Source: Bacteroides fragilis NCTC 9343
GTDB lineage: Bacteria; Bacteroidota; Bacteroidia; Bacteroidales; Bacteroidaceae
Reading direction: 5' to 3'
Length of the DNA stretch: 64,000 nt
Assembly: GCF_000025985.1 (NCBI RefSeq)
Contig: NC_003228.3
Location: 496,001-560,000, forward strand
Part shown: in pieces, positions 1 through 64,000 of the stretch
Layout of the letters: each line of letters opens with the position of its first letter
How positions within the stretch are numbered: the first letter of the stretch is position 1
Translations under genes and position numbers: made by a program
Notes under the pieces: model-generated
Database searches by the model: none
What the model was told of the DNA's origin: nothing
What the model saw: only the letters and a program-made list of their open reading frames with translations

Positions 1-10
1 TGTTTTAACT

Positions 11-1924
11 ATGAAATATGTATTGTTTATCCTGTTAGTTTTAACTTTGGCAGCTTGTCAATCGGAGAAAGATAGGCGGTTGGAATATGCTTTGGAATTT
101 GCCGGCGATAATCGCGTGGAGCTTGAAAAGGTATTAGAACATTATAGAACTGATCCGGAAAAATTGGAGGCAGCTCGTTTTTTAATTCGTAATATGCCGG
201 GATGGTATTCTTATGAAGGAAATGAACTTGATTCTATTCACCATTTATTAGTTGGGGTTTGTGAAGGGCGTTCTATATCTAAAAGGGAGAAGAATAAATG
301 GAACAGAATTTCCTTTGACTCTCTCTCCAAGATATATGACGCCCAAGTGATAACAGCGGAATATTTGATAGATAATATAGACCTGGCTTTTGAAGTTTGG
401 AGGAAATATCCTTGGAATAGAAATTTGCCGTTCGATGATTTTTGCGAACTGATATTACCTTACAGAATAGCCGATGAACCTTTATCGGATTGGCGTAAAT
501 TGTATTATGAAGATTATGGAACTCTACTCGATTCTCTTTATAAGGGGGATGATGTTATTGAAGCTTCTAAGATCATTGACGGGAAACTGAGAAAGCTGTA
601 TTACATCTACAATACTGATTTTCGGGTACCTCACTTGAATGCTGTTTTTCTTTATCATAACCGGATTGGTTATTGTCGTGAAGCATGCGACCTGACAATA
701 TATGCTATGCGTGCTTGTGGTATTCCTGTTGCGACCGACTATTTTGTTTATTCACCCGATTATCAACATTATCATTGTTGGACGATGTTGCGTGACACAA
801 CGGGAACTTTTCTTCAATTCGGATTTAATGAGTTTGAAGCGTCACGTGATACCTTACGGCATGACGGAAGGAAAAAGGGGAAGGTGTATCGCTATTGTTT
901 CGGTATGCAGGCGGATAAAAACTCCGGAACTTCGGGAAACAGGCAATTATCTCCTGTGCTTAAGAATCGATTTGTGAAAGATGTGACATCTGAATATTTT
1001 GGAAGTAATGATACGACAATACCGATACAAATGTCTGGAGAGCAATATATCTACTTAGGGATATTTAGTCCCGGCGGATGGATTCCTATAGATATGGCAC
1101 TTGGTAGTGCTGGTAAGGTTACTTTCCGGGATATAGAACCCGATGTGATTTATCAGACTCTTTATCAGGGAGATGGGGGAAAACTGTATCCGGCAGGATA
1201 TCCGTTTATATCTAAAACGGGGGGTGGGTTTGTTTTGCTGAAACCCAATATCGATTTGATGGAGGAAGCTATATTAAAGCGGAAAATGCCTCAGCAAAAG
1301 ACGATTGCGGAATGGGCTTATCGAGCTATCATAGGGGCAAAAGTTGAAGCAGCTGATGATTTGGCATTTATGCAGGCGGATCTGTTATGGCAATTTGAGG
1401 ATACGCTTACCACTAATTATTGTGTGTTGACTCCGCTTCTAAGAAAGAAGTATAGATATGTTCGTTATGTTGCTCCGATAGGGAAAAGAATGGAGTTGGC
1501 GGAACTGGCACTGTTTAAGGATTCATTATGTAAGGAGAAGGTTCGGTTGGGGAGAATAAACAGTATAGAACCGATTGCAAAATTAGAGTATGTTACAGAT
1601 GGTAATATACTGACTTATTTTCAGGCACGTGATACATCTTGTTATCTGGCCTATGATTTGGGGGAAAGTACGCTGATCGAAAGAATTGTTTTTTCTCCGC
1701 GTAACGATGATAATTACATTTGGCCCGGGGATAATTATGAGTTATTCTATCAGGACGGAATAAATGGATGGAAGTCGTTAGGCAGCAAGGTGGCTACAGA
1801 AAGAGAAATTGATTTTCTGGTGCCACAAAATGCTCTGCTATGGTTGAGGAATCGCACAAAGGGACGCGAAGAGCAGGTCTTTATTTATAAAAATGGAAGA
1901 CAATATTTTGCATTTGATTTATAA
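11..1924 (+). CDS. Transglutaminase-like surface lipoprotein
   Basis: The 637-residue protein starts with a lipoprotein signal (hydrophobic run ending LTLAAC, Cys about residue 16), so it should be lipid-anchored and exported. A transglutaminase/protease-like core is visible from about residue 205: GYCREACDL near residue 220 offers the Cys, YQHYHCW near residue 255 the His. The C-terminal 150 residues look like a beta-sandwich carbohydrate- or ligand-binding domain (ELALFKDS, LAYDLGESTLIERIVFSP resemble F5/8-type C folds); that part is inference. It is followed by beta-propeller lipoprotein genes, a common Bacteroides surface-protein neighbourhood. Substrate unknown. Confidence 0.75.
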   Translation: MKYVLFILLVLTLAACQSEKDRRLEYALEFAGDNRVELEKVLEHYRTDPEKLEAARFLIRNMPGWYSYEGNELDSIHHLLVGVCEGRSISKREKNKWNRISFDSLSKIYDAQVITAEYLIDNIDLAFEVWRKYPWNRNLPFDDFCELILPYRIADEPLSDWRKLYYEDYGTLLDSLYKGDDVIEASKIIDGKLRKLYYIYNTDFRVPHLNAVFLYHNRIGYCREACDLTIYAMRACGIPVATDYFVYSPDYQHYHCWTMLRDTTGTFLQFGFNEFEASRDTLRHDGRKKGKVYRYCFGMQADKNSGTSGNRQLSPVLKNRFVKDVTSEYFGSNDTTIPIQMSGEQYIYLGIFSPGGWIPIDMALGSAGKVTFRDIEPDVIYQTLYQGDGGKLYPAGYPFISKTGGGFVLLKPNIDLMEEAILKRKMPQQKTIAEWAYRAIIGAKVEAADDLAFMQADLLWQFEDTLTTNYCVLTPLLRKKYRYVRYVAPIGKRMELAELALFKDSLCKEKVRLGRINSIEPIAKLEYVTDGNILTYFQARDTSCYLAYDLGESTLIERIVFSPRNDDNYIWPGDNYELFYQDGINGWKSLGSKVATEREIDFLVPQNALLWLRNRTKGREEQVFIYKNGRQYFAFDL

Positions 1925-1964
1925 CAACTTACCGGATTAAGACAATTGTTCTTCCGAAAAAGTA

Positions 1965-1972
1965 TATATTTG
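1965..1972 (+). promoter_or_regulatory. Bacteroidetes -7 element
   Basis: TATATTTG matches the TAnnTTTG consensus and lies about 30 bases before the ATG at 2001 of the decayed propeller gene, so the remnant may still be transcribed. Confidence 0.45.
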
Positions 1973-2000
1973 TGTGTCAGACTTTAACTGGGAGAGTACT

Positions 2001-2319
2001 ATGAGGCCGTTTTTTATTTTATTAAGTGTTAGATTTTGTGTATAAGGGGAATGCCTATTCTCTATTTTATTCAAAAACGAATGATGAAGTGCCGGTTGTA
2101 GACATAAAGGGTTGCCAGTTGGAAAATAAAAATTCTTTTGGATTCTGGGGTGCTATCGGGGTTGAAGGAGAAGCGCTGGTAAATGCAGTAGAGGCTTCTT
2201 GGGTTAAAGCGGAAGTTGGTCGTCTGAACCCAGTTGTAGTGGAGAAATTGGGTTTAAATAAATGGAATAGTATCCAGGAATCTGACAATCCGGTATTGGC
2301 ATTTTATAGATTTAAATAA
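2001..2319 (+). pseudogene. Remnant of a 6-bladed beta-propeller lipoprotein gene
   Basis: An ATG at 2001 opens a signal-like start (MRPFFILLS) that stops after 14 codons. A second frame, open from a GTG at 2026 to 2319, encodes 97 residues ending DNPVLAFYRFK, which matches the end of the intact neighbour downstream (DDNPVIIKYYLKR). I read this as the start and the C-terminus of one propeller gene joined by a large internal deletion and a frameshift. The 97-residue part could be expressed on its own, but it is far shorter than the roughly 390 residues usual for the family. Confidence 0.6.
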
Positions 2320-2533
2320 TTTGAAACGTGATAGGACTGTAAAGTACTAAAGATTGTGGAGGCAAATGTATGAAGAGCTTTGAAATTTGTAACTGGTTGC
2401 TACATTGTATGTACTAATAAGATGAATAGTTATAAGTTGTGATTACTTGTGAAGTAGAAGGTGGCTAATGTGAAACAACATTTGATAACGGTTCTATTGT
2501 CTAAATATGAATAATTTTACAAAAGAAGTTATG

Positions 2534-3709
2534 GATAAAGTGAGTATCGTGCTATTATTGGTATTAATTTGTGGATGTTCTTCGATGAATCAGAAGATGA
2601 ATGATGGAATTGAAAGAATACCAATAGATGTGCATAATGTGTCTCGAGATGCTTCATTATTTATCGATAAAATAGAACTTGTACCTTTAGAGACAAATGA
2701 TTCATCCTTATTACATAAATATAGAAAAGTCATGTATGATAAAGAAACGGATGTTTATGCTGTTTATACTCGTGAGCAAGTCATATTTACATTCTCGGGT
2801 AATGGGGCTTTTATTAGTAATTCGAAAAAAATGCAAGGGCAGGGACCTGATGAATATCATATGGCAATAGACGTAAAATTTAATCCTTATTTACAAGGAC
2901 TTGATTTGTTAAATCCCTATGGTACAATATATACATATAGTTTGGATTTTAAACTTTTAGCAAAGAGAAAAATAAAGCCGGAATTTCCGATTGATCATCT
3001 TATAGCTTTCAATACTGAAGAATATATTTTTACTTATCCTTCTTTATGGACAGATCAAGAGGTAGCATTTGCTAATTTGAGAACACAGCAGATATATAAT
3101 GCTAACTATAACGGTACGATATCCAGTGGGAATTCGATGGATAAGGAATGCTTTTATAAAATAGGAGATAATTTTTATTTTATTCCTCCCGGCATTAATT
3201 ATTATTTCTATCGGATAGATACTAAAGAGATGAAATTTACTCCGATGATATACCTTGATTTTGGTGATTCGGAGATAAAGGAAGAGGGGTTACCGGGGCG
3301 TGCGGCGGGTAAAAGAACTGATTTAGATGAAGAGAGGTTGAGGGTTGTAAAAGAAATGCAGGATAGATCTCAATTTTTGAAGCATTCTAACAATCACTTT
3401 GTTCCCTTAATTAAATTTTTTAATGAAGACTATGTTTATGTCTATTTTGTAAAGTCTACTCAAGGTTTCGGAAGTAACTTTATTTATAATCGGAAAACGA
3501 AAGAGAGTTTTTTGACTAATGAAGGGAAGCCTTTTATTATGAATTGTTGTTTCGCTATAGTCGATAATATATTGCTTTCCATACATCAACCTGAATATGT
3601 GTCCAGACTCGTTGATCAGCGCTTCATGTCTTCGGAAGAAATACGTAAGATGGAGCAAATTAAGGAAGATGATAATCCTGTTATTATAAAATATTATTTG
3701 AAAAGATAA
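2534..3709 (+). CDS. 6-bladed beta-propeller lipoprotein
   Basis: A lipoprotein of 391 residues when started at the ATG at 2534; the frame is open from 2507, but the nearer ATG places the signal sequence (VSIVLLLVLICGC) at the very N-terminus. The mature part has the features of the Bacteroides 6-bladed beta-propeller family: an N-terminal LVPLETNDSSLL stretch, a GQGPDEYH segment that typifies blade 1, and repeated short beta-strand motifs. Proteins of this type are surface or periplasmic and usually of unknown ligand. It sits directly after a decayed paralogue. Confidence 0.75.
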   Translation, partial: DKVSIVLLLVLICGCSSMNQKMNDGIERIPIDVHNVSRDASLFIDKIELVPLETNDSSLLHKYRKVMYDKETDVYAVYTREQVIFTFSGNGAFISNSKKMQGQGPDEYHMAIDVKFNPYLQGLDLLNPYGTIYTYSLDFKLLAKRKIKPEFPIDHLIAFNTEEYIFTYPSLWTDQEVAFANLRTQQIYNANYNGTISSGNSMDKECFYKIGDNFYFIPPGINYYFYRIDTKEMKFTPMIYLDFGDSEIKEEGLPGRAAGKRTDLDEERLRVVKEMQDRSQFLKHSNNHFVPLIKFFNEDYVYVYFVKSTQGFGSNFIYNRKTKESFLTNEGKPFIMNCCFAIVDNILLSIHQPEYVSRLVDQRFMSSEEIRKMEQIKEDDNPVIIKYYLKR

Positions 3710-3756
3710 ATGCAGCTTGTTGGGCTATATTCTTAAATGAAAAAGAACGGAAAACT

Positions 3757-4776
3757 CTAATTCATCATCAAGCTCATATACGGCTGCATTTCACCCAGTA
3801 TCTTTTCCGATAATTCGGCAATGGTCATTCGGGTATGTACTCCGGGCAAGCGGACTTCACTGGTCATACATTTTCCTTTGCAGAGATAGTAATAACCGTT
3901 ATTGACCGAAAGCTGTTCGTCAGTCAGTTCGATATTCATTTCCACTTCGGGACAACCTGCTGCATAGAGTTGAAGAACTGCCCGGGCATCAATGATGCGT
4001 GCCATTCCTAATGGGACACTTGGCAGGGATTCTACAGGGGGAAGTTGAAGAATAATCCGTTCAGTGCCGTTTCTTAGTCCGGCCCGGTAGAGTAATTGTG
4101 CCCGGACAGCCTCATTGTCAGCAAACAACTCGTTGATATACGAGCTATCATCGTGTTTATAGACAACAGCTATACCCGTTACTCGATTATCCTTCCGGGC
4201 AATGAGAACGGTATTTTGTGTCAAGGCAAGATCGGCAAGGACTACTTTAAAATCTGTAGGCGTATGTTGTAAACAACAGGCACGTTCGGATAGCTTGCCG
4301 GTCAGGTATTGATAATAATCTTCTTGATATTCCGTCGTTTCTTCAATCATGGTATCCGGTTCCGGACCAATGGTCAACTCTGAAAGTGAGAAGACTTTGT
4401 GGGAGATACGGAAAGCGGGAGTATAGCCTGTTTTGGCGTAATAACCGAATAGCCAGGGTTCGGCAGGAATCAATGTACTAAACAGAACACCGTTACGGAG
4501 CATGCGGGCAAAACTCTGTGATAATAACTCCCGCATCACTCCTTTCGCACGGTAATCGGGATGCGTACACGCACCGGAGATATACGAAGTAGGTACTATT
4601 TTATTGCAGAATGTCATTGGATAAGGGAGCATTTGGAGCGCAGCAATCACTTCTTCGCCACTTTGAATGGCTAAGTTGACTTCGTTATTGTAACGAAGCC
4701 GGAAGTAAAGTTCGATGAATGCCTCGCTATCATCGAAACAAAGTTTCCATAATGATTTTACCTGCTCCTTTATCAT
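3757..4776 (-). CDS. GNAT-family N-acetyltransferase
   Basis: 339 residues. The N-terminal half is a GNAT fold: the acetyl-CoA-binding turn is seen as HPDYRAKGVMRELL at about residues 72-85, followed by a conserved AEPWLFGYYAKTGY stretch. The C-terminal half (MARIIDARAVLQLY) resembles the SCP2-like domain of Eis-type acetyltransferases. The acceptor is unknown. It starts 9 bases after the DUF2156 gene on the same strand, so the two are probably co-transcribed and may act on related amine substrates (inference). Confidence 0.75.
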   Translation of the reverse strand: MIKEQVKSLWKLCFDDSEAFIELYFRLRYNNEVNLAIQSGEEVIAALQMLPYPMTFCNKIVPTSYISGACTHPDYRAKGVMRELLSQSFARMLRNGVLFSTLIPAEPWLFGYYAKTGYTPAFRISHKVFSLSELTIGPEPDTMIEETTEYQEDYYQYLTGKLSERACCLQHTPTDFKVVLADLALTQNTVLIARKDNRVTGIAVVYKHDDSSYINELFADNEAVRAQLLYRAGLRNGTERIILQLPPVESLPSVPLGMARIIDARAVLQLYAAGCPEVEMNIELTDEQLSVNNGYYYLCKGKCMTSEVRLPGVHTRMTIAELSEKILGEMQPYMSLMMN

Positions 4777-4785
4777 TGGATTATG

Positions 4786-5703
4786 CTACCATTTTATCAT
4801 TTCTACAGGCTGCTCTTTCAGGCAAGCCATATATTTCTCCAAAATAGTTTCCGGGTGGTACGAAAGCTTGGCTTTGCGTAACCCTTCTATTCCTAAATCT
4901 TCTTCTCTGTTGATGTAAATATATTGTTCGGGGATGTGATTGGCAAATTCGTAATTGATCATGGCATAAGCGCCATCGATGCTGGTATCTGCTTTTTCTA
5001 CATGTACACCGAAAGTTTCTTTATTGATCGGCATGCCGAAAGTGAAGGCTACAATCTGTCCATTGACGTGCAGGATACCTCCCGTCAGTCCTAACTCTTC
5101 GAAATGATTGAGGGCGTAGATCAGGGCACGTCGCTCGTTTCCGGTCCCTTCCTGTTGGTCGCAGTCATTGGCTTTGCACCATTTGGCTTCTAACTCCAGG
5201 CATTCCTGTATTCGGTCTTTGGTAATCGGAGAATACTCATAGTCAGGATATGTATTGCGGAATTTGTTAATGTGATTCCGTTTGGACTGGAATTTTTTTC
5301 CTTTCAGTGTTGCGAGATCACTACGTAAATAAATATAATCGGCATAATCACGGTCAACCGTAAAGCCAAACTGACCGGGCATAATGGCCTCGAGATCTTC
5401 GCGCATACATGAGCAGACTCCCAACATGCAGAAAGGTTCACCCTCCTGTCGGGCATCTTCAATCAGTTCGTTCAGTACTTCTTCAAGATTGCCTTCACCA
5501 ACCGGCATCATATAGGCCAATTCATCGCCGGCCCAGAATTTGAAAACCAGAAAGTTATTGATAATGGCAAACTTGGTGTGATACAAGAACCGCCAACTGC
5601 ATAAGTTGGAAAAAGAGAGGTCGCAGTTGCGACGGCAACTATTCATCGTGTAGGCTGTGATGGTATCCTTGTCTTGGATCGTTATATCTCTGAATGCGAT
5701 CAT
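4786..5703 (-). CDS. DUF2156 (LPG-synthetase C-terminal-like) protein
   Basis: 305 residues. It resembles the soluble acyltransferase domain at the C-terminus of phosphatidylglycerol lysyltransferases (DUF2156): paired GNAT-like halves, with SKRNHINKFRNTYPDYEY around residue 140 and GLEGLRKAKLSYHPE-type residues near the end (here GIEGLRKAKLSYHPE). No membrane domain is present, so it is not a full MprF. First gene of a two-gene operon with the acetyltransferase; a -7 element lies at 5740-5747. Confidence 0.75.
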   Translation of the reverse strand: MIAFRDITIQDKDTITAYTMNSCRRNCDLSFSNLCSWRFLYHTKFAIINNFLVFKFWAGDELAYMMPVGEGNLEEVLNELIEDARQEGEPFCMLGVCSCMREDLEAIMPGQFGFTVDRDYADYIYLRSDLATLKGKKFQSKRNHINKFRNTYPDYEYSPITKDRIQECLELEAKWCKANDCDQQEGTGNERRALIYALNHFEELGLTGGILHVNGQIVAFTFGMPINKETFGVHVEKADTSIDGAYAMINYEFANHIPEQYIYINREEDLGIEGLRKAKLSYHPETILEKYMACLKEQPVEMIKW

Positions 5704-5739
5704 AAAGTTGTTATTTCCTTTTTAACTGTTTATATATAA

Positions 5740-5747
5740 CAAAGATA
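5740..5747 (-). promoter_or_regulatory. Promoter -7 element of the DUF2156 operon
   Basis: Reads TATCTTTG on the minus strand, about 37 bases before the start codon at 5703. Confidence 0.55.
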
Positions 5748-5758
5748 AAGCTATTTTG

Positions 5759-6454
5759 TTAGAGAATTCCTAATAATCGCAGAATAGTTGGGGTCAACAA
5801 TGCAGTAAAAATACCGTTGAGGGTTAAACCGAGGCTTGCATAGGCACCGTATTTACTGCTGATATCCATGGCTGTTGAGGTGCCGACGGCATGAGCGGCC
5901 GTACCCATCGAAAGTCCTTGCGCGATAGGGCTGCCTACATGCATGATCTTCATCGTTTTGAAACCTAATACTGCACCCAGTAAACCCACACAAACAACTA
6001 CTGCTGCTGTCAGAGACGGGATTCCACCCAATGTCTTGGTTACCTCCATTGCAATCGGAGTGGTGACTGATTTGGGAGCAAGTGACAGGATGACTTCCTG
6101 TGAGGCTCCCATAAGCTTAGCTATCAGTACGACTGAAATAACGCCTACGATGCAGCCGGCCAATTGGGACAGAATGATAGGAAGCAGCTGCTTCTTAATC
6201 GTTTCGAGTTGCAGGTATAGAGGAACTCCAAGAGCTACGACTGCGGGCTTTAGCCAGAATTCAATCAAGTGTCCGCCCTGATTGTAAGTTTCGAAGGAGA
6301 TATTTGTCAGTTTAAGGAAAATGATGATGACTGCAATAGTCAACAAGATGGGATTGAGTAGGAGTATTCCTGTCTTTTTTTGTAAAAGCTTGGCAAAGAA
6401 GTAAATCCCGAAAGTGATTGCCAGCAGGAAGAATTCATTTTCTAAATAATTCAT
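5759..6454 (-). CDS. lrgB: LrgB/CidB-type membrane protein
   Basis: 231 residues, almost entirely hydrophobic with about six to seven membrane segments. The conserved LrgB stretch SLAPKSVTTPIAMEV (about residues 125-140) and GTAAHAVGTSTAMD near the C-terminus are both present. With LrgA it forms the holin-like LrgAB/CidAB pair, linked in other bacteria to murein hydrolase control and to export of small metabolites such as pyruvate. The start overlaps the end of lrgA by four bases (ATGA), so translation is coupled. Confidence 0.88.
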   Translation of the reverse strand: MNYLENEFFLLAITFGIYFFAKLLQKKTGILLLNPILLTIAVIIIFLKLTNISFETYNQGGHLIEFWLKPAVVALGVPLYLQLETIKKQLLPIILSQLAGCIVGVISVVLIAKLMGASQEVILSLAPKSVTTPIAMEVTKTLGGIPSLTAAVVVCVGLLGAVLGFKTMKIMHVGSPIAQGLSMGTAAHAVGTSTAMDISSKYGAYASLGLTLNGIFTALLTPTILRLLGIL

Positions 6455-6789
6455 TTGAGTTTACGTGTTAATTGATGGACCCATCCGGTGATGACAAGCA
6501 CAAGAAGGGTACTGACTAGAGTAGCTATCACAATCGGCCAGAACTGTGCCGCAATGATGTCGAAATATAACATCAGGGCTACTCCCGGAGGAATAAAGAA
6601 AAAACCAAGATTAGCAACTAGAAAGTCGGACATTCCCTGCACCCAATGCAATTTGATCCAACCTAATTTCAAAAAGAGGGTGAGCAGCAACATCCCGATG
6701 ATGCTGGACGGGAGCTTAATCCCCGTGAGATAAACAATCAATTCACCCAAAGCCAAACAGCCAAATAAAATGGCACACTGACGTATCAT
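6451..6789 (-). CDS. lrgA: LrgA/CidA holin-like membrane protein
   Basis: 112 residues from the ATG at 6789; the frame is open from 6822, but the -7 element at 6830-6837 would place the transcript start at about 6823, so the inner ATG (MIRQCAILFG) is preferred. Four membrane segments; LPSSIIGMLLLTLFLKLGW and FFIPPGVALM are family hallmarks. Partner of the overlapping lrgB. Role by family: holin-like membrane pore or transporter subunit. Confidence 0.85.
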   Translation of the reverse strand: MIRQCAILFGCLALGELIVYLTGIKLPSSIIGMLLLTLFLKLGWIKLHWVQGMSDFLVANLGFFFIPPGVALMLYFDIIAAQFWPIVIATLVSTLLVLVITGWVHQLTRKLK

Positions 6790-6829
6790 ACTATTACCTA
6801 TTGATTTTTGAAAACGTTGCAAAGTTATG

Positions 6830-6837
6830 AAAAATAG
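6830..6837 (-). promoter_or_regulatory. Promoter -7 element of lrgAB
   Basis: TAACTTTG on the minus strand. Its position argues against the upstream ATG at 6822 as the lrgA start. Confidence 0.45.
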
Positions 6838-6934
6838 AGTTAGGGTAGCAACTAATAAGGCACGAAGATTCTTATTTAACAGTGGGGAATTACAAAAAAA
6901 TAAAGAAAAAGTAAACGAAATGGATTACTTTATA

Positions 6935-6942
6935 TATTTTTG
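6935..6942 (+). promoter_or_regulatory. Promoter -7 element of the 6998-10102 operon
   Basis: TATTTTTG on the plus strand about 55 bases before the first ATG of a three-gene set. Confidence 0.5.
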
Positions 6943-6997
6943 CAAAGTGAAAAACGAATATACATAACGAATATTAACCACTAAAAACAGAATTGAT

Positions 6998-7681
6998 ATG
7001 AAAAAGAGTTTGTTAATCAGTGTTTTCGCAACACTCGCAATGATGATTTCTTTAAATGCACTTGCACAAGAAAAAGCGACAGGTAAGGCTTATAAAGCTA
7101 TTCAGAAAGATGAAAAAGTAATCAACAAAGATTTGCAGAAAAAAGCCATTAAAGAAGCACGCAAACAAGCGAAGGAACTGACGAAAGAAGGATTCAAGAC
7201 TCCGGTAGGAAAGTTACCGTTGGACAAACAACTGGAGAATTCATGGGAAAAACAGATGGAAATTGATATGAATGGCAATCCATACTGGTATATTGCCACA
7301 TCAAGAGTGATTGGTGGAAACCAGTCGGCTGCAGCTATGCAGGCTACCAACACGGCCAAGATTGATATCGCCGGACAGGTTCAGACAAAGGTTACACAGT
7401 TGATCGAATCGAAAGTAGCCAATGACGATATGGGGCAGGAGGAAGCTGCCAGTCTGTCGAGCGCAGTAGCTGCCGGTAAGAGTATTATCAGTGGAACGCT
7501 GGGACGTACTATTCCTTTGGTTGAAGTATATAGAACGTTGCCTAACAAAAATGTAGAGGTAATGGTAACCATCGGTTATAGCCTGGAAGCTGCAAACAAA
7601 GTAGCTGTCAAAGCACTTAGCGAAGAATTGGCTAAAAAATCACCGGAATTGGCAAAGGAACTGGATAAACTCGCTCAGTAA
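6998..7681 (+). CDS. Exported protein of unknown function (LPP20-like)
   Basis: 227 residues with a clear signal peptide cleaved after NALAQ (about residue 23). The next 60 residues are Lys/Gln-rich and likely helical. The rest (NPYWYIATSRVIGGNQSAAAMQATNTAKIDIAGQ) looks like the LPP20/flagellar-assembly T-type periplasmic fold, by pattern only. The next gene starts 25 bases downstream and shares the idea of a processed periplasmic domain, so the set probably acts together in the envelope. Confidence 0.6.
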   Translation: MKKSLLISVFATLAMMISLNALAQEKATGKAYKAIQKDEKVINKDLQKKAIKEARKQAKELTKEGFKTPVGKLPLDKQLENSWEKQMEIDMNGNPYWYIATSRVIGGNQSAAAMQATNTAKIDIAGQVQTKVTQLIESKVANDDMGQEEAASLSSAVAAGKSIISGTLGRTIPLVEVYRTLPNKNVEVMVTIGYSLEAANKVAVKALSEELAKKSPELAKELDKLAQ

Positions 7682-7706
7682 GTTTTAATATAAATAGGCA
7701 AACTGA

Positions 7707-8504
7707 ATGAACGTAAACAGGCTATTAGGAATTTTAGCTATACTTTTACTGACTGCCGCCAACGCTCTTTATGCACAGAAACCCGTGAAGGTGAAAGGCG
7801 TACAGGGGCGTTGGCAGGTTAGCGATGACATCACATTGAAGCAGGCGGAAGAGAGGGCTTTCATGGAAGCGAAGAAAGCTGCTCTGCAGAAAGCGGGTGT
7901 GATGGAAAATGTGTGGTCGGTATTTGGCCAGATCACCCAGGAAGACGGCCAGGAGCTTCATGAAGCTTATTCGCAAATGAATGTGCTGGCTATCGGGGGA
8001 ATGGTGAATGTTACTAATAAAAAAGTTGAAGAGGTTTGGGACACGGATACCCGTAGCCTGTATAAGGTAGTGACCATTGACGCCGAGGTTCGGAAAGAGG
8101 ACAAGTCGGATAGTTCGTATGCCCTTGAGGTGAAAGGAGTGGAAACACTCTATCGTGAAGGGGATGTGTTTCACTGTAAGCTGACTATACATGGTACGGA
8201 TTCATACTTGAAGTTTTTCTGGTTCGACAGTAATGGGGGGGCTCTGCTTTATCCTAACAGTTATGAACCGAATACATTGTTGAAAGCCGGTAAAGAATAT
8301 GCGATCCCTTTTAGTAATGCTGTCGACTATCGTATGGAGAAGCAGCATGGTAAGGAAAGCGAGAAGATAAATATGATGATGGTGGCTACCAAGGAAGATA
8401 TCCCATTTACTAAAGAAGTCACTTATCAGAATGTATTGGAGTGGGTGTACTCTATCCCGGCGGTTCAGCGTTGTGCTTTTTATGATATGGTATTGATAAA
8501 ATAG
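7707..8504 (+). CDS. Exported DUF4384-domain protein
   Basis: 265 residues with an N-terminal signal peptide ending ALYAQ. Residues about 30-130 resemble an LPP20-type domain (KQAEERAFMEAKKAALQKAG). Residues about 150-250 fit DUF4384 (YREGDVFHCKLTIHGTDSYL, then LLYPNSYEPNTLLKAG), a domain found in envelope proteins and near Ser/Thr kinases and caspase-like proteins. Second gene of the operon. Function unknown. Confidence 0.65.
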   Translation: MNVNRLLGILAILLLTAANALYAQKPVKVKGVQGRWQVSDDITLKQAEERAFMEAKKAALQKAGVMENVWSVFGQITQEDGQELHEAYSQMNVLAIGGMVNVTNKKVEEVWDTDTRSLYKVVTIDAEVRKEDKSDSSYALEVKGVETLYREGDVFHCKLTIHGTDSYLKFFWFDSNGGALLYPNSYEPNTLLKAGKEYAIPFSNAVDYRMEKQHGKESEKINMMMVATKEDIPFTKEVTYQNVLEWVYSIPAVQRCAFYDMVLIK

Positions 8505-8545
8505 TGATTCCCGAATCACTGACCGTTAATCATTAATCACTTATT

Positions 8546-10102
8546 ATGATGAAAACGAAACATTACTTTTCTTTCGTTTTTGCTTCACTTTTTCTGATAC
8601 CGTCCGTTATCACAGCACAGGACGTGAACTATCAGAAGGAGTTTGATACTTTTCAAGAGAAACAGCAAAAAGAATATAAAGAATTTAAGAATAAAGCAGA
8701 CGAAGAGTTTGCCACTTTCCTGAAGGAAGCGTGGCAAAAGTATAATGCCTCTATGGAGGATTCGATGCCCACTCGGCCGGAACCGGTGAAACCGACACTT
8801 TTTGATAAAAAAAAGCCGGTTCCTGCTCCGGTAGAGATTAAGCCGGCGGTGCCTAAGATACCCATAGCCGATAAACCGGGTGTAGGAGGCGAAGTGAATG
8901 TGGAAGTCAAGAAGCAGGATCTGCCGGTAGTGGCTGATAAACCGGCTCCGGGTGTTTATGTTCCGGGCAAACCTTATACCCCTGTAAAGGTAGATATCCC
9001 AGCTCCGTTGCCCGGAAGTTCAGCGCATCGCAATGCGATTGAGTTTTATGGAACACGGTTTGAAGTGGCTACAGACGTGATTGACGGTTTTGAATTGGGT
9101 GGAACAAGCGAAAGTAAAGTGGCAGGTGCCTGGAGTCGTTTGTGTAAAGCCGATCATGAACAGTTGATTAACGATTGTATTCGTTTAAAGAAGGAGCATC
9201 AGATGAACGACTGGGCATTTTTAATGTTCATCAAGCAGTTGGGAGTGCAGGTGTGTGGTGTTGCCAAAAAAGACGATGTAGCTTTTCTGCAGATGTTCAT
9301 CCTCAATAAATGTGGATATAAGGTGCGTTTGTCCAAGATAAACGATAAATTAAAATTATTGGTGGCTCCGGCAGGAACTATTTTCGGCATACCTTATATT
9401 ACCTTCAAAGGTGTGAAGTACTATGTCTTTGAGGCGGATAAAGATGGGTCAATGGCTGTTTATACATATAGTCAGGATTTTGCCAATGCGAAGAATCTGG
9501 TATGTATGGATCTGAGCGCCGTGCCTCAATTCGGCATGCAGGAGTTTAGCAAGACAGTGTCTCCATCCGAAAAATCTCTCCTTAAAGTCAATACGGCAGT
9601 CAATAAGAATCTGATGGATTTCTATAAGGACTATCCGCAATGTGAAGTTGCTGTTTACTACAAAACCCCTATGAGCAAGGAGTTGAAGAGTGCTCTTTAC
9701 CCGCCTTTGCAGGCGGCAATAAAGGGGAAATCGGAGAAAGATGCTGCGAATATCCTGATTGATTTTGTGCAGAATTCATTCCAATATCAGACGGATGGTG
9801 AACAATTTGGGTATGAAAAGCCTTTCTTCATGGACGAAAATTTTTATTATCCGGCTTGTGATTGTGAGGATCGAGCCATCCTGTTTTCTAACTTGGTGAA
9901 AGATTTGTTGGGACTGGATGCTGTGTTGCTCGACTATCCGAATCATATCGCTTCGGCTGTACGGTTCAACGAAGATATTTCGGGTGACTACATCCTGTTG
10001 GATGGTAAAAAATATCTTATTTGTGATCCGACTTATATCGGTGCTCCGATAGGAATGTGTATGGACCGTTTCAAGAGTGTACCCCCGGAAATAATCCGCT
10101 AG
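8546..10102 (+). CDS. Exported transglutaminase-like protein
   Basis: 518 residues with a signal peptide (ending VITAQ). A charged coiled-coil segment (about residues 28-70) leads to a Pro/Lys-rich linker (about 75-150). The C-terminal 110 residues hold a transglutaminase-like triad: CDCEDR (Cys about residue 431), YPNHIAS (His about 466) and LICDPTY (Asp about 490). Third gene of the envelope operon; a short hairpin (8503-8521) separates it from the DUF4384 gene. Protease, amidase or cross-linking activity are all possible. Confidence 0.7.
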   Translation: MMKTKHYFSFVFASLFLIPSVITAQDVNYQKEFDTFQEKQQKEYKEFKNKADEEFATFLKEAWQKYNASMEDSMPTRPEPVKPTLFDKKKPVPAPVEIKPAVPKIPIADKPGVGGEVNVEVKKQDLPVVADKPAPGVYVPGKPYTPVKVDIPAPLPGSSAHRNAIEFYGTRFEVATDVIDGFELGGTSESKVAGAWSRLCKADHEQLINDCIRLKKEHQMNDWAFLMFIKQLGVQVCGVAKKDDVAFLQMFILNKCGYKVRLSKINDKLKLLVAPAGTIFGIPYITFKGVKYYVFEADKDGSMAVYTYSQDFANAKNLVCMDLSAVPQFGMQEFSKTVSPSEKSLLKVNTAVNKNLMDFYKDYPQCEVAVYYKTPMSKELKSALYPPLQAAIKGKSEKDAANILIDFVQNSFQYQTDGEQFGYEKPFFMDENFYYPACDCEDRAILFSNLVKDLLGLDAVLLDYPNHIASAVRFNEDISGDYILLDGKKYLICDPTYIGAPIGMCMDRFKSVPPEIIR

Positions 10103-10120
10103 TGTTAAATATTATAATAA

Positions 10121-10173
10121 TTGCAAGTTCGGGGTAAAAAATACCCCGAATTGCAATGTTGATATTGCAATAT
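10121..10173. promoter_or_regulatory. Inverted repeats with three TTGCAA motifs upstream of pta
   Basis: 10121-10156 is a near-perfect hairpin: TTGCAAGTTCGGGGTA pairs with TACCCCGAATTGCAA with one bulged base, and no T tract follows. It is followed by a perfect 12-bp palindrome ATATTGCAATAT at 10162-10173, just before the -7 element. TTGCAA thus occurs at 10121, 10151 and 10165. This looks like an operator region over the pta promoter rather than a terminator. Confidence 0.5.
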
Positions 10174-10177
10174 TGTG

Positions 10178-10185
10178 TACTTTTG
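10178..10185 (+). promoter_or_regulatory. Promoter -7 element of pta-ackA
   Basis: TACTTTTG, about 50 bases before the pta ATG and directly after the palindromic TTGCAA cluster. Confidence 0.6.
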
Positions 10186-10235
10186 CGGCGTGAAATAACA
10201 CACCCTACTGAATTTATATACAATATTAAATATCT

Positions 10236-11255
10236 ATGCTTAATTTAATTAACTCTATCGTTGCGCGTGCGCAAGCAAATCGTCAGCGCATTGTCCTTCC
10301 CGAAGGTACGGAAGAACGTACTTTAAAAGCTGCTAACCAGATTTTGACAGATGAAGTTGCAGATTTGATTCTTTTGGGTAACCCGGAAGAAATTAATGCA
10401 GCTGCTGCCAAATGGGGACTCGGAAATATTAATAGGGCTACTATTATAGATCCTGAGAACCATCCGAAGAAAGAAGAATATGCGCAGTTATTGTGCGAGC
10501 TTCGTAAGAAAAAAGGTATGACTATCGAAGAAGCCCGTAAGTTGGTGCTCGATCCGTTGTACTTGGGTTGTCTGATCATTAAAAGTGGCGATGCTGACGG
10601 TCAGTTGGCAGGTGCCCGCAACACTACGGGTGATGTACTTCGTCCGGCACTTCAGATTATTAAGACTTCTCCGGGAATTACATGCGTTTCGGGTGCTATG
10701 TTGTTGTTGACACATGCTCCGGAATGTGGTCAGAATGGTTTGCTGGTGATGGGTGACGTAGCCGTAACTCCGGTTCCGGATGCTTCGCAGTTGGCACAGA
10801 TCGCTGTTTGTACTGCACGTACGGCACAGGCTGTAGCAGGAATTGCTGAACCGAAAGTGGCAATGCTTAGTTTCTCTACTAAAGGTTCGGCAAAACATGA
10901 GAACGTGGATAAGGTGGTAGAGGCATTGAAATTAGCTAAAGAAATGGCACCGGATTTGAATATCGACGGTGAAATGCAGGCAGACGCTGCATTAGTGCCT
11001 TCGGTAGGTGCAAGCAAAGCTCCGGGGTCTCCGGTTGCCGGCGAGGCTAATGTACTGATTGTTCCTAGTTTGGAAGTTGGTAACATTTCTTATAAACTGG
11101 TTCAGCGCTTGGGGCATGCCGATGCGGTAGGACCGATTCTTCAAGGTATTGCACGTCCGGTGAACGACCTTTCACGCGGATGCTCTATTGAAGACGTATA
11201 CAGAATGATTGCAATCACAGCTAATCAGGCGATTGCTGCAAAGAATGGTAAATAA
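10236..11255 (+). CDS. pta: Phosphate acetyltransferase
   Basis: 339 residues, the length of the single-domain Pta class. It converts acetyl-CoA and phosphate to acetyl phosphate and CoA in the cytosol. Family signatures seen: IVLPEGTEERTLKAA at the N-terminus, SGDADGQLAGARNTTGDVLRPALQ at about 118-140 (in two parts), and APGSPVAGEANVLIVPSLEVGN in the C-terminal half. ackA follows 18 bases downstream, giving the complete acetate/ATP-forming branch of fermentation. Confidence 0.95.
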   Translation: MLNLINSIVARAQANRQRIVLPEGTEERTLKAANQILTDEVADLILLGNPEEINAAAAKWGLGNINRATIIDPENHPKKEEYAQLLCELRKKKGMTIEEARKLVLDPLYLGCLIIKSGDADGQLAGARNTTGDVLRPALQIIKTSPGITCVSGAMLLLTHAPECGQNGLLVMGDVAVTPVPDASQLAQIAVCTARTAQAVAGIAEPKVAMLSFSTKGSAKHENVDKVVEALKLAKEMAPDLNIDGEMQADAALVPSVGASKAPGSPVAGEANVLIVPSLEVGNISYKLVQRLGHADAVGPILQGIARPVNDLSRGCSIEDVYRMIAITANQAIAAKNGK

Positions 11256-11273
11256 TTAAATCGAAAATCAGAT

Positions 11274-12470
11274 ATGAAAGTTTTAGTATTGAACTGTGGT
11301 AGTTCATCTATCAAATACAAGCTGTTCGATATGGACAGCAAAGAAGTGATTGCCCAGGGTGGTATCGAAAAGATCGGTTTGAAAGATTCATTCCTGAAAT
11401 TGACTTTGCCGAATGGTGAAAAGAAAATTTTGGAGAAGGATATCCCCGAACATACCGTAGGTGTGGAATTTATCTTGAATACACTGGTAAGTCCCGAATA
11501 TGGTGCTATCCAATCACTCGAAGAAATCAATGCCGTAGGTCATCGTATGGTGCACGGAGGTGAACGCTTCAGTAAATCAGTACTGCTGACTAAGGAAGTG
11601 CTTGAGGCTTTTGCTGCCTGCAATGATCTGGCACCTCTCCACAATCCTGCTAACCTAAAAGGAGTTGACGCCATTACAGCTATTCTGCCGAATGTTCCGC
11701 AAATCGGTGTATTCGATACTGCATTCCACCAGACTATGCCGGAGCATGCATATCTGTATGCTATTCCTTACGAATTGTACAAGAAGTATGGTGTGCGCCG
11801 TTATGGTTTCCACGGAACTTCTCACCGTTATGTTTCTCAGCGCGTATGCGAATACCTGGGAATTAAACCGGAAGGTTTGAAACTGATTACTTGCCATATC
11901 GGTAATGGTGGTTCGATTGCTGCTATCAAAGATGGTAAGTGTATCGATACTTCTATGGGACTGACACCGTTGGAAGGATTGATGATGGGTACTCGTTCCG
12001 GTGATATCGATGCCGGAGCTGTTACATTCATCATGGATAAAGAGGGCCTGACTACTACGGGTATCTCTAACCTGCTGAATAAGAAAAGTGGTGTAGCCGG
12101 TATGATGAACGGCTCAAGTGATATGCGTGACTTGGAAGCTGCCGTTGCCAAAGGTGATCCGCAGGCTATCCTGACTGAACAGATGTACTTCTATCGCATT
12201 AAGAAATATATTGGTGCGTATGCCGCTGCTTTGGGTGGGGTCGATGTTATTCTGTTCACAGGTGGTGTTGGTGAAAATCAGGCGACTTGCCGTGCCGGTG
12301 TTTGTGAAGGACTGGAATTCCTGGGTGTGAAACTCGATCCGGAAAAGAACAAGGTTCGTGGTGAAGAGGCTATTATCTCAACTGATGATTCAAGAGTGAA
12401 GGTAGTAGTGATCCCGACTGATGAAGAATTGCTGATTGCTTCTGATACAATGGCTATCTTGGATAAATAA
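11274..12470 (+). CDS. ackA: Acetate kinase
   Basis: 398 residues, normal for the family. It makes ATP and acetate from acetyl phosphate and ADP. Acetate/butyrate kinase signatures are visible: VLNCGSSSIKYKLF at residues 3-16 and TSMGLTPLEGLMMGTRSGD at about 224-242; HGTSHRYVSQR and HIGNGGSIAAI mark the active site. Second gene of the pta-ackA operon, closed by a strong terminator at 12493-12537. Confidence 0.97.
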   Translation: MKVLVLNCGSSSIKYKLFDMDSKEVIAQGGIEKIGLKDSFLKLTLPNGEKKILEKDIPEHTVGVEFILNTLVSPEYGAIQSLEEINAVGHRMVHGGERFSKSVLLTKEVLEAFAACNDLAPLHNPANLKGVDAITAILPNVPQIGVFDTAFHQTMPEHAYLYAIPYELYKKYGVRRYGFHGTSHRYVSQRVCEYLGIKPEGLKLITCHIGNGGSIAAIKDGKCIDTSMGLTPLEGLMMGTRSGDIDAGAVTFIMDKEGLTTTGISNLLNKKSGVAGMMNGSSDMRDLEAAVAKGDPQAILTEQMYFYRIKKYIGAYAAALGGVDVILFTGGVGENQATCRAGVCEGLEFLGVKLDPEKNKVRGEEAIISTDDSRVKVVVIPTDEELLIASDTMAILDK

Positions 12471-12492
12471 AGGTTGATAAGTAATTATAGAT

Positions 12493-12537
12493 AAAAAGCC
12501 GGAGGCGGAGATCTACTCTCTGTTTTCCGGCTTTTTT
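12493..12537 (+). terminator. Rho-independent terminator after ackA
   Basis: AAAAAGCCGGA (12493-12503) pairs with TCCGGCTTTTT (12526-12536), followed by T residues. Confidence 0.85.
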
Positions 12538-12647
12538 ATATGAGGCAGGTTAGAGATGGCAGTTTGGGTTGAAGGGTAATTGATGCTCGGTGATCTATTT
12601 AACAGAATATTCATATCTCTTTCTCCTTTTCTTCTTTTTAAAATTTT

Positions 12648-12655
12648 TATCTTTG
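12648..12655 (+). promoter_or_regulatory. Promoter -7 element of the alkaline phosphatase gene
   Basis: TATCTTTG on the plus strand, 38 bases before the ATG at 12693. Confidence 0.6.
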
Positions 12656-12692
12656 CTATCACTAACTCGAATAAACTTAAAATAGTACAAGA

Positions 12693-14093
12693 ATGAAACG
12701 ACTTTTTTATTTCTTTCTTTTTGTCTGTGTGGCAGTTATAGCCAATGCTCAGGCAAAATATGTTTTCTATTTCATTGGTGATGGAATGGGTGTCAATCAA
12801 GTGAATGGTACGGAAATGTATCGTGCCGAAATCCAGAAGGGCCGCATTGGTGTAGAGCCTTTGCTTTTTACACAGTTCCCGGTGGGGACAATGGCTACTA
12901 CTTTCTCTGCCACTAATTCCGTGACTGATTCTTCGGCTGCGGGAACTGCTCTTTCCACCGGCGAAAAGACTTATAATGGTTCCATTGGGATGGATGATCA
13001 GAAGAATCCTTTGCAGACAGTTGCCGAGAAAGCAAAGAAAGCCGGTAAAAGGGTGGGAGTTACTACCAGTGTCAGTGTCGATCATGCTACTCCTGCTGCT
13101 TTCTACGCACATCAGCCGGATCGGAATATGTATTATGAAATAGCTACCGATCTTCCTAAAGCAGGTTTTGATTTTTATGCCGGTGCCGGTTTCCTGAAAC
13201 CAACCACTACTTATGATAAGAAAGAAGCTCCGAGCATTTTCCCGATGTTTGAAGAAGCCGGTTACACCATTGCTCGTGGGTATAACGATTATAAAGCCAA
13301 AGCTGCTGCGGCAGGTAAGATGATATTGATTCAAGAAGAAGGTGCCGATACGGGCTCTTTGCCTTATGCTATCGATAGTAAAGAAGGAGACCTGACTCTG
13401 GCACAGATTACAGAAAGCGCCATTGACTTTTTGACTAAAGGCAAAAACAAAGGTTTCTTTCTGATGGTAGAAGGGGGTAAGATAGACTGGGCTTGTCACG
13501 GGAATGATGCCGCTACGGTGTTCCACGAAGTGGCGGATATGGATAATGCCATCAAAGTTGCTTATGAGTTTTACAAGAAACACCCGAAAGAAACTTTGAT
13601 TGTGGTAACTGCCGACCATGAAACAGGAGGTATCGCATTGGGAACCGGAAAGTATGCCTTGAATCTCAAAGCACTTGAGAACCAGAAAGCATCTGCCGAA
13701 GTACTCTCTAAAAAGATCAGTGATTTGCGCAAAGCTAAGAACAATCATGTAGCTTGGGAAGACATTAAGAATCTGCTGTCCGAAGAGATGGGCTTCTGGT
13801 CTGTACTTCCTATCACCTGGGCGCAAGAGAAGAAACTGCGTGACGAATATGAAAAGTCATTTGTAAGAAATAAAGTGGAATTTGCCGAAAGTATGTATGC
13901 CAAGACTGAGCCGATGGCTGCTAAAGCCAAAGAAGTGATGGATCAAATCGCTATGGTAGGCTGGACAAGCGGCGGACATTCTGCAGGATATGTGCCGGTA
14001 TTTGCTATCGGTGCCGGTTCCGATCTGTTCATCGGTAAAATGGATAATACGGAGATACCGAAACGCATCGCAAAAGCCGGTGGGTATAAATAA
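12693..14093 (+). CDS. phoA: Alkaline phosphatase
   Basis: 466 residues with a signal peptide (ending VIANAQA), so periplasmic. It hydrolyses phosphate monoesters. The metal and nucleophile motifs are visible: FIGDGMGVNQVNG at about residue 28, TDSSAAGTALSTGEKT at about 90 with the nucleophilic Ser, KIDWACHGND at about 265, VVTADHETGG at about 305, and WTSGGHSAGYVPVFA near the C-terminus. No phosphate-control box can be recognised. It stands alone between the ackA terminator and the next promoter. Confidence 0.92.
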   Translation: MKRLFYFFLFVCVAVIANAQAKYVFYFIGDGMGVNQVNGTEMYRAEIQKGRIGVEPLLFTQFPVGTMATTFSATNSVTDSSAAGTALSTGEKTYNGSIGMDDQKNPLQTVAEKAKKAGKRVGVTTSVSVDHATPAAFYAHQPDRNMYYEIATDLPKAGFDFYAGAGFLKPTTTYDKKEAPSIFPMFEEAGYTIARGYNDYKAKAAAAGKMILIQEEGADTGSLPYAIDSKEGDLTLAQITESAIDFLTKGKNKGFFLMVEGGKIDWACHGNDAATVFHEVADMDNAIKVAYEFYKKHPKETLIVVTADHETGGIALGTGKYALNLKALENQKASAEVLSKKISDLRKAKNNHVAWEDIKNLLSEEMGFWSVLPITWAQEKKLRDEYEKSFVRNKVEFAESMYAKTEPMAAKAKEVMDQIAMVGWTSGGHSAGYVPVFAIGAGSDLFIGKMDNTEIPKRIAKAGGYK

Positions 14094-14139
14094 CCCGTTA
14101 ATTTATCCTCAATATTCTCTATCTTTCAAAGAATTTCTT

Positions 14140-14147
14140 TAGCTTTG
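14140..14147 (+). promoter_or_regulatory. Promoter -7 element of the DUF59 gene
   Basis: TAGCTTTG. The predicted transcript start (about 14154) falls after the ATG at 14152, which favours the ATG at 14176 as the start. Confidence 0.45.
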
Positions 14148-14175
14148 TCTTATGAATTTTCAAAGAAATACAGAT

Positions 14176-14487
14176 ATGACTAAGTTTGAAATAGAAGAAA
14201 AGATAGTAGATATGCTCAAAACCGTATTCGATCCCGAAATTCCGGTAAACGTATACGATCTGGGACTGATTTACAAAATAGATGTTTCCGAGGATGGAGA
14301 AGTATCTATTGATATGACCTTGACTGCTCCTAACTGTCCTGCGGCAGATTTCATTATGGAAGATGTACGTCAGAAAGTAGAGTCGATTGACGGGGTAAAC
14401 TCTGCCACAATCAATCTGGTTTTTGAGCCGGAGTGGGATAAAGATATGATGAGCGAAGAGGCTAAGTTGGAATTGGGCTTTTTGTAA
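14176..14487 (+). CDS. DUF59/MIP18-family iron-sulfur assembly factor
   Basis: 103 residues from the ATG at 14176 (frame open from 14152). Family hallmarks: DPEIPVNVYDLGLIY at about residues 15-29 and TLTAPNCPAADFIMED at about 50-65, whose Cys is the conserved SufT/MIP18 cysteine. These proteins assist Fe-S cluster assembly or transfer. No suf genes are next to it; the lpxH-like gene follows 45 bases later and may be co-transcribed. Confidence 0.88.
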   Translation: MTKFEIEEKIVDMLKTVFDPEIPVNVYDLGLIYKIDVSEDGEVSIDMTLTAPNCPAADFIMEDVRQKVESIDGVNSATINLVFEPEWDKDMMSEEAKLELGFL

Positions 14488-14532
14488 CCATTGTCAGTTT
14501 ACCTCTATTCTTAAACGATCCATTCTTACAGT

Positions 14533-15297
14533 ATGAAAAACGTATATTTCCTTTCTGATGCCCACTTGGGGTCACGTGCCATAGAGCATGGACGTACGCA
14601 GGAGCGGCGCCTGGTCAATTTTCTCGACAGCATTAAGCACAAAGCTGCCGCAGTATATCTGCTGGGCGATATGTTCGACTTTTGGTATGAGTTCCGTTTG
14701 GTTGTTCCCAAAGGTTATACCCGTTTTTTAGGGAAACTCTCCGAACTGACTGATATGGGAGTAGAGGTGCATTTCTTTACGGGAAATCATGATATCTGGT
14801 GCGGCGACTATCTGACTAAGGAGTGTGGGGTGACGATTCATCGTGAACCGGTTACCACTGAGATTTATGGAAAAGAGTTCTACCTGGCACATGGTGACGG
14901 GCTGGGAGATCCGGATAAAAAGTTCAAGTTGCTACGTACTATGTTCCATAGTCGTACGTTACAGACTTTGTTCTCTGCGATTCATCCCCGATGGAGCATT
15001 GACTTGGGATTGAATTGGGCCAAACACAGCCGGCTGAAGCGTGAGGGTGGAAAAGAACCGGATTATATGGGAGAAAATAAAGAGTTTTTGGTGCTTTATA
15101 CCAAGGAATACTTGAAAAGTCATCCTAATATTAACTTCTTTATTTACGGTCATCGCCATATCGAACTTGACCTGATGTTGAGTGCTACGGCGCGAATACT
15201 TATCTTGGGGGACTGGATCAACTTCTTCTCTTATGCTGTGTTCGATGGTGAGAACCTGTTTCTTGAGAACTATATCGAAGGAGAAACCCAACTTTAA
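14533..15297 (+). CDS. lpxH: LpxH-type UDP-2,3-diacylglucosamine diphosphatase
   Basis: 254 residues, a calcineurin-like metallophosphoesterase. Metal-binding motifs in order: FLSDAHLGS (residues 5-13), GDMFDFW (about 44), GNHDIW (about 87), HGDGLGDPD (about 119), YGHRH (about 205). LpxH cleaves UDP-2,3-diacylglucosamine to lipid X in lipid A synthesis at the inner membrane face. The length and the DMFDFW motif fit the LpxH group, but the exact subfamily (LpxH or LpxH2) is uncertain. Confidence 0.85.
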   Translation: MKNVYFLSDAHLGSRAIEHGRTQERRLVNFLDSIKHKAAAVYLLGDMFDFWYEFRLVVPKGYTRFLGKLSELTDMGVEVHFFTGNHDIWCGDYLTKECGVTIHREPVTTEIYGKEFYLAHGDGLGDPDKKFKLLRTMFHSRTLQTLFSAIHPRWSIDLGLNWAKHSRLKREGGKEPDYMGENKEFLVLYTKEYLKSHPNINFFIYGHRHIELDLMLSATARILILGDWINFFSYAVFDGENLFLENYIEGETQL

Positions 15298-15326
15298 CTT
15301 TTCCGGATTCCAATCGTTATGCCGGG

Positions 15327-16019
15327 TCAGATAAGCCCTTCGTCAGCAAAACTATAAAAGCAACCGTCGCAGACAATGACATGATCCACCAAGGTGATGT
15401 TCATCGTTTGCGACGCTTTTTGTATGGCGCCCGTCAGGCGTTTGTCCTCTTGGCTGGGCTTCGCATGGCCCGATGGGTGATTATGAATCAGGGCTATTTG
15501 TGTGGCACGTCCTATCAGTGCTTCTCGTAAGATGGTGCGTACATCGGCATAAGTTCCGTCAATGCCTCCTGTACTGATACGTAATTTGTTGATTACTTTA
15601 CATGCTTGGTTCAGAAGCAGAATCCAGAACTCTTCTTGCGGCAGATCACACATCAGTGGATGGAACAGCTTGTAGATGTCCTCTGAACATCTGATCTGTT
15701 CCCGTTCTTTGCTTTCCTGCAGTTTACGCCGCTTGCCTAGTTCCAGAGCGGCCATGATGGTGAGGCTTTTGGCCGGTCCCATGCCTTTGAATGAAGAAAA
15801 GTTCCGTACTTCCCATTTCCCCAGTTCATTCAGGTTGTTGTCGCAAGTGGCAAGTATTCTTCTCATCAGTTCAACGGCACTCTCTTCCGTATTGCCCGAA
15901 CCTATCAGGATGCCCAATAGTTCAGCGTCGCTCAATGCTTCGGAACCTTTTGTCATCATTTTTTCGCGTGGCCGATCGGCTTTGGACCACTGCTTGATGT
16001 TTAGTTTCTGTTTGTTCAT
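15327..16019 (-). CDS. radC: RadC-family JAB/MPN protein
   Basis: 230 residues. An N-terminal helix-hairpin-helix-like part (FSSFKGMGPAKSLTIMAALELGKRR, in two halves) precedes the JAB domain with the zinc motif LIHNHPSGHAKPSQED at about 180-195. Named a DNA repair protein historically, but the family's role is not settled. Convergent with the lpxH-like gene, 29 bases apart, with no clear terminator between. Confidence 0.93.
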   Translation of the reverse strand: MNKQKLNIKQWSKADRPREKMMTKGSEALSDAELLGILIGSGNTEESAVELMRRILATCDNNLNELGKWEVRNFSSFKGMGPAKSLTIMAALELGKRRKLQESKEREQIRCSEDIYKLFHPLMCDLPQEEFWILLLNQACKVINKLRISTGGIDGTYADVRTILREALIGRATQIALIHNHPSGHAKPSQEDKRLTGAIQKASQTMNITLVDHVIVCDGCFYSFADEGLI

Positions 16020-16061
16020 GATTTAATGTGTTTTGCGGGATAAGGTTTTGTTGAAGCATCT

Positions 16062-17051
16062 TTATTTATAGAAGTTCTTGCGGAAAGCCTCAAATTCGTT
16101 CCTTCCCAGTATACAGCGTTCCCACCAGGCACGCCAGAATCCTGTGCCGTATCCGATAAGTTGGATGAAAGAAGCAGCGATGGAATAGATGCCGATGCGT
16201 AAGCTTTTGTTTTGCAGCGCAGAATCCAGGCAGACCAGTAAGGCATAAAGCAGAATCGGGACGAGGCTGAACAAGCAAAAGGGAGTGCATAATAGTAGAA
16301 GTGCAACTCCTAACGTGAATACAGCCGGCAGCAAATGGACGACTTTCAACGATTCGGGATATTTTTTGTAGAGATTGATACGTGCAATACCGGAGTTGTG
16401 CACTTGCTTGAAGAATTTCTTAAAATCCGTACGTCGTTTGTGGTATACCCAGGCATCGGGAAAGAGACGGCATTGGTATCCTCCCTTGAATATGCGGATA
16501 CTGAAATCGATGTCTTCGCCGAAACGCATATTGGAGAAACCTCCTAATGCCTGATAAACCTCCCGGCGGACACCCATGTTGAAACTTCTCGGATAGAATT
16601 TATCCATTTTCTTTTTGCCTCCGCGGATGCCTCCCGTGGTGAAGAAAGAAGTCATGGAGTAATTAATGGCTTTTTGTATATCGGTGAAAGAACTATGTGC
16701 CCGGTCCGGCCCTCCAAAGGCATCGGCCGGGGCGGTCTGCAGTTCTTTCTCTACTGCATCGAGATATCCTTCGGGCAAGATACAGTCCGAATCCAGTATG
16801 ATGAGATATTCGCCGTTGCTACGTTCGGCACCGTAATTACGGGTTTGTCCGGGACCGGAGTTCGGTTTGTTGTAGTAATGTATATCCAACTTTCCCTGGT
16901 ATTGGTTCACTATCTTTTCGCAAGGGACAGATGATCCGTCTTCTACAACCACGACTTCGAAATCCTTGAAGTGTTGGGCTGTCAGGCTTTGCAATAGTTC
17001 GTCCACTTCGTCGGGACGGTTGTAAACGGGAATAATAACGGAGTATCGCAT
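16062..17051 (-). CDS. Family 2 glycosyltransferase with C-terminal membrane segments
   Basis: 329 residues from the ATG at 17051; the frame is open to 17090, but the -7 element at 17088-17095 rules that start out. GT-A fold: YSVIIPVYNRPDEVDELL at the N-terminus, VVVEDGSS, LDSDC (metal-binding DxD-like), then GGFSNMRFGEDIDFSIR as the acceptor/catalytic ED motif. Two hydrophobic segments at about 245-275 and 290-310 anchor it to the membrane. Probably transfers a sugar to a lipid-linked or surface glycan. It stands alone; substrate unknown. Confidence 0.85.
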   Translation of the reverse strand: MRYSVIIPVYNRPDEVDELLQSLTAQHFKDFEVVVVEDGSSVPCEKIVNQYQGKLDIHYYNKPNSGPGQTRNYGAERSNGEYLIILDSDCILPEGYLDAVEKELQTAPADAFGGPDRAHSSFTDIQKAINYSMTSFFTTGGIRGGKKKMDKFYPRSFNMGVRREVYQALGGFSNMRFGEDIDFSIRIFKGGYQCRLFPDAWVYHKRRTDFKKFFKQVHNSGIARINLYKKYPESLKVVHLLPAVFTLGVALLLLCTPFCLFSLVPILLYALLVCLDSALQNKSLRIGIYSIAASFIQLIGYGTGFWRAWWERCILGRNEFEAFRKNFYK

Positions 17052-17087
17052 CATATATGTATAGTTAATCTTCATATTTAATATTGG

Positions 17088-17095
17088 CAAAGATA
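17088..17095 (-). promoter_or_regulatory. Promoter -7 element of the glycosyltransferase gene
   Basis: TATCTTTG on the minus strand, 37 bases before the chosen start. Confidence 0.55.
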
Positions 17096-17446
17096 AATTA
17101 TTATTTTCCGATAATCTCTTTTAATGCACTCTTTTTGTCCATTATGCTTTGTCTTGAATACCTTTGGGGTCAAAGTGGTGTTGGTTTAAAACCAGGAAGC
17201 CTTTGGTTTTTAAAGGTAGTGGGTACAGCCTTTGAAGATAGGAGCGCGGCTTCTCCACTTTCGATGTTTTCAGGCTTCTTTCCATAAGTTTGGTAAAGAT
17301 TTCTGTAGAATGGTTGAATTTGTCTTATCGTAGGGGACAGGGAGGTCATAGAGTTTTTCTCTCTTTTAGATATGCATATATCATAGTTCCAATCTCTGTA
17401 GTCTTTGTGCTTTTTGGGGGGGATGAAAGGTGGCGATAAAATAGAA
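17096..17446. other. Intergenic stretch, no gene seen
   Basis: About 350 bases between the glycosyltransferase promoter and the efp terminator. It holds two small palindromic words (TGGTTTAAAACCA near 17175; CCTTT..AAAGG near 17200) but no convincing gene, promoter or RNA. Confidence 0.4.
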
Positions 17447-17488
17447 CTCCCTGCATTCCAACCGGATATTCCGGCAGAATGCAGGGAG
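17447..17488 (-). terminator. Terminator after efp
   Basis: CTCCCTGCATTC (17447-17458) pairs perfectly with GAATGCAGGGAG (17477-17488). It lies 26 bases past the efp stop. The tract after it on the minus strand (TTCTATTTTATC) is T-rich but not a clean T run. Confidence 0.65.
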
Positions 17489-17513
17489 GCTGTGTTAATG
17501 AGTCTGTGTATAC

Positions 17514-18080
17514 TTATGCTTTCACACGACCTACGTAAGAACCGTCACGAGTATCGATCTCGATTGTTTCGCCTTCACTGATAAACAGCGGGACACGAAC
17601 GGTTGCACCTGATTCTACAGTAGCCGGTTTCAGGGTGTTGGTAGCAGTGTCGCCTTTCAAGCCCGGTTCTGTATAAGTAACTTTCATCTGAACTTTGATA
17701 GGCATATCAGCATAAAGCACGGTTTCGGTAGATGCATCCGATACAACTTCTACTACTGCACCTTCCAGCAAGAAATCTACACCGTTGATCAGGTCGTGAG
17801 CGATCGGGTGTTGATCGAATGTTTCCTGATTCATGAAGATATAATCTTCACCTTCTTTGTACAGGTACTGATAGGGACGACGTTCAACGCGTACGTCTTC
17901 CAGCTTCTCACCGATATTGAAGCGACGTTCGAGAACGTAGCCGCTTACTACATCTTTCAGTTTTGTACGCATGAAGGTGTTACCTTTACCCGGTTTAACG
18001 TGGAGGAATTCGATACAGAAATACAGTTTGCCATCCATGCGGATACAAGTTCCGTTCTTGATGTCTTGAGCATTAATCAT
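17514..18080 (-). CDS. efp: Elongation factor P
   Basis: 188 residues, the usual length. EF-P binds ribosomes stalled at proline stretches. N-terminal KOW-like domain with the tip loop [16 protein letters not shown], whose Lys is at the position modified or recognised in other EF-Ps; the C-terminal EF-P signature is seen as [21 protein letters not shown]. Divergent from rpmH, with facing promoters between them. Confidence 0.97.
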
Positions 18081-18138
18081 ACTTGATATTCTTTATTTTA
18101 TAGATTGTTATTGAGTTATCTTTGAACCTTTTCGGGTG

Positions 18139-18146
18139 CAAAAGTA
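18139..18146 (-). promoter_or_regulatory. Promoter -7 element of efp
   Basis: TACTTTTG on the minus strand, 59 bases before the start codon. Confidence 0.55.
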
Positions 18147-18220
18147 ATCTAAATCGGCAAAAAACACAAAATGTTTTGACTAAAAATGACTTAACTCTTG
18201 GTTTATTTAAAAAAAGTGCC

Positions 18221-18228
18221 TATTTTTG
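18221..18228 (+). promoter_or_regulatory. Promoter -7 element of rpmH
   Basis: TATTTTTG with a TTGG word (18198-18201) 19 bases upstream as the -33 element. Confidence 0.6.
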
Positions 18229-18273
18229 CAGCCCGAATCCGTAGAAGTAATAACATAAAAACAAGATACAGTA

Positions 18274-18435
18274 ATGAAAAGAACATTTCAACCCTCTAAC
18301 AGAAAGAGAAAAAACAAACACGGTTTCCGTGAGAGAATGGCTACAGCTAACGGCCGTAGAGTATTGGCTGCACGTCGCGCTAAAGGTCGTAAGAAACTGA
18401 CTGTTTCTGACGAATACAACGGAGTGAAGGCATAA
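18274..18435 (+). CDS. rpmH: 50S ribosomal protein L34
   Basis: 53 residues, strongly basic: [19 protein letters not shown] at the start is the L34 signature, followed by [21 protein letters not shown] structural protein of the large ribosomal subunit. Flanked by its own promoter and a terminator, so it is a single-gene transcript here; the usual rnpA neighbour is absent. Confidence 0.97.
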
Positions 18436-18461
18436 GTATTAGCCATTGCAAACGAATAAGA

Positions 18462-18496
18462 AGAAGTGAAGGAGGATTCCTTTGCTTCTTTTTGTT
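18462..18496 (+). terminator. Terminator after rpmH
   Basis: AGAAGTGAAGGA (18462-18473) pairs with TCCTTTGCTTCT (18478-18489) with two G-U pairs, loop GGAT, then a T-rich tail. Confidence 0.75.
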
Positions 18497-18616
18497 TTAG
18501 AACCGGTTCCAATTTGATAACGGTATCAGGCGCAAGGTGGAAAACCCAAAGAGAGGGTTTTGATACGCTTTTTTAAAAACTCGGTGAAAGTCTGTGATAC
18601 TGTGTAACGAAAATAG

Positions 18617-18624
18617 TATCTTTG
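18617..18624 (+). promoter_or_regulatory. Promoter -7 element of the PASTA-rluD-ddl operon
   Basis: TATCTTTG, 23 bases before the ATG at 18647. Confidence 0.6.
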
Positions 18625-18646
18625 TCCGCATTAACAGCTTATAATT

Positions 18647-19288
18647 ATGACGATAAAAGAATTTTTTTCTTTCAAGGCCAATAGATTCTTCTGGATAAAC
18701 ATCATAGCCATGGTTGTAGTGGCTGTGCTCATAGTGGTTGGCACACTTAAAGGACTGGATATATACACACGCCATGGCGAAGCTGTAATAGTGCCCGACG
18801 TAAAAGGAATGTCTGTAAGCGAAGCGGAAAAGATGTTCCGGAATCATGGACTGACTTGTGTGGTGTCCGACTCCAGTTACGTAAAAAATAAACCTTCCGG
18901 CATTATCCTGGATCTTAACCCGTCGGTCGGGCAGAAAGTGAAAGAAGGACGAACAATCTATCTGACAATAAATACCCTCAGTACTCCTTTGAGTGTGGTG
19001 CCTGATGTGGCCGATAACAGTTCCGTGCGTCAGGCGCAGGCAAAGTTGATCGCCGCAGGCTTTAAACTTACCGAAAACCGGATGGTGAGCGGAGAGAAGG
19101 ACTGGGTATATGGCGTGATCTATCAGGGACGCCAATTGCAGATTGGAGATAAAGCTCCCATCGGCGCTACGCTGACTCTGATGGTAGGTGACGGAGTGCA
19201 GTCTACCGCAACCGATTCTGTCGATATGGTGGAAAATGCTGCTATGTCTGTTGAGGATTCCGGAACAGATGATGATTCCTGGTTTTAA
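18647..19288 (+). CDS. Membrane-anchored PASTA-domain protein
   Basis: 213 residues. A short cytosolic start, one membrane segment (about residues 17-38), then outside PASTA repeats beginning VIVPDVKGMSVSEAEKMF (about 46) and VVPDVADNSSVRQAQAKL (about 118). PASTA domains bind peptidoglycan fragments or beta-lactams in kinases and PBPs; here there is no kinase or PBP domain. It heads an operon with rluD and ddl, so a cell-wall role is likely (inference). Confidence 0.85.
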   Translation: MTIKEFFSFKANRFFWINIIAMVVVAVLIVVGTLKGLDIYTRHGEAVIVPDVKGMSVSEAEKMFRNHGLTCVVSDSSYVKNKPSGIILDLNPSVGQKVKEGRTIYLTINTLSTPLSVVPDVADNSSVRQAQAKLIAAGFKLTENRMVSGEKDWVYGVIYQGRQLQIGDKAPIGATLTLMVGDGVQSTATDSVDMVENAAMSVEDSGTDDDSWF

Positions 19289-19317
19289 TATAAGAAACGT
19301 ATACGTAGAAAAAACGC

Positions 19318-20391
19318 ATGATAGAAGAATTGCCTGACGATATTGAACAGGACGAATTGGATGATATAGAACCCGTAGGTGACGAAAACCAGCTCTATGA
19401 ACATTTCCGCGTGGTAGTGGATAAAGGGCAGGCAATGGTCAGGGTCGATAAATATTTGTTTGAACGCATCGTCAATGCTTCGCGCAATCGCATACAGAAA
19501 GCGGCTGAAGACGGTTTTGTCATGGCCAATGGTAAACCGGTGAAGAGCAGCTATAAAGTGAAACCTCTGGATGTGATTACGGTGATGATGGATCGTCCCC
19601 GTTATGACAATGAGATTATTCCGGAGGATATTCCACTTCATATTGTCTATGAAGATAAATACCTGATGGTGGTGAATAAGCCGGCCGGACTGGTGGTGCA
19701 TCCGGGACACGGAAACTATCATGGTACGTTGGTCAATGCCATCGCTTGGCATCTCAAGGATAACCCCGATTACGATGCCAACGACCCACATGTGGGATTG
19801 GTGCACCGCATCGATAAAGATACTTCTGGATTACTGGTTATCGCTAAGACACCGGATGCCAAAACCAATCTGGGCGTCCAATTCTTTAATAAAACTACTA
19901 AGCGTAGATACCGCGCACTGGTATGGGGCATTGTCGATCAGGATGAAGGTACCATCGTAGGCAGTATTGCCCGCAATCCGAAAGACCGGATGCAAATGGC
20001 CGTTATGGCCGATCCTACCCAAGGGAAACATGCCGTCACCCACTACCGGGTGCTTGAACGTCTGGGATATGTCACTTTGGTGGAATGTATTCTTGAAACC
20101 GGGCGTACGCATCAGATACGTGTGCACATGAAGCATATCGGTCATGTACTCTTCAATGACGAGCGGTATGGCGGTCACGAAATCCTGAAAGGGACTCACT
20201 TTAGTAAATACAAACAATTTGTAAACAATTGCTTCGACACTTGTCCGCGGCAGGCTTTGCACGCCATGACGCTGGGGTTTGTGCATCCCGTCACTGGCGA
20301 AGAGATGCATTTTACTTCGGAGTTGCCGGACGACATGACCCGGTTGATAGAGAAGTGGAGAGGTTATATTAGTAACAGAGATTTAGAATGA
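19318..20391 (+). CDS. rluD: RluD-family 23S rRNA pseudouridine synthase
   Basis: 357 residues. An acidic N-terminal tail of about 30 residues, then an S4 RNA-binding domain (VRVDKYLFERIVNASRNRIQ), then the catalytic domain with HRIDKDTSGLLVIAKT whose Asp is the catalytic residue, and ETGRTHQIRVHMKHIGH. RluD-type enzymes isomerise uridines in helix 69 of 23S rRNA; RluC specificity cannot be excluded by eye. Its stop overlaps the ddl start by four bases. Confidence 0.9.
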   Translation: MIEELPDDIEQDELDDIEPVGDENQLYEHFRVVVDKGQAMVRVDKYLFERIVNASRNRIQKAAEDGFVMANGKPVKSSYKVKPLDVITVMMDRPRYDNEIIPEDIPLHIVYEDKYLMVVNKPAGLVVHPGHGNYHGTLVNAIAWHLKDNPDYDANDPHVGLVHRIDKDTSGLLVIAKTPDAKTNLGVQFFNKTTKRRYRALVWGIVDQDEGTIVGSIARNPKDRMQMAVMADPTQGKHAVTHYRVLERLGYVTLVECILETGRTHQIRVHMKHIGHVLFNDERYGGHEILKGTHFSKYKQFVNNCFDTCPRQALHAMTLGFVHPVTGEEMHFTSELPDDMTRLIEKWRGYISNRDLE

Positions 20392-21362
20392 AACGCAACA
20401 TTGCCATTGTGGCAGGAGGCGATACCTCCGAAATCGTAGTTTCCCTGCGTAGTGCACAGGGCATTTACTCCTTTATCGACAAGGAGAAGTATAATTTGTA
20501 CATCGTAGAAATGGAAGGTCGGCGTTGGGAAGTGCAATTGCAGGACGGAAGTAAAACACCGGTGGACAGAAACGACTTTAGTTTTATGAATGGGGCGGAG
20601 AAGGTCGTGTTCGACTTTGCTTATATCACCATTCACGGAACACCGGGAGAGGACGGACGTTTGCAGGGCTATTTCGACATGATACGCATTCCGTATTCAT
20701 GTTGTGGCGTACTGGCCGCTGCCATCACTTACGATAAATTTGTCTGCAACCAGTATCTCAAAGCATTTGGTGTGCGTATCTCCGAATCGTTGTTGCTACG
20801 TCAGGGACAGGCTGTCTCCGATGAAGATGTGGTGGAAAAAATTGGCCTGCCTTGCTTTATCAAACCCAATCTGGGAGGATCCAGCTTTGGTGTGACTAAG
20901 GTGAAGACGCGCGAACAGATTCAACCTGCCATTGCCAAGGCTTTCAGTGAAGCTGAGGAAGTGATGATAGAAGCCTTTATGGGCGGAACAGAATTGACTT
21001 GCGGTTGTTATAAGACGAAAGAAAAATCGGTAGTCTTTCCGTTGACCGAGGTCGTGACACATAATGAATTCTTCGATTACGATGCAAAGTACAACGGACA
21101 GGTGGACGAGATCACTCCGGCACGTATATCGGAAGAACTGACCCGGCGTGTCCAGACTTTAACCTCGGCTATTTACGATATATTGGGATGTTCCGGCATT
21201 ATTCGAGTGGACTATATCATTACGGAAGGTGAGAAGATCAATCTTCTGGAGGTGAATACCACACCGGGTATGACCGCTACCAGTTTTATTCCCCAGCAGG
21301 TGCGTGCCGCCGGACTGGATATAAAAGACGTGATGACTGATATTATAGAAAATAAATTTTAG
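20388..21362 (+). CDS. ddl: D-alanine--D-alanine ligase
   Basis: 324 residues, ATP-grasp fold. It joins two D-Ala molecules with ATP for peptidoglycan synthesis. Seen: N-terminal VAGGDTSE, the substrate loop HGTPGEDGRLQGYFDMI (residues about 84-100), KPNLGGSSFGV (about 160), and the C-terminal metal site LEVNTTPGMTATSFIPQQ. Overlaps rluD by ATGA, so translationally coupled. Confidence 0.95.
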   Translation: MKRNIAIVAGGDTSEIVVSLRSAQGIYSFIDKEKYNLYIVEMEGRRWEVQLQDGSKTPVDRNDFSFMNGAEKVVFDFAYITIHGTPGEDGRLQGYFDMIRIPYSCCGVLAAAITYDKFVCNQYLKAFGVRISESLLLRQGQAVSDEDVVEKIGLPCFIKPNLGGSSFGVTKVKTREQIQPAIAKAFSEAEEVMIEAFMGGTELTCGCYKTKEKSVVFPLTEVVTHNEFFDYDAKYNGQVDEITPARISEELTRRVQTLTSAIYDILGCSGIIRVDYIITEGEKINLLEVNTTPGMTATSFIPQQVRAAGLDIKDVMTDIIENKF

Positions 21363-21502
21363 CTGTAAGCTGCGGGCCACGAGCTACAGTCGGCAAGCCG
21401 CACCGATTCCGTACGGGATAGAGCGGTGCAGCCTTTGTAGCTTATCGTTGATTACCTGTAACTCGTTGCTCGTCACTTGTAGTTTATAAAAGAATAAAAG
21501 CT

Positions 21503-22651
21503 ATGAATACAACAGAGTTTGATGAAATCCGTCCTTACAACGACGAAGAACTCTCCGGGGTTTTCGAAGAACTGATTGCCGATCCGGCTTTTCAGAAGGT
21601 GGTTGCCGGGGTGATACCGGATGTACCCTTTGAGATGCTGGCACAAAAGATGCGTGCCTGTAGAACGAAACTGGAATTTCAGAAAACCTTTTGCTACGGT
21701 TTGCTATGGAAACTTGCAGGCGACTGTACGGATGGTATTTCATTGGATCATACGGCTATTCCGGACAAGAGCAAAGCATACACCTACATCTCGAATCACC
21801 GTGACATCATTCTTGATTCCGGTTTCTTATCTGTATTGTTAGTCGACCAGGGGATGGATACGGTGGAGATTGCCATTGGCGATAATCTGCTGATTTATCC
21901 GTGGATCAAGAAGTTTGTCCGGGTCAATAAATCATTTATCGTGCAGCGTGCACTGACCATGAGGCAAATGCTTGAGTCGTCTGCCCGCATGTCCCGTTAT
22001 ATGCACTATACAATCGGAGAAAAGAATCAGTCCATTTGGATTGCACAACGTGAAGGACGTGCCAAAGACTCTAACGACCGTACTCAGGACAGTGTACTCA
22101 AGATGCTGGCAATGGGGGGCGAAGGGGATGTGGTCAGCCGTCTGATGGAGATGAATATTGCTCCTCTCGCTATTTCCTACGAATATGATCCCTGCGATTA
22201 CCTGAAAGCACAGGAGTTCCAGCTGAAGCGTGATATAGAGGGCTATAAGAAAACGATGGCAGATGACCTGAAAAATATGCAGACCGGTTTGTTTGGCTAT
22301 AAAGGCCGGGTGCATTTCCAGACGGGAGCTTGCCTCAATGACCTGCTTTCGACAGTAGATCGCTCTTTACCGAAACCAGAGTTGTTTGCACGTATCTCTA
22401 CGTGGATCGATCAGCGCATTCATAGCAATTACCGTCTTTATCCGGGCAATTATGTAGCTCACGATCTGTTGACTGGTAAGAATGATTTTGAATCCCACTA
22501 TACGTTGGCCGAGAAGGAACGTTTCGAGGCTTATGTGGAAAAGCAGCTTGAAAAGATAGAGATTCCCAACAAAGATATTTCTTTCTTGCGTGAAAAGCTG
22601 TTGTTGATGTATGCCAATCCGTTGACCAACTATTTGGCCGCTCGTCAATGA
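21503..22651 (+). CDS. PlsC-like acyltransferase
   Basis: 382 residues. The central part has an acyltransferase-type motif YISNHRDIILDSGF at about residues 93-107 and a downstream IWIAQREGRAKDSND block that fits the glycerolphosphate acyltransferase fold (PlsC/PlsB type). The His-Asp spacing is one longer than the classic HX4D if the second Asp is counted. Likely acylates a glycerolipid or related acceptor at the inner membrane. Follows ddl by 140 bases and overlaps the NigD-like gene by four bases. Confidence 0.7.
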   Translation: MNTTEFDEIRPYNDEELSGVFEELIADPAFQKVVAGVIPDVPFEMLAQKMRACRTKLEFQKTFCYGLLWKLAGDCTDGISLDHTAIPDKSKAYTYISNHRDIILDSGFLSVLLVDQGMDTVEIAIGDNLLIYPWIKKFVRVNKSFIVQRALTMRQMLESSARMSRYMHYTIGEKNQSIWIAQREGRAKDSNDRTQDSVLKMLAMGGEGDVVSRLMEMNIAPLAISYEYDPCDYLKAQEFQLKRDIEGYKKTMADDLKNMQTGLFGYKGRVHFQTGACLNDLLSTVDRSLPKPELFARISTWIDQRIHSNYRLYPGNYVAHDLLTGKNDFESHYTLAEKERFEAYVEKQLEKIEIPNKDISFLREKLLLMYANPLTNYLAARQ

Positions 22652-23343
22652 GAATATGGACGTTACATATCGTCCTGTCTGTATTGTTTTCCGTCTTCCT
22701 GTTTTCCTGTAACGAAGATGATGGTGCTCCTTACCCTTCCGTGAGGTTGGAGTTTCTGACTGCAGAGTCGGGAGCAGACGGTCGGTTGCAAACGTTGGTT
22801 ACGGATAAGGGAGAACGTCTGGTCGTGGCGGAGGACCGCACTGAATCGGAGCTGTTACCCAATTCCTCTAGCCGTGTGGTGAGCAATTACGAAGTGCTTT
22901 CGTCGGTAGGAGGGCGGAAAGAGATACGCATTTATGCATTAGCTAATACGGTTTCTCCGGTTCCGCTGCCTGCCGGAGAGTTCCGGAATGGCTTGAAATT
23001 CGATCCGGTTGATATGCTCAGTATCTGGATGGGGCGTGATTATCTGAATATGACTCTCTCTATCCGGGCACAGAATGCGCGGCATACGTTTCATTTCATT
23101 CAGGAGTCTGTGGAGCGGGATGCTGTAACCGGAAAGCTGAAAGTCCATTTAATGCTCTATCATGACGATGGGGGAGATGTGGAGGCTTATGCCAAGCGGG
23201 CTTATGTCTCGGTACCGTTGAGGCAGTACACGTCCGATATCGGGGAATCAGTGATCATTTATTTCAGTTTTCATACGTATGACGGGGAGGTGCAGACCTA
23301 TCAGTTTGAATACGTACCCAGTCACTTAACCATTAATTACTAA
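22648..23343 (+). CDS. NigD-like lipoprotein
   Basis: 231 residues with a lipoprotein signal (FSVFLFSC, Cys about residue 21). The mature protein matches the NigD-like family of Bacteroidetes in length and pattern (an early LEFLTAESGADGRLQTLVTD segment and a C-terminal TYQFEYVPS). NigD is known from the Prevotella nigrescin locus; the function of the homologues is unknown. Overlaps the acyltransferase gene by four bases and is followed four bases later by the rhodanese gene. Confidence 0.8.
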   Translation: MRIWTLHIVLSVLFSVFLFSCNEDDGAPYPSVRLEFLTAESGADGRLQTLVTDKGERLVVAEDRTESELLPNSSSRVVSNYEVLSSVGGRKEIRIYALANTVSPVPLPAGEFRNGLKFDPVDMLSIWMGRDYLNMTLSIRAQNARHTFHFIQESVERDAVTGKLKVHLMLYHDDGGDVEAYAKRAYVSVPLRQYTSDIGESVIIYFSFHTYDGEVQTYQFEYVPSHLTINY

Positions 23344-23347
23344 TTAT

Positions 23348-23743
23348 ATGTCGAAAATGAATTCAATGCTTATGGGAATATGTTTTCTTTTGTCTTCTCT
23401 CTTTTCTTGCCAGCAGTCGAAAGGGAATTTCAAGACAGTGCCGGTGAAGGAGTTTGCTTCGCTGATTGAGGATGCAAGTGTGCAACGGCTGGATGTCCGT
23501 ACCATGGCTGAATATTCGGAAGGCCACATTCCGGGGACGATCAATATCAATGTGCTCGATGATTCGTTTGCGGTTATGGCAGACTCCACACTTCAAAAAG
23601 ATAAACCGGTGGCTTTATATTGCCGCAGTGGCAAGCGAAGCAAGAAGGCGGCTGCCATTCTCAGTGAGAAAGGATATAAAGTGTACGAATTGGATAAAGG
23701 ATTCAATGCCTGGCAGGAAGCAGGCGAGAAAGTGGAGAAATAA
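23348..23743 (+). CDS. Rhodanese-like lipoprotein
   Basis: 131 residues. A lipoprotein-type signal ends LLSSLFSC. The single rhodanese domain shows DVRTMAEYSEGHIPGTININV (in two parts) and the active-site loop ALYCRSGKRSKKAA with the catalytic Cys. Single-domain rhodaneses move sulfane sulfur or act in redox or stress functions; here it would be outside the inner membrane. Last gene of the PASTA operon. Confidence 0.87.
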   Translation: MSKMNSMLMGICFLLSSLFSCQQSKGNFKTVPVKEFASLIEDASVQRLDVRTMAEYSEGHIPGTININVLDDSFAVMADSTLQKDKPVALYCRSGKRSKKAAAILSEKGYKVYELDKGFNAWQEAGEKVEK

Positions 23744-23766
23744 GAATGAACGATTATTGAACAATG

Positions 23767-23818
23767 AATGATCAACGATGAACAGGCTATGTATTATTAT
23801 CGTTCGTCGTTGATCATT
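23767..23818. terminator. Long hairpin between convergent genes
   Basis: 23767-23783 pairs with 23802-23818 over 17 bases with one G-U pair (half-site AATGATCAACGATGAAC). It lies between the rhodanese stop and the argF' stop, so it may serve both as terminator, although the T tract is poor. Confidence 0.5.
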
Positions 23819-23841
23819 TATTATGGATCGTTCAAAAATCG

Positions 23842-24798
23842 TTATGGTAGATTTTCCAGCAGTCTTTTCAGTACCACTGTCGCCGAGATTTCACGGTTTG
23901 CGGCTTCCGGGATGACAATGGATTGCGGACTCTCGATAACATCATCCGTCACAATCATATTCCGTCTTACAGGGAGGCAGTGCATGAAGTAGGCATTATT
24001 GGTGACGGCCATCTGACGGTCGCCTACGGTCCAATTACGGTCTGTACTCAGAATCTGTCCGTAGTTGTCGCCTGTATAAGCTGCCCAGTTCTTGGCATAT
24101 ATAAAGTCGGCTCCTTCGAAAGCTTTCATCTGATCATATTCTACCCGTGCGTTTCCTACAAACTTCGGATCGAGTTCGTAACCTTCGGGGTGGGTGATGA
24201 CAAACTCATAGTCTGTGGCATTCATCCATTCGGCAAACGAGTTGGGCACTGCCTGTGGCAATGGCCGCGGATGGGGAGCCCAGGTCATTACTACTTTAGG
24301 GCGGGCTGTCTTTTTGTATTCTTCAATGGTGATCAGGTCGGCAAAGCTCTGCAACGGATGACGGGTAGCTGCTTCCATAGAGAACACCGGGCGTCCGGAA
24401 TGTTGTATGAACTGATTGATGATCACTTCATTATAGTCATACTCACGGTTTTCGAAGCGGGCAAACGAACGTACACCGATGATGTCACAATAACATCCCA
24501 TCACCGGGATGGCTTCCAGCAGATGTTCCGGTTTGTCACCGTCCATGATGACGCCGCGTTCGGTTTCCAATTTCCAGGCCCCTTGATTGATGTCCAGTAC
24601 AATTACGTTCATACCCAGGTTGAGAGCAGCTTTCTGGGTGCTGAGACGGGTGCGGAGGCTGGAGTTAAAGAAGATCATCAATAGAGTTTTATTACGTCCC
24701 AGTTCCACATATTTGAACCGGTCTTTCTTGATCTCGAATGATTCGGCAAGGGCTGATTTCAGGTCGCCGATGTCTTGTACGCAAGTAAATTTCTTCAT
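23842..24798 (-). CDS. argF': N-succinyl-L-ornithine carbamoyltransferase
   Basis: 318 residues from the ATG at 24798 (frame open to 24873, but the promoter at 24833-24840 lies inside that extension). It transfers the carbamoyl group to an acylated ornithine in arginine synthesis. The carbamoyl-phosphate motif is FFNSSLRTRLSTQKA at about 43-57. Residue 90 is Pro (GDKPEHLLEA); in the B. fragilis enzyme Pro90 selects succinylornithine, whereas acetylornithine enzymes carry Glu there. C-terminal MHCLPVRRNMIVTDDVI is present. argD, argC and argG lie about 38 kb away. Confidence 0.93.
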   Translation of the reverse strand: MKKFTCVQDIGDLKSALAESFEIKKDRFKYVELGRNKTLLMIFFNSSLRTRLSTQKAALNLGMNVIVLDINQGAWKLETERGVIMDGDKPEHLLEAIPVMGCYCDIIGVRSFARFENREYDYNEVIINQFIQHSGRPVFSMEAATRHPLQSFADLITIEEYKKTARPKVVMTWAPHPRPLPQAVPNSFAEWMNATDYEFVITHPEGYELDPKFVGNARVEYDQMKAFEGADFIYAKNWAAYTGDNYGQILSTDRNWTVGDRQMAVTNNAYFMHCLPVRRNMIVTDDVIESPQSIVIPEAANREISATVVLKRLLENLP

Positions 24799-24832
24799 AA
24801 TTGTCTTTGTTAGAATGAATATACCTTTTCCG

Positions 24833-24840
24833 CAAAGGTA
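24833..24840 (-). promoter_or_regulatory. Promoter -7 element of argF'
   Basis: TACCTTTG on the minus strand, 35 bases before the ATG at 24798. Confidence 0.55.
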
Positions 24841-24851
24841 TGATAAAATTT

Positions 24852-25580
24852 TCAATTGGCAGGCTGCGCCCATGAAAGATACTCCGTTTGCCGTGGAGAC
24901 AGGAAGGTGCTGTTGGCCAGATAGTCCTTGTTGTTGGCGTAGATAAAGAGCACACTACCTTTTTTGATTGTGTCGATAATCGGTTTGGCGAGTGCTTGCG
25001 GCAAGGCGGGGCATCCGAGGCTCCGTCCCAAGCGTCCGGCAGAAGCGGTGATGTTGGGATTGGCATATGCGGCACCATGCATCACGATGGCGCGTTGTTT
25101 GGCTTGGTCGTTAATTCCTTTTTCCAGCCCGTTCAGCACCAGGGAGTAACCGTTGCGTCCCTGATAAGTGTTTTCGGTCAGGTAAAAGCCAAGCGAACTT
25201 TTGTACGAACCGTTTTTATTGGAGAATGAGGTTGCATAGTTTCCTCCGCTATTTTTGCCGTGTGATACGACGGAAGTATATAGCAACTTTTTGTTTTTCA
25301 TATCGAGCACGTAAAGGCGCTTCTCGGTAGATGGTTTTGAAAAATCGATCAGGGTCATGATGGACTTGCTTTTCTGCTCGATTTTCTGATAGCCGGTCAC
25401 TGCCTGTCGGAAAGCTGTATAGCTGACAATCCCGTCCAGCTGCATATCATCGAACAGTTGATCTATTTCGTCTGTCTCCGGAGTAGAGGCTACAGAAACA
25501 GGCTCACTGGCCGGTGCATGGTTGGGTACTTCTGCCAGTGGGAGCAGAAACAATAGGAGGAATAGAAATACTTTTTGCAT
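24852..25580 (-). CDS. Murein L,D-transpeptidase catalytic domain protein
   Basis: 242 residues with a signal peptide (LLFLLPLAEV region). The catalytic part shows IVMHGAAYAN (His about residue 167) and GRLGRSLGCPALP (Cys about 190), the HG...SxGC arrangement of the murein L,D-transpeptidase catalytic family. Such proteins cross-link peptidoglycan or attach proteins to it, or trim it. Next to a second, YkuD-type L,D-transpeptidase. Confidence 0.82.
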   Translation of the reverse strand: MQKVFLFLLLFLLPLAEVPNHAPASEPVSVASTPETDEIDQLFDDMQLDGIVSYTAFRQAVTGYQKIEQKSKSIMTLIDFSKPSTEKRLYVLDMKNKKLLYTSVVSHGKNSGGNYATSFSNKNGSYKSSLGFYLTENTYQGRNGYSLVLNGLEKGINDQAKQRAIVMHGAAYANPNITASAGRLGRSLGCPALPQALAKPIIDTIKKGSVLFIYANNKDYLANSTFLSPRQTEYLSWAQPAN

Positions 25581-25603
25581 AGGAAACTGAGAAAATAACG
25601 GCG

Positions 25604-25611
25604 CAAAGATA
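25604..25611 (-). promoter_or_regulatory. Promoter -7 element of the murein transpeptidase gene
   Basis: TATCTTTG on the minus strand, 24 bases before the start codon at 25580. Confidence 0.55.
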
Positions 25612-25618
25612 CGGATTT

Positions 25619-26641
25619 CTATTCCAAAACAAAAATAATTGTCTCATTTACAGGAGCCCAGTCGAAAATAAACTTGGAATGTGATGTTGCATTCCGTACA
25701 CACATGTGCGAGCGGGGCGTGGTGCCCAGAGACGGGCTGTACTCTATAAGTGCTTTACGGGGCTCGTTTACCGGGACTCCGTGAATGTATCCTCCGTCTG
25801 AGAATCGGCTGGCATAAGGCGCAAAACCTCCGGTGGCGGTGGAACCGTCTTTGAGGAATATCATGCGTGTCTTTTTTTCCTGTAGGACGAATATCCCTAA
25901 TGGTGTCTCTTGTGCATACGGAGGGCGATGCCTTCCGGTAGTGGCGGGGTTCATACTCCGTACGGTCCATTGGGCTTCACCGGTTTGTTCCAAAGTCATT
26001 ATGTTCTGGTCTCTTCGGTCTATCATGATTGTTTTGATGAAGTGTGTCGTATCCGGGAGCACTTTGACGTACCTCTTGGGTACATACCACTCTTCGCCAA
26101 TATAGATAGGGGATACCTTGACGAAATTCTCTCCGTCGGCCAGGAAGCGGACCAGCGAACCGTCTTCTCCATAACGTTCGGGCACAAGCGTATCGGTGAG
26201 CAAATAGAGCGGGACGGACTGGTAGCGCTCTATGCCCAGCGTGTCGGCAATGCGTTTATAGGCATTCCGTTTGTAATGGCGTACCAATGGAGCCTCGCCG
26301 TTCCGGTTCTTATAGTTCTGCAAGATGCCCCATTGCGAGGGTGTCTGCTGAATGTTTTCGAGCAGTGCCAGGCGTTCTTTGATCTTATCCCATTGAAAAC
26401 TGCGGGTCGTATCTTTGTACGGATACGTATCTTCAAGAGTATATTTATCATAGAGCAAATCTTTCTTGATCTCTATCTGTTCTGCGGAGATGGCTTTGGG
26501 CTTCTCTTCCGGAGGCACCGTTTCCAGTGAATCCGCTACACCGGTGACTTGGGGCTGTGGCAAATTTGTTCTGTTTTCTCTATTGCATGCGCAGAGAAGG
26601 CAAGAAAGGGTGAGCAGGTATATATAGGCTGTTTGCTTCAT
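25619..26641 (-). CDS. YkuD-type L,D-transpeptidase lipoprotein
   Basis: 340 residues from the ATG at 26641 (frame open to 26698; the promoter at 26668-26675 excludes the longer start). Lipoprotein signal LTLSCLLCAC. The C-terminal catalytic part has YIHGVP (His) and the SHMCVRN active-site motif with Cys. The first 150 residues have no recognisable domain. Likely forms or exchanges 3-3 cross-links in peptidoglycan on the periplasmic side. Confidence 0.82.
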   Translation of the reverse strand: MKQTAYIYLLTLSCLLCACNRENRTNLPQPQVTGVADSLETVPPEEKPKAISAEQIEIKKDLLYDKYTLEDTYPYKDTTRSFQWDKIKERLALLENIQQTPSQWGILQNYKNRNGEAPLVRHYKRNAYKRIADTLGIERYQSVPLYLLTDTLVPERYGEDGSLVRFLADGENFVKVSPIYIGEEWYVPKRYVKVLPDTTHFIKTIMIDRRDQNIMTLEQTGEAQWTVRSMNPATTGRHRPPYAQETPLGIFVLQEKKTRMIFLKDGSTATGGFAPYASRFSDGGYIHGVPVNEPRKALIEYSPSLGTTPRSHMCVRNATSHSKFIFDWAPVNETIIFVLE

Positions 26642-26667
26642 AATGGGATAGGTTTGGAGTTCATTTA

Positions 26668-26675
26668 CAAATATA
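26668..26675 (-). promoter_or_regulatory. Promoter -7 element of the YkuD lipoprotein gene
   Basis: TATATTTG on the minus strand, 27 bases before the ATG at 26641. Confidence 0.5.
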
Positions 26676-26859
26676 ATGTTTTTTATAAGGAATAGCAAGG
26701 CGTTTTGTTCTCGTATTACTAATAATTTGCATAATTGCCTCCGTTTTTGTCAAGAGTAAGTTTACGCTTCCTTAACATAAGCGCTCTCCGGATTATACTA
26801 TTTATACTTTTCGAATCTTGTCCGGTGGTGTAGGCCCGGATGCAGTCGGAAGGGTAGAG

Positions 26860-26962
26860 GGATCAACCGTCTCCAACTGCCGGATCAACCGTCTTTGGGT
26901 CGGAACGCAGGCTCTTCCGACAAGAAACCCCGGCTCTGTTGAAGCGTAATCCCGGCTCTGTT
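26860..26962. repeat. Two tandem duplications, both with 22-bp period
   Basis: GGATCAACCGTCT occurs at 26860-26872 and 26882-26894; CCCGGCTCTGTT occurs at 26929-26940 and 26951-26962. Between them GTCGGAA...TTCCGAC forms a small hairpin. This is the rest of a 430-base gene-free stretch between the YkuD lipoprotein gene and proA; no open frame of note is seen. Confidence 0.5.
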
Positions 26963-26981
26963 CACGAGGGGTATCGGCTGT

Positions 26982-27052
26982 AAAAAAAGAAAGGGGAGAA
27001 GCAAGAGCCTTTCCCCATTATCGCATTTTAAATTGAATCTATGGTATGATTG
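26982..27052 (-). ncRNA. Candidate small RNA of about 70 nt
   Basis: A minus-strand promoter (TTG, 20-base gap, TATCTTTG at 27059-27066) predicts a start near 27052. A strong terminator follows: GGGGAAAGGC (27016-27007) pairs with GCTTCTCCCC (27002-26993), one mismatch, loop TCTT, then TTTCTTTTTTT. The promoter lies past the proA stop, so the unit is not simply the proA terminator, though it may also serve as that. No open frame inside. Confidence 0.5.
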
Positions 27053-27058
27053 TGTCTA

Positions 27059-27066
27059 CAAAGATA
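27059..27066 (-). promoter_or_regulatory. Promoter -7 element of the candidate small RNA
   Basis: TATCTTTG on the minus strand with a CTTG word 20 bases upstream. Confidence 0.5.
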
Positions 27067-27128
27067 GTACAATCCGGAGGTTAAGTCAAGCTTTGAACCG
27101 ATTATTTTCCTGACTTTCGCCGAAAGTA

Positions 27129-28376
27129 TCACTGACGTGTCTGTCCGTCACCCTCTATGATCCATTTGTAGGAAGTGATCTCTTCCAATCCCATCGGTCC
27201 GCGGGCATGCAACTTTTGTGTGCTGATGCCGATTTCTGCTCCCAGCCCGAATTGTGCTCCGTCGGTGAAAGCGGTAGATACATTGGTATATACACAGGCT
27301 GCATCTACCATGCGGGTGAAAAGCGCGGCGCGTTCCGGGTTTTCGGTGACGATACTTTCGCTATGTCGTGAGCTGTATTCCTGGATATGTCCGAGTGCGT
27401 TCTCAAAACTATTCACAGTTTTGATTGCCATTTTGTAGTCCAGAAATTCAGTTCCGAAGCTCTCGGGGGTGGCAGGTTTCAGCAACCCGGCAGGATAGTG
27501 TCCCTCGAGTGCCTGATAGGCTGACGGATCTGCATAGATAATCACCTTGTCGGCTTTGAGCTTTTCACAAAGGAGAGGCAGATCGGACAATCTGCTTTCG
27601 TGAACAATCACGCAATCGAGTGCATTACAAACACTCACGCGGCGTGTCTTGGCATTATGGATGATGGCAGCTCCCTTGGCCGTATCTCCGTATTCGTCAA
27701 AGTAGGTATGGCAGATGCCTGCACCGGTTTCTATTACCGGTATAGTAGCATTTTGCCGTACAAAGTTAATCAGGGCGCTACTGCCGCGAGGAATGATCAG
27801 ATCTACGTATCCGGTAGCGTGCAGCAGTTCCCGGGTTGCTTCACGGTCGGCCGGTAGCAACTCGACCATGTGAGTGTCTATGTTAAACTGTCGGAGTACC
27901 TGGTGTATCACTTCTACGATGGCACGATTCGAATAGTCAGCGTCGCTTCCCCCTTTCAGGATACAGGCGTTACCGCTTTTCAGGCAAAGCGAAAAAACGT
28001 CGAAGCTGACATTGGGACGAGCTTCGTAAATGATGCCGATGACCCCGAAAGGAACACTTATCTTAGTGAGTCTCATGCCATTGGGACGAATGCTCTCTTT
28101 CAATATCCTGCCCAGAGGGGAGGGGAGAGTGGCCACGTTGCGTATATCGGAAGCGATTCCCCGAAGTCGTTCTTCGGTCAACCTCAGTCGGTCGTATTTC
28201 GGATTGTCGGGTGACATCCGTTCCAGATCTTTCCGGTTCTCAGAGAGGATGTAGGAAGTCTGTTCCAAAGCAGCTTCTGCCACGGCATTCAGTATTTGGT
28301 TGATCCGATCGTCGGGTAATAGTGCCAGATGGCGGCCGGCTGCCTGTACGGCAGCAAAAGTATCATTCAGATTCAT
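27129..28376 (-). CDS. proA: Gamma-glutamyl phosphate reductase
   Basis: 415 residues, normal length. It reduces gamma-glutamyl phosphate to glutamate semialdehyde with NADPH in proline synthesis. Aldehyde-dehydrogenase-type fold; [18 protein letters not shown] at about 110-127 and [14 protein letters not shown] with the catalytic Cys at about 243 are seen, as is the ProA signature [20 protein letters not shown]. Twelve bases after proB, so one operon. Confidence 0.96.
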
Positions 28377-28388
28377 AATGCAGTTCGT

Positions 28389-29471
28389 TTATTCAATGTA
28401 AAGGTAGTCATAATGGACTACTGCTTTTTTTCCATGTTTTCCGATGGAGTCCCGTGCCTGCATGGAGTCACAGTTGACTTTGCCTACACCTACCGGAGTA
28501 CCCCGGTAATCAATGATGCGCACGATGTCGTCTTTCTCAAATTCTCCTTCAATGCGGGTGATTCCGACGGGAAGAATGCTGACTGCCTTGTCGGAGTTCA
28601 ACACTTCGGTAGCCTGTTCGTTGATATGTATCTCTCCCTTAGCGAAACCTTCGCTATGAGCTATCCATTTCTTGATACTCGATACGGGTTGGGATGCGGG
28701 GATAAAACGAGTGCAAACCGTCTCTTCGGGATGCTCTATGAGGTTGATAAGGATGTTGTCGCGTTTGCCATTGGCAATAATTACTGTAATACCTTCATCT
28801 GCCACTTTGCGGGCAATGTTGGTTTTGGTCAGCATGCCTCCTCTCCCGAAACTCGATTTGCTGGTCTGAATGTAGTTACTCAGGTCTTTTCCCTGTCCAA
28901 TCTCCCGGATCACTAATGAGTCCGGATCGGAAGGGGAACCGTTATAAATGCCGTCGATGTTACTCAGGATGATAAGGGCCTGTGCATTCATCATTGAGGC
29001 GATGAGGCCCGACAGTTCGTCATTGTCTGTGAACATCAGTTCGGTGACGGAGATGGTGTCGTTCTCGTTGACGATAGGAATGACGCCGTTCTCAAGCATC
29101 ACCGTCATGCAGTTTTTCTGGTTGAGGTAATGACGGCGTGTACCAAAATTCTCTTTGGTGGTGAGTACCTGTCCTACAGCAATGCCATGATCGCGGAACA
29201 GCTCGTAATATCGGTTAATGAGTTTGGCTTGACCCACTGCCGAGAACAATTGGCGCTGATCTACGCTGTCGAGTTTCCTGAGGGTACGTATTTCGCTTCG
29301 TCCCGAGGCAACAGCTCCCGAAGAGATAAGAATCACCTCTACTCCGGCTTTATGCAAGGCGGCTATCTGATCGGTTAGCGCAGACATCCGGGTGACATCC
29401 AGTGTTCCGTCCTGTCGGGTCAGTACGTTACTTCCCACTTTTATGGCTATTCGTGTAAACTCCTTTTTCAT
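28389..29471 (-). CDS. proB: Glutamate 5-kinase
   Basis: 360 residues from the ATG at 29471 (frame open to 29531, beyond the promoter at 29493-29500). It phosphorylates glutamate as the first, feedback-controlled step of proline synthesis. Amino-acid-kinase fold: IAIKVGSNVLT, ILISSGAVASGRS, PIVNENDTISVTE and GRGGMLTKTNIARK are visible. A C-terminal PUA domain (about residues 275-360, ILPVGITRIEGEFEKDDIV) is present. Confidence 0.95.
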   Translation of the reverse strand: MKKEFTRIAIKVGSNVLTRQDGTLDVTRMSALTDQIAALHKAGVEVILISSGAVASGRSEIRTLRKLDSVDQRQLFSAVGQAKLINRYYELFRDHGIAVGQVLTTKENFGTRRHYLNQKNCMTVMLENGVIPIVNENDTISVTELMFTDNDELSGLIASMMNAQALIILSNIDGIYNGSPSDPDSLVIREIGQGKDLSNYIQTSKSSFGRGGMLTKTNIARKVADEGITVIIANGKRDNILINLIEHPEETVCTRFIPASQPVSSIKKWIAHSEGFAKGEIHINEQATEVLNSDKAVSILPVGITRIEGEFEKDDIVRIIDYRGTPVGVGKVNCDSMQARDSIGKHGKKAVVHYDYLYIE

Positions 29472-29492
29472 TATGCTGACGATTTGAAAGCA

Positions 29493-29500
29493 CAAATATA
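29493..29500 (-). promoter_or_regulatory. Promoter -7 element of proBA
   Basis: TATATTTG on the minus strand, 22 bases before the chosen proB start. Confidence 0.5.
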
Positions 29501-29584
29501 TGGATTTTTGTCGATATGTTACCTCTCCCATACGGATATCTTGAAAGAGAATGTCTGTATGGCAGAGAGGAGATCGGGGGGAAT

Positions 29585-29821
29585 TTATTCGTTTGCCTTT
29601 TCGCGGTTTCTCACTATTTCCATTGCATTTTCATAATCGTCTTCATTGACGAGGACAGCTATTTCCTGTCCGATGTAGTAAGGTGCCAAAGCTGCGAGCC
29701 CACCTCCGTCTTTCAGGATAGATTCTATTCCATTGCTTTCGAGCAATCCTTTGATGAACTCTGCTTCCCAAGGCGAACCGGTGAAGACTTCTACTACGCG
29801 GGTGTCTTTATCTTCTTTCAT
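29585..29821 (-). CDS. DUF2007 protein (putative signal-transducing)
   Basis: 78 residues. DUF2007 pattern: VVEVFTGSPWEAEFIKGLLESNGI at the start (ferredoxin-like fold) and a small Gly/Ala loop. A paralogue lies at 57635-57835 with the same VFAGSPWE core. The family is named signal-transducing from a PII-like fold, without known function. A -7 element TATATTTG lies at 29853-29860. Confidence 0.8.
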   Translation of the reverse strand: MKEDKDTRVVEVFTGSPWEAEFIKGLLESNGIESILKDGGGLAALAPYYIGQEIAVLVNEDDYENAMEIVRNREKANE

Positions 29822-29852
29822 AATGGTAGGGATATAATGTGTTTATCTCTTA

Positions 29853-29860
29853 CAAATATA
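29853..29860 (-). promoter_or_regulatory. Promoter -7 element of the DUF2007 gene
   Basis: TATATTTG on the minus strand, 32 bases before the start codon. Confidence 0.45.
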
Positions 29861-29897
29861 ACAAAAAGAACTTAGATAAAGTTGTTTTACCGATAGA

Positions 29898-30740
29898 TTA
29901 TTCTAAAGTTATTCGTTGCACTGTAATGTTCTCGTTGAGGAACATGGAGGCTGATTCAATAAATTTGTCTTCGGCCTCTGTGGTGTAAAAGCGGCATTTA
30001 CCTTCCCGAGTGCACTTCATGTCCATTTCGGGATGACGGTGAAGGTAATCTTTCAGACTGGTAGCCACATATTCTCCCTGTGCCACCACTTTCACTCCTT
30101 GGGGAATGAATTTTTGTATCTTGGGCAATAGTATCGGGTAATGGGTACATCCCAGAACAAGGGTGTCTATCTGCCGGTCTTTGGCAAGTAGGTTGTCGAT
30201 GTATTTACGAATAAAGAAGTCGGCTCCTTCGCCGTTGGCTTCATTGTTTTCAACCAGTGGAACCCACATGGGACAAGCTTCTCCGCTTACTTTGATATCC
30301 TCAAACAACTTATGCACTTCAAGCGGATATGATTCTGATTTGATGGTACCGGCTGTAGCCAATATTCCTACATGGCGCGTTTGGGTCATACTGCCGATAC
30401 ACTCTGCAGTTGGGCGAATGACTCCTAGCACCCTCCGGTCCGGATCTATATTCGGAAGGTCGTTCATTTGTATGGTTCTCAGTGCCTTGGCCGAGGCTGT
30501 GTTGCAAGCAAGTATCACCAGATGACAGCCCATCTCAAACAATTTGTTGACAGCCTGTAAGGTGAACTCGTATACGATTTCAAAAGAACGGGTCCCATAA
30601 GGAGTCCGTGCATTGTCGCCCAGATAGATGTAATCGTATTCCGGCAGCGCTTCCCTGATTTTGCTCAGGATGGTCAGCCCACCGTATCCGGAGTCGAATA
30701 CACCGATAGGACCAGGTTGGTATGGAAGGGATTGTTTCAT
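29898..30740 (-). CDS. murI: Glutamate racemase
   Basis: 280 residues. It makes D-glutamate for peptidoglycan. The two catalytic cysteines are in VILACNTASAKALR (about residue 78) and LVLGCTHYPILLP (about residue 195); the N-terminal VFDSGYGGLTIL and YLGDNARTPYG are typical. It lies downstream of the bamA/ompH cluster on the same strand, after an intergenic hairpin. Confidence 0.95.
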   Translation of the reverse strand: MKQSLPYQPGPIGVFDSGYGGLTILSKIREALPEYDYIYLGDNARTPYGTRSFEIVYEFTLQAVNKLFEMGCHLVILACNTASAKALRTIQMNDLPNIDPDRRVLGVIRPTAECIGSMTQTRHVGILATAGTIKSESYPLEVHKLFEDIKVSGEACPMWVPLVENNEANGEGADFFIRKYIDNLLAKDRQIDTLVLGCTHYPILLPKIQKFIPQGVKVVAQGEYVATSLKDYLHRHPEMDMKCTREGKCRFYTTEAEDKFIESASMFLNENITVQRITLE

Positions 30741-30758
30741 AATGGGGATATGGTTAAA

Positions 30759-30828
30759 AAGTTACGAGCTACAAGTAACAAGTCATAACGCATTTTGCAT
30801 GGTACTTGTAGCTTGTAGCTCGTAACTT
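30759..30828. repeat. Intergenic hairpin between ompH and murI
   Basis: The 19-base arm at 30759-30777 (GTTACGAGCTACAAGTA core) is matched in reverse by 30803-30828 with a short internal insertion. The same words (CGAGCTACA, CTTGTAG) recur between ddl and the acyltransferase gene (21363-21502), which suggests a dispersed intergenic repeat. Confidence 0.5.
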
Positions 30829-30842
30829 ATTGCTCTTAACTC

Positions 30843-31352
30843 TTATTTGATGCCCAATTGGGTTTTTACTTTCGGAGTCAGGTTAATGCTTTGAGCTTCG
30901 TTTACGTAAGGTATCGGAGTACGTGCCATATCGAAAATGTAGATAACACCTTCTGCTGCACCTACTGCTTTGATAGCGTCATCCAGCTTCTTATATACCG
31001 GAGCCATCAGGTCATTGTTGGCTTTTTCCATATCCTGCTGAGCCTTAGCCTGGAATTGTTCTTGTCTCTGCATCATGTCTTCCAACTCTTTTTGTCTTCT
31101 TTCTGCAATGACAGCAGGAAGAGAGTCTTTTTGCTGCATGAATTCCTGGTATTTCTTGCTGAATTCTTCCTGAGATCTCTGTAAGTCTTGTCCGAGTTGT
31201 TTGTTCAATGCTTGTAACTCAGATTGTGCTTTGGTATATTCCGGCATGGCCGAAACAATTTCCATCGCATTGATGTGACCGAATTTAAGATTTTGTGCAA
31301 ATACGCCCATCGGGAGTATTAACATCATTAAAAGTGCAATTTTTTTAAGCAT
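30843..31352 (-). CDS. OmpH/Skp-family periplasmic chaperone
   Basis: 169 residues with a signal peptide (LILPMGVFAQ). FGHINAMEIVSAMPEY at the mature N-terminus, a long coiled-coil (about 40-110) and a C-terminal VIYIFDMARTPIPYVN segment are the Skp/OmpH pattern. Skp holds unfolded outer-membrane proteins. It is the second of two tandem skp-like genes directly downstream of bamA, the genes for its partner machine. Confidence 0.9.
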   Translation of the reverse strand: MLKKIALLMMLILPMGVFAQNLKFGHINAMEIVSAMPEYTKAQSELQALNKQLGQDLQRSQEEFSKKYQEFMQQKDSLPAVIAERRQKELEDMMQRQEQFQAKAQQDMEKANNDLMAPVYKKLDDAIKAVGAAEGVIYIFDMARTPIPYVNEAQSINLTPKVKTQLGIK

Positions 31353-31396
31353 AGTTTTATTATTTATTTGAATGATTACTTTTAAGTTATCGGGTG

Positions 31397-31404
31397 CAAA
31401 TGTA
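31397..31404 (-). promoter_or_regulatory. -7 element before the second ompH gene
   Basis: TACATTTG on the minus strand in the 57-base gap between the two ompH genes; a possible internal promoter. Confidence 0.4.
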
Positions 31405-31409
31405 TGAAA

Positions 31410-31925
31410 TTAATTTGAATATCCTAATTTCGCCAGCACTTCATTGCTTACATCAATGCGGGGAGTGGCAAAAATAATGCTTGAAGCAGATGCTCTGTCT
31501 ACCACTACTGCATAACCGTTTTCCTCTGCTACAGCTTTTACCGCATTGTATATTTCGTCTTGAATAGGCTTCATTAACTCTTCTCTTTTCTTAAAAAGTT
31601 CACCTTCAGGACCAAAGTATTTACGTTTGAGCTCTGAAGCAGCTTTTTCTTTTTCTACGATGGCATCTTCTTTCTGGGTCTTTTGTGCGGCCGTCAGTTT
31701 AGCAGATGCAGCTTGATAGTCCTTAAACATCGTTTGTGCCTCTTTGGCTAATACTTCGACTTCACCCTGCCACTGTTTGGTTGCCTGGCTCAATTGTTCG
31801 TTGGCACGTTCGTAAGCCGGAATGTTCTTCAGGATATACTCCATATCGATCAGGGCAAACTTTTGTGCTTGGGCTGTCATACCTACGGCAAACAGCAAGA
31901 TGATAAATAGAACAGACTTTTTCAT
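31410..31925 (-). CDS. OmpH/Skp-family periplasmic chaperone
   Basis: 171 residues, signal peptide ending MTAQAQ. FALIDMEYILKNIPAYERAN, a coiled-coil of about 70 residues, then VVDRASASSIIFATP near the end. Same family as the adjacent gene, with diverged sequence. It starts 24 bases after the bamA stop, so it is likely in the uppS-bamA-ompH transcript. Confidence 0.9.
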   Translation of the reverse strand: MKKSVLFIILLFAVGMTAQAQKFALIDMEYILKNIPAYERANEQLSQATKQWQGEVEVLAKEAQTMFKDYQAASAKLTAAQKTQKEDAIVEKEKAASELKRKYFGPEGELFKKREELMKPIQDEIYNAVKAVAEENGYAVVVDRASASSIIFATPRIDVSNEVLAKLGYSN

Positions 31926-31949
31926 AACGCTTAGTTTTTAGTGAAACAA

Positions 31950-34478
31950 TTAGAATTCCTGGCCCAATACGAAATGGAATCTGCTTCCACCTGCGCTCTT
32001 GTCGCCAAGTACTTTGTCGAAACCGTATGCCCAGTCGATACCCATCATACCAATCATCGGAAGGAAGATGCGGACACCCACACCTGCCGAACGTTTCAGG
32101 TCGAACGGATTGAAGTTTTTCACATCATGCCAAGCATTACCGGCTTCCAGGAATGTTAACGCATAAATATTGGTACTTGTTTCCAGCATTAGCGGATATC
32201 TTAATTCAAATCCGATACGGGTATAAGCATAACCTTCTTGTCCGCGGTACGGAGTTAAAGAACTGTTTTCATAACCACGGAGGGCGACACTCTCAGTTGC
32301 GTAGCTTGAATATCCGGTCATACCGTCACCACCGACATCGAATGTACCGAACGGTGATTTCTTATATTTGTTGTAGTGACCCAATATACCGAATTCAACA
32401 CGTGTCATTAATACCGGAGTCTTTTTCACTACAGTCGGGTTCAGCAATGGGATGTATGTTTTTGCTTTGAATTTCCACTTGTGGTATTCTACCCATTTAT
32501 GCATCTTGTTCATATCGTTCTGGTTGTACTCGTTGTACTTGCTGTAGTCTACTCCATCGAACAATGAGTAAGGTGGTGTGAACTGTACGGACAGCGAGAA
32601 GTCAGAACCACTACGGGGATAGATCGGGTTATCGTAAGAGGCGCGGGCCAATGTCAAGCCTATACTCAGGTCATTACATTTACCGTTGGTCACCGGGAAG
32701 TATTGCCAGTCTTTCAAGATATATCTCTGGTAAGAGAGCTCGGCTGAAAGCTGGAAGTAGTCATCCGGCCAGTTCAGACGTTTACCCCATCCTGCTGACA
32801 GACCCCACATTTTGATTGACTTATCCGGGTCATAATAGTTCTCGTAATTGTTATAGTTACCATAATTGTACATACCGTAGCCACCCAAGCCGCTGTAATA
32901 ACTGTTGTAGTAGTTGTTATAGTAGCTTGAATTGTAGTAACGGCTACTGATATCGGTCTGTACGGAGAAGAATGCTGACAGAGAGAATGAATTCGGGCGT
33001 TTACCTCCGAACCAGGGATCAAAGAACGAAATGCTATACTGTTGATAGTATTGTGCATTGGTTTGTCCACTGATGGTCAGTGTCTGTCCGTCGCCTTGAG
33101 GCAGGATACCGCGATAATTTTCTCCCGGATGCAACAGGTTCGCCAAAGAGAAGTTCGTAAACTTCAGACTTAACTTACCGATAACACCTGTTTGTCCCCA
33201 ACCGGCAGAGAACTCTACCTGGTCATTTGCTTTCGATACAAGATCGTAAGCGATATCTACCGTTCCGTTTACAGGGTCCGGCTGGATATCCGGCTTGATG
33301 TTTTCCGGGTCGAAGTGTCCCATTTGCTGGATTTCACGCATAGAACGCATCAGGTCCTCGCGGCTGAACAACTCACCTGGACGAGTACGGAGTTCACGGC
33401 GGACAACGTTTTCGTACAAACGGTCATTACCATTGATCTTGATCTTGTTGATACTGGCTTGCCGACCTTCAAAAATTCTCATTTCCAAGTCAATGGAGTC
33501 ATTATCTATGTTTACTTCCACCGGATCCAGTGTATAGAACAGATAACCATTATTATAATAGAGGTTACCGATAGCATCTTCGTCGGTTGATAAGCGTTCA
33601 TTTAACAATTTCTGGTTATATACATCCCCTTTCTTCATGCGGAGCATGTAGTTCAATTGCTCTGAAGGGTAAAGCGTATTACCTACCCATGTAACGTTGC
33701 GGAGATAATATTTATCGCCTTCTTCCAGTTCGATGAATACGTCTACGGTCTTATCGTCAAATTTGGATACACTGTCTTTCACAATGCGTGCATCGCGGTA
33801 ACCCAATTCGTTATACTTATCAATAATCAACTGTTTGTCCTCTTCATATTTCTCGTTGACAAACTTCTTGGTGCGGAATAAGTTCAGCAGTTTTCCTTTT
33901 TCGTTTGTCTTCTTCATCACGCGTTTCAGCTTAGATGTCTTGATGGCATGGTTGCCGGCAAAAGTGATGGCATGTACTTTTACCTTTTCTTTCTTATCGA
34001 TGTCAATATCGACTAATACCTGATTTTCATTGGCAGGATCATCTCTTTGGGTGATAGTGATTTCAGCATTCTTAAATCCCTTATCGTCGAAATAGCGTTT
34101 ACTTAAAACTTTCGCACGGTCTACCAGGTTCGGAGTGATCTGACTACCCTTTATCATGCCCAGTTTGGTTTGCAGGTCTTCACGTTCCGACTTTTTCACA
34201 CCGTGATAGCGTATATCGGAAATACGTGGGCGTTGGGCCAAAGTGATCTTTAACCATATTTTATTACCTTCTATTTTTTCAGCGGTAATCGATACATTAG
34301 AGAACAGACCATGACGCCAGTAGCGTTTGATTGCACCTGTGATTTCATCTCCCGGTACAGTAATGGTTTGTCCTACAGAGAGTCCGGACAGTCCGATAAG
34401 AACATAATCTTCGTAGTTCTTGACACCTTCGACTTTGATGTCGGCTATTTCATATTTTTTCGGTGTCCCGGAATACAT
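31950..34478 (-). CDS. bamA: BamA outer-membrane assembly factor (signal peptide out of frame)
   Basis: 842 residues in this frame. Several POTRA domains fill the first half (KYEIADIKVEGVKNYED opens the first); the C-terminal beta-barrel has ALRGYENSSL as its version of the RGF motif and ends in Phe (FHFVLGQEF). BamA inserts barrel proteins in the outer membrane and is essential in other bacteria. The frame begins MYSGTPKKYE with no signal peptide and an in-frame TGA 18 bases upstream; the signal peptide is found in another frame at 34445-34585. One base missing from the G run at 34485-34487 explains both. Confidence 0.88.
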   Translation of the reverse strand: MYSGTPKKYEIADIKVEGVKNYEDYVLIGLSGLSVGQTITVPGDEITGAIKRYWRHGLFSNVSITAEKIEGNKIWLKITLAQRPRISDIRYHGVKKSEREDLQTKLGMIKGSQITPNLVDRAKVLSKRYFDDKGFKNAEITITQRDDPANENQVLVDIDIDKKEKVKVHAITFAGNHAIKTSKLKRVMKKTNEKGKLLNLFRTKKFVNEKYEEDKQLIIDKYNELGYRDARIVKDSVSKFDDKTVDVFIELEEGDKYYLRNVTWVGNTLYPSEQLNYMLRMKKGDVYNQKLLNERLSTDEDAIGNLYYNNGYLFYTLDPVEVNIDNDSIDLEMRIFEGRQASINKIKINGNDRLYENVVRRELRTRPGELFSREDLMRSMREIQQMGHFDPENIKPDIQPDPVNGTVDIAYDLVSKANDQVEFSAGWGQTGVIGKLSLKFTNFSLANLLHPGENYRGILPQGDGQTLTISGQTNAQYYQQYSISFFDPWFGGKRPNSFSLSAFFSVQTDISSRYYNSSYYNNYYNSYYSGLGGYGMYNYGNYNNYENYYDPDKSIKMWGLSAGWGKRLNWPDDYFQLSAELSYQRYILKDWQYFPVTNGKCNDLSIGLTLARASYDNPIYPRSGSDFSLSVQFTPPYSLFDGVDYSKYNEYNQNDMNKMHKWVEYHKWKFKAKTYIPLLNPTVVKKTPVLMTRVEFGILGHYNKYKKSPFGTFDVGGDGMTGYSSYATESVALRGYENSSLTPYRGQEGYAYTRIGFELRYPLMLETSTNIYALTFLEAGNAWHDVKNFNPFDLKRSAGVGVRIFLPMIGMMGIDWAYGFDKVLGDKSAGGSRFHFVLGQEF

Positions 34479-34585
34479 GATAACGGGTTTGATTCGTCAG
34501 TGTTAGCATCTTGTGCTACGCCCGGCAATGCAAAGCAAAACAGGCTGATAAACGTTACGAATATGAAGGAAATACGATAATGCAT
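34445..34585 (-). pseudogene. N-terminal signal-peptide segment of bamA, frameshifted
   Basis: ATG at 34585 opens 46 codons: MHYRISFIFVTFISLFCF, then ALPGVAQDANTDESNP, a good signal peptide, before the frame runs on to a stop at 34445. Adding one C to the CCC run (minus strand) gives ...NPVIMYSG and joins it to the BamA frame, for a protein of about 878 residues. Confidence 0.7.
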
Positions 34586-34608
34586 TTATGTTATAATTAA
34601 GTTTTGAG

Positions 34609-35343
34609 TTAACTGATTTGTTCGCTGGTTTTTCCGAATCTGCGTTCGCGTTTCTGGTAGTCACAGATAGCCTTGCACAATTCTTCTTCCTTAAAGTCGG
34701 GCCAGAAAGTTTCACAGAAATAGAGCTCCGAATAAGCACATTGCCAAAGCAGATAATTGCTTAAACGAACCTCTCCGCCTGTCCGGATCAGCAAATCCGG
34801 GTCGGGCATAAAGTTGGTTGTCAGATGTGTCCGAATGCTTTCTGAAGTAATTTCTTCAGGGTTCATTTCTCCATTTTGTACCAATGTGGCAATCTGCCGT
34901 GTAGCTTCGGTTATTTCCCATCTGGCAGAATAACTGAGGGCAAGTATCAGGCACATACCTGTATTCTTGGAAGTATGTTCTACACAAGCATTCAGGCGCT
35001 CCCGTACATTCTCAGGTAGTTTGTTGATGTCTCCGATGATACGGAAACTGATATTGTTTTTCATAAATGTTTCCTCTTCGATAGAGTCGAAAAGGAGGCT
35101 CATCAATGCAGCGACTTCATCCGAAGGCCGGTTCCAGTTTTCTGTAGAAAAGGTATATAAAGTAAGGAATTTGATTCCTAACCTGGCCGCCTCTTCAGTA
35201 ATGATATGCACAGTCTCGGCTCCGGCCTGATGTCCAAAACTCCGTTCGTGTCCGCGTAGTTTGGCCCACCGTCCGTTACCGTCCATGATAATTGCTACAT
35301 GCTTAGGTATCCGGTTTAAATCTATTTGTTCTTTATAGGACAT
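34609..35343 (-). CDS. uppS: Isoprenyl (undecaprenyl diphosphate) synthase
   Basis: 244 residues from the ATG at 35343; the frame is open further up but that part overlaps the previous gene. It builds undecaprenyl diphosphate, the lipid carrier for cell-wall sugars. Signature [17 protein letters not shown] at about residues 16-32, and the C-terminal [15 protein letters not shown]. Four bases after the DUF6242 gene and upstream of bamA. Confidence 0.95.
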
Positions 35344-35347
35344 TTCG

Positions 35348-36706
35348 TTAGTTGTTGTTCTGTCTTTTAAAACCAAATTTATTGATTCGTCCGCGCCATA
35401 CTTCGTTGGCACCACCGTTACTCCATATTACCCAGATAAAGTTATTTTTGTCTACTACGGTTGAGTAATTGTTTCCTCTGTCTTTGAATTCGGCCGGCAG
35501 GAAGATTTTCTTGTTGGCTTTATACCAGGCAATACCTGCTTCCGATGTATAGATCGTTTCAAAATTTCCTCCGAATGCCAGAAAAGCATTATCATAATAG
35601 AAGAAAGACGGATTGTCCAGTTTCGGACAATAGGCGGTACTCGAGGAAGTTTTTAAAGGTATCCAAAGCAAACCGTCTTGTGAGGTCCATGCGATGGAAG
35701 TCGTATCGTTTGCATTACGATTGTTACCCATTACGGCTATTGTCTGGATTCCTGTTGCTGTCAGGTAAGAAGTTGCAGACAAATTCTCCAAGGGGAAGTC
35801 CGCACCTACTGTTTCGGAACCAATGTTCCACGCTGTTGCTTCAGGATTAGTTATGGCAAATGTAGATTGATCACCATTATTAATAATACCGGCAATTCCG
35901 GAGATACCCAACAGATTACCTTCATTTTTCGGGAAAGGGGCGATCAGCATCTCTACTTTACCGTTTTTATTCAAATCGGTTGCAACATTCCATAATGCTC
36001 CATCAGATGAAACGTATGCACTTTCACCGTTTGTGGCATATAGTTTTCCGCCGAAAGAAATAATGGAGGAAAGCTTGATGTTGTCCGGAAGCCCTGTTAT
36101 GGATACTGGTGTCCAGCTTCTTCCTTTACTGATAACATCTCCGGATGATTGGTATGCAGTCGTATTCGATGTATAGATCAACAGATCTTCATTCAGGGTA
36201 ACTGATTTCTGATATCCGCTATAGTTTGCGAAGTTATCTGTCATTTTGGTCCAGTTCATGGAATCCGGGTCCTGTTGATGTACACGTACCGAAATAGTAT
36301 ACTCTTTGGTATATTGCATGTCGGCAGCCCACACTTTTATTCTCATCGGTTTTTGCATAGTGCCTCTGAAGTCGATAGAATCGGAATAGTTGAACAGAGT
36401 ATCCTGACCCTCTGCGTTTTTGGCAGTGATTATTCCGGAAGTTGTGGTCAGTGTCTTGATAAGAATACGGTCAATAATTGTATCGGAGCCTACAGGTAGT
36501 GAATCCTGGTTATAAATAAGTCCTACTCCATCGGGACCAAGTTGGTCAATTGTAAATTTATAGTTTACCCCATGTATGGTGTCAAGTGCAAATGCGTGTA
36601 TGGTAGCATCCGGGCTATATTCAATTTCTTCTGTGTCAAGGCACGAAGTAACGGCAAACGATACAAGGAAGAAACTTACAATTACTGATAAAAACTTTAT
36701 TCTCAT
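35348..36706 (-). CDS. DUF6242-type lipoprotein
   Basis: 452 residues, lipoprotein signal [12 protein letters not shown]. The N-terminal domain (about 25-140) and a C-terminal propeller-like part with repeated SDGALW / SQDGLLWIP motifs (Kelch or sialidase-like blades) match the Bacteroides DUF6242 family. Ligand unknown. It is the first gene before uppS and bamA, four bases from uppS, which suggests an envelope role. Confidence 0.7.
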
Positions 36707-36734
36707 TTGAAAGATTGTGTTTATTTACAAGTTG

Positions 36735-36742
36735 CAAAAATA
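36735..36742 (-). promoter_or_regulatory. Promoter -7 element of the DUF6242-uppS-bamA cluster
   Basis: TATTTTTG on the minus strand, 29 bases before the start codon at 36706. Confidence 0.5.
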
Positions 36743-36844
36743 GGAACATTTTTCTCTATATTGAACATTGGAGGGAAGTTTTATATAAAATTATAGATAA
36801 TCTGCTCGATTTTGTCGATATAAAACTCCTTGAATGCAGCGAAT

Positions 36845-37885
36845 TTAGGTATTTCTCTTCAAGTAATGCCTGAAGGTCGTACAGAAATGTTTTTCTTCCG
36901 AATAACTAATTTTATCGCTTATTTCAGGTGCTTTAACACCGGAATAAATCAGTTTATCGCTCTTTTCTATGATGACTTCATCCCATATTCCGGAACGGAT
37001 AAATGACTCCAGAAGAATTCTTCCTCCTTCTATCATCAGCGACTGTAGGTTGCGTTGATAGAGGGCAGACAATATTTGTGGCAGAATATCTGTCTGGTAA
37101 TTGAGTGTGATGTATTCCAGGTTTTCTTTTCCGGAACGGGGATGTTCCGTAAAAACGAGCGTAGATACGCTGTTATCCGACAAATGGGAGGTTTGAGGGA
37201 GTGAATGATTACGGTCCATCACTATTCGCACCGGATTGTGTCCGTACCAGTTGCGTACCGTGAGTGCCGGATTGTCCAGTAGTGCGGTTCGCGTACCGAC
37301 CATGATAGCGTCCGACTCTGCTCTTTTTTTGTGTACCAGCATGGAAGTGAGAGGAGTCGATAATATGACAGGTTGTCCTTCCGTACGTTCCAGGTCGATG
37401 AAACCATCGGCTGATTCTGCCCATTTCAAAACGATGTAAGGGCGGTGAAGGGTATGGAAAGTGATAAATTTCCGTATAAGTTCGCGACATTCCGTTTCCA
37501 GAACTCCGACAATGACTTCGCATCCGGCATCCCGTAACTTTTGGATTCCTTTGCCTGCTACTTTGGAAAATGGGTCTTGGCATCCGATTACAATCCTGGG
37601 AATTTGTTTCTCTATGATTAAATCAGCGCATGGGGGAGTTTTTCCATGGTGGGAGCAAGGCTCGAGACTTACATATATAGTACTGTGTTTCAGTAAAGAC
37701 GGATCCTTTACAGAGCGGATCGCATTGACTTCGGCATGTGCTTCTCCGCAACGGATGTGATAGCCTTCACCGATTATTTGTCCTTCACATACGATGACAG
37801 CTCCTACCATTGGATTGGGAGATACGTTGCAAAGACCGTTTTTTGCCAGTTGGATGCAACGCCTCATGTATTTTTCTTCTTTCAT
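36845..37885 (-). CDS. ribD: Bifunctional riboflavin deaminase/reductase
   Basis: 346 residues. The N-terminal deaminase domain has GEAHAEVNAI and LEPCSHHGKTPPCADLI, the zinc site; the C-terminal reductase domain has VLKWAESADGFI and SLMIEGGRILLESF. It carries out the deamination and side-chain reduction in riboflavin synthesis. Other rib genes are not in the window. Divergent from prmC. Confidence 0.95.
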   Translation of the reverse strand: MKEEKYMRRCIQLAKNGLCNVSPNPMVGAVIVCEGQIIGEGYHIRCGEAHAEVNAIRSVKDPSLLKHSTIYVSLEPCSHHGKTPPCADLIIEKQIPRIVIGCQDPFSKVAGKGIQKLRDAGCEVIVGVLETECRELIRKFITFHTLHRPYIVLKWAESADGFIDLERTEGQPVILSTPLTSMLVHKKRAESDAIMVGTRTALLDNPALTVRNWYGHNPVRIVMDRNHSLPQTSHLSDNSVSTLVFTEHPRSGKENLEYITLNYQTDILPQILSALYQRNLQSLMIEGGRILLESFIRSGIWDEVIIEKSDKLIYSGVKAPEISDKISYSEEKHFCTTFRHYLKRNT

Positions 37886-37913
37886 CTTTTAGGCTGATAG
37901 CTATATTATTTGT

Positions 37914-37921
37914 ACTTTTGC
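37914..37921 (+). promoter_or_regulatory. Promoter -7 element of prmC-recX
   Basis: TACTTTTG, 18 bases before the ATG at 37939. This excludes the upstream ATG at 37810. Confidence 0.6.
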
Positions 37922-37938
37922 ACCCCAAAATAAGGAGA

Positions 37939-38775
37939 ATGAACCACGTCACCACTTATATCCGCCAGGCTTTACACGATATTTATCCACCGGGAGAACT
38001 CAGGAGTCTCACAAAAATCATTTGTTGTGATCTGCTGGGTCAGGATGCTATTGATTATTATCTGGGCAAAGATATAACATTATCTGCAAACGAGCAGTGT
38101 GATTTAGAAAGCATTGTCGAACGATTGAAGAAAAACGAGCCGATCCAATATATTCAGGGCGAAACCTGTTTTTATGGGTCTATGTTTCGGGTAGCTCCGG
38201 GTGTGTTGATTCCTCGTCCTGAAACTGAGGAGCTGGTTGATCTGATAGTGAAAGAAGCTGCAACCGGTACCCGTTTGCTGGATATAGGAACCGGTAGCGG
38301 GTGTATTGCCATCAGTCTGGCTAAACATATTCCGCAGGCTGTGGTCACCGCATGGGACGTATCGGAAGAGGCTCTTGCCATTGCCGGGGAGAATAATCGG
38401 GAATTGAAGGCCGGAGTGCATTTTGAGAAAATGGATGTTCTGTCTGCAGAACCTGTTGGTGATGATCAATATGATATGATTGTCAGTAATCCTCCTTATG
38501 TTACAGAGAGCGAAAAAAACGAAATGGAACCCAATGTGTTAGATTGGGAGCCCAGACTGGCCCTTTTTGTGCCGGACAATGATCCGTTGCGCTTTTATCG
38601 GCGTATCGCATCTTTAGGAAGAAAAATGTTACGCCTGCACGGCAGGCTCTATTTTGAGATCAATCGGGCTTATGGTGAAGAGGTTCTCCAAATGCTTCAC
38701 GAACAAGGGTACGAAGAACTCCGTTTGATAAAAGATATATCGGGTAATGATCGAATTGTAACCGCCAAACGATGA
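37939..38775 (+). CDS. prmC: Release-factor glutamine methyltransferase
   Basis: 278 residues from the ATG at 37939. It methylates the GGQ glutamine of release factors RF1 and RF2. Seen: N-terminal helical domain, PRPETEELVDLIV (about 92), SAM-binding LDIGTGSGCIAISLA (about 113) and the NPPY motif in MIVSNPPYVTESE (about 185). Overlaps recX by four bases. Confidence 0.94.
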   Translation: MNHVTTYIRQALHDIYPPGELRSLTKIICCDLLGQDAIDYYLGKDITLSANEQCDLESIVERLKKNEPIQYIQGETCFYGSMFRVAPGVLIPRPETEELVDLIVKEAATGTRLLDIGTGSGCIAISLAKHIPQAVVTAWDVSEEALAIAGENNRELKAGVHFEKMDVLSAEPVGDDQYDMIVSNPPYVTESEKNEMEPNVLDWEPRLALFVPDNDPLRFYRRIASLGRKMLRLHGRLYFEINRAYGEEVLQMLHEQGYEELRLIKDISGNDRIVTAKR

Positions 38776-39236
38776 ATACAATAACAGAAGAAGAAGCGTT
38801 AAATCGCATGGCTGCCTATTGTTCCGCAGCCGAACATTGTAAAGCCGAAGTGAATGAAAAACTCCAGAAATGGGGCTTACCTTATGAAGTGATTAACCGA
38901 ATCATCGATCGTCTTGTTGTCGAGAAGTTTATTGATGAAGAACGTTATTGCAGAGCGTTTGTCAACGATAAGTTCCGTTTTGCCAAATGGGGTAAAATGA
39001 AGATTACACAAGCTCTGTATATGAAAAAAATTCCTCGTGAGGTAACTTACAGGTATCTGAATGACATTGACCGGGAAGAATATCTTGCGATTTTAGGAGA
39101 TCTGATAGCAGCAAAACGTAAAAGTATACATGCCAAAGATGAATTCGAGCTGAATGGGAAATTGATTCGTTTTGCCATGAGTAGAGGATTTGAAATGGAC
39201 GATATCCGTCGCTGTGTGCAGGTAGAAGAAGAGTAA
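38772..39236 (+). CDS. recX: RecX-family regulatory protein
   Basis: 154 residues, helical, the RecX pattern of three-helix repeats: LNRMAAYCSAAEHCKAEVNEKL, then FIDEERYCRAFVNDKFRFAKWG. RecX inhibits RecA filaments in other bacteria. Coupled to prmC by an ATGA overlap; recA is not in the window. Confidence 0.85.
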   Translation: MNTITEEEALNRMAAYCSAAEHCKAEVNEKLQKWGLPYEVINRIIDRLVVEKFIDEERYCRAFVNDKFRFAKWGKMKITQALYMKKIPREVTYRYLNDIDREEYLAILGDLIAAKRKSIHAKDEFELNGKLIRFAMSRGFEMDDIRRCVQVEEE

Positions 39237-39293
39237 GTGACAAATAACAAAAAAATAATACGGATTCTTCTTTTTAGTCTCGTTCCATTTCCG

Positions 39294-39301
39294 TATTTTT
39301 G
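39294..39301 (+). promoter_or_regulatory. Promoter -7 element of pyrE
   Basis: TATTTTTG; the pyrE ATG at 39332 lies 30 bases downstream. Confidence 0.6.
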
Positions 39302-39331
39302 CATCCTGTAATTATCATAGTTAGTTTAGTT

Positions 39332-39970
39332 ATGAAAAATTTAGAGAGATTATTCGCCGAGAAGTTGTTGAAGATTAAAGCTATTAAGCTTCAACCGGCA
39401 AATCCGTTTACATGGGCTTCCGGATGGAAATCACCGTTTTACTGCGACAATCGTAAAACCCTTTCTTATCCTTCTCTTCGTAGTTTTGTTAAGTTCGAGA
39501 TTACACGTTTGGTTCTGGAACGTTTCGGACAGGTAGATGCTATTGCCGGAGTTGCGACGGGGGCTATCCCTCAAGGGGCTTTAGTGGCTGATGCATTGAA
39601 TCTTCCGTTTGTGTATGTTCGCTCTACCCCGAAAGACCATGGTCTGGAAAATCTTATCGAAGGCGAACTTCGTCCGGGAATGAAAGTCGTTGTTGTGGAA
39701 GATTTAATCTCTACCGGTGGAAGCAGTTTAAAAGCTGTAGAAGCTATTCGTCGGGATGGTTGCGAAGTTATTGGTATGGTAGCTGCTTATACTTACGGAT
39801 TTCCTGTTGCCGAACAGGCCTTTAAAGATGCTAAAGTGCCTTTGGTAACATTGACTAATTATGAAGCTGTGTTAGATGTTGCACTTCGTACCGGTTATAT
39901 TGAAGAAGAAGACATTGCAACGTTAAACGAATGGCGCAAGGATCCGGCTCATTGGGAAACCGGAAAATAA
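39332..39970 (+). CDS. pyrE: Orotate phosphoribosyltransferase
   Basis: 212 residues from the ATG at 39332; the GTG- or ATG-type start at 39299 lies on the promoter. It makes orotidine monophosphate from orotate and PRPP. The PRPP motif is VVVVEDLISTGGSSLKAVEA at about 117-136; VAGVATGAIPQG is also conserved. Followed by a strong terminator at 40000-40047. Confidence 0.95.
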   Translation: MKNLERLFAEKLLKIKAIKLQPANPFTWASGWKSPFYCDNRKTLSYPSLRSFVKFEITRLVLERFGQVDAIAGVATGAIPQGALVADALNLPFVYVRSTPKDHGLENLIEGELRPGMKVVVVEDLISTGGSSLKAVEAIRRDGCEVIGMVAAYTYGFPVAEQAFKDAKVPLVTLTNYEAVLDVALRTGYIEEEDIATLNEWRKDPAHWETGK

Positions 39971-39999
39971 AACTGATTTTTTTGATGATTAAAATATAG

Positions 40000-40047
40000 A
40001 AAGAAGAGCCATTCGGACAGAATCTGTTCGGATTGTTCTTCTTTTTT
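40000..40047 (+). terminator. Terminator after pyrE
   Basis: A stem of about 20 bases with G-U pairs (AAGAAGAGCCATTCGGACAG against CTGTTCGGATTGTTCTTCTT), followed by a T run. Confidence 0.75.
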
Positions 40048-40069
40048 CTTTATAAGTAAGATAAATAAG

Positions 40070-40480
40070 ATGACTAAATTTGAAAGTAGTGTCAAGGTGA
40101 TACCTTATAGCCAGGAACGTGTGTACGAGAAACTTGCCGATCTTAGTAACCTGGAAGCTATTAAAGATCGTTTGCCCGAAGACAAAGTGAAAAATATGAG
40201 TTTCGATACTGATACACTTAGTTTCAATGTGGATCCTGTAGGACAACTGACCCTGAGAATTATTGAACGGGAACCCAGTAAATGTATTAAGTTTGAGACT
40301 ACCAATTCGCCTCTACCTTTTAATATGTGGATTCAGCTTGTGGCTGTATCCGAAGAAGAATGTAAACTAAAGGTAACTATTGGGCTGGAAATCAATCCGT
40401 TTATGAAAGCGATGGTACAGAAACCTTTGAATGAAGGATTGGAAAAGATGGCTGATATGTTATCTATGATACAATATTAA
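40070..40480 (+). CDS. SRPBCC/START-like protein
   Basis: 136 residues. SRPBCC fold pattern: FESSVKVIPYSQERVYEKLADLSN at the start and a C-terminal long helix (MKAMVQKPLNEGLEKMADML). These domains bind hydrophobic ligands. It precedes argH by five bases, so they are probably co-transcribed, without an obvious functional link. Confidence 0.75.
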   Translation: MTKFESSVKVIPYSQERVYEKLADLSNLEAIKDRLPEDKVKNMSFDTDTLSFNVDPVGQLTLRIIEREPSKCIKFETTNSPLPFNMWIQLVAVSEEECKLKVTIGLEINPFMKAMVQKPLNEGLEKMADMLSMIQY

Positions 40481-40485
40481 TAGCT

Positions 40486-41829
40486 ATGGCACAGAAACTT
40501 TGGGAAAAATCAGTTGAGGTAAATAAGGATATAGAGCGATTTACCGTTGGACGTGACCGTGAGATGGATCTTTATCTTGCAAAGCATGATGTACTTGGTT
40601 CGATGGCTCATATCACGATGCTCGAAAGTATCGGATTGCTCACAAAGGAAGAATTAGCTCAGTTGCTGACCGAACTGAAAGATATATATGCTTCTGCGGA
40701 GAGAGGCGAGTTTGTAATAGAAGAAGGAGTTGAAGACGTGCACTCGCAGGTAGAACTGATGCTTACGCGTCGTTTGGGTGATGTCGGTAAGAAGATTCAT
40801 AGCGGGCGTTCTCGTAATGATCAGGTGTTGCTTGATCTGAAACTTTTCACTCGTACTCAGATCAGAGAAGTAGCAGAGGCTGTAGAGCAATTGTTTCATG
40901 TTCTGATTCGTCAAAGTGAGCGTTACAAGAATGTTCTGATGCCGGGTTATACTCATTTGCAAATTGCGATGCCTTCTTCGTTCGGGCTTTGGTTTGGAGC
41001 GTATGCTGAGAGTTTGGTAGATGATATGCTTTTCCTGCAGGCTGCTTTTAAGATGTGCAATAAGAATCCTTTGGGCTCCGCTGCCGGATATGGCTCTTCA
41101 TTCCCGCTGAACCGCACGATGACTACGGAATTGCTGGGATTCGATTCTTTAAACTATAATGTAGTGTATGCCCAGATGGGACGTGGAAAGATGGAACGCA
41201 ATGTCGCTTTTGCCTTGGCTACGCTTGCAGGAACGATTTCTAAATTGGCTTTTGATGCTTGTATATTCAATAGCCAGAATTTTGGTTTCGTGAAGTTGCC
41301 GGATGAATGTACAACCGGATCAAGCATTATGCCACATAAAAAGAATCCGGATGTGTTCGAACTGACACGTGCCAAATGTAATAAGTTACAATCGTTGCCG
41401 CAGCAGATTATGATGATTGCCAATAATCTGCCTTCCGGATATTTCCGTGATTTACAGATTATAAAGGAAGTCTTTTTACCGGCTTTTCAGGAGTTGAAAG
41501 ATTGTCTGCAGATGACTACCTATATCATGAATGAAATTAAGGTGAATGAGCATATCCTCGATGATGATAAATACCTTTTTATTTTTAGTGTAGAAGAGGT
41601 GAATCGTCTGGCACGTGAAGGTATGCCATTCCGGGATGCTTATAAGAAAGTAGGGCTGGATATTGAAGCCGGTCACTTTTCGCATGACAAGCAAGTACAT
41701 CACACCCATGAAGGAAGTATTGGCAATTTGTGTAATGATGAGATTTCCGCATTGATGCAACGTACCATCGAGGGTTTCAACTTTCAAGGTATGGAACAGG
41801 CGGAGAAGACCTTGTTGGGGCGTAAATGA
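40486..41829 (+). CDS. argH: Argininosuccinate lyase
   Basis: 447 residues. It splits argininosuccinate to arginine and fumarate. Signature GSSIMPHKKNPDVFE at about 281-295, plus IHSGRSRNDQVLLDLKL and VEDVHSQVE. It is far from argG (over 21 kb), so the arginine genes are in scattered units here. Closed by a terminator at 41837-41876. Confidence 0.96.
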   Translation: MAQKLWEKSVEVNKDIERFTVGRDREMDLYLAKHDVLGSMAHITMLESIGLLTKEELAQLLTELKDIYASAERGEFVIEEGVEDVHSQVELMLTRRLGDVGKKIHSGRSRNDQVLLDLKLFTRTQIREVAEAVEQLFHVLIRQSERYKNVLMPGYTHLQIAMPSSFGLWFGAYAESLVDDMLFLQAAFKMCNKNPLGSAAGYGSSFPLNRTMTTELLGFDSLNYNVVYAQMGRGKMERNVAFALATLAGTISKLAFDACIFNSQNFGFVKLPDECTTGSSIMPHKKNPDVFELTRAKCNKLQSLPQQIMMIANNLPSGYFRDLQIIKEVFLPAFQELKDCLQMTTYIMNEIKVNEHILDDDKYLFIFSVEEVNRLAREGMPFRDAYKKVGLDIEAGHFSHDKQVHHTHEGSIGNLCNDEISALMQRTIEGFNFQGMEQAEKTLLGRK

Positions 41830-41836
41830 TCCATCC

Positions 41837-41876
41837 AGACCATGCATAGAGTTATCTCTTTTGCATGGTCTTTGAT
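41837..41876 (+). terminator. Terminator after argH
   Basis: AGACCATGCA (41837-41846) pairs with TGCATGGTCT (41862-41871), then a short T-rich tail. Confidence 0.65.
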
Positions 41877-41925
41877 TATAAAATATCCTTTTCCACCTTT
41901 ATTGAAATATTTTCATCGGAAAAAG

Positions 41926-41957
41926 TTTGGCAGAAAGGTAGAAACTACTTATCTTTG
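41926..41957 (+). promoter_or_regulatory. Promoter of the tRNA-Gly/tRNA-Leu unit
   Basis: TTTG at 41926-41929 and TATCTTTG at 41950-41957 with a 20-base gap: both Bacteroidetes promoter elements are present, 17 bases before tRNA-Gly. Confidence 0.75.
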
Positions 41958-41973
41958 CACCCGTTGAAAAAAT

Positions 41974-42046
41974 GCGGAAATAGCTCAGTTGGTAGAGCAT
42001 AACCTTGCCAAGGTTAGGGTCGCGAGTTCGAGTCTCGTTTTCCGCT
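41974..42046 (+). tRNA. tRNA-Gly (GCC)
   Basis: Cloverleaf: acceptor GCGGAAA/TTTCCGC, D-arm GCTCAGTTGGTAGAGC, anticodon loop TTGCCAA with GCC at 42007-42009, T-arm with GTTCGAG. CCA is not encoded. First of two tRNAs in one transcript. Confidence 0.95.
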
Positions 42047-43741
42047 CTCTTTGAAAGGATGCTCGAATGGTGGAATGGTAGACACGAAGGACTTAAAATC
42101 CTTTGGCCATTGCGGCTGTGCGGGTTCAAGTCCCGCTTCGAGTACTTGAAGGGACGAACGGTGATTTTCACTGTTCGTCTCTCTCTTTTTATCCCTATTA
42201 TTCGTTGGAAATGAGTAGTTTAGCATAAAGAATTGATTGACTGTTTTAGGTTCAATATGCTCGTTATTTTTGTCGTAGATAAATCCGTCAGGAAATACCA
42301 ATTTCTGCAATCTCCTTCTTCCTTCTAATCCTTGTAATTCCCATAAATTGAATAAGTTAGAACGCATTGCGAACGCATAATCAATGAATTTATCAAGGTT
42401 CAATATTTCTGTGTTCACCTTTGAATATTCTACCTGTAAACCTCTGATTTCTGCCTCTAATCTCGTCATTACCTTTACGCAAATCTCTTGTTTCTTTGTA
42501 TCGGAACAAAGTGCATAATTGGTTTCGACTTGCTCCAGTTCTTTTTCCTTTGCTTTGATATTGGATTTGATGGACTGGGCTCTTTCTTTATTTTCTTTAT
42601 TCATGTTTTCAAAGGTGATGGTTAGTTGCAGTTTTAAAAGTTCTGAGACTTTATCAGATAGTACATACTTGTTTGCTTCTTCCTCAAAGGCTTCATGTAC
42701 GTTTTTGGTTGAACTGTTATACTTGCATCCTTTGCGGCTGCAAACATAATAACCAATATCGGTACGCCCGAATTTCTTTCGCATCTTAGTTGATATACTT
42801 GCGGATAGATTATTGCCACAACAGGGACATTTGATGCTGCCTAGTAATGGTGCATACTCCTTATCTATCTTTTGTTCATATCCACTATGGTTTTTGGATA
42901 ACTCTCCATTTACTTTCAAGAAAATTTCTTTTGGTATCAATGGAGGATGATTTCCTTGTACAATATCCCCTTGCAAGAATTTATGTGCCATATAGCCACA
43001 ATAAAAAGGGTTCTTGAACAGTTCTGATAGCTTCTGTTTACAGATATGGAAACCTTCTGCTGCCAGTCTATGCCTGATTTCTTCGTTAGATAGTTTGTTA
43101 TTGGCTTTCCAAAGGAATGCTTTTCTTATTAGTTTCCCTTCTTCATTGATGGTTATAATCTGCTCTTTCTTTGTTGTCTTTTGGTCATATCCTCTTGGAG
43201 CTTTACCAATCCATCTACCTTTTAGTAATGCTTTTACGCTGTTTTCAACAGTTGTTGCTCTCTTTTCGTCATTTTGAAACCTTGCATTTGCAAGTTCCAT
43301 GAGTTGCATATACTTTCCGACTGGTGTACGTGGGTCATAATTTGATGTTGCAGATACTACGTATGCTCCTCTAGCTTCTACCTCTTCAATAATGGTTGTA
43401 CTTCCCGTTCTACTGAAACGGGAGGTACTGAACACTATGACGGTTTTTATTACTTGGCTACTGCCTTTTTTATTACTCTGCTTGATGAAGGCTAACATAC
43501 GGCTAAATTCTTTGCGTTCCTTATCGCTCTTTGCTGATTCGTATGTTCCTCCAAACTCACCGACAATATTGTATGAGTGCATGTTTGCGTACTCTCTGCA
43601 TTTGTCTATTTGCACCTCTAGACTTTGACCGTCTACTTGTTCACTGGAACTAACACGGGTATAGATGATGGCATTGCCGCCTACTTGTTCTTTTTGCTGT
43701 TTTTTGCCTTTAGCAAAGCCTTTTAATTCAAAATTCTCCAT
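42014..43741 (-). CDS. Large serine recombinase
   Basis: 575 residues from the ATG at 43741 (open to 43771). Resolvase domain with IIYTRVSSSEQ (catalytic Ser about residue 30) and VIVFSTSRFSRTG; recombinase domain from about 170 (GKAPRGYD); zinc ribbon CPCCGNN...CSRKGC at about 305-345; coiled-coil at about 380-450. This is the integrase class of many Bacteroides elements. The last 55 or so residues are not element-coded: they are the antisense of the tRNA terminator, all of tRNA-Leu and half of tRNA-Gly (VLEAGLEPAQPQ, KRDSNSRP). Its native stop is therefore missing in the integrated state. Confidence 0.9.
   Translation of the reverse strand: MENFELKGFAKGKKQQKEQVGGNAIIYTRVSSSEQVDGQSLEVQIDKCREYANMHSYNIVGEFGGTYESAKSDKERKEFSRMLAFIKQSNKKGSSQVIKTVIVFSTSRFSRTGSTTIIEEVEARGAYVVSATSNYDPRTPVGKYMQLMELANARFQNDEKRATTVENSVKALLKGRWIGKAPRGYDQKTTKKEQIITINEEGKLIRKAFLWKANNKLSNEEIRHRLAAEGFHICKQKLSELFKNPFYCGYMAHKFLQGDIVQGNHPPLIPKEIFLKVNGELSKNHSGYEQKIDKEYAPLLGSIKCPCCGNNLSASISTKMRKKFGRTDIGYYVCSRKGCKYNSSTKNVHEAFEEEANKYVLSDKVSELLKLQLTITFENMNKENKERAQSIKSNIKAKEKELEQVETNYALCSDTKKQEICVKVMTRLEAEIRGLQVEYSKVNTEILNLDKFIDYAFAMRSNLFNLWELQGLEGRRRLQKLVFPDGFIYDKNNEHIEPKTVNQFFMLNYSFPTNNRDKKRETNSENHRSSLQVLEAGLEPAQPQWPKDFKSFVSTIPPFEHPFKESGKRDSNSRP
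42061..42144 (+). tRNA. tRNA-Leu (TAA)
   Basis: 84 bases with the long variable arm of a class II tRNA. Acceptor GCTCGAA pairs with TTCGAGT (one G-U), anticodon loop CTTAAAA with TAA at 42094-42096, T-arm GGTTCAAGTCC. CCA not encoded. The integrated element begins just downstream. Confidence 0.93.
42153..42190 (+). terminator. Terminator of the tRNA unit
   Basis: GACGAACGGTGA (42153-42164) pairs with TCACTGTTCGTC (42168-42179), followed by TCTCTCTTTTT. The element junction lies at or just past it. Confidence 0.85.
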
Positions 43742-43889
43742 ATTGTGTATCTTTTTTGTTATATGCCTCATAGCTCAAAAGTGAAAAAGCATATAGTGTA
43801 TCAATTAATTCTTTTGCATCCTCTTGGGATATTCCTTTGAAGTTGCGGTTCTCTTTGATGGTATCTAAGTTTAAATACTGTGCATTCAT
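43728..43889 (-). CDS. Small protein upstream of the serine recombinase
   Basis: 53 residues, MNAQYLNLDTIKENRNFKG at the start, then a predicted helix (SQEDAKELIDTLYAFSLLSY) and a short tail. It overlaps the start of the recombinase frame by 14 bases, which suggests coupled translation. The codon use and the amphipathic helix look genuine. I do not recognise the family; a directionality factor or a regulator of the recombinase is a guess from position. Confidence 0.55.
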   Translation of the reverse strand: MNAQYLNLDTIKENRNFKGISQEDAKELIDTLYAFSLLSYEAYNKKDTQYGEF

Positions 43890-43981
43890 ATTGTATTTCT
43901 ATTACAAAGTTCATTATTAGTAAATTAAAGGGAAAAAGAAAGTGAATGTTAGACTGTTTATTAGTATTATTTTGCATTTCA

Positions 43982-44206
43982 CTATTCCGCACTCCGCATT
44001 TCCGCACTATCCACCTCAGAAAATTCGTTCTCAACTTCTTCATTAGCTTCGTGCTTGGCACAATATTCTTCATATTCCTCTATCCATTTCTTGATAGTCT
44101 TATCGCTTTTACCGATGATTTTAGCTATTTCTCTATAGCTTTTGCCTTCTTTGTAAAGTTGATGGGCTTTTTCTTTTTCAGGGGTAATATCAGCTTCCCC
44201 CTTCAA
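43982..44206 (-). CDS. Small helix-turn-helix protein
   Basis: 74 residues. The HTH is clear: YKEGKSYREIAKIIGKSDKTIKKWIEEY (about 18-45), as in Hin/transposase-type domains, then an acidic tail. Its start overlaps the stop of the ATPase gene by four bases, so the two are translated together. The last codons lie in a GCGGA repeat block (43985-44007). Confidence 0.75.
   Translation of the reverse strand: MKGEADITPEKEKAHQLYKEGKSYREIAKIIGKSDKTIKKWIEEYEEYCAKHEANEEVENEFSEVDSAEMRSAE
43985..44007 (-). repeat. GCGGA repeat block, left copy
   Basis: On the minus strand: GTGCGGAA, then TGCGGA, then GTGCGGAA, at 7-8 base spacing. A closely similar block (about 23 of 27 bases alike) lies at 51671-51697 on the plus strand. 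Confidence 0.5.
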
Positions 44207-44997
44207 TAATTTTTTTCATCGGCATAGCCTTCTTCCTTGAATTCAATAAAACAATCATCTCGTTTCTCTATAGAGCAGACAAGGACACGCCCTTCATGTA
44301 AAGTTATGGGACAGCTTCGGGCTTTTAGTTGTTTTATATAAACTTTATTTATCTCTCCTGTGGTCTTCCCGATACAAAAGCAAGCATCTATAAAGTTGCT
44401 AATTTGCTTACTGCCTCCAAGTCTATCTAATGTGATAACTCCTTTACTTTGCAGTTTTGGAGAATGTCCTAACAAAAGAATGCTTGCGCCTAACTTGTTC
44501 ATAAATGTCCTAAATTCAATGGTGAACCTTGCAGCTTGTTCCGTATCAGATAAATTAGGATGTAGACACGTGATGTTATCAACGATGAAGACTTTTATGT
44601 TAGATTTGCTTGCAGCCTCTTCCAGTCGCATAAATAATCTTTCTCTTCGTGCTTTAAAATCACATTCCAAATCAAAATCAATTCTTGCTCTGATTAGGTT
44701 TTCGGAAAATTCATATCGTTTTGTACATTCTTCATTGGAATATCTATCGCATAGTTGGGACATATTCATTTCATAATCGAAGTACATTACTTTTTCGCCA
44801 CCTTTGGCAATCTCTTCTGCTATTTGAAGTGCAAGTAAGCTTTTACCACAATTTGTTTCTCCGAATAAAATGGTAAGTTCCTTTTCAAACCATAAATTCT
44901 TATATAACGCTTTGCGTTTTTCTTCTTTCATACCCTCATTAATAATCTCATTCATAGTGCTGTAATCAAATACAGTCTCGTTATTATCTATTTTCAT
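44203..44997 (-). CDS. RecA/RepA-like AAA-type ATPase
   Basis: 264 residues. Walker A LFGETNCGKSLLALQIAEE (about 34-52), Walker B KVFIVDNITCLHP (about 130), then LLGHSPKL and a Q-loop-like GGSKQISNFIDACF. This is the RecA fold of RepA-type hexameric helicases and similar proteins in Bacteroides mobile elements, where it would act in replication or mobilization. Preceded by a -7 element at 45058-45065. Confidence 0.8.
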   Translation of the reverse strand: MKIDNNETVFDYSTMNEIINEGMKEEKRKALYKNLWFEKELTILFGETNCGKSLLALQIAEEIAKGGEKVMYFDYEMNMSQLCDRYSNEECTKRYEFSENLIRARIDFDLECDFKARRERLFMRLEEAASKSNIKVFIVDNITCLHPNLSDTEQAARFTIEFRTFMNKLGASILLLGHSPKLQSKGVITLDRLGGSKQISNFIDACFCIGKTTGEINKVYIKQLKARSCPITLHEGRVLVCSIEKRDDCFIEFKEEGYADEKNY

Positions 44998-45057
44998 TAT
45001 TCTGATTTTATTCGTTTTACAATATCATTTATTATCGTTTGAGCTCTTTCGATATTG

Positions 45058-45065
45058 CAAAGATA
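45058..45065 (-). promoter_or_regulatory. Promoter -7 element of the ATPase-HTH operon
   Basis: TATCTTTG on the minus strand, 61 bases before the ATG at 44997. Confidence 0.55.
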
Positions 45066-45146
45066 TAGCTATGAAATGGGCTAATAACTACTATTTTGCG
45101 AGTTGAGTCTGTATTGTTCAGATATACAGCGTGTTATGAATAAGCA

Positions 45147-45215
45147 GGGGATTTTACAGGGGATTTTGGGGAGAAATTGAGGGGATTTCAGGGAAGGAGG
45201 ATGGGGTTTTAGGGG
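45147..45215 (+). repeat. G-tract cluster with quadruplex potential
   Basis: Six GGGG tracts (45147, 45159, 45168, 45181, 45203, 45212) and one GGG (45191) in 69 bases, with GGGGATTT recurring three times. It lies between the XRE gene and the ATPase promoter in an otherwise AT-rich element. Confidence 0.55.
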
Positions 45216-45245
45216 CAGGAGTGATTGTTGAAGTACTGAGTTTAC

Positions 45246-45536
45246 TTACTCAGTACTATTAAAGCGGTTAATAATGTTCTTCATATCTTGAAAGGATGTA
45301 ATCTTAAAGATTTCTGTTCCAATCTCAATATAGCCATTAATATTCTTATTTGGCTCTTTTTCAAACAACTCTTGAATTGATACTTCTAGTGCTATGGCAA
45401 TCTTCTCCAAAATGGCTACGGAAGGATTTCCATTAATATGGTTAGATAATCCTACTCTATTAATTCCCATTTTGTCAGCCAATGTCTGAACAGTCATTCC
45501 TTTTTCTTTGATAACTTCTTTTATTCGTAGTCCCAT
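45246..45536 (-). CDS. XRE-family transcriptional regulator
   Basis: 96 residues. HTH_3 domain: KGMTVQTLADKMGINRVGLSNHINGNPSVAILEKIAIAL (about 12-50), then ELFEKEPN and a C-terminal tail that may dimerise. Likely the repressor of the element. Divergent from the gene at 45708, with palindromic sequence and facing promoters between. Confidence 0.85.
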   Translation of the reverse strand: MGLRIKEVIKEKGMTVQTLADKMGINRVGLSNHINGNPSVAILEKIAIALEVSIQELFEKEPNKNINGYIEIGTEIFKITSFQDMKNIINRFNSTE

Positions 45537-45560
45537 AACTCTTCTTTTGTATTATGTATG

Positions 45561-45568
45561 CAAATATA
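45561..45568 (-). promoter_or_regulatory. Promoter -7 element of the XRE gene
   Basis: TATATTTG on the minus strand, 25 bases before the start codon. Confidence 0.55.
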
Positions 45569-45628
45569 CGTTTAGTTTTAAATTGTATATTGATTGCAAT
45601 ACATAAAAGAAGTTAATGTAGTTCTAAT

Positions 45629-45658
45629 AATATACATTTTTATTTTGATATGTATATT
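45629..45658. promoter_or_regulatory. Candidate operator of the XRE regulator
   Basis: A perfect 9-bp inverted repeat, AATATACAT and ATGTATATT, with a 12-base spacer. It covers the -33 region (TTTG at 45644-45647) of the rightward promoter. A related word GTATATTGA recurs near 45586. Confidence 0.5.
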
Positions 45659-45674
45659 GAAAGCGCTACATTTG
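45644..45674 (+). promoter_or_regulatory. Rightward promoter of the 45708 gene
   Basis: TTTG (45644-45647) and TACATTTG (45667-45674) with a 19-base gap: near-ideal Bacteroidetes promoter. Confidence 0.7.
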
Positions 45675-45707
45675 TAGTGTAATAAGTAATCAATAACACT
45701 ACGATTT

Positions 45708-46010
45708 ATGAGACGATACAATAAGCAACAAGTAATGAAAGATGCCCATAGATTATATGGTAGTGAGTTTCATAGAAAAGGTCGTTCTTGGAGTGAATGT
45801 CTGAGAGCAGCTTGGGGTTGGGAACATGATGCTGTTAGAGCTCGTGAAGAAAAAGCAGCAAAGCTTGATGCTATGATTGCAGGGAGCTGGATTGCACATA
45901 AAGAGGGAGTAGACCAAAGAAGAGATGAAAGAGCTTGGGAGAGAGGTCTCACAAGTGATGAAATATCAAAAGCAATGGGCTATGGTACTGGTCGATATTG
46001 TGGAGATTGA
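45708..46010 (+). CDS. Small basic protein, conserved in appearance
   Basis: 100 residues: MRRYNKQQVMKDAHRLY, then WSECLRAAWGWEHDAV. The R/K-rich helical N-terminus with a SECLRAAW core resembles short proteins often seen on Bacteroides elements, but I cannot name the family. It is the first gene to the right of the XRE control region, so it is probably under the repressor. Confidence 0.6.
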   Translation: MRRYNKQQVMKDAHRLYGSEFHRKGRSWSECLRAAWGWEHDAVRAREEKAAKLDAMIAGSWIAHKEGVDQRRDERAWERGLTSDEISKAMGYGTGRYCGD

Positions 46011-46011
46011 A

Positions 46012-46038
46012 ATATTCACTTCTGTAACTTTTGAATAT
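46012..46038. repeat. Palindromic site A (ATATTCAC-N11-TTGAATAT)
   Basis: 27 bases, arms of 8 with one mismatch, 11-base spacer. It starts one base after the stop of the 45708 gene and 81 bases before the tyrosine recombinase gene. Same geometry as sites B (48578-48604) and C (50310-50336). Confidence 0.55.
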
Positions 46039-46118
46039 GAATTGATTATCAGTGATTTAATGACAAATAGGTTTGTGTTAGATTCAAAAACGATAGATTT
46101 CCATTAAAAGAGAATATT

Positions 46119-46706
46119 ATGAGTTTAAAGAACAGTTATGTAACAAGTGATTATATAGAGTGGGACACAATGCTTTCGTTAGTCAGAAAGTTGTACCGTG
46201 ATAAGGAATACCGTTTTTCTCTATTGATTGGCTGTGGCTCTTTCTTCGGATTACGTATATCAGATATTCTCGCTCTTACGTGGTCTATGTTATTAAATGA
46301 TGAAAAGTTTGTTATCATAGAAAAGAAAACGGGAAAAAGACGTGAAATAAAAATCAATTCAAATTTTCAAAAACACATTGCTGATTGTTATACGGTTTTA
46401 GGTGTAACAGATAAAAATGAGAAGTGCTTCATTAGTCGCAAAAAGACGGTGTATTCTACACAAAGAATCAATGTGTTATTCAAGTCAATAAAAAACCAAT
46501 ATGGATTGAAGGTGGAACACTTTTCTACTCATTCAATGCGAAAAACATTTGGGCGCAAAGTTGTTGAGGCTGCTGGAGAAAATTCTGAATTTGCTCTCAT
46601 CAAACTATCAGAATTGTTTAATCATGCTGATGTAATGACTACACGTAGGTATTTGGGATTGCGGACAGAGGAATTACTTGAAACGTATGATATGTTGTCT
46701 TTTTAA
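46119..46706 (+). CDS. Short tyrosine recombinase (FimB-sized)
   Basis: 195 residues, only the catalytic domain, like FimB/FimE invertases. Catalytic residues: Arg in FFGLRISDILALTW (about 47), Lys in EKKTGKRREIKI (about 70), HSMRKTFG (His-x-x-Arg, about 138-141), NHADVMTTRRYLG (His and Tyr nucleophile, about 168-180). No N-terminal core-binding domain is present. It lies between site A and a large folded region. It could invert, insert or excise local DNA; a role in moving the whole element is less likely, as the serine recombinase covers that. Confidence 0.85.
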   Translation: MSLKNSYVTSDYIEWDTMLSLVRKLYRDKEYRFSLLIGCGSFFGLRISDILALTWSMLLNDEKFVIIEKKTGKRREIKINSNFQKHIADCYTVLGVTDKNEKCFISRKKTVYSTQRINVLFKSIKNQYGLKVEHFSTHSMRKTFGRKVVEAAGENSEFALIKLSELFNHADVMTTRRYLGLRTEELLETYDMLSF

Positions 46707-46771
46707 TCAGAGAATAGTTCTTTTACATTAAAATAAGCCGTTCACAGATAACGTTTTCGCTGAACTTTTAC

Positions 46772-46779
46772 TATTTTTG
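46772..46779 (+). promoter_or_regulatory. -7 element of the candidate structured RNA
   Basis: TATTTTTG on the plus strand; predicted transcript start about 46786. No clear -33 word. Confidence 0.4.
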
Positions 46780-46783
46780 TACC

Positions 46784-47010
46784 GTTGCAAATAGCAACTA
46801 CATAATTTAGGAAGCGTTTAGCTATTCTGCATTAGTGAATCTCGACAACTCACCATGTGGCAGGAATAACGGAAAACGTTCTCCTTAGGTTTGTTATATA
46901 TGTTTCCAACAATATATACTGCCTAAGGTGTGAGCGACTTTTTCTTATTCGTCACAGGGCAGTCGAGAGCCTACTAATGGGATAAGTTAAGTTGGCTCAC
47001 ACTTCTTTTT
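46784..47010 (+). ncRNA. Candidate structured RNA or folded DNA site
   Basis: A dense set of complementary helices: a 5' hairpin GTTGC/GCAAC (46784-46798); P1 CATTAGT (46830-46836) with ACTAATG (46973-46979); P2 TCTCGAC (46840-46846) with GTCGAGA (46962-46968); P3 TGTGGC+GAATAA (46856-46869) with TTATTC+GTCACA (46945-46956); P4 CCTTAGG with CCTAAGG (46883-46889, 46922-46928); P5 TATATAT (46895-46901) with 46912-46918. CTCAC (46849-46853) can pair with GTGAG (46930-46934) as a pseudoknot. A rival helix GTGTGAGC (46928-46935) with GCTCACAC (46995-47002) is followed by TTCTTTTT. I do not recognise a known class. Confidence 0.6.
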
Positions 47011-47060
47011 ATAAACCTAAAAAACATACTGATAGAGCCAAAGGTGTTTATTTTAATATG

Positions 47061-48479
47061 ATGAAACACATTGTTAATCTTTGCTTTTTTTTTAGTCTGT
47101 TATCTTTGAACATGTATGCAGATAATTGGGATTTTGTGGATATGGGAGTTCGTGCCGATAATGGAGATATTCTTTATTGGTCAACAGGAGATATGGTCTT
47201 GTTACAAAACGGAGAAATTAAAATTGCTGACTATGGAGAATTTGGCAGTCAGTTTGGTTGGGGGGATATAACAGGAAAAGTAACGGGGGATAATTTGAAT
47301 GATTATGGTGGAGTCAATTCTCTTAAAGAAATATCAGGTAATAAAGATTATGATATTGTAAGAGCGAAATTAGGAAAACCATATCGATTACCTACATATA
47401 CAGAAATAGACCGATTATTTAAGAATTGCTCAGAGGAGTTTGTGAAAATTCCACGTAAATTGAATAGTGTGGATGAAAATGGAGTGCCATTATGGTTGCA
47501 AGGTCAATGGATGTGGCAGCATGTTATCCATACTCAGAAAAGAACGTTTGGAGGATGGCTTTCTGTTAAGATAGATGGTTTATTAGTAAATGTGCTTTCA
47601 TCTGAAGGTAAGGTCTTATTTGAAGGGTTGTATAGTTATTCTAACGGTGTATTGAAATTTTGGGATTTTACTCTTTATTTGGATATGGATAGGAAGCTGA
47701 TAAAAGATAATAGGGGTGAGTATTTTAAAAAAGTTTCAAGTCAATCCAACTCAATGGAAATTTGTGGTTACATGCTTACAAGCAAAATAAACGGTAATAA
47801 ATTATTTTTTCCTGTATCACATTCATATAGTGCAGTAAATACGGGAAGTGGTGTTTTAATTATGAACAATAACCAAAAGCTAAGTTATTGGACAGGAACA
47901 TTATACAATGACGATTTTCGATATGCTGCATCGCTGATGTTTGCATCTGATGGGTGGGGGATAGGGTATCAAAAAAGAAGTTCGCACTTTCGTATAAAAG
48001 CAGTCAAGGGTGGGAATGGTTCTGTAAATTCATTACAATCAATATCCACAAAAATAAAAAGTAATGATAACAAGGTAATATCTTCCGAAATTAATAGAAA
48101 GGAGGGGCATTTGGAACAATCAGTTACAGAATATAGCTTCTCAATCTCCTATTCTTTTGGAGGGAGACAATCGGTTGCAAAGCCTCAATATTCGGGAGGT
48201 GAATCAGGTTTACCCCGTTTCTTTATGAAGAACGTAAAGTACCCTACTTTAGCACAAGAAAGTAATATTAAAGGGAAAGTTGTAGTACAATTTCTTGTAA
48301 ACGAGGATGGTAGTTTATCTAATTTTAAAATTGTTCAGAGTGTACATCAATCCCTTGATAACGAAGTTTTGCGTGTACTTATGTTATTACCTGAATTTAT
48401 TCCTGCATCAGATGAAAAAGGTAATCCTATCAAAGCGTATGCCACAATTTCTTTTACCTTCGAAACAGGTTATCTGTAA
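47061..48479 (+). CDS. Exported protein with C-terminal TonB domain
   Basis: 472 residues from the ATG at 47061, giving a signal peptide (FFFSLLSLNMYA). The middle resembles a formylglycine-type or Fibrobacter-major-paralogue domain (YRLPTYTEIDRLF; LSYWTGTLYND), by pattern only. The last 85 residues are a TonB C-terminal domain (YPTLAQESNIKGKVVVQF, VNEDGSLSNFKIV). There is no membrane anchor at the N-terminus as in classical TonB. It follows the candidate RNA, which forms its leader. A cargo gene of the element; function unknown. Confidence 0.65.
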   Translation: MKHIVNLCFFFSLLSLNMYADNWDFVDMGVRADNGDILYWSTGDMVLLQNGEIKIADYGEFGSQFGWGDITGKVTGDNLNDYGGVNSLKEISGNKDYDIVRAKLGKPYRLPTYTEIDRLFKNCSEEFVKIPRKLNSVDENGVPLWLQGQWMWQHVIHTQKRTFGGWLSVKIDGLLVNVLSSEGKVLFEGLYSYSNGVLKFWDFTLYLDMDRKLIKDNRGEYFKKVSSQSNSMEICGYMLTSKINGNKLFFPVSHSYSAVNTGSGVLIMNNNQKLSYWTGTLYNDDFRYAASLMFASDGWGIGYQKRSSHFRIKAVKGGNGSVNSLQSISTKIKSNDNKVISSEINRKEGHLEQSVTEYSFSISYSFGGRQSVAKPQYSGGESGLPRFFMKNVKYPTLAQESNIKGKVVVQFLVNEDGSLSNFKIVQSVHQSLDNEVLRVLMLLPEFIPASDEKGNPIKAYATISFTFETGYL

Positions 48480-48541
48480 TGGAGTTATTGATACAACTAA
48501 ACAATCAAGTAGTAAAGACTTCAAGAAGAAGTGAGAGTGTT

Positions 48542-48570
48542 AAGCGGTGGTATTTTCCACCGCTTGTTTA
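48542..48570. terminator. Hairpin after the TonB-domain gene
   Basis: AAGCGGTGG (48542-48550) pairs with CCACCGCTT (48557-48565); the tail GTTTATAAG is only partly T-rich. Confidence 0.55.
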
Positions 48571-48577
48571 TAAGATA

Positions 48578-48604
48578 ATATTCACAAATCTTGGGAGTGA
48601 ATAT
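48578..48604. repeat. Palindromic site B (ATATTCAC-N11-GTGAATAT)
   Basis: Perfect 8-bp arms with an 11-base spacer; with flanking bases the arms extend to 10. It overlaps the stop codon of the GIY-YIG gene and lies between two convergent genes, where an operator is unlikely. Confidence 0.6.
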
Positions 48605-49950
48605 TATGAGTTATTTACCTCATTCACAATCTCATTTACTATTTTTCTAATGGTAGAATATTGAGCTTTAAAAAATTCACGTTTATCATTTAGCCTATAT
48701 TTTTCCAATTTTTGATGTATAAGTTTTTCGGCTAAAACACAATCAACAGTCTCAAATTCTTCAGCAACTAAATATTTATCTGGAACACCAGTACTATATA
48801 ATTCTTTAGCTCTAGTCTCAGTTTCTCTTCTAGTTAATCCTACTTTAAAAATATCTTTGTCATGAGAAGCATTTCTCATGATATATATATATCCTTTGTT
48901 TTTAGAGTTTATCAACGGTTTTAGATTATTCGTTATTTTAATAGGTTCATTGGTTACTTCATGCCATGTTTTAAGAACACTCACCCAAGTTTTTCCATGA
49001 ATTGTGTTACCATTTTTGTCTTCACCTATTTCGTTTGATTTAAGTATCTTCCAAAAACCGTCAGATTCAAGTTTAAAACTTTCATTGTATGTTATAGTTT
49101 GAGAAGCATAATTTTCTCTCTGTTTTTTTAAGCACCAAACGTCTCTTTTTCTTAGTTCATAAGATGGCGGAACAAGTTTGTCTCTTTTAAAAATCTTTGG
49201 TTTATTAGGTTCAGTACCTAAAATAGTTGTATGTTCTTCTAATATTAAATTTTCTTCATAATTTTCTATATATGATAAAAGATGGATACAAAGTCTTCCT
49301 ACCTCAAATAAAGGAACATAATTTTTTGTTTTCTCTTTTATTTCATTATAGATTTGTTCCCACTGTTCAGATGGAAACTTATTATCTCGATACATAAAAG
49401 CTTCTAAGTCATCGGTTGTTGTATCAAAAGCGTTACCCAAATCTTTTTGTACATACTTGGCTTCTAATTCTAAAGTTTCAATATTAAAACGAAGGAGAAT
49501 AAAAGTTTTCCAATATTCTTTATTTTCCCAAAAACGAATTTTTTCCATTTTGCTCTCTGGAGAAGGTTGTATTTCTTGCTTACTTGGGAAGCGCATTAAT
49601 TCAGTAATCTTGGGTATATTTACATCAGAGTTTTTCTCTCCAGCGAGAATTATCACAGATATTTCATTTACTCTTTTAATAATTGAAACCCCTCCGATTA
49701 TATATTTAATATCTTTGTTCTCTAATGCAAAATCAATATCAATCGGATTATTTGTTACATTGAAATTATATATAGTATTATCTTCAAATGCTTTAACTGA
49801 CTCGTCTAAATTGGGACAATCTGTGGATGTTACATAATCTATAAAGTCAACAAAATCAATCAAAAAATCTTCTTCTTCAAGCAATAAAAAAGTATTTAAT
49901 TCAGCTTGATAACTGAAAAAAGCTTCCATAACATTAAATGAGGATGGCAT
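48604..49950 (-). CDS. GIY-YIG (T5orf172-type) protein, downstream part of a frameshifted gene
   Basis: 448 residues in this frame. The C-terminal 100 residues carry a T5orf172/MUG113-type GIY-YIG nuclease domain: GYIYIMRNASHDKDIFKVGL (about 354-373), RAKELYSTGVPDKY, then EKLIHQKLEKYR and KREFF. The N-terminal 350 residues are unknown. The frame opens at 49950, but coding continues upstream without a start to a TAG near 50075; the true N-terminus lies in another frame at 50052-50210, joined by one added A in an A7 run (50068-50074). Intact length would be about 535 residues. Such nucleases occur in defence and homing contexts. Confidence 0.75.
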   Translation of the reverse strand: MPSSFNVMEAFFSYQAELNTFLLLEEEDFLIDFVDFIDYVTSTDCPNLDESVKAFEDNTIYNFNVTNNPIDIDFALENKDIKYIIGGVSIIKRVNEISVIILAGEKNSDVNIPKITELMRFPSKQEIQPSPESKMEKIRFWENKEYWKTFILLRFNIETLELEAKYVQKDLGNAFDTTTDDLEAFMYRDNKFPSEQWEQIYNEIKEKTKNYVPLFEVGRLCIHLLSYIENYEENLILEEHTTILGTEPNKPKIFKRDKLVPPSYELRKRDVWCLKKQRENYASQTITYNESFKLESDGFWKILKSNEIGEDKNGNTIHGKTWVSVLKTWHEVTNEPIKITNNLKPLINSKNKGYIYIMRNASHDKDIFKVGLTRRETETRAKELYSTGVPDKYLVAEEFETVDCVLAEKLIHQKLEKYRLNDKREFFKAQYSTIRKIVNEIVNEVNNS

Positions 49951-50051
49951 TGTTCTTAAGCCAGTATTCCAAGCTCTTGAGTTAAATTCTTCTAAATAAT
50001 ATCTTAGGTCTTGGTCTATATAAAGTCCAGCACCATTTTTTTGTTGAGCTT

Positions 50052-50210
50052 CTAAAATAGCAATAGCTTTTTTTGTCTAAGAGAGAAATCTTTTCTATGT
50101 TCATCTGTTTGATGTCTATCCAATGACTTTAGGATTTTGTCATATCTTGGATTATCTTTTGTGGGTAATGCTATCATATTAAGAAAGCTCATTCTGTCAC
50201 TTCGCGTCAT
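50052..50210 (-). pseudogene. N-terminal segment of the GIY-YIG gene, out of frame
   Basis: ATG at 50210 opens 52 codons (MTRSDRMSFLNMIALPTKDN at the start) that stop at 50052. One extra A in the run at 50068-50074 joins KDFSLRQKK to AIAILEAQQKNGAGLYID and so to the long frame. Confidence 0.65.
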
Positions 50211-50521
50211 AGTTAATTAATATTAGAAGTTAATTCAATGCTAATATAGGTTTTTTTTTGAAGATTCCTCGTCAAAAGAACTGCAACTTGAAAATAAAAT
50301 GATTATGTGATATTCACAAAGAATATAAGTGAATATTGTGATTTGATGTATGTTGTTGATTAATAATGTTTTATGCTGTTTGTGGAAAATGGAGGTAAAA
50401 TTGATATTCACTTTTATCCAATAAGCTATCTTTTTGAATATAAGTCGATGGCTATCAAAGATGATTTCTTGTAGCCATACAATATAATTCATATCTTTAC
50501 GGCAGTCTAAATGCTGTTAAT
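50211..50521. other. Divergent intergenic region
   Basis: 311 bases between the GIY-YIG gene and the 50522 gene. It contains site C and the extra half-sites, and a TATCTTTA word near 50493 that could be the -7 element of the rightward gene. No convincing gene. Confidence 0.45.
50310..50336. repeat. Palindromic site C (ATATTCAC-N11-GTGAATAT)
   Basis: Perfect arms, 11-base spacer, identical to site B in both arms and in the first three spacer bases. A related pair of half-sites (ATATTCAC 50404-50411 and TTGAATAT 50434-50441) lies 68 bases to the right with a 22-base spacer. Confidence 0.6.
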
Positions 50522-51664
50522 ATGATATTATCACAAGAAGAAAAAGAATACTTTCAATTATTCAATGATATGATTGTGGCTCTATATGCGGATAATACTG
50601 TAGAGCCACTTAAAGATATTTGCCGCCAATGTATAGCAAAAGAGGCTGAGATATTTTCAAGTATGTCAAAGCACTTGGAGAAGATGCGTAAAAGGAATAA
50701 TGATATTCAAAATGCTCAGTATCTAAAAAACTTGGTTAATGGTGTTATATCTATGCTTGGCAATGAAAATATTGTTCTATATGACAATATTGAAGAGTTG
50801 GATGTGGAGCTTAGAAGACAAATAAAAATAAGTCTTGCAACCTTTAAAAGTCTTGATAATGAGTTTGTGAAGAACAAACCTATAGAAGCTATTTGCCAGT
50901 ATATTTATGAAAATTCATTTCTTAAAGAATTGGATGCTAGATTGATACTTGGATTAAAGAAATTGTATTCGGATGTCAATGCGATTGGTAAAGACGATAA
51001 AGATGTTCTAATTATATTCATAAAATACTTCTTATATGATATGCAGCATAAGGTTAAGTATAACTATATCAATATGCTAATTATCGAAAATCAGGAGCAG
51101 CCAATTATAGAAGATAAAGCAAATACACTACAATCATTCCTCTTCTATGCCCAAAGAACAGCAGGTATTTGTTATAAGAAGATTGTTGTTAATGAAGCGA
51201 TTTTGCTTAATGATGATGCTATTGTTGAAATTGAAAAAGAGGCTTCTGTCGGTAGTTCATCATCCAAAGATATATCTAATGAAAAAAACAAAGTTGGTAT
51301 AGAGATAGATAAGGAGAAAATATTAGAAAAATTGTGCCCTTCTTTTAACAATCGTGAGCAAGTTAAGAAAATACTTGAAAAAGTAGATGAAAGGTTTGAA
51401 ATAAGCAGCGGTGAGTGTTCAAAACTGGATATAGCTACTCTTTGCCTTATACTGAAAGAAAAGTGCAGCTTATTCAACAAGAATATGAGGAACTTTTCAG
51501 ACTTTAAAGAATATGTCTGCTTATATTATGGAGTTGTTAATCCTTCTTATAAGAAAAATGATTGTATTGTTAGTAAGGGTTCAAGTCTTTCTCGTTTCGA
51601 TGAATTATATAATGATAATGGGGCTTTTTGGAATTTATACTTGCGCAAGAATAACCAATTTTGA
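50522..51664 (+). CDS. Hypothetical protein of the integrated element
   Basis: 380 residues, no signal peptide or membrane segment, mostly helical and rich in Lys, Asn and Ile. MILSQEEKEYFQLFNDMIVA opens it; the C-terminal 100 residues (LDIATLCLILKEKCSLF, NFSDFKEYVCLYYG) look like a compact domain. I do not recognise it. Alone on the plus strand between the GIY-YIG gene and the Rep module. Confidence 0.6.
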   Translation: MILSQEEKEYFQLFNDMIVALYADNTVEPLKDICRQCIAKEAEIFSSMSKHLEKMRKRNNDIQNAQYLKNLVNGVISMLGNENIVLYDNIEELDVELRRQIKISLATFKSLDNEFVKNKPIEAICQYIYENSFLKELDARLILGLKKLYSDVNAIGKDDKDVLIIFIKYFLYDMQHKVKYNYINMLIIENQEQPIIEDKANTLQSFLFYAQRTAGICYKKIVVNEAILLNDDAIVEIEKEASVGSSSSKDISNEKNKVGIEIDKEKILEKLCPSFNNREQVKKILEKVDERFEISSGECSKLDIATLCLILKEKCSLFNKNMRNFSDFKEYVCLYYGVVNPSYKKNDCIVSKGSSLSRFDELYNDNGAFWNLYLRKNNQF

Positions 51665-51670
51665 TATAAT

Positions 51671-51740
51671 GTGCGGAAGTGCGGAGGCGCGGAGTAGGTT
51701 TATTGCAGTTGCTAACTTGATTCCGCATTCCGCATATCCG
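51671..51740 (+). repeat. Iteron-like GCGGA repeats
   Basis: Three exact 8-base units GTGCGGAA, GTGCGGAG, GCGCGGAG (51671-51694), then inverted units ATTCCGC, ATTCCGC, ATATCCG (51720-51740). Placed about 170 bases past the Rep-like gene's stop; a possible initiator-binding site. Confidence 0.5.
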
Positions 51741-51775
51741 AAGTTAATACTATATTGAATTGATATAATGAAAAT

Positions 51776-51823
51776 AAGTGTATCACTTTATATCTGTAAG
51801 AGGATATTCTGATACACTTTTAA
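51776..51823. terminator. Hairpin, possible terminator
   Basis: AAGTGTATCA (51776-51785) pairs with TGATACACTT (51810-51819), then TTTAATTTT. It lies between the convergent 50522 and Rep-like genes. Confidence 0.5.
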
Positions 51824-51908
51824 TTTTCAATATATAGTTTTTAAAGTTATACTCTTAAGTAGCTTTTTCGTTGTTTTTGAATGAGTTATCATTGAAATAC
51901 TGCCGTCG

Positions 51909-52805
51909 TCAGGGGTGGTTGTTATACCCCTCTAATAAGAGATTTGCCCAATCTATTGGCTTTTCTTCTTTCTCAAATCTAATGAGACTGTTTAAGGTGT
52001 AGCCAAATAGTCTTGATAGAAATTTCTTATCAATTAAAGAGTAGAATGATAATTCATGCCTGTTTTTTGTTATATAGTCCCTTATTTCTTCGTTATTGAG
52101 ATGAACTTCCAAGCGATGTAATTTTGATGGATTGTTATAGTAGTCATCTATGTACCTTTTATCTGAACTATTGGCTATTTCCGTTTTTTTATTATATGCA
52201 ATAAGGGTACTACCTTTGCTTTTGTCTTTAATCGCCTTTTTCTGTTTAATATTGACGGTTAAGTATTTATCCTTGTCCATGTTGCCGCTAGAGGTGTAAG
52301 TTATTTCAGGGCGGTCTTGTTTGCGGTCTATAATTCTTTTCCCATTCAGGATTGTCGTTATTTGCGGATTTCGGATAAGCCTTCGTATTAGTCGGGCTAT
52401 GTCTATTGACATATCCAAGCATAAGTCTAAGGTCGTTATATTGTGCAATTCTAGTCCCAAATTGCTTTCTATGAAATCTAGATAGTATATTTCATCTGTA
52501 TATAAGACACGGTTAGAAATACTAATCCATGCTTTATTATATCCATTGGTGTGTATATTGCTTGCCTCTTCATCATCGTTGATACCAAGCCTTAATTCTC
52601 CAAATAGTTTATCTTTTCCCATATCGTCATAACGAATTTCGTAGACGAACTTAAAATGCTTGCCTTGTATTCTCCGCAGATAGAAGTACATAAAATCAAT
52701 TTCTTCTCCTACTTCCTTTGTTTTGATGATATTAATATTGTACGGTTCTTTGATTTCATAACATAACCGTAGCATATCTATATTCAATCCATATACCTTA
52801 TTCAT
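51909..52805 (-). CDS. Replication-initiator-like protein
   Basis: 298 residues from the ATG at 52805, which overlaps the end of the upstream small gene (frame open to 52850). The pattern resembles rolling-circle Rep or phage replication-initiation factors: early GLNIDMLRLCYEI, a middle TTLDLCLDMSID, and AYNKKTEIANSSDKRYID with an E/Y-containing YNK motif, then LHRLEVHLNNEEI. The catalytic Tyr cannot be fixed by eye. With the iteron-like repeats it suggests the element can replicate when excised. Confidence 0.55.
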   Translation of the reverse strand: MNKVYGLNIDMLRLCYEIKEPYNINIIKTKEVGEEIDFMYFYLRRIQGKHFKFVYEIRYDDMGKDKLFGELRLGINDDEEASNIHTNGYNKAWISISNRVLYTDEIYYLDFIESNLGLELHNITTLDLCLDMSIDIARLIRRLIRNPQITTILNGKRIIDRKQDRPEITYTSSGNMDKDKYLTVNIKQKKAIKDKSKGSTLIAYNKKTEIANSSDKRYIDDYYNNPSKLHRLEVHLNNEEIRDYITKNRHELSFYSLIDKKFLSRLFGYTLNSLIRFEKEEKPIDWANLLLEGYNNHP

Positions 52806-52989
52806 GTTCTTCAATTTTATTTTCGTTATTATTGGGCTGGTTTGGAACATTAGTCCAGTACTTTTTTAGTCCGTTAGAAATAGCCTGTGTATGTGTTGCT
52901 GATTTGGTTCTGCCTTTTAGGCTTTGGCTAATCTTTTGTTTAGTGGTATCATCCAATTGACGATACTGCCTTTTGTAATTGTTATCCAT
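52798..52989 (-). CDS. Small NUMOD3-like protein
   Basis: 63 residues: KQKISQSLKGRTKSATHTQA is close to the NUMOD3 DNA-binding motif of homing endonucleases, also found as free-standing small proteins. Overlaps the Rep-like gene by eight bases, so both are in one operon. Possibly a DNA-binding helper of replication or mobilization (inference). Confidence 0.6.
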   Translation of the reverse strand: MDNNYKRQYRQLDDTTKQKISQSLKGRTKSATHTQAISNGLKKYWTNVPNQPNNNENKIEEHE

Positions 52990-53249
52990 ATTTTATTCAT
53001 TTAGTGTATATATAAATATGTAGTTAGATAAGAAAGTAAAGTCTAATAAGCTGATTTTTCAAAAAAATATCTGGGAATTTTTTATGAATGGCTAACGGTT
53101 GGCTCTTTATCACACCTACTAAAATACTATTGTTTCAGTCCGAGGTTACAGTGGTAATGTTTTGATAAATAAGTGTTTAATTGCACTTTTGCGAGCGTGC
53201 TCTTATTTGTTGTGTATATTACCGTACTTGCTAAAAAGGCTATAATATT

Positions 53250-54044
53250 TTACTTTATAATTCTACTTTTGTACTCATTGTGTATGTTTTTCCAAATTTT
53301 ATCGTCAGATATACAAACTTTGATTATTTTTGAACTTTTCTTATTCAAAATAGGACGAAAATCTTCGCTTGCTTTCTCATTCATAAAAAAGAACACGCTA
53401 AAATCCACGAGGTTCAGCATGATAACATGCTTTTTTATATTAAATATTGATAGTGTGCCTTCTGGATTTTTTGTGGTAGATTGCTTTGAGATAATTTCAT
53501 ACGAATAATAATCATTATCTTCTTTATGTGAACAGTCTTGATTGTCGTACTCTTTGCGTGAATATTTAAGATTATCATTTAAATCTGCCCTCATCTGCTC
53601 TTTTAGCTTTTCATCAATATCTAATTCAGAAAACCATTTATGAGAGGATATTGAAGTTCTCCATACTAATGATATGATAAACAGATTGAATATATTAGGG
53701 TTTAGGTATTGCCCTTCTTTGTATAATTGCGAACAATTATTTCCTCTAATCTCATTTTTTAGTGGGAACTTTATATTCGAATTAATATTGTGAAAGGCAT
53801 GAAAGAAATGATTACTACAATAAGTTTCTACTATTGCAATTCTATTTTCACATTGGTCACACAGAATATAATCTTCTTTGGGAGATTTCTGTATTTTGCG
53901 CTTTTGTCCATTTTTATCAATCTCGTACATGAACCCATCAGAGAATAGCCTATCATTAAAGAATTTAGGTAATATGTGTGAATTCCTTTTGTTAGCTTCA
54001 CGTATTTTACATAATAAACAAATCCGCTTTGAGTTTTCTTCCAT
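53250..54044 (-). CDS. CxxC/HNH-like protein
   Basis: 264 residues. CLLCKIREANKRNSHILPKF (residues 9-28) followed by YILCDQCENRI at about 58: two CxxC pairs around a SHILPKF motif, as in HNH-like zinc-ribbon proteins of unknown role. No signal peptide. The rest is helical with no known motif. Last gene of the element on the right and a candidate cargo or defence gene; nuclease activity is not shown. Confidence 0.55.
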   Translation of the reverse strand: MEENSKRICLLCKIREANKRNSHILPKFFNDRLFSDGFMYEIDKNGQKRKIQKSPKEDYILCDQCENRIAIVETYCSNHFFHAFHNINSNIKFPLKNEIRGNNCSQLYKEGQYLNPNIFNLFIISLVWRTSISSHKWFSELDIDEKLKEQMRADLNDNLKYSRKEYDNQDCSHKEDNDYYSYEIISKQSTTKNPEGTLSIFNIKKHVIMLNLVDFSVFFFMNEKASEDFRPILNKKSSKIIKVCISDDKIWKNIHNEYKSRIIK

Positions 54045-54271
54045 AAATTGCTAATTGTTGATTCTGTCTGGAAACAAAAATAATAAATTAAAATCATTAA
54101 AACCTATAGGAAGGCTTTAATAATGTAGGCATTGATGTTTTCGCTCTAAACTCTATAATGATTCGATTAGTTTAAGTATTTGTGGTGTCGTTTGCAAATA
54201 ATCCACTATCTTTAGAAAATGATTCCAAAGGTTCAATATTTCATCCGTTAAGGGTACGAGCGTCTAGTCAG

Positions 54272-54305
54272 AAGCCTTGTAAGCCAAATGCTTACGAGGC
54301 TTTTT
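54272..54305 (+). terminator. Orphan terminator
   Basis: GCCTTGTAAGC (54274-54284) pairs with GCTTACGAGGC (54290-54300), loop CAAAT, plus AA/TT extension and five T. No plus-strand gene lies upstream within 2.5 kb, so it may end a small RNA or be chromosomal sequence at the element's right junction. Confidence 0.65.
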
Positions 54306-55065
54306 AAATTTATTACAGGCAATATATAGAAATAGTTCATGTTCTACGTGCGTATATTAGCTTCTCTTACAAACATACATTTCGATCTTCCATCTTTTAC
54401 CTTTTTATACTTACTCCCTTAATAGTCAATGTGATGAATGGGTGGAAAATCGCGTTTTTAGTCCGTTTATCTTCTGCTCGTATCTTCCATCTTCCACCTG
54501 AATATTAGAGAACCTTATAATCGATAATATGCTGATTTACAATATTAAGAAGCATGTTGATTAACTAAATACGTTGTTTAAAGCATCTTGTTTTCTTTTA
54601 TTGTTTAGTCGAAAATACTCTGTTCTTTATCCTGTCCCTGCTGTCTGTGTTCACGAGCCCACGTATCTGTGCCCATAGGTCCGCATACCGGAGACCATGA
54701 GCTCGCGTACCAGGGCTGAGATAAAGATATTGAGATTCATTATAATAGGCTTGAATACAATGTCTTAAGAGTAGGGGCAAATATAGTTGTTTGGTTTATG
54801 ATTTGTAAAGAAGAAAAGAATCGTTATGCTCTATCGGGATGGTAATTGGGATAAGGTTATATTGGTTAAGATCATTTTCTTTTTAATTCCGATCCATAAA
54901 TTGAGACTGGGATTACGTATCACACTTCTAATGTGAATTACTTTAGTCGGGTTATTGTATTCTCTTTTGAAAATACTTCTGAGGATCTTTATGCTTTTAG
55001 GCTATTGCATGGACTTTCTTGAGATTCTTCTTCTTTTTTATACCTAAAAAAGTACTACTTTTGTA
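54306..55065. other. Gene-free region right of the element
   Basis: About 760 bases with no convincing gene. A 12-base word ATCTTCCATCTT occurs near 54383 and 54482, and a GC-richer patch lies at about 54640-54720. The element's right junction probably lies in or just before it. Confidence 0.4.
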
Positions 55066-55073
55066 ATAAGCCT
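55066..55073 (+). promoter_or_regulatory. -7 element upstream of the glycosidase gene
   Basis: TACTTTTG, 107 bases before the ATG at 55180. Confidence 0.45.
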
Positions 55074-55179
55074 TTGTCTTTTTGTAAAAAGGATATTGAT
55101 ACTTTTATATATGTTCTAATTATCAGTGATTTGTATTACTGAGAAGTATAATCGACTGTTAAACACACACGCATTAAAT

Positions 55180-57495
55180 ATGAAGTTAAAGTTTCTCTTT
55201 CTGTTTCTAAGCTATAGCTTATCGATACATTCGCAAAATAACTTATTGTATGCTGACTCGTCAAAAGATTCGCTTTTTTTTGAACAAAAAAAGGCACTGC
55301 TTACGGCAACATGGCATAAACCTTTCAGTTATAGCAGTATTCAGAGCAATCATACTCCTTTAGGCCCCTATATGGGGAATGGAGATGTAGGGGTAGTGGC
55401 ATTTACATCGGACAATAGTCAGACATTAAAGATATCGAAAGTGGATTTTGTTACGGATGGCTGGACAGACTGGGCAGGCAGTGGTCCGGCTGCTTTGCCC
55501 ATTGGCGGGGTGAATATCACTGTAAACTCTCCGGTATATTCCGGCTTTGTCACAGTCAACCGGGCGGACCCTTCCGGATTTAGTTATCAGATGGACCAGT
55601 TAAATAGTGAGTTACGAATGACTACTGCTACTGCTCAGCAGGTTAAAATGGTCAGTTGGATGGGAGTGAATGAAAATATGATAATAACTGAGTTGACCAC
55701 CTCTTCAAAAACTCCGGTTCCTATTTCGGTAGATACTTATGCTGATAATCAATCTGCTTCTTATACAACTACAGCACAGGTGAATGGACAAATAGCTCAA
55801 GTCACTCGGCAAACGAAGACTGATGCGGTGAGATGGATTTCCTGTGCCGGTATATCCACTAAAATAGTGGGAGTTATGTCTAAACCGGAATGCCTGTCCG
55901 AGTCGATGGTCCGATCAAATTTTCAGCTGACAGCTTCCGATACGGTTCTCGTTGTGGTATATGTTTCGGGAGGTGGAAAAGGAAATGATCCGCAACTGCC
56001 AACGGCCTATAACAAACTGTTGACTTTAAATAAAGCGGATGTGACTCAATTGAAAATGGCGAAAAAAGCATGGTGGAAAGATATGTGGACCCGTTCGTAT
56101 GTGGAAACGAATGACGAGTTGTTGAATCGTCACTACTTGTCGTCCATTTATTTACTGGCTTCTGCCTATAACGAACATTCACCGGTATCCGGTGGCATGT
56201 ATGGAGTCTGGAATATGGATGACAAAATGATGTACCATGGTGATATCCACCTGAACTATAACAGTCAGGCGGGATTCTATAGTGCTTTTTCATCCAATCG
56301 TCCGGAAATAGCCTTGCCTTTCTATAAAACGATAGAGTTGCTGATACCCGAAGGAAGACGGCGGGCAAAGGAAGAAATGGGAATTATGCATCCATCATGG
56401 GAAGGAAAGTCTTGCAGGGGAATACTATTTCCTGTGGGGGCCTTGGGTATCGGGGTATTTTATAATTATTATTGGCAACAAACCATGAATGCTCCGTTCA
56501 ATGTTCCTCTGTTCAGTTGGTATTATGAATACACCGGTGATTTGAACTTTTTACGGTATCGGGCGTATCCTTATATTCGTCTTTGTGGCGATTTTTATGA
56601 AGACTATATGCAGAAGGAGACATACGGCAAATCATATCGTTATACCATAACGACAGGAGGACACGAGGATTCGTGGGATCTGAACCCTCCTTCCGATTTA
56701 GCTTTTGTGAAACAGACGTTCGGTTTGTTAGTGAGGTACAGTAAGTTGTTGGGAGTAGATCAAAAACGACGGAAGAAATGGAACGACATTTTGTCTCATC
56801 TTCCGGAGTATAAGGTGATAATGCCGACCAAAACACCTAATCAAGGCTTGCCTGTCTATGCGAAGAACGAGGCCGGATGGGATTTGCCAAGCCATGCCAT
56901 ACAGCTGCATGCTGCCTATCCCTGTGAAATACTGAATTTACATTCGGACTCTACAGCCTTGCAGATAGCCCGAAACACATTGTATTATTATGAGGTTTCT
57001 CAAAAGGGATTTACCAATACGATGAACGAATTGGGATTGAGTGCTTTTGTGATGGGGGCCCGTATCAGATTTGATCCCGATCTCTTATTGGAAAATATGA
57101 AGACTTTGATAAAAACGGCCGGAACTAATTTTCTGATTATCGACGGGCATCATTGTACTGAGAAAACTGCTGTTATAGAGACGGTAAACTCAATGATGCT
57201 CCAAACGGTGGAGGGTGTCATCTATCTTTTTCCATGTTGGACACAAACACCGGCTGCGTTTACGAGGCTTAGAGCAAAAGGAGCCTTTCTCGTTTCTGCC
57301 GATTATGACGGAACGTCAGTGGGCGGTCTGAAAATCTTTAGTGAGAAAGGAGGTATATGCAGACTGAGCAATCCTTGGAGGGGAAGAAAACTTCGGGTCA
57401 CCGAGAATGGAAAACCTGTCTCCGTGAAAGAACAAAACAATGTCTGTTCATTTATTACCCGAAAAGGAAGCACTTATACGATAGTAGGTCTTTAA
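55180..57495 (+). CDS. GH95-like (alpha/alpha)6 glycosidase
   Basis: 771 residues from the ATG at 55180, which gives a signal peptide (FLFLFLSYSLSIHSQ); the frame is open from 55126. An N-terminal beta-domain with LGPYMGNGDVGVVAF (about 62-76) resembles the GNG(R/D)xGA motif of GH95 and related families. A helical barrel follows (VWNMDDKMMYHGDIHLNYNSQAG, in two parts, about 345-367), then GGHEDSWDLNPPSDLA (about 492). Likely periplasmic. The exact family and sugar are uncertain; it is not in a susCD locus here. Confidence 0.6.
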   Translation: MKLKFLFLFLSYSLSIHSQNNLLYADSSKDSLFFEQKKALLTATWHKPFSYSSIQSNHTPLGPYMGNGDVGVVAFTSDNSQTLKISKVDFVTDGWTDWAGSGPAALPIGGVNITVNSPVYSGFVTVNRADPSGFSYQMDQLNSELRMTTATAQQVKMVSWMGVNENMIITELTTSSKTPVPISVDTYADNQSASYTTTAQVNGQIAQVTRQTKTDAVRWISCAGISTKIVGVMSKPECLSESMVRSNFQLTASDTVLVVVYVSGGGKGNDPQLPTAYNKLLTLNKADVTQLKMAKKAWWKDMWTRSYVETNDELLNRHYLSSIYLLASAYNEHSPVSGGMYGVWNMDDKMMYHGDIHLNYNSQAGFYSAFSSNRPEIALPFYKTIELLIPEGRRRAKEEMGIMHPSWEGKSCRGILFPVGALGIGVFYNYYWQQTMNAPFNVPLFSWYYEYTGDLNFLRYRAYPYIRLCGDFYEDYMQKETYGKSYRYTITTGGHEDSWDLNPPSDLAFVKQTFGLLVRYSKLLGVDQKRRKKWNDILSHLPEYKVIMPTKTPNQGLPVYAKNEAGWDLPSHAIQLHAAYPCEILNLHSDSTALQIARNTLYYYEVSQKGFTNTMNELGLSAFVMGARIRFDPDLLLENMKTLIKTAGTNFLIIDGHHCTEKTAVIETVNSMMLQTVEGVIYLFPCWTQTPAAFTRLRAKGAFLVSADYDGTSVGGLKIFSEKGGICRLSNPWRGRKLRVTENGKPVSVKEQNNVCSFITRKGSTYTIVGL

Positions 57496-57567
57496 CGGTA
57501 AGAAGCGTCATTCTTTTGTGAGAACAAAAGTGGTACTAATGGAATATAAGTGCTGTCAATCAAAAAA

Positions 57568-57601
57568 AAAGCCGGAATGCAACACGATACATTCCGGCTT
57601 T
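57568..57601. terminator. Bidirectional terminator
   Basis: AAAGCCGGAATG (57568-57579) pairs perfectly with CATTCCGGCTTT (57590-57601), with an A run before and T after. It serves the convergent glycosidase and DUF2007 genes. Confidence 0.85.
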
Positions 57602-57634
57602 ACTTTCCTAATCAAACCTAATCTAACAAACCAT

Positions 57635-57835
57635 TTATGAAGCTGTCCGGCCGCCGATTACCCGCATCGCTGCCGTGTAATATTCACATGGAACGGAAAG
57701 CAATATGCTGCCTATACCTTTGTCTTTCATAGCCACTTCGATAGATGCGGCTTTCAGGAGGCTTTTGACACTTGCTACTTCCCATGGACTGCCCGCGAAC
57801 ACTTCAATCTGAGAAATCTTTCTGCTTACTATCAT
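57635..57835 (-). CDS. DUF2007 protein
   Basis: 66 residues, IEVFAGSPWEVASVKSLL then YYTAAMRVIGG. Paralogue of the protein at 29585-29821. It has lost the Gly/Ala-rich loop length of that protein. Function unknown. Confidence 0.75.
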   Translation of the reverse strand: MIVSRKISQIEVFAGSPWEVASVKSLLKAASIEVAMKDKGIGSILLSVPCEYYTAAMRVIGGRTAS

Positions 57836-57983
57836 TTGCTCTTAATTGTTTAATGGTTACGGATGCAAATATAGCAGGTTGTTTGTTCATTTAAGAACAA
57901 TTTCTGTTCAGATTATAACACTTTTGTTGCAAACGTTTGCTCAATTTCGTATTTGATTGTTTTTTGTTGTTTTTGAGACATGA

Positions 57984-59639
57984 TTATTTCTCGTCATTCT
58001 TCCGAATTTCCACTCGTCGGATTTTACCGCTAATGGTCTTAGGCAATTCGTCGACAAATTCGATGACGCGTGGATATTTATAAGGAGCTGTGACTTTCTT
58101 CACATGATTCTGGAGCTCTTTTACCAGGTCTTCCCCTTTGCGTTCACGATACTCTTTGGCCAGAACGATGGTAGCTTTCACTACCTGTCCGCGTATTTCG
58201 TCGGGAACGCCGGTTATGGCACATTCTACTACGGCGGGATGTGTCATCAATGCACTTTCCACTTCGAACGGACCGATACGGTAACCGGAACTTTTGATTA
58301 CGTCATCGGCGCGTCCCACGAACCATAGATAACCGTCTTCATCTTTCCAGGCTACGTCGCCAGTGTAGTATATTCCGTCGTGCCATGCTTCGTGTGTACG
58401 CGAGGCGTCCCGATAGTATTCTTTGAACAGTCCCAGTGGCTTTCCTTTGTCAGTCCGGATTACGATCTGTCCTTGCTCTCCGGCTTCTACCGACCGTCCT
58501 TCGTAATCGATCAGATCAACATTGTATTGTGGATTGGGCACCCCCATACTTCCCGGTTTGGGTTCCATCCATGGGAAAGTGGCTACTGTCAGTGTAGTCT
58601 CGGTCTGTCCGAAGCCTTCCATCAGTTTGATGCCTGTTAACTTTTTGAATGTGTCGAAAACAGCCGGATTCAAGGCCTCACCTGCAATGGTGCAATATTC
58701 CAATGACGAAAGGTCATATTTCGTCAGGTCTTCGTGGATGAGGAAACGGAAAATGGTGGGAGGGGCACAGAGTGAAGTGACATGGTAATTTTGTATCTTT
58801 TCCAATATATCGGCAGGAGTGAACTTTTCATGATCATATACGAATACATTTGCTCCGGCAATCCATTGTCCGTAGAGCTTTCCCCACACTGCTTTTCCCC
58901 AGCCGGTGTCGGCAATGGTGAGATGGAGGCTGTTTTCTTTCAGATTGTGCCAGAAACTACCGGTTACGATATGCCCCAATGGATAAGTGAAGTCGTGTGC
59001 AACCATCTTAGGCTCTCCGGTTGTTCCGCTGGTGAAGTACATCAGTGAAATGTCATCGTTGGTGTTCGGATGTTCCGGCTTTACGAAAGGCGCCGCATGC
59101 TCGATGCCCTGATGGAAGTCATCAAATCCTTCGGGTATTTCGGGCCCTACGCTAACTAAATGCTTTACAGTAGGAGAGTCCGGCATAGCATCTATTATGT
59201 GTTTGGTGACCACTTCTTCTCCGGCAGCCACAATCATTTTTATGTCGGCTGCATTGCAACGGTATACAATGTCTTTCTTGGTTAGCAGGTGTGTAGCCGG
59301 AATAACGACTGCCCCTAGTTTGTGCAGGGCAATGATGCTGAACCAGAATTCATAGCGTCGTTTCAATATCAGCATGACCATATCACCATGTCCGATACCC
59401 AGGCTCTGAAAATAAGAGGCTGTCCGGTCAGTATATTGTTTCATATCCGCAAAAGAGAACTGGTGGTGTTCACCTTTGTCATTAGTCCATAATAAGGCCG
59501 GTTTGTCTGGTTGTTCGGCAGCCCAGGCATCCACTATGTCATATCCGAAGTTGAAGTTGTCCGGAACGTGTATCTTTAAGTTTTTCACAAAGTCTTCCTG
59601 TGAACTGAAGGAAGTTTGAGATAAAAATCTATCTATCAT
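57984..59639 (-). CDS. AMP-forming acyl-CoA synthetase
   Basis: 551 residues. Adenylation motif YFTSGTTGEPKMVAHD (about 198), GFGQTETTL, TGDVAWKDEDGYLWFVGR and the C-terminal KTISGKIRRVEIR with the catalytic Lys. It activates a carboxylic acid with ATP and CoA; the pattern resembles medium-chain/acetyl-CoA ligases (ACSM type). The XRE-cupin gene lies 17 bases upstream in the same operon and may control it. Confidence 0.9.
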   Translation of the reverse strand: MIDRFLSQTSFSSQEDFVKNLKIHVPDNFNFGYDIVDAWAAEQPDKPALLWTNDKGEHHQFSFADMKQYTDRTASYFQSLGIGHGDMVMLILKRRYEFWFSIIALHKLGAVVIPATHLLTKKDIVYRCNAADIKMIVAAGEEVVTKHIIDAMPDSPTVKHLVSVGPEIPEGFDDFHQGIEHAAPFVKPEHPNTNDDISLMYFTSGTTGEPKMVAHDFTYPLGHIVTGSFWHNLKENSLHLTIADTGWGKAVWGKLYGQWIAGANVFVYDHEKFTPADILEKIQNYHVTSLCAPPTIFRFLIHEDLTKYDLSSLEYCTIAGEALNPAVFDTFKKLTGIKLMEGFGQTETTLTVATFPWMEPKPGSMGVPNPQYNVDLIDYEGRSVEAGEQGQIVIRTDKGKPLGLFKEYYRDASRTHEAWHDGIYYTGDVAWKDEDGYLWFVGRADDVIKSSGYRIGPFEVESALMTHPAVVECAITGVPDEIRGQVVKATIVLAKEYRERKGEDLVKELQNHVKKVTAPYKYPRVIEFVDELPKTISGKIRRVEIRKNDEK

Positions 59640-59656
59640 CTTGTTTATTTAAATAA

Positions 59657-60211
59657 TTACATGATTACTGCCAGGAAACGTACTGTTTTCCCGTCGAGTG
59701 CTTTCATTCCATGAGGTAGTTTTGAATTGAAGTACAGGCTGTCCCCTTCGTTTAATATCAAGTCTTTTCCATCTATACTGATCATCATGCGGCCTTCAAG
59801 TACCAGGTTGAATTCCTGTCCGCTATGACTGTTATAGTGTATCGGCTCGATGTCGGGTTTGGGTTCGACAGTTACAATGAACGGGTCGGCATTCCGGTTC
59901 ATAAAACCTGCTGCCAGTGACTGGTATTTATAAGCCTTTGTGCGCTCAATACTGGTTCCTTTTCCTGCACGGGTCAGGAAGTAACTACTCATCTTGGGCT
60001 CTTCGCCAAACATCAGAGCGTCGAGAGCGATTCCGTATTTACGTGCGATTTTTTGCAGCATACTCACTGAAATGTCGTAATCTCCCGTTTCTGCGAGGCG
60101 ATATTCTTCCGCTGAAATCTCGCAATCACGGGCGATGTCTTCGGCCGTCAGTTCGAGTACGTCACGTAATCCGCGCAGACGTTCTGCTATTTGTTTAATT
60201 TGGTCGTCCAT
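59657..60211 (-). CDS. XRE-family regulator with cupin domain
   Basis: 184 residues. HTH (LTAEDIARDCEISAEEYRLAETGDYDIS, in two parts, about 20-47), then a cupin (EFNLVLEGRMMISIDGKDLIL, GDSLYFNSKLPHGMKAL at about 125-170). Such proteins sense small ligands through the cupin. Directly upstream of the acyl-CoA synthetase gene, its likely target. Confidence 0.88.
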   Translation of the reverse strand: MDDQIKQIAERLRGLRDVLELTAEDIARDCEISAEEYRLAETGDYDISVSMLQKIARKYGIALDALMFGEEPKMSSYFLTRAGKGTSIERTKAYKYQSLAAGFMNRNADPFIVTVEPKPDIEPIHYNSHSGQEFNLVLEGRMMISIDGKDLILNEGDSLYFNSKLPHGMKALDGKTVRFLAVIM

Positions 60212-60270
60212 ATCAATTTTAGTGTTTAGTGATTATTTGTTTTATATTTTGTGATTACAGTGTCCGGCCA

Positions 60271-61044
60271 CTATCTTGATGCTTTCATTGCTTTAATGAT
60301 GGCAGAGGTGAATCCATTATGTTCCAGTTCGTTGATGCCTTTAATGGTAATTCCGCCGGGTGTAGTCACTTTGTCGATCTCAACGCTTGGATGGGTGTCA
60401 TTGTTCAGTATCAGTTCGGCGGCACCTTTTACAGATTGGGCAATCATATCCATGGCATCCGATGGTCGGATTCCCATTTCGATGCCCGCTTGCATGGCAG
60501 CCTGAATATATTTCAGCACGTAAGCGATACCGCAGGAAGTCAGGGCGGTAGCCGCTTCCAATTTGTCTTCAGGCAAAATCATTGCCATACCCATCTCGCT
60601 GAATAGATTGACCATCAGTGCTTCTAATTCTTGGCCGGCATTTCGCGAAGCAATCAGTGTCATGCTCTGTAATTCACTGATAGCTGTGTTGGGGACAATA
60701 CGGAACATAGGCATTTCAGGTTCTACTACATCATGAGCCAATTGTTCGAAACTGATACCGGCAGCAACAGAGACCAGAATCTGTTTGCTTCTTAGTTTCA
60801 TTTCTCGGAGTACACCTCTGATCAGCCAAGGTTTCACAGCTAGAATCACGATATCAGCACCAGTAGCAGCTTCAGCATTATTGCGAGTGATAGCAATAGA
60901 AGGAAATTCTTTCTTTAGTGCTTCCAGCTTTCCAATGCTGGGGTTGGATACTATTATATCGGAAGCCGGAATCAGCTTACCTTTTGCCAGTCCGCAGGCA
61001 ATGGAGCCCCCCATATTTCCTGCACCAATGATAGCTACTTTCAT
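60271..61044 (-). CDS. proC: Pyrroline-5-carboxylate reductase
   Basis: 257 residues. It makes proline from pyrroline-5-carboxylate with NAD(P)H. Rossmann motif VAIIGAGNMGGSIACGL at the start; VTTPGGITIKGINELE near the C-terminus is the ProC signature. It has its own promoter (61073-61080) and follows the argD terminator. Completes the proline route begun by proBA. Confidence 0.94.
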   Translation of the reverse strand: MKVAIIGAGNMGGSIACGLAKGKLIPASDIIVSNPSIGKLEALKKEFPSIAITRNNAEAATGADIVILAVKPWLIRGVLREMKLRSKQILVSVAAGISFEQLAHDVVEPEMPMFRIVPNTAISELQSMTLIASRNAGQELEALMVNLFSEMGMAMILPEDKLEAATALTSCGIAYVLKYIQAAMQAGIEMGIRPSDAMDMIAQSVKGAAELILNNDTHPSVEIDKVTTPGGITIKGINELEHNGFTSAIIKAMKASR

Positions 61045-61072
61045 ATTATATAATTATTTAGTCTGTTTCTGA

Positions 61073-61080
61073 CAAAGGTA
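61073..61080 (-). promoter_or_regulatory. Promoter -7 element of proC
   Basis: TACCTTTG on the minus strand, 29 bases before the start codon. Confidence 0.5.
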
Positions 61081-61085
61081 TAAGT

Positions 61086-61130
61086 AAAAAGTGAAAATAC
61101 GAGCAAACGTGGCAGGTATTTTCACTTTTT
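61086..61130 (-). terminator. Terminator after argD
   Basis: A perfect 15-bp stem: AAAAAGTGAAAATAC (61086-61100) with GTATTTTCACTTTTT (61116-61130), T-rich on the minus strand. Confidence 0.85.
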
Positions 61131-61156
61131 CACTTTCCTTATAAGGATGCTGATTA

Positions 61157-62281
61157 TTAACCGAGTACTTTTCTTAGCCGGGCGAGGAATTCATCGGCTT
61201 CCTCTTTGCTGAGGCAGAGAGGAGGCAACAATCGGATTACGTTCGTACCGCTGGCACCGGTAAATACTTTTTGTTCGTGGATCAGGCGGCTCCGGATTTC
61301 CTTTACCGGTTGGTCAAATTCCATTCCGATCATTAATCCGCATCCGCGCACTTCTTTGATTTCATTGAATTTTTTCAGTTCTTCCAGCAGATAGGAGCCG
61401 ATGTTGGCTGCATTTTCTACTAAATTCTCCTGTTCGATGACATCCATTACTGCCAATGCAGCCGAGCAAGCCAGATGATTGCCCCCGAAAGTTGTTCCAA
61501 GCATGCCATATACGGGTGTAAACATAGGACTGATCAGTACTCCGGCCATCGGGAATCCGTTTCCGATTCCTTTGGCAACTGTAATAATATCCGGTTTGAT
61601 TCCGGCATATTGGTGAGCGAAGAATTTGCCACTACGTCCGTAACCGCTTTGTATTTCATCCAGAATCAGGATTGTTCCGTGTTCTGTACAGGCTTTGCGG
61701 AGCTCTTGCAGGAATTCGGGAGTCGGTATTTTGATACCGCCAACTCCCTGTATACCTTCAATGATGACAGCACAAATATCTTCTTTTGCCAATTCGGTTT
61801 TCGCAGCCTCTATGTCATTTAGCGGAAGGTAGGTGATGTGTCCGTTGGCATTGATCGGAGCTATAATTTTAGGATTATCTGTGGCCTCGACTGCTAGTGA
61901 AGTGCGTCCGTGAAAAGCTTTCCCAAAAGAGATCACTTTGGTACGTCCGTTATGGAACGAAGCCAGTTTCAACGCGTTTTCATTTGCTTCGGCACCACTG
62001 TTTATCAGGAATAGGGAATAATCTTCATACCCGGATATTTTTCCGAGACGTTCGGCTACCTGTTGTTGCAGCTTGTTGATTACGGAGTTTGAATAGAAGC
62101 CCAGGGTTGCCACCTGCTTGCTAATCATGTCAACATAATGGGGATGAGCATGTCCGATAGAGATAACGGCATGGCCTCCATAAAGATCCAGGTATTCGGT
62201 TCCATTCTCGTCCCAGACGTGACAACCCTTTCCTTTTATTATGTTTATATCGAAAAGTGGATATACATCAAATAAGTTCAT
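61157..62281 (-). CDS. argD: Acylornithine aminotransferase
   Basis: 374 residues, class III PLP aminotransferase. ILDEIQSGYGRSG (about 198-210) and ITVAKGIGNGFPMAG with the PLP Lys (about 230). It makes N-acylornithine from the semialdehyde and glutamate; given argF', the acyl group is probably succinyl (inference). Ten bases after argC. Confidence 0.93.
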   Translation of the reverse strand: MNLFDVYPLFDINIIKGKGCHVWDENGTEYLDLYGGHAVISIGHAHPHYVDMISKQVATLGFYSNSVINKLQQQVAERLGKISGYEDYSLFLINSGAEANENALKLASFHNGRTKVISFGKAFHGRTSLAVEATDNPKIIAPINANGHITYLPLNDIEAAKTELAKEDICAVIIEGIQGVGGIKIPTPEFLQELRKACTEHGTILILDEIQSGYGRSGKFFAHQYAGIKPDIITVAKGIGNGFPMAGVLISPMFTPVYGMLGTTFGGNHLACSAALAVMDVIEQENLVENAANIGSYLLEELKKFNEIKEVRGCGLMIGMEFDQPVKEIRSRLIHEQKVFTGASGTNVIRLLPPLCLSKEEADEFLARLRKVLG

Positions 62282-62290
62282 TGTTTCTTC

Positions 62291-63259
62291 TTAGAATGCA
62301 GAGGGCTTGAGGCGCAGGCCTACCGTTTCCTCCAGGTTAAACATCAGGTTCATGTTGTGGACAGCCTGTCCGGATGCACCTTTCAATAAATTGTCGATGC
62401 AAGAAATGATCAGTAATTTATCGCCGTGTTTTTCCAGGTGAATCAGACATTTATTGGTATTTACTACCTGTTTGAGATCTATGTTTTTATCAACGATGTG
62501 GACAAACGAATCTTTGGCATAATATTCCTCATACATGCGTACGATCTCTTCCAATGCTACTTTTGTTTTCACTACCAAAGTGGCAAAGATGCCGCGGGGG
62601 AAATCGCCGCGATAAGGGATAAAATCAATTTCCGCATCAAAACTGTTCTGGAGTTGTTTCAGCGATTGCTTGATTTCAGGAACGTGCTGGTGTTCGAAAG
62701 CTTTGTATACACTCATATTGTTGTTACGCCAGCTGAAATGACTGGTTGCACCGGGTTTTACTCCCGCTCCCGTGCTTCCTGTAATGGCGTTTACCATTAC
62801 GTCCTCATTTAGCATCAGGTGTTTTGCCAGTGGGAGCAGTCCCAGCTGGATGCAAGTTGCGAAACATCCCGGATTAGCCACATGCTTTGCTGTGCAGGTT
62901 GCACGACGATTTAGTTCCGGCAGACCGTATATGAAGTCATGATCCGGTGAAGCTATGCGATAATCCATTGAAAGGTCTATAATTTTCAGTTCCTCCGGGA
63001 TATTATGGCTTTCCATAAATTTCTTCGTATCCCCATGGGCTGTACAGAAGAACAGTACATCGATGTCTTCCAACGGAAGTTCGTCTGTAAAAGCCAGGTC
63101 ACACTCTCCGTAAAGTCCCTCGTGTACATCAGTAATTTTGTTTCCGGCGTTACTGGTACTGTTGATAAATACGATTTCAGTCTCGGGATGATTGATAAGC
63201 AGGCGGATAAGTTCGCCTGCTGTATATCCTGCTCCACCAATGATTCCTGCTTTTATCAT
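62291..63259 (-). CDS. argC: N-acyl-gamma-glutamyl-phosphate reductase
   Basis: 322 residues. GIIGGAGYTAGELIRLL opens the NADPH-binding domain; HVANPGCFATCIQLGLLPL at about 126-144 holds the catalytic Cys. It reduces acylglutamyl phosphate to the semialdehyde. Overlaps argG by four bases, so argG-argC-argD form one operon. Confidence 0.95.
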   Translation of the reverse strand: MIKAGIIGGAGYTAGELIRLLINHPETEIVFINSTSNAGNKITDVHEGLYGECDLAFTDELPLEDIDVLFFCTAHGDTKKFMESHNIPEELKIIDLSMDYRIASPDHDFIYGLPELNRRATCTAKHVANPGCFATCIQLGLLPLAKHLMLNEDVMVNAITGSTGAGVKPGATSHFSWRNNNMSVYKAFEHQHVPEIKQSLKQLQNSFDAEIDFIPYRGDFPRGIFATLVVKTKVALEEIVRMYEEYYAKDSFVHIVDKNIDLKQVVNTNKCLIHLEKHGDKLLIISCIDNLLKGASGQAVHNMNLMFNLEETVGLRLKPSAF

Positions 63260-64000
63260 ACCTCTTCGTCCTTATGGTTAGCATAGTAAACACGTAGTGG
63301 GGTAGAAGTCACCTTGATGAAGCCTTTTGCATCTTCGGCCGTCCAACCCTTTTGCATTTCTCCATATTCACCAAACTTGGTCTTTACCAGGTCGTCTTGT
63401 GATTCTACACCGACAGTAGAGAATGACAACGGACGGAGCTCAAGGATGGCTGTACCGTTCACATTACGTTGTGATTCTTGAAGCATTGCTTCGATATCAC
63501 GCATCACCGGTTCCAGGTATTGGCTTTCATGAAGGAACATACCATACCAGTTAGCTACCTGATCTTTCCAATATTGTTGCCATTTGCTCAATGTGTATTT
63601 CTCAAGGAAACGGTGTGCACCGATGATCAACATTGGAGCGGCGGCTTCGAATCCTACACGTCCTTTGATACCGATGATAGTATCACCTACATGCATATCA
63701 CGGCCAATACCGTAAGCAGCACCTATCTCTTCCACTTTTTGGATGGCGGCAATTTTATCTTCGAACACTTCTCCATTCACGGCGTGAAGTTCACCATTCT
63801 TAAATTCAAGGCGCAGAAGTTCACTTCCCTCTTTCGTTACTTGCTTCAGGTAGGCCGTTTCGGGCAATCCTTGTGCACTGTCTAGAATTTCTCCGCCGCA
63901 GATTGAAGTACCCCATAGTCCGACATTATAAGAGTATTTTAGTTTTGTAAAGTCTGCTTCGAAGCCATTTTTGTTCAAGTAGTCGATTTCTTCCTGACGG
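63256..64000 (-). CDS. argG: Argininosuccinate synthase, C-terminal part (runs off the window)
   Basis: About 248 residues are in the window; the frame continues without a stop to the right edge, so the N-terminal part with the PP-loop lies outside. Seen: YSYNVGLWGTSICGGE, GIGRDMHVGDTIIGIKGRVGFEAAAP (in two parts) and a C-terminal LRVYYANHKDEEV. It condenses citrulline and aspartate with ATP. First gene of the argG-argC-argD operon. Confidence 0.92.
   Translation of the reverse strand, partial: RQEEIDYLNKNGFEADFTKLKYSYNVGLWGTSICGGEILDSAQGLPETAYLKQVTKEGSELLRLEFKNGELHAVNGEVFEDKIAAIQKVEEIGAAYGIGRDMHVGDTIIGIKGRVGFEAAAPMLIIGAHRFLEKYTLSKWQQYWKDQVANWYGMFLHESQYLEPVMRDIEAMLQESQRNVNGTAILELRPLSFSTVGVESQDDLVKTKFGEYGEMQKGWTAEDAKGFIKVTSTPLRVYYANHKDEEV

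Follow-up and report, generated by a model that had tools for sequence, protein, structure and literature searches.

The 64,000-bp stretch of Bacteroides fragilis NCTC 9343 analyzed here (NC_003228.3, positions 496,001 to 560,000; hereafter, the window) carries a small tyrosine recombinase gene close to three copies of a 27-bp palindrome, sites A, B, and C. This raises the question of what the palindromes are for, and whether the genes between them travel as units. We consider it fairly probable that A, B, and C are the cores of the adjacent catalytic-domain-only recombinase in a site-specific cassette system. We read A-B as the recombinase cassette, B-C as a second cassette, and C together with an accessory pair, D, as the receiving site. 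The features, in window coordinates, are as follows.

42014..43771, minus strand: large serine integrase of the surrounding integrated element, overlapping a tRNA-Leu
46012..46038, plus strand: core site A, ATATTCAC-N11-TTGAATAT, one mismatch to the motif, 107 bp 5' of the recombinase ATG
46080..46117, plus strand: accessory pair D beside A, AGATTCAA-N22-GAGAATAT, ending 1 bp before the recombinase ATG
46119..46706, plus strand: tyrosine recombinase, 195 aa, catalytic domain only
46772..47011, plus strand: promoter box TATTTTTG and a structured leader RNA whose 3' stem is terminator-like
47058..48479, plus strand: unit 1 cargo, a protein with a TonB C-terminal domain and an N-terminus that looks, by eye, to be of the secreted type
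48578..48604, plus strand: core site B, exact motif without the N22 accessory pair, at the unit 1/unit 2 junction
48604..49950, minus strand: unit 2 cargo, a GIY-YIG (T5orf172) protein of 448 aa
50310..50336, plus strand: core site C, exact motif, the terminal core
50404..50441, plus strand: accessory pair D beside C, ATATTCAC-N22-TTGAATAT, 94 bp from the start of core C

Core sites and recombinase

All three palindromes proposed in the initial annotation are present. They share the 27-bp motif ATATTCAC-N11-GTGAATAT, which A matches with one mismatch and B and C exactly; the arms of the 27-bp cores B and C are 8-11 bp long. When up to two mismatches are allowed, the window contains three matches, compared with a shuffle mean of 0.04, and none of 100 shuffles reaches three. 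Nor is the motif common across the genome without the recombinase: with at most one mismatch, the whole 5,241,700 bases (two contigs) hold just four places, namely A, B, and C plus one other that falls within a 325-codon open frame.

The proposal that the sites belong with the recombinase was upheld by motif searches of related genomes. Among 301 genomes from the family, six contain the exact motif and none its reversed control. Four of the six (G000, G135, G257, and G280) belong to the window's genus, and in these, every exact site lies within 4.6 kb of a homologous recombinase; the remaining two, from another genus (L008 and L009), have one exact site apiece. For the stricter pattern ATATTCACAAA-N8-GTGAATAT, all five exact matches in 158 genus genomes adjoin such a recombinase; some places with one or two mismatches lie away from any. 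Twelve other loci have a recombinase identity of at least 67.8%, and 10 of these (all but L013 and L015) show the mismatched arm of A, TTGAATAT. The central bases of the spacer are not the same in A, B, and C, and spacers remain unlike in relatives, so classical exchange between identical overlaps is impossible as the sites stand, a problem that had been foreseen.

The recombinase matches a single profile, PF00589 (residues 44-182 of 195), and is comparable in size to FimB; its NCBIfam matches, including one named site-specific tyrosine recombinase/integron integrase, fall far below cut-offs. In an alignment of 49 recombinase sequences, some of which are the same locus fetched twice, R46, K70, K73, H138, R141, H169, and Y178 are each kept in at least 48. 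We take R46, K70/K73, H138, R141, H169, and Y178 to be the catalytic R, K, H, R, H/W, and Y of tyrosine recombinases, and the residue set of an active enzyme appears to be present in the window protein. Homologous recombinases occur across Bacteroidales, most with the same core upstream. A phage or plasmid origin was set aside: the tblastn matches listed were just 27-41% identical, and the viral contigs contained no relative, no site, and no junction pattern.

Composite sites

The initial site inventory missed a second, wider inverted pair, D, which has the same arms as the core around an N22 spacer. It lies 3' of A and C and not of B, which makes A and C composite and B simple. A+D and C+D are in direct (same) orientation.

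This arrangement is widespread upstream of related recombinases. Among 61 distinct loci (leaving aside partial hits L020 and L021, of 64 and 51 residues, and repeat fetches L011, L012, L014, L017, and L018), a search upstream of the ATG at a cost of at most 3 found the core in 52, the D pair in 51, and both in 48, compared with 72, 15, and 6, respectively, in 2440 random windows from the same loci. The arm cost scale was hand-made (consensus letters 0, allowed alternatives 0.5, and others 1) and fixed after the first loci had been inspected, with the random-window and shuffle controls scored on the same scale. One shuffle round yielded 0 core+D composites and the loci 57, a figure that counts five loci twice and includes three opposite-strand composites that are probably by-products.

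A second, terminal composite is found in 12 of the 13 loci with a recombinase identity of at least 67.8%, a count in which three loci share a near-identical right end and the partial hits L020 and L021 are left out. Its D pair lies 94-99 bp from the core start, versus 68-70 bp at the recombinase-side composite. L013 (78% identity) is without core A and D at the usual position. In L060-L063, one arm type, GTGAAAGT/ACTTTCAC, is seen on the right side of the core and again on the left side of D, i.e., arm changes are common to core and D in this clade. For L060-L063 (66% identity) and the relatives at 51-62% identity, no second composite above chance was found in stretches of up to 19 kb each, and no further exact core beside these recombinases in 20 genomes. 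In the relatives at 51-62% identity, a single composite lies directly 5' of the recombinase, and the stretches read show no flanked cargo; the use of such sites for cassette exchange may thus have arisen from an older system of the resolution type.

Unit borders

Two loci from other species, L052 and L053, share one 3,627-bp block (90.2% identical; -107 to +3515) that runs from A to B. The flanks of this block are unrelated, with 61% identity in forced alignment of the flanking kilobases versus 87.5% for the unit's first kilobase. L053 and L068 have a left flank in common (85% over 731 bp) that ends 12 bp into A, and L057 and L016, which are 97.7% identical over -111 to +954, differ left of A (59 bases present in L016) and right of +954. 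Of 88 pairs of loci that are at least 85% identical, and not independent of one another, 47 have the left homology border at the core and 41 have it upstream of the core; in none does it fall between core and gene. Core A is the left edge of the mobile unit, and these comparisons indicate that A-B can be transferred as a unit bounded by the cores.

Alternative packets occur at the same right-hand border. In L052, unit 1 directly adjoins the D arms and the second packet is absent, while in L053, unit 1 is followed by a helicase of phage-defence type between B and core C with its D arms. The right flank of the last L052 site matches L053 C (z 4.7), not L053 B (z -0.6). The window's B has a right flank similar to that of its C (z 5.4), yet this flank scores low against the four other terminal flanks (z -0.1 to 2.1); the L055 terminal flank is likewise a poor match to L052 and L053 (z 0.6 and 1.5). 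Sequential packet insertion at a fixed receiving site would fit L052/L053 and the window, with a second packet known from two loci, the window and L053. Relatives repeat the layout A-[recombinase, cargo]-terminal core with different genes between the sites, which points to a little-known system of gene trading among gut bacteria.

Some breaks in homology lie away from any core, at the recombinase stop and the RNA end, so part of the cargo exchange takes another route. The idea of movable gene units is thus borne out for A-B by the edges in L052 and L053, but the anticipated rearranged junctions (A-B, B-C, and A-C) did not appear; three pattern scans of viral contigs showed no excised junction, circle, or empty target. 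The genome sample comprised one genome per species.

Cargo and leader RNA

The C-terminal domain of the GIY-YIG protein matches the PADLOC PD-Lambda-1/PDC-S57 models. No relatives of this packet were found in 157 other genus genomes at E 1e-25, and 0 of 79 phage records cover 80% of the protein; the phage matches listed hit the C-terminal domain only. Together with the L053 helicase, this gives two cases in which the cargo resembles phage-defence genes, which we treat as candidates.

The leader RNA does lie within the A-B unit, as had been proposed, but it is a multi-copy RNA of Bacteroides and not specific to the unit; no Rfam family matches it. In 6 of 20 other RNA loci read, a small serine recombinase takes the same place before the RNA. 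The search for inverted repeats covered the surroundings of six distant relatives and the promoter region of 20 loci. Six of these 20, distant loci that are related to one another (L069, L074, L077, L079, L080, and L081), have a 13-bp repeat whose arms enclose the promoter box along with the 5' portion of the RNA (0 of 100 shuffles in each). The corresponding repeat is 11 bp in L055 (0 of 100 shuffles) and only 9 bp in the window, where 6 of 100 shuffles do as well; neither the window nor 13 further loci tested have the 13-bp version. We set aside an invertible promoter and regard the 13-bp repeat as a trait of one clade of six closely related loci.

Proposed mechanism and alternatives

In the mechanism we propose, the recombinase would bind the ATATTCAC/GTGAATAT arms around the 11-bp spacer and exchange strands within that spacer. 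In D, where these arms recur around an N22 spacer, one helical turn further apart, it would bind as well, probably without cutting; A+D and C+D would serve as directly oriented composite sites and B as a bare core. A core in a mobilizable element would first have taken up unit 1, which runs from A to B and comprises the recombinase, the promoter and RNA, and the surface-protein cargo. Unit 2, the single GIY-YIG gene between B and C, would have entered later, between unit 1 and the D-bearing receiving site, presumably by way of a circular intermediate.

A multimer-resolution system of ICEs or mobilizable elements, in which core and D would act like res and cargo would be moved mainly by homologous recombination, is the alternative that fits best, and we judge it unlikely. 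It draws on the lone composite upstream of the recombinase in the 51-62% relatives, on the serine recombinase that stands before the same RNA in six of 20 loci, and on the cargo breaks at the RNA end. It leaves unexplained the second composite with its own spacing (94-99 versus 68-70) in 12 of 13 close relatives, as well as a unit whose homology stops at both cores amid unrelated flanks. It is very improbable that the palindromes are operators, bound by a regulator or by the recombinase solely to control its own promoter. D does sit just upstream of the recombinase gene, as near as 1 bp before the ATG, but we confirmed that B lies between convergent genes, which had already been counted against an operator; moreover, the sites form the edges of shared DNA, and the five exact ATATTCACAAA-type sites in the 158 genus genomes all adjoin such a recombinase. 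We give hardly any credence to an invertible switch like those of the B. fragilis tyrosine invertases, of which Tsr19 is an example (PMC4747536), since the FimB-sized, catalytic-domain-only recombinase and the repeat around the promoter of the six distant loci are set against A+D and C+D sharing one orientation, rather than being oppositely oriented around a promoter, and against the missing 13-bp repeat in the window.

Returning to the cassette reading, we also see a case, to be held tentatively and at somewhat less than even confidence, for a second, independently evolved integron-like platform. Here, a catalytic-domain-only recombinase with a composite receiving site would collect single-gene packets, some for phage defence, in mobilizable elements of gut Bacteroidales, while travelling in its own first packet. 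The open-access titles and abstract openings listed in literature searches contain no description of this site pair or recombinase group. If the idea is right, Bacteroidales have a site-specific pathway of their own by which mobile elements swap single genes, candidate defence genes among them, and its defined sites lend themselves to tests in the tube. It would show how a tyrosine recombinase of resolvase-like character, whose composite site resembles res, can turn into a cassette recombinase, and an N11 core followed by an N22 pair would be a simple marker for finding such cargo. It would also set a limit to recombinase-associated acquired interbacterial defence (rAID), with both kinds of array in one genome and unrelated recombinases.

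Comparison with known systems

The published description defines rAID by a tyrosine recombinase, low-GC co-oriented genes, and conserved intergenic motifs (PMC12247911). We considered rAID because this definition fits the more distant relatives in part: both occur in Bacteroidales and have a tyrosine recombinase followed by low-GC variable genes, and GC is 31-39% after the recombinase in 12 loci of the more distant relatives. None of 40 cargo proteins scanned (71 listed) from the distant-relative loci has a SUKH domain. For the window, rAID was rejected. This genome's SUKH array (L146), at 2.03 Mb, differs in having an unrelated 376-aa recombinase (E 0.5 against the window recombinase), no R1 RNA, and immunity-type cargo, and the locus leader RNA has no significant match in L146 (best E 0.81). 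L146 is probably the published rAID reference locus, judging from its SUKH and immunity genes and a strain identity that we assume to link the two. SUKH genes occur in 10 of 31 genus genomes, where the places listed are on another contig or at least 100 kb from window-type recombinases; the SUKH regions L101-L103 contained no window-type recombinase.

CTnDOT resembles the locus as Bacteroides mobile DNA, and a tolerance of unlike spacers, as in IntDOT, would be needed here. The IntDOT group is defined by an arm-binding domain, according to PMC8138268, and the window recombinase was excluded from it, with the catalytic domain alone matched in its 195 aa.

In TnpI/IRS of Tn4430 and in the res sites of serine resolvases, a core and accessory sites lie just upstream of the recombinase gene. 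The same placement, with the same arms in both parts, is found in 48 of 61 loci. Those systems have one site per element, whereas here, two composites with different spacing flank cargo in 12 of 13 window-group loci (one found in distant relatives), and the accessory pair is inverted with N22 spacing.

There is also a likeness to integrons (IntI, attI, and attC): gene packets, including a single-gene packet, are bordered by recombinase sites, the receiving site would have extra binding sites beside its core, and the later packet carries a simple site. IntI-type integrases have a core-binding domain and an integrase-specific insertion. The recombinase here, however, is 195 aa, matches PF00589 only, has no core-binding domain, and is carried in the first packet. 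Unlike attC sites, which are long imperfect palindromes that fold as single strands, the sites here are 27-bp double-stranded palindromes, and the accessory elements form an inverted pair with N22 spacing. The cassette system would work like an integron, yet it is not one.

Core and composite sites

The initial annotation placed three palindromic sites around a tyrosine recombinase gene and a GIY-YIG gene. All three were confirmed at the claimed positions, and they are the window's only matches with at most two mismatches (0.04 expected).

Features of the window
46012-46038: core site A, two arms around an N11 spacer
46772-47011: structured leader RNA (R1), starting with the box TAnnTTTG
48578-48604: core site B
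50310-50336: core site C
50404-50441: accessory inverted pair D (core arms, N22 spacer), which with C forms the right-hand composite site

The spacers of A, B and C are unlike one another. The whole genome adds one place at one mismatch, within a 325-codon open frame. The exact motif occurs in 6 of 301 family genomes (reversed control, 0 of 301); four of the six belong to the window's genus, and in these four each exact site has a homologous recombinase no more than 4.6 kb away. A look-alike with a spacer rich in CC and GATGATGG, possibly coding sequence, recurs away from these recombinases (G304:C1:65735, G308:C10:390243, G322:C1:95671, G333:C1:2806030 and G346:C6:116693).

The window recombinase is a 195-aa protein in which Phage_integrase is the only domain matched, and residues R46, K70/K73, H138, R141, H169 and Y178 are conserved in at least 48 of 49 aligned sequences. 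Among solved proteins, the sequence search matched only XerA, weakly (E 8.5e-05). Homologues occur in 44 of 158 genus genomes (E 1e-20) and 12 of 393 order genomes (E 1e-55), the window's own counted in both, and in 11 named contigs.

We read 56 stretches around homologous recombinase genes. Most have a core at -107/-108 or about -120 relative to the recombinase ATG (-98 to -131 in order-level loci), followed by a D pair that mostly starts 68-70 or about 80 bp past the core start (89-90 bp in two order-level loci) and ends just before the ATG. Of 61 distinct loci, the core is present in 52, D in 51 and the two together in 48, versus 72, 15 and 6 of 2440 random windows. The composites listed number 57, with five loci counted twice and three composites on the opposite strand, versus none in shuffles. 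Locus L013 has no core at the usual place; a lone exact core without a D pair (3426-3452) stands 544 bp upstream of its recombinase, preceded by a further copy of the RNA and a gene of 773 aa. A joint alteration (ACTTTCAC type) affects the right arm of the core and the left arm of D in the clade L060-L063 but spares the left arm of the core. The paired changes fit a single protein reading core and D, and the unaltered arm would fit a left half-site left behind by host DNA.

Units bounded by the sites

Two loci from different species, L052 and L053, share one 3,627-bp block (90.2% identity) that runs from the first base of A to B between unrelated flanks. This block, unit 1, encodes the recombinase, a patatin/Omp85 protein and two further products judged by eye to be a lipoprotein and a small HTH protein. 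L053 and L068 have a common left flank (85%, 731 bp) that ends 12 bp into A, where L068 carries a different recombinase of the same family. L016 and L057 have core A, recombinase and RNA in common (97.7%) and differ on both sides, the left-hand comparison covering the 59 bases present in L016. L054 has its left flank, A, recombinase and RNA in common with the window and carries different cargo. Across 88 locus pairs of at least 85% identity, which are non-independent, 47 have their left homology border at the core and 41 have it farther upstream; no pair has it in the stretch from core to gene.

A second composite bounds the unit on the right in the window group, its D lying 94-99 bp past the start of the core. 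Unit 1 of L052 directly adjoins D arms. In L053, B is followed by an 841-aa helicase and then by another core, C, that has D arms. The right flank of L052's last site is like the one beside C of L053 (z 4.7) and unlike the one beside B there (z -0.6). The window repeats the plan of L053, with the GIY-YIG gene in the helicase's place. Here the right flank of B resembles that of C in one alignment (z 5.4) and matches other terminal flanks poorly; the terminal flank of L055 is a poor match to its counterparts in L052 and L053.

Nearly the whole length of the L053 helicase (12452-14977) is matched by PDC-S28, a phage-defence candidate in PADLOC (E 1.6e-300). Matches of the GIY-YIG (T5orf172) protein to PD-Lambda-1 and PDC-S57 are confined to its C-terminal domain. 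By eye, an open frame upstream of this gene (49950-50212) seems to lie in another frame, beside seven consecutive A residues of the coding strand; either a frameshifted gene or an internal start may explain this. A TonB C-terminal domain protein is also encoded around the sites. To their left, a large serine integrase gene overlaps tRNA-Leu and accompanies an AAA protein gene, so the whole locus appears to sit inside an integrated mobilizable-type element.

Structured RNA

The box that starts R1 appears in PMC4747536 as the Bacteroides -7 box consensus. R1 folds better than shuffles (z -5.3). In 12 copies, both sides changed in 14 of 25 pairs of a structure specified by the analysis, with a covariation score of 0.515 versus 0.233 in shuffles; two helices cross as a pseudoknot. 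No Rfam family matched. A model from 16 copies finds 2-17 copies in each of 23 of 25 genus genomes (E 0.01), mostly distant from this recombinase. No match lies within the L052 and L053 units, so the site system does not require R1.

Closely similar copies have two hypervariable stem segments that keep complementarity, by eye. In 6 of 20 RNA loci read (L128, L131, L135, L136, L137 and L138), a small serine recombinase (about 211 aa) directly precedes the RNA, in the tyrosine recombinase's place elsewhere, and the genes that follow are mostly lipoprotein-like by eye. In six related loci (L069, L074, L077, L079, L080 and L081), a 13-bp inverted repeat between recombinase and RNA frames the promoter box and RNA 5' part; inversion of that DNA, or RNA pairing with upstream DNA, are two candidate readings.

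Comparison with known systems

Recombination at A, B and C is proposed from sequence comparison. The unlike spacers of the three sites, the lack of core A at its usual place in L013 and the poor matches among some terminal flanks count against it. A serious rival is a resolution system that has partly turned into a cassette system: only a single composite site was found with more distant recombinase relatives, and homology also breaks at two places that have no core, the recombinase stop and the RNA end. The rAID (recombinase-associated acquired interbacterial defence)-type array of this genome (L146, G000:C1:2030800-2046000) is unrelated: it combines SUKH genes and immunity-type genes with a 376-aa recombinase lacking similarity to the window's (E 0.5), and holds no significant RNA copy. 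The layout of sites does not match an invertase, and recombinase type and site type rule out a true integron. IntDOT has an arm-binding domain, whereas the window recombinase has none. By analogy, the proposed system of recombining sites would come closest in its working to an integron, with a composite site of res type as its base.
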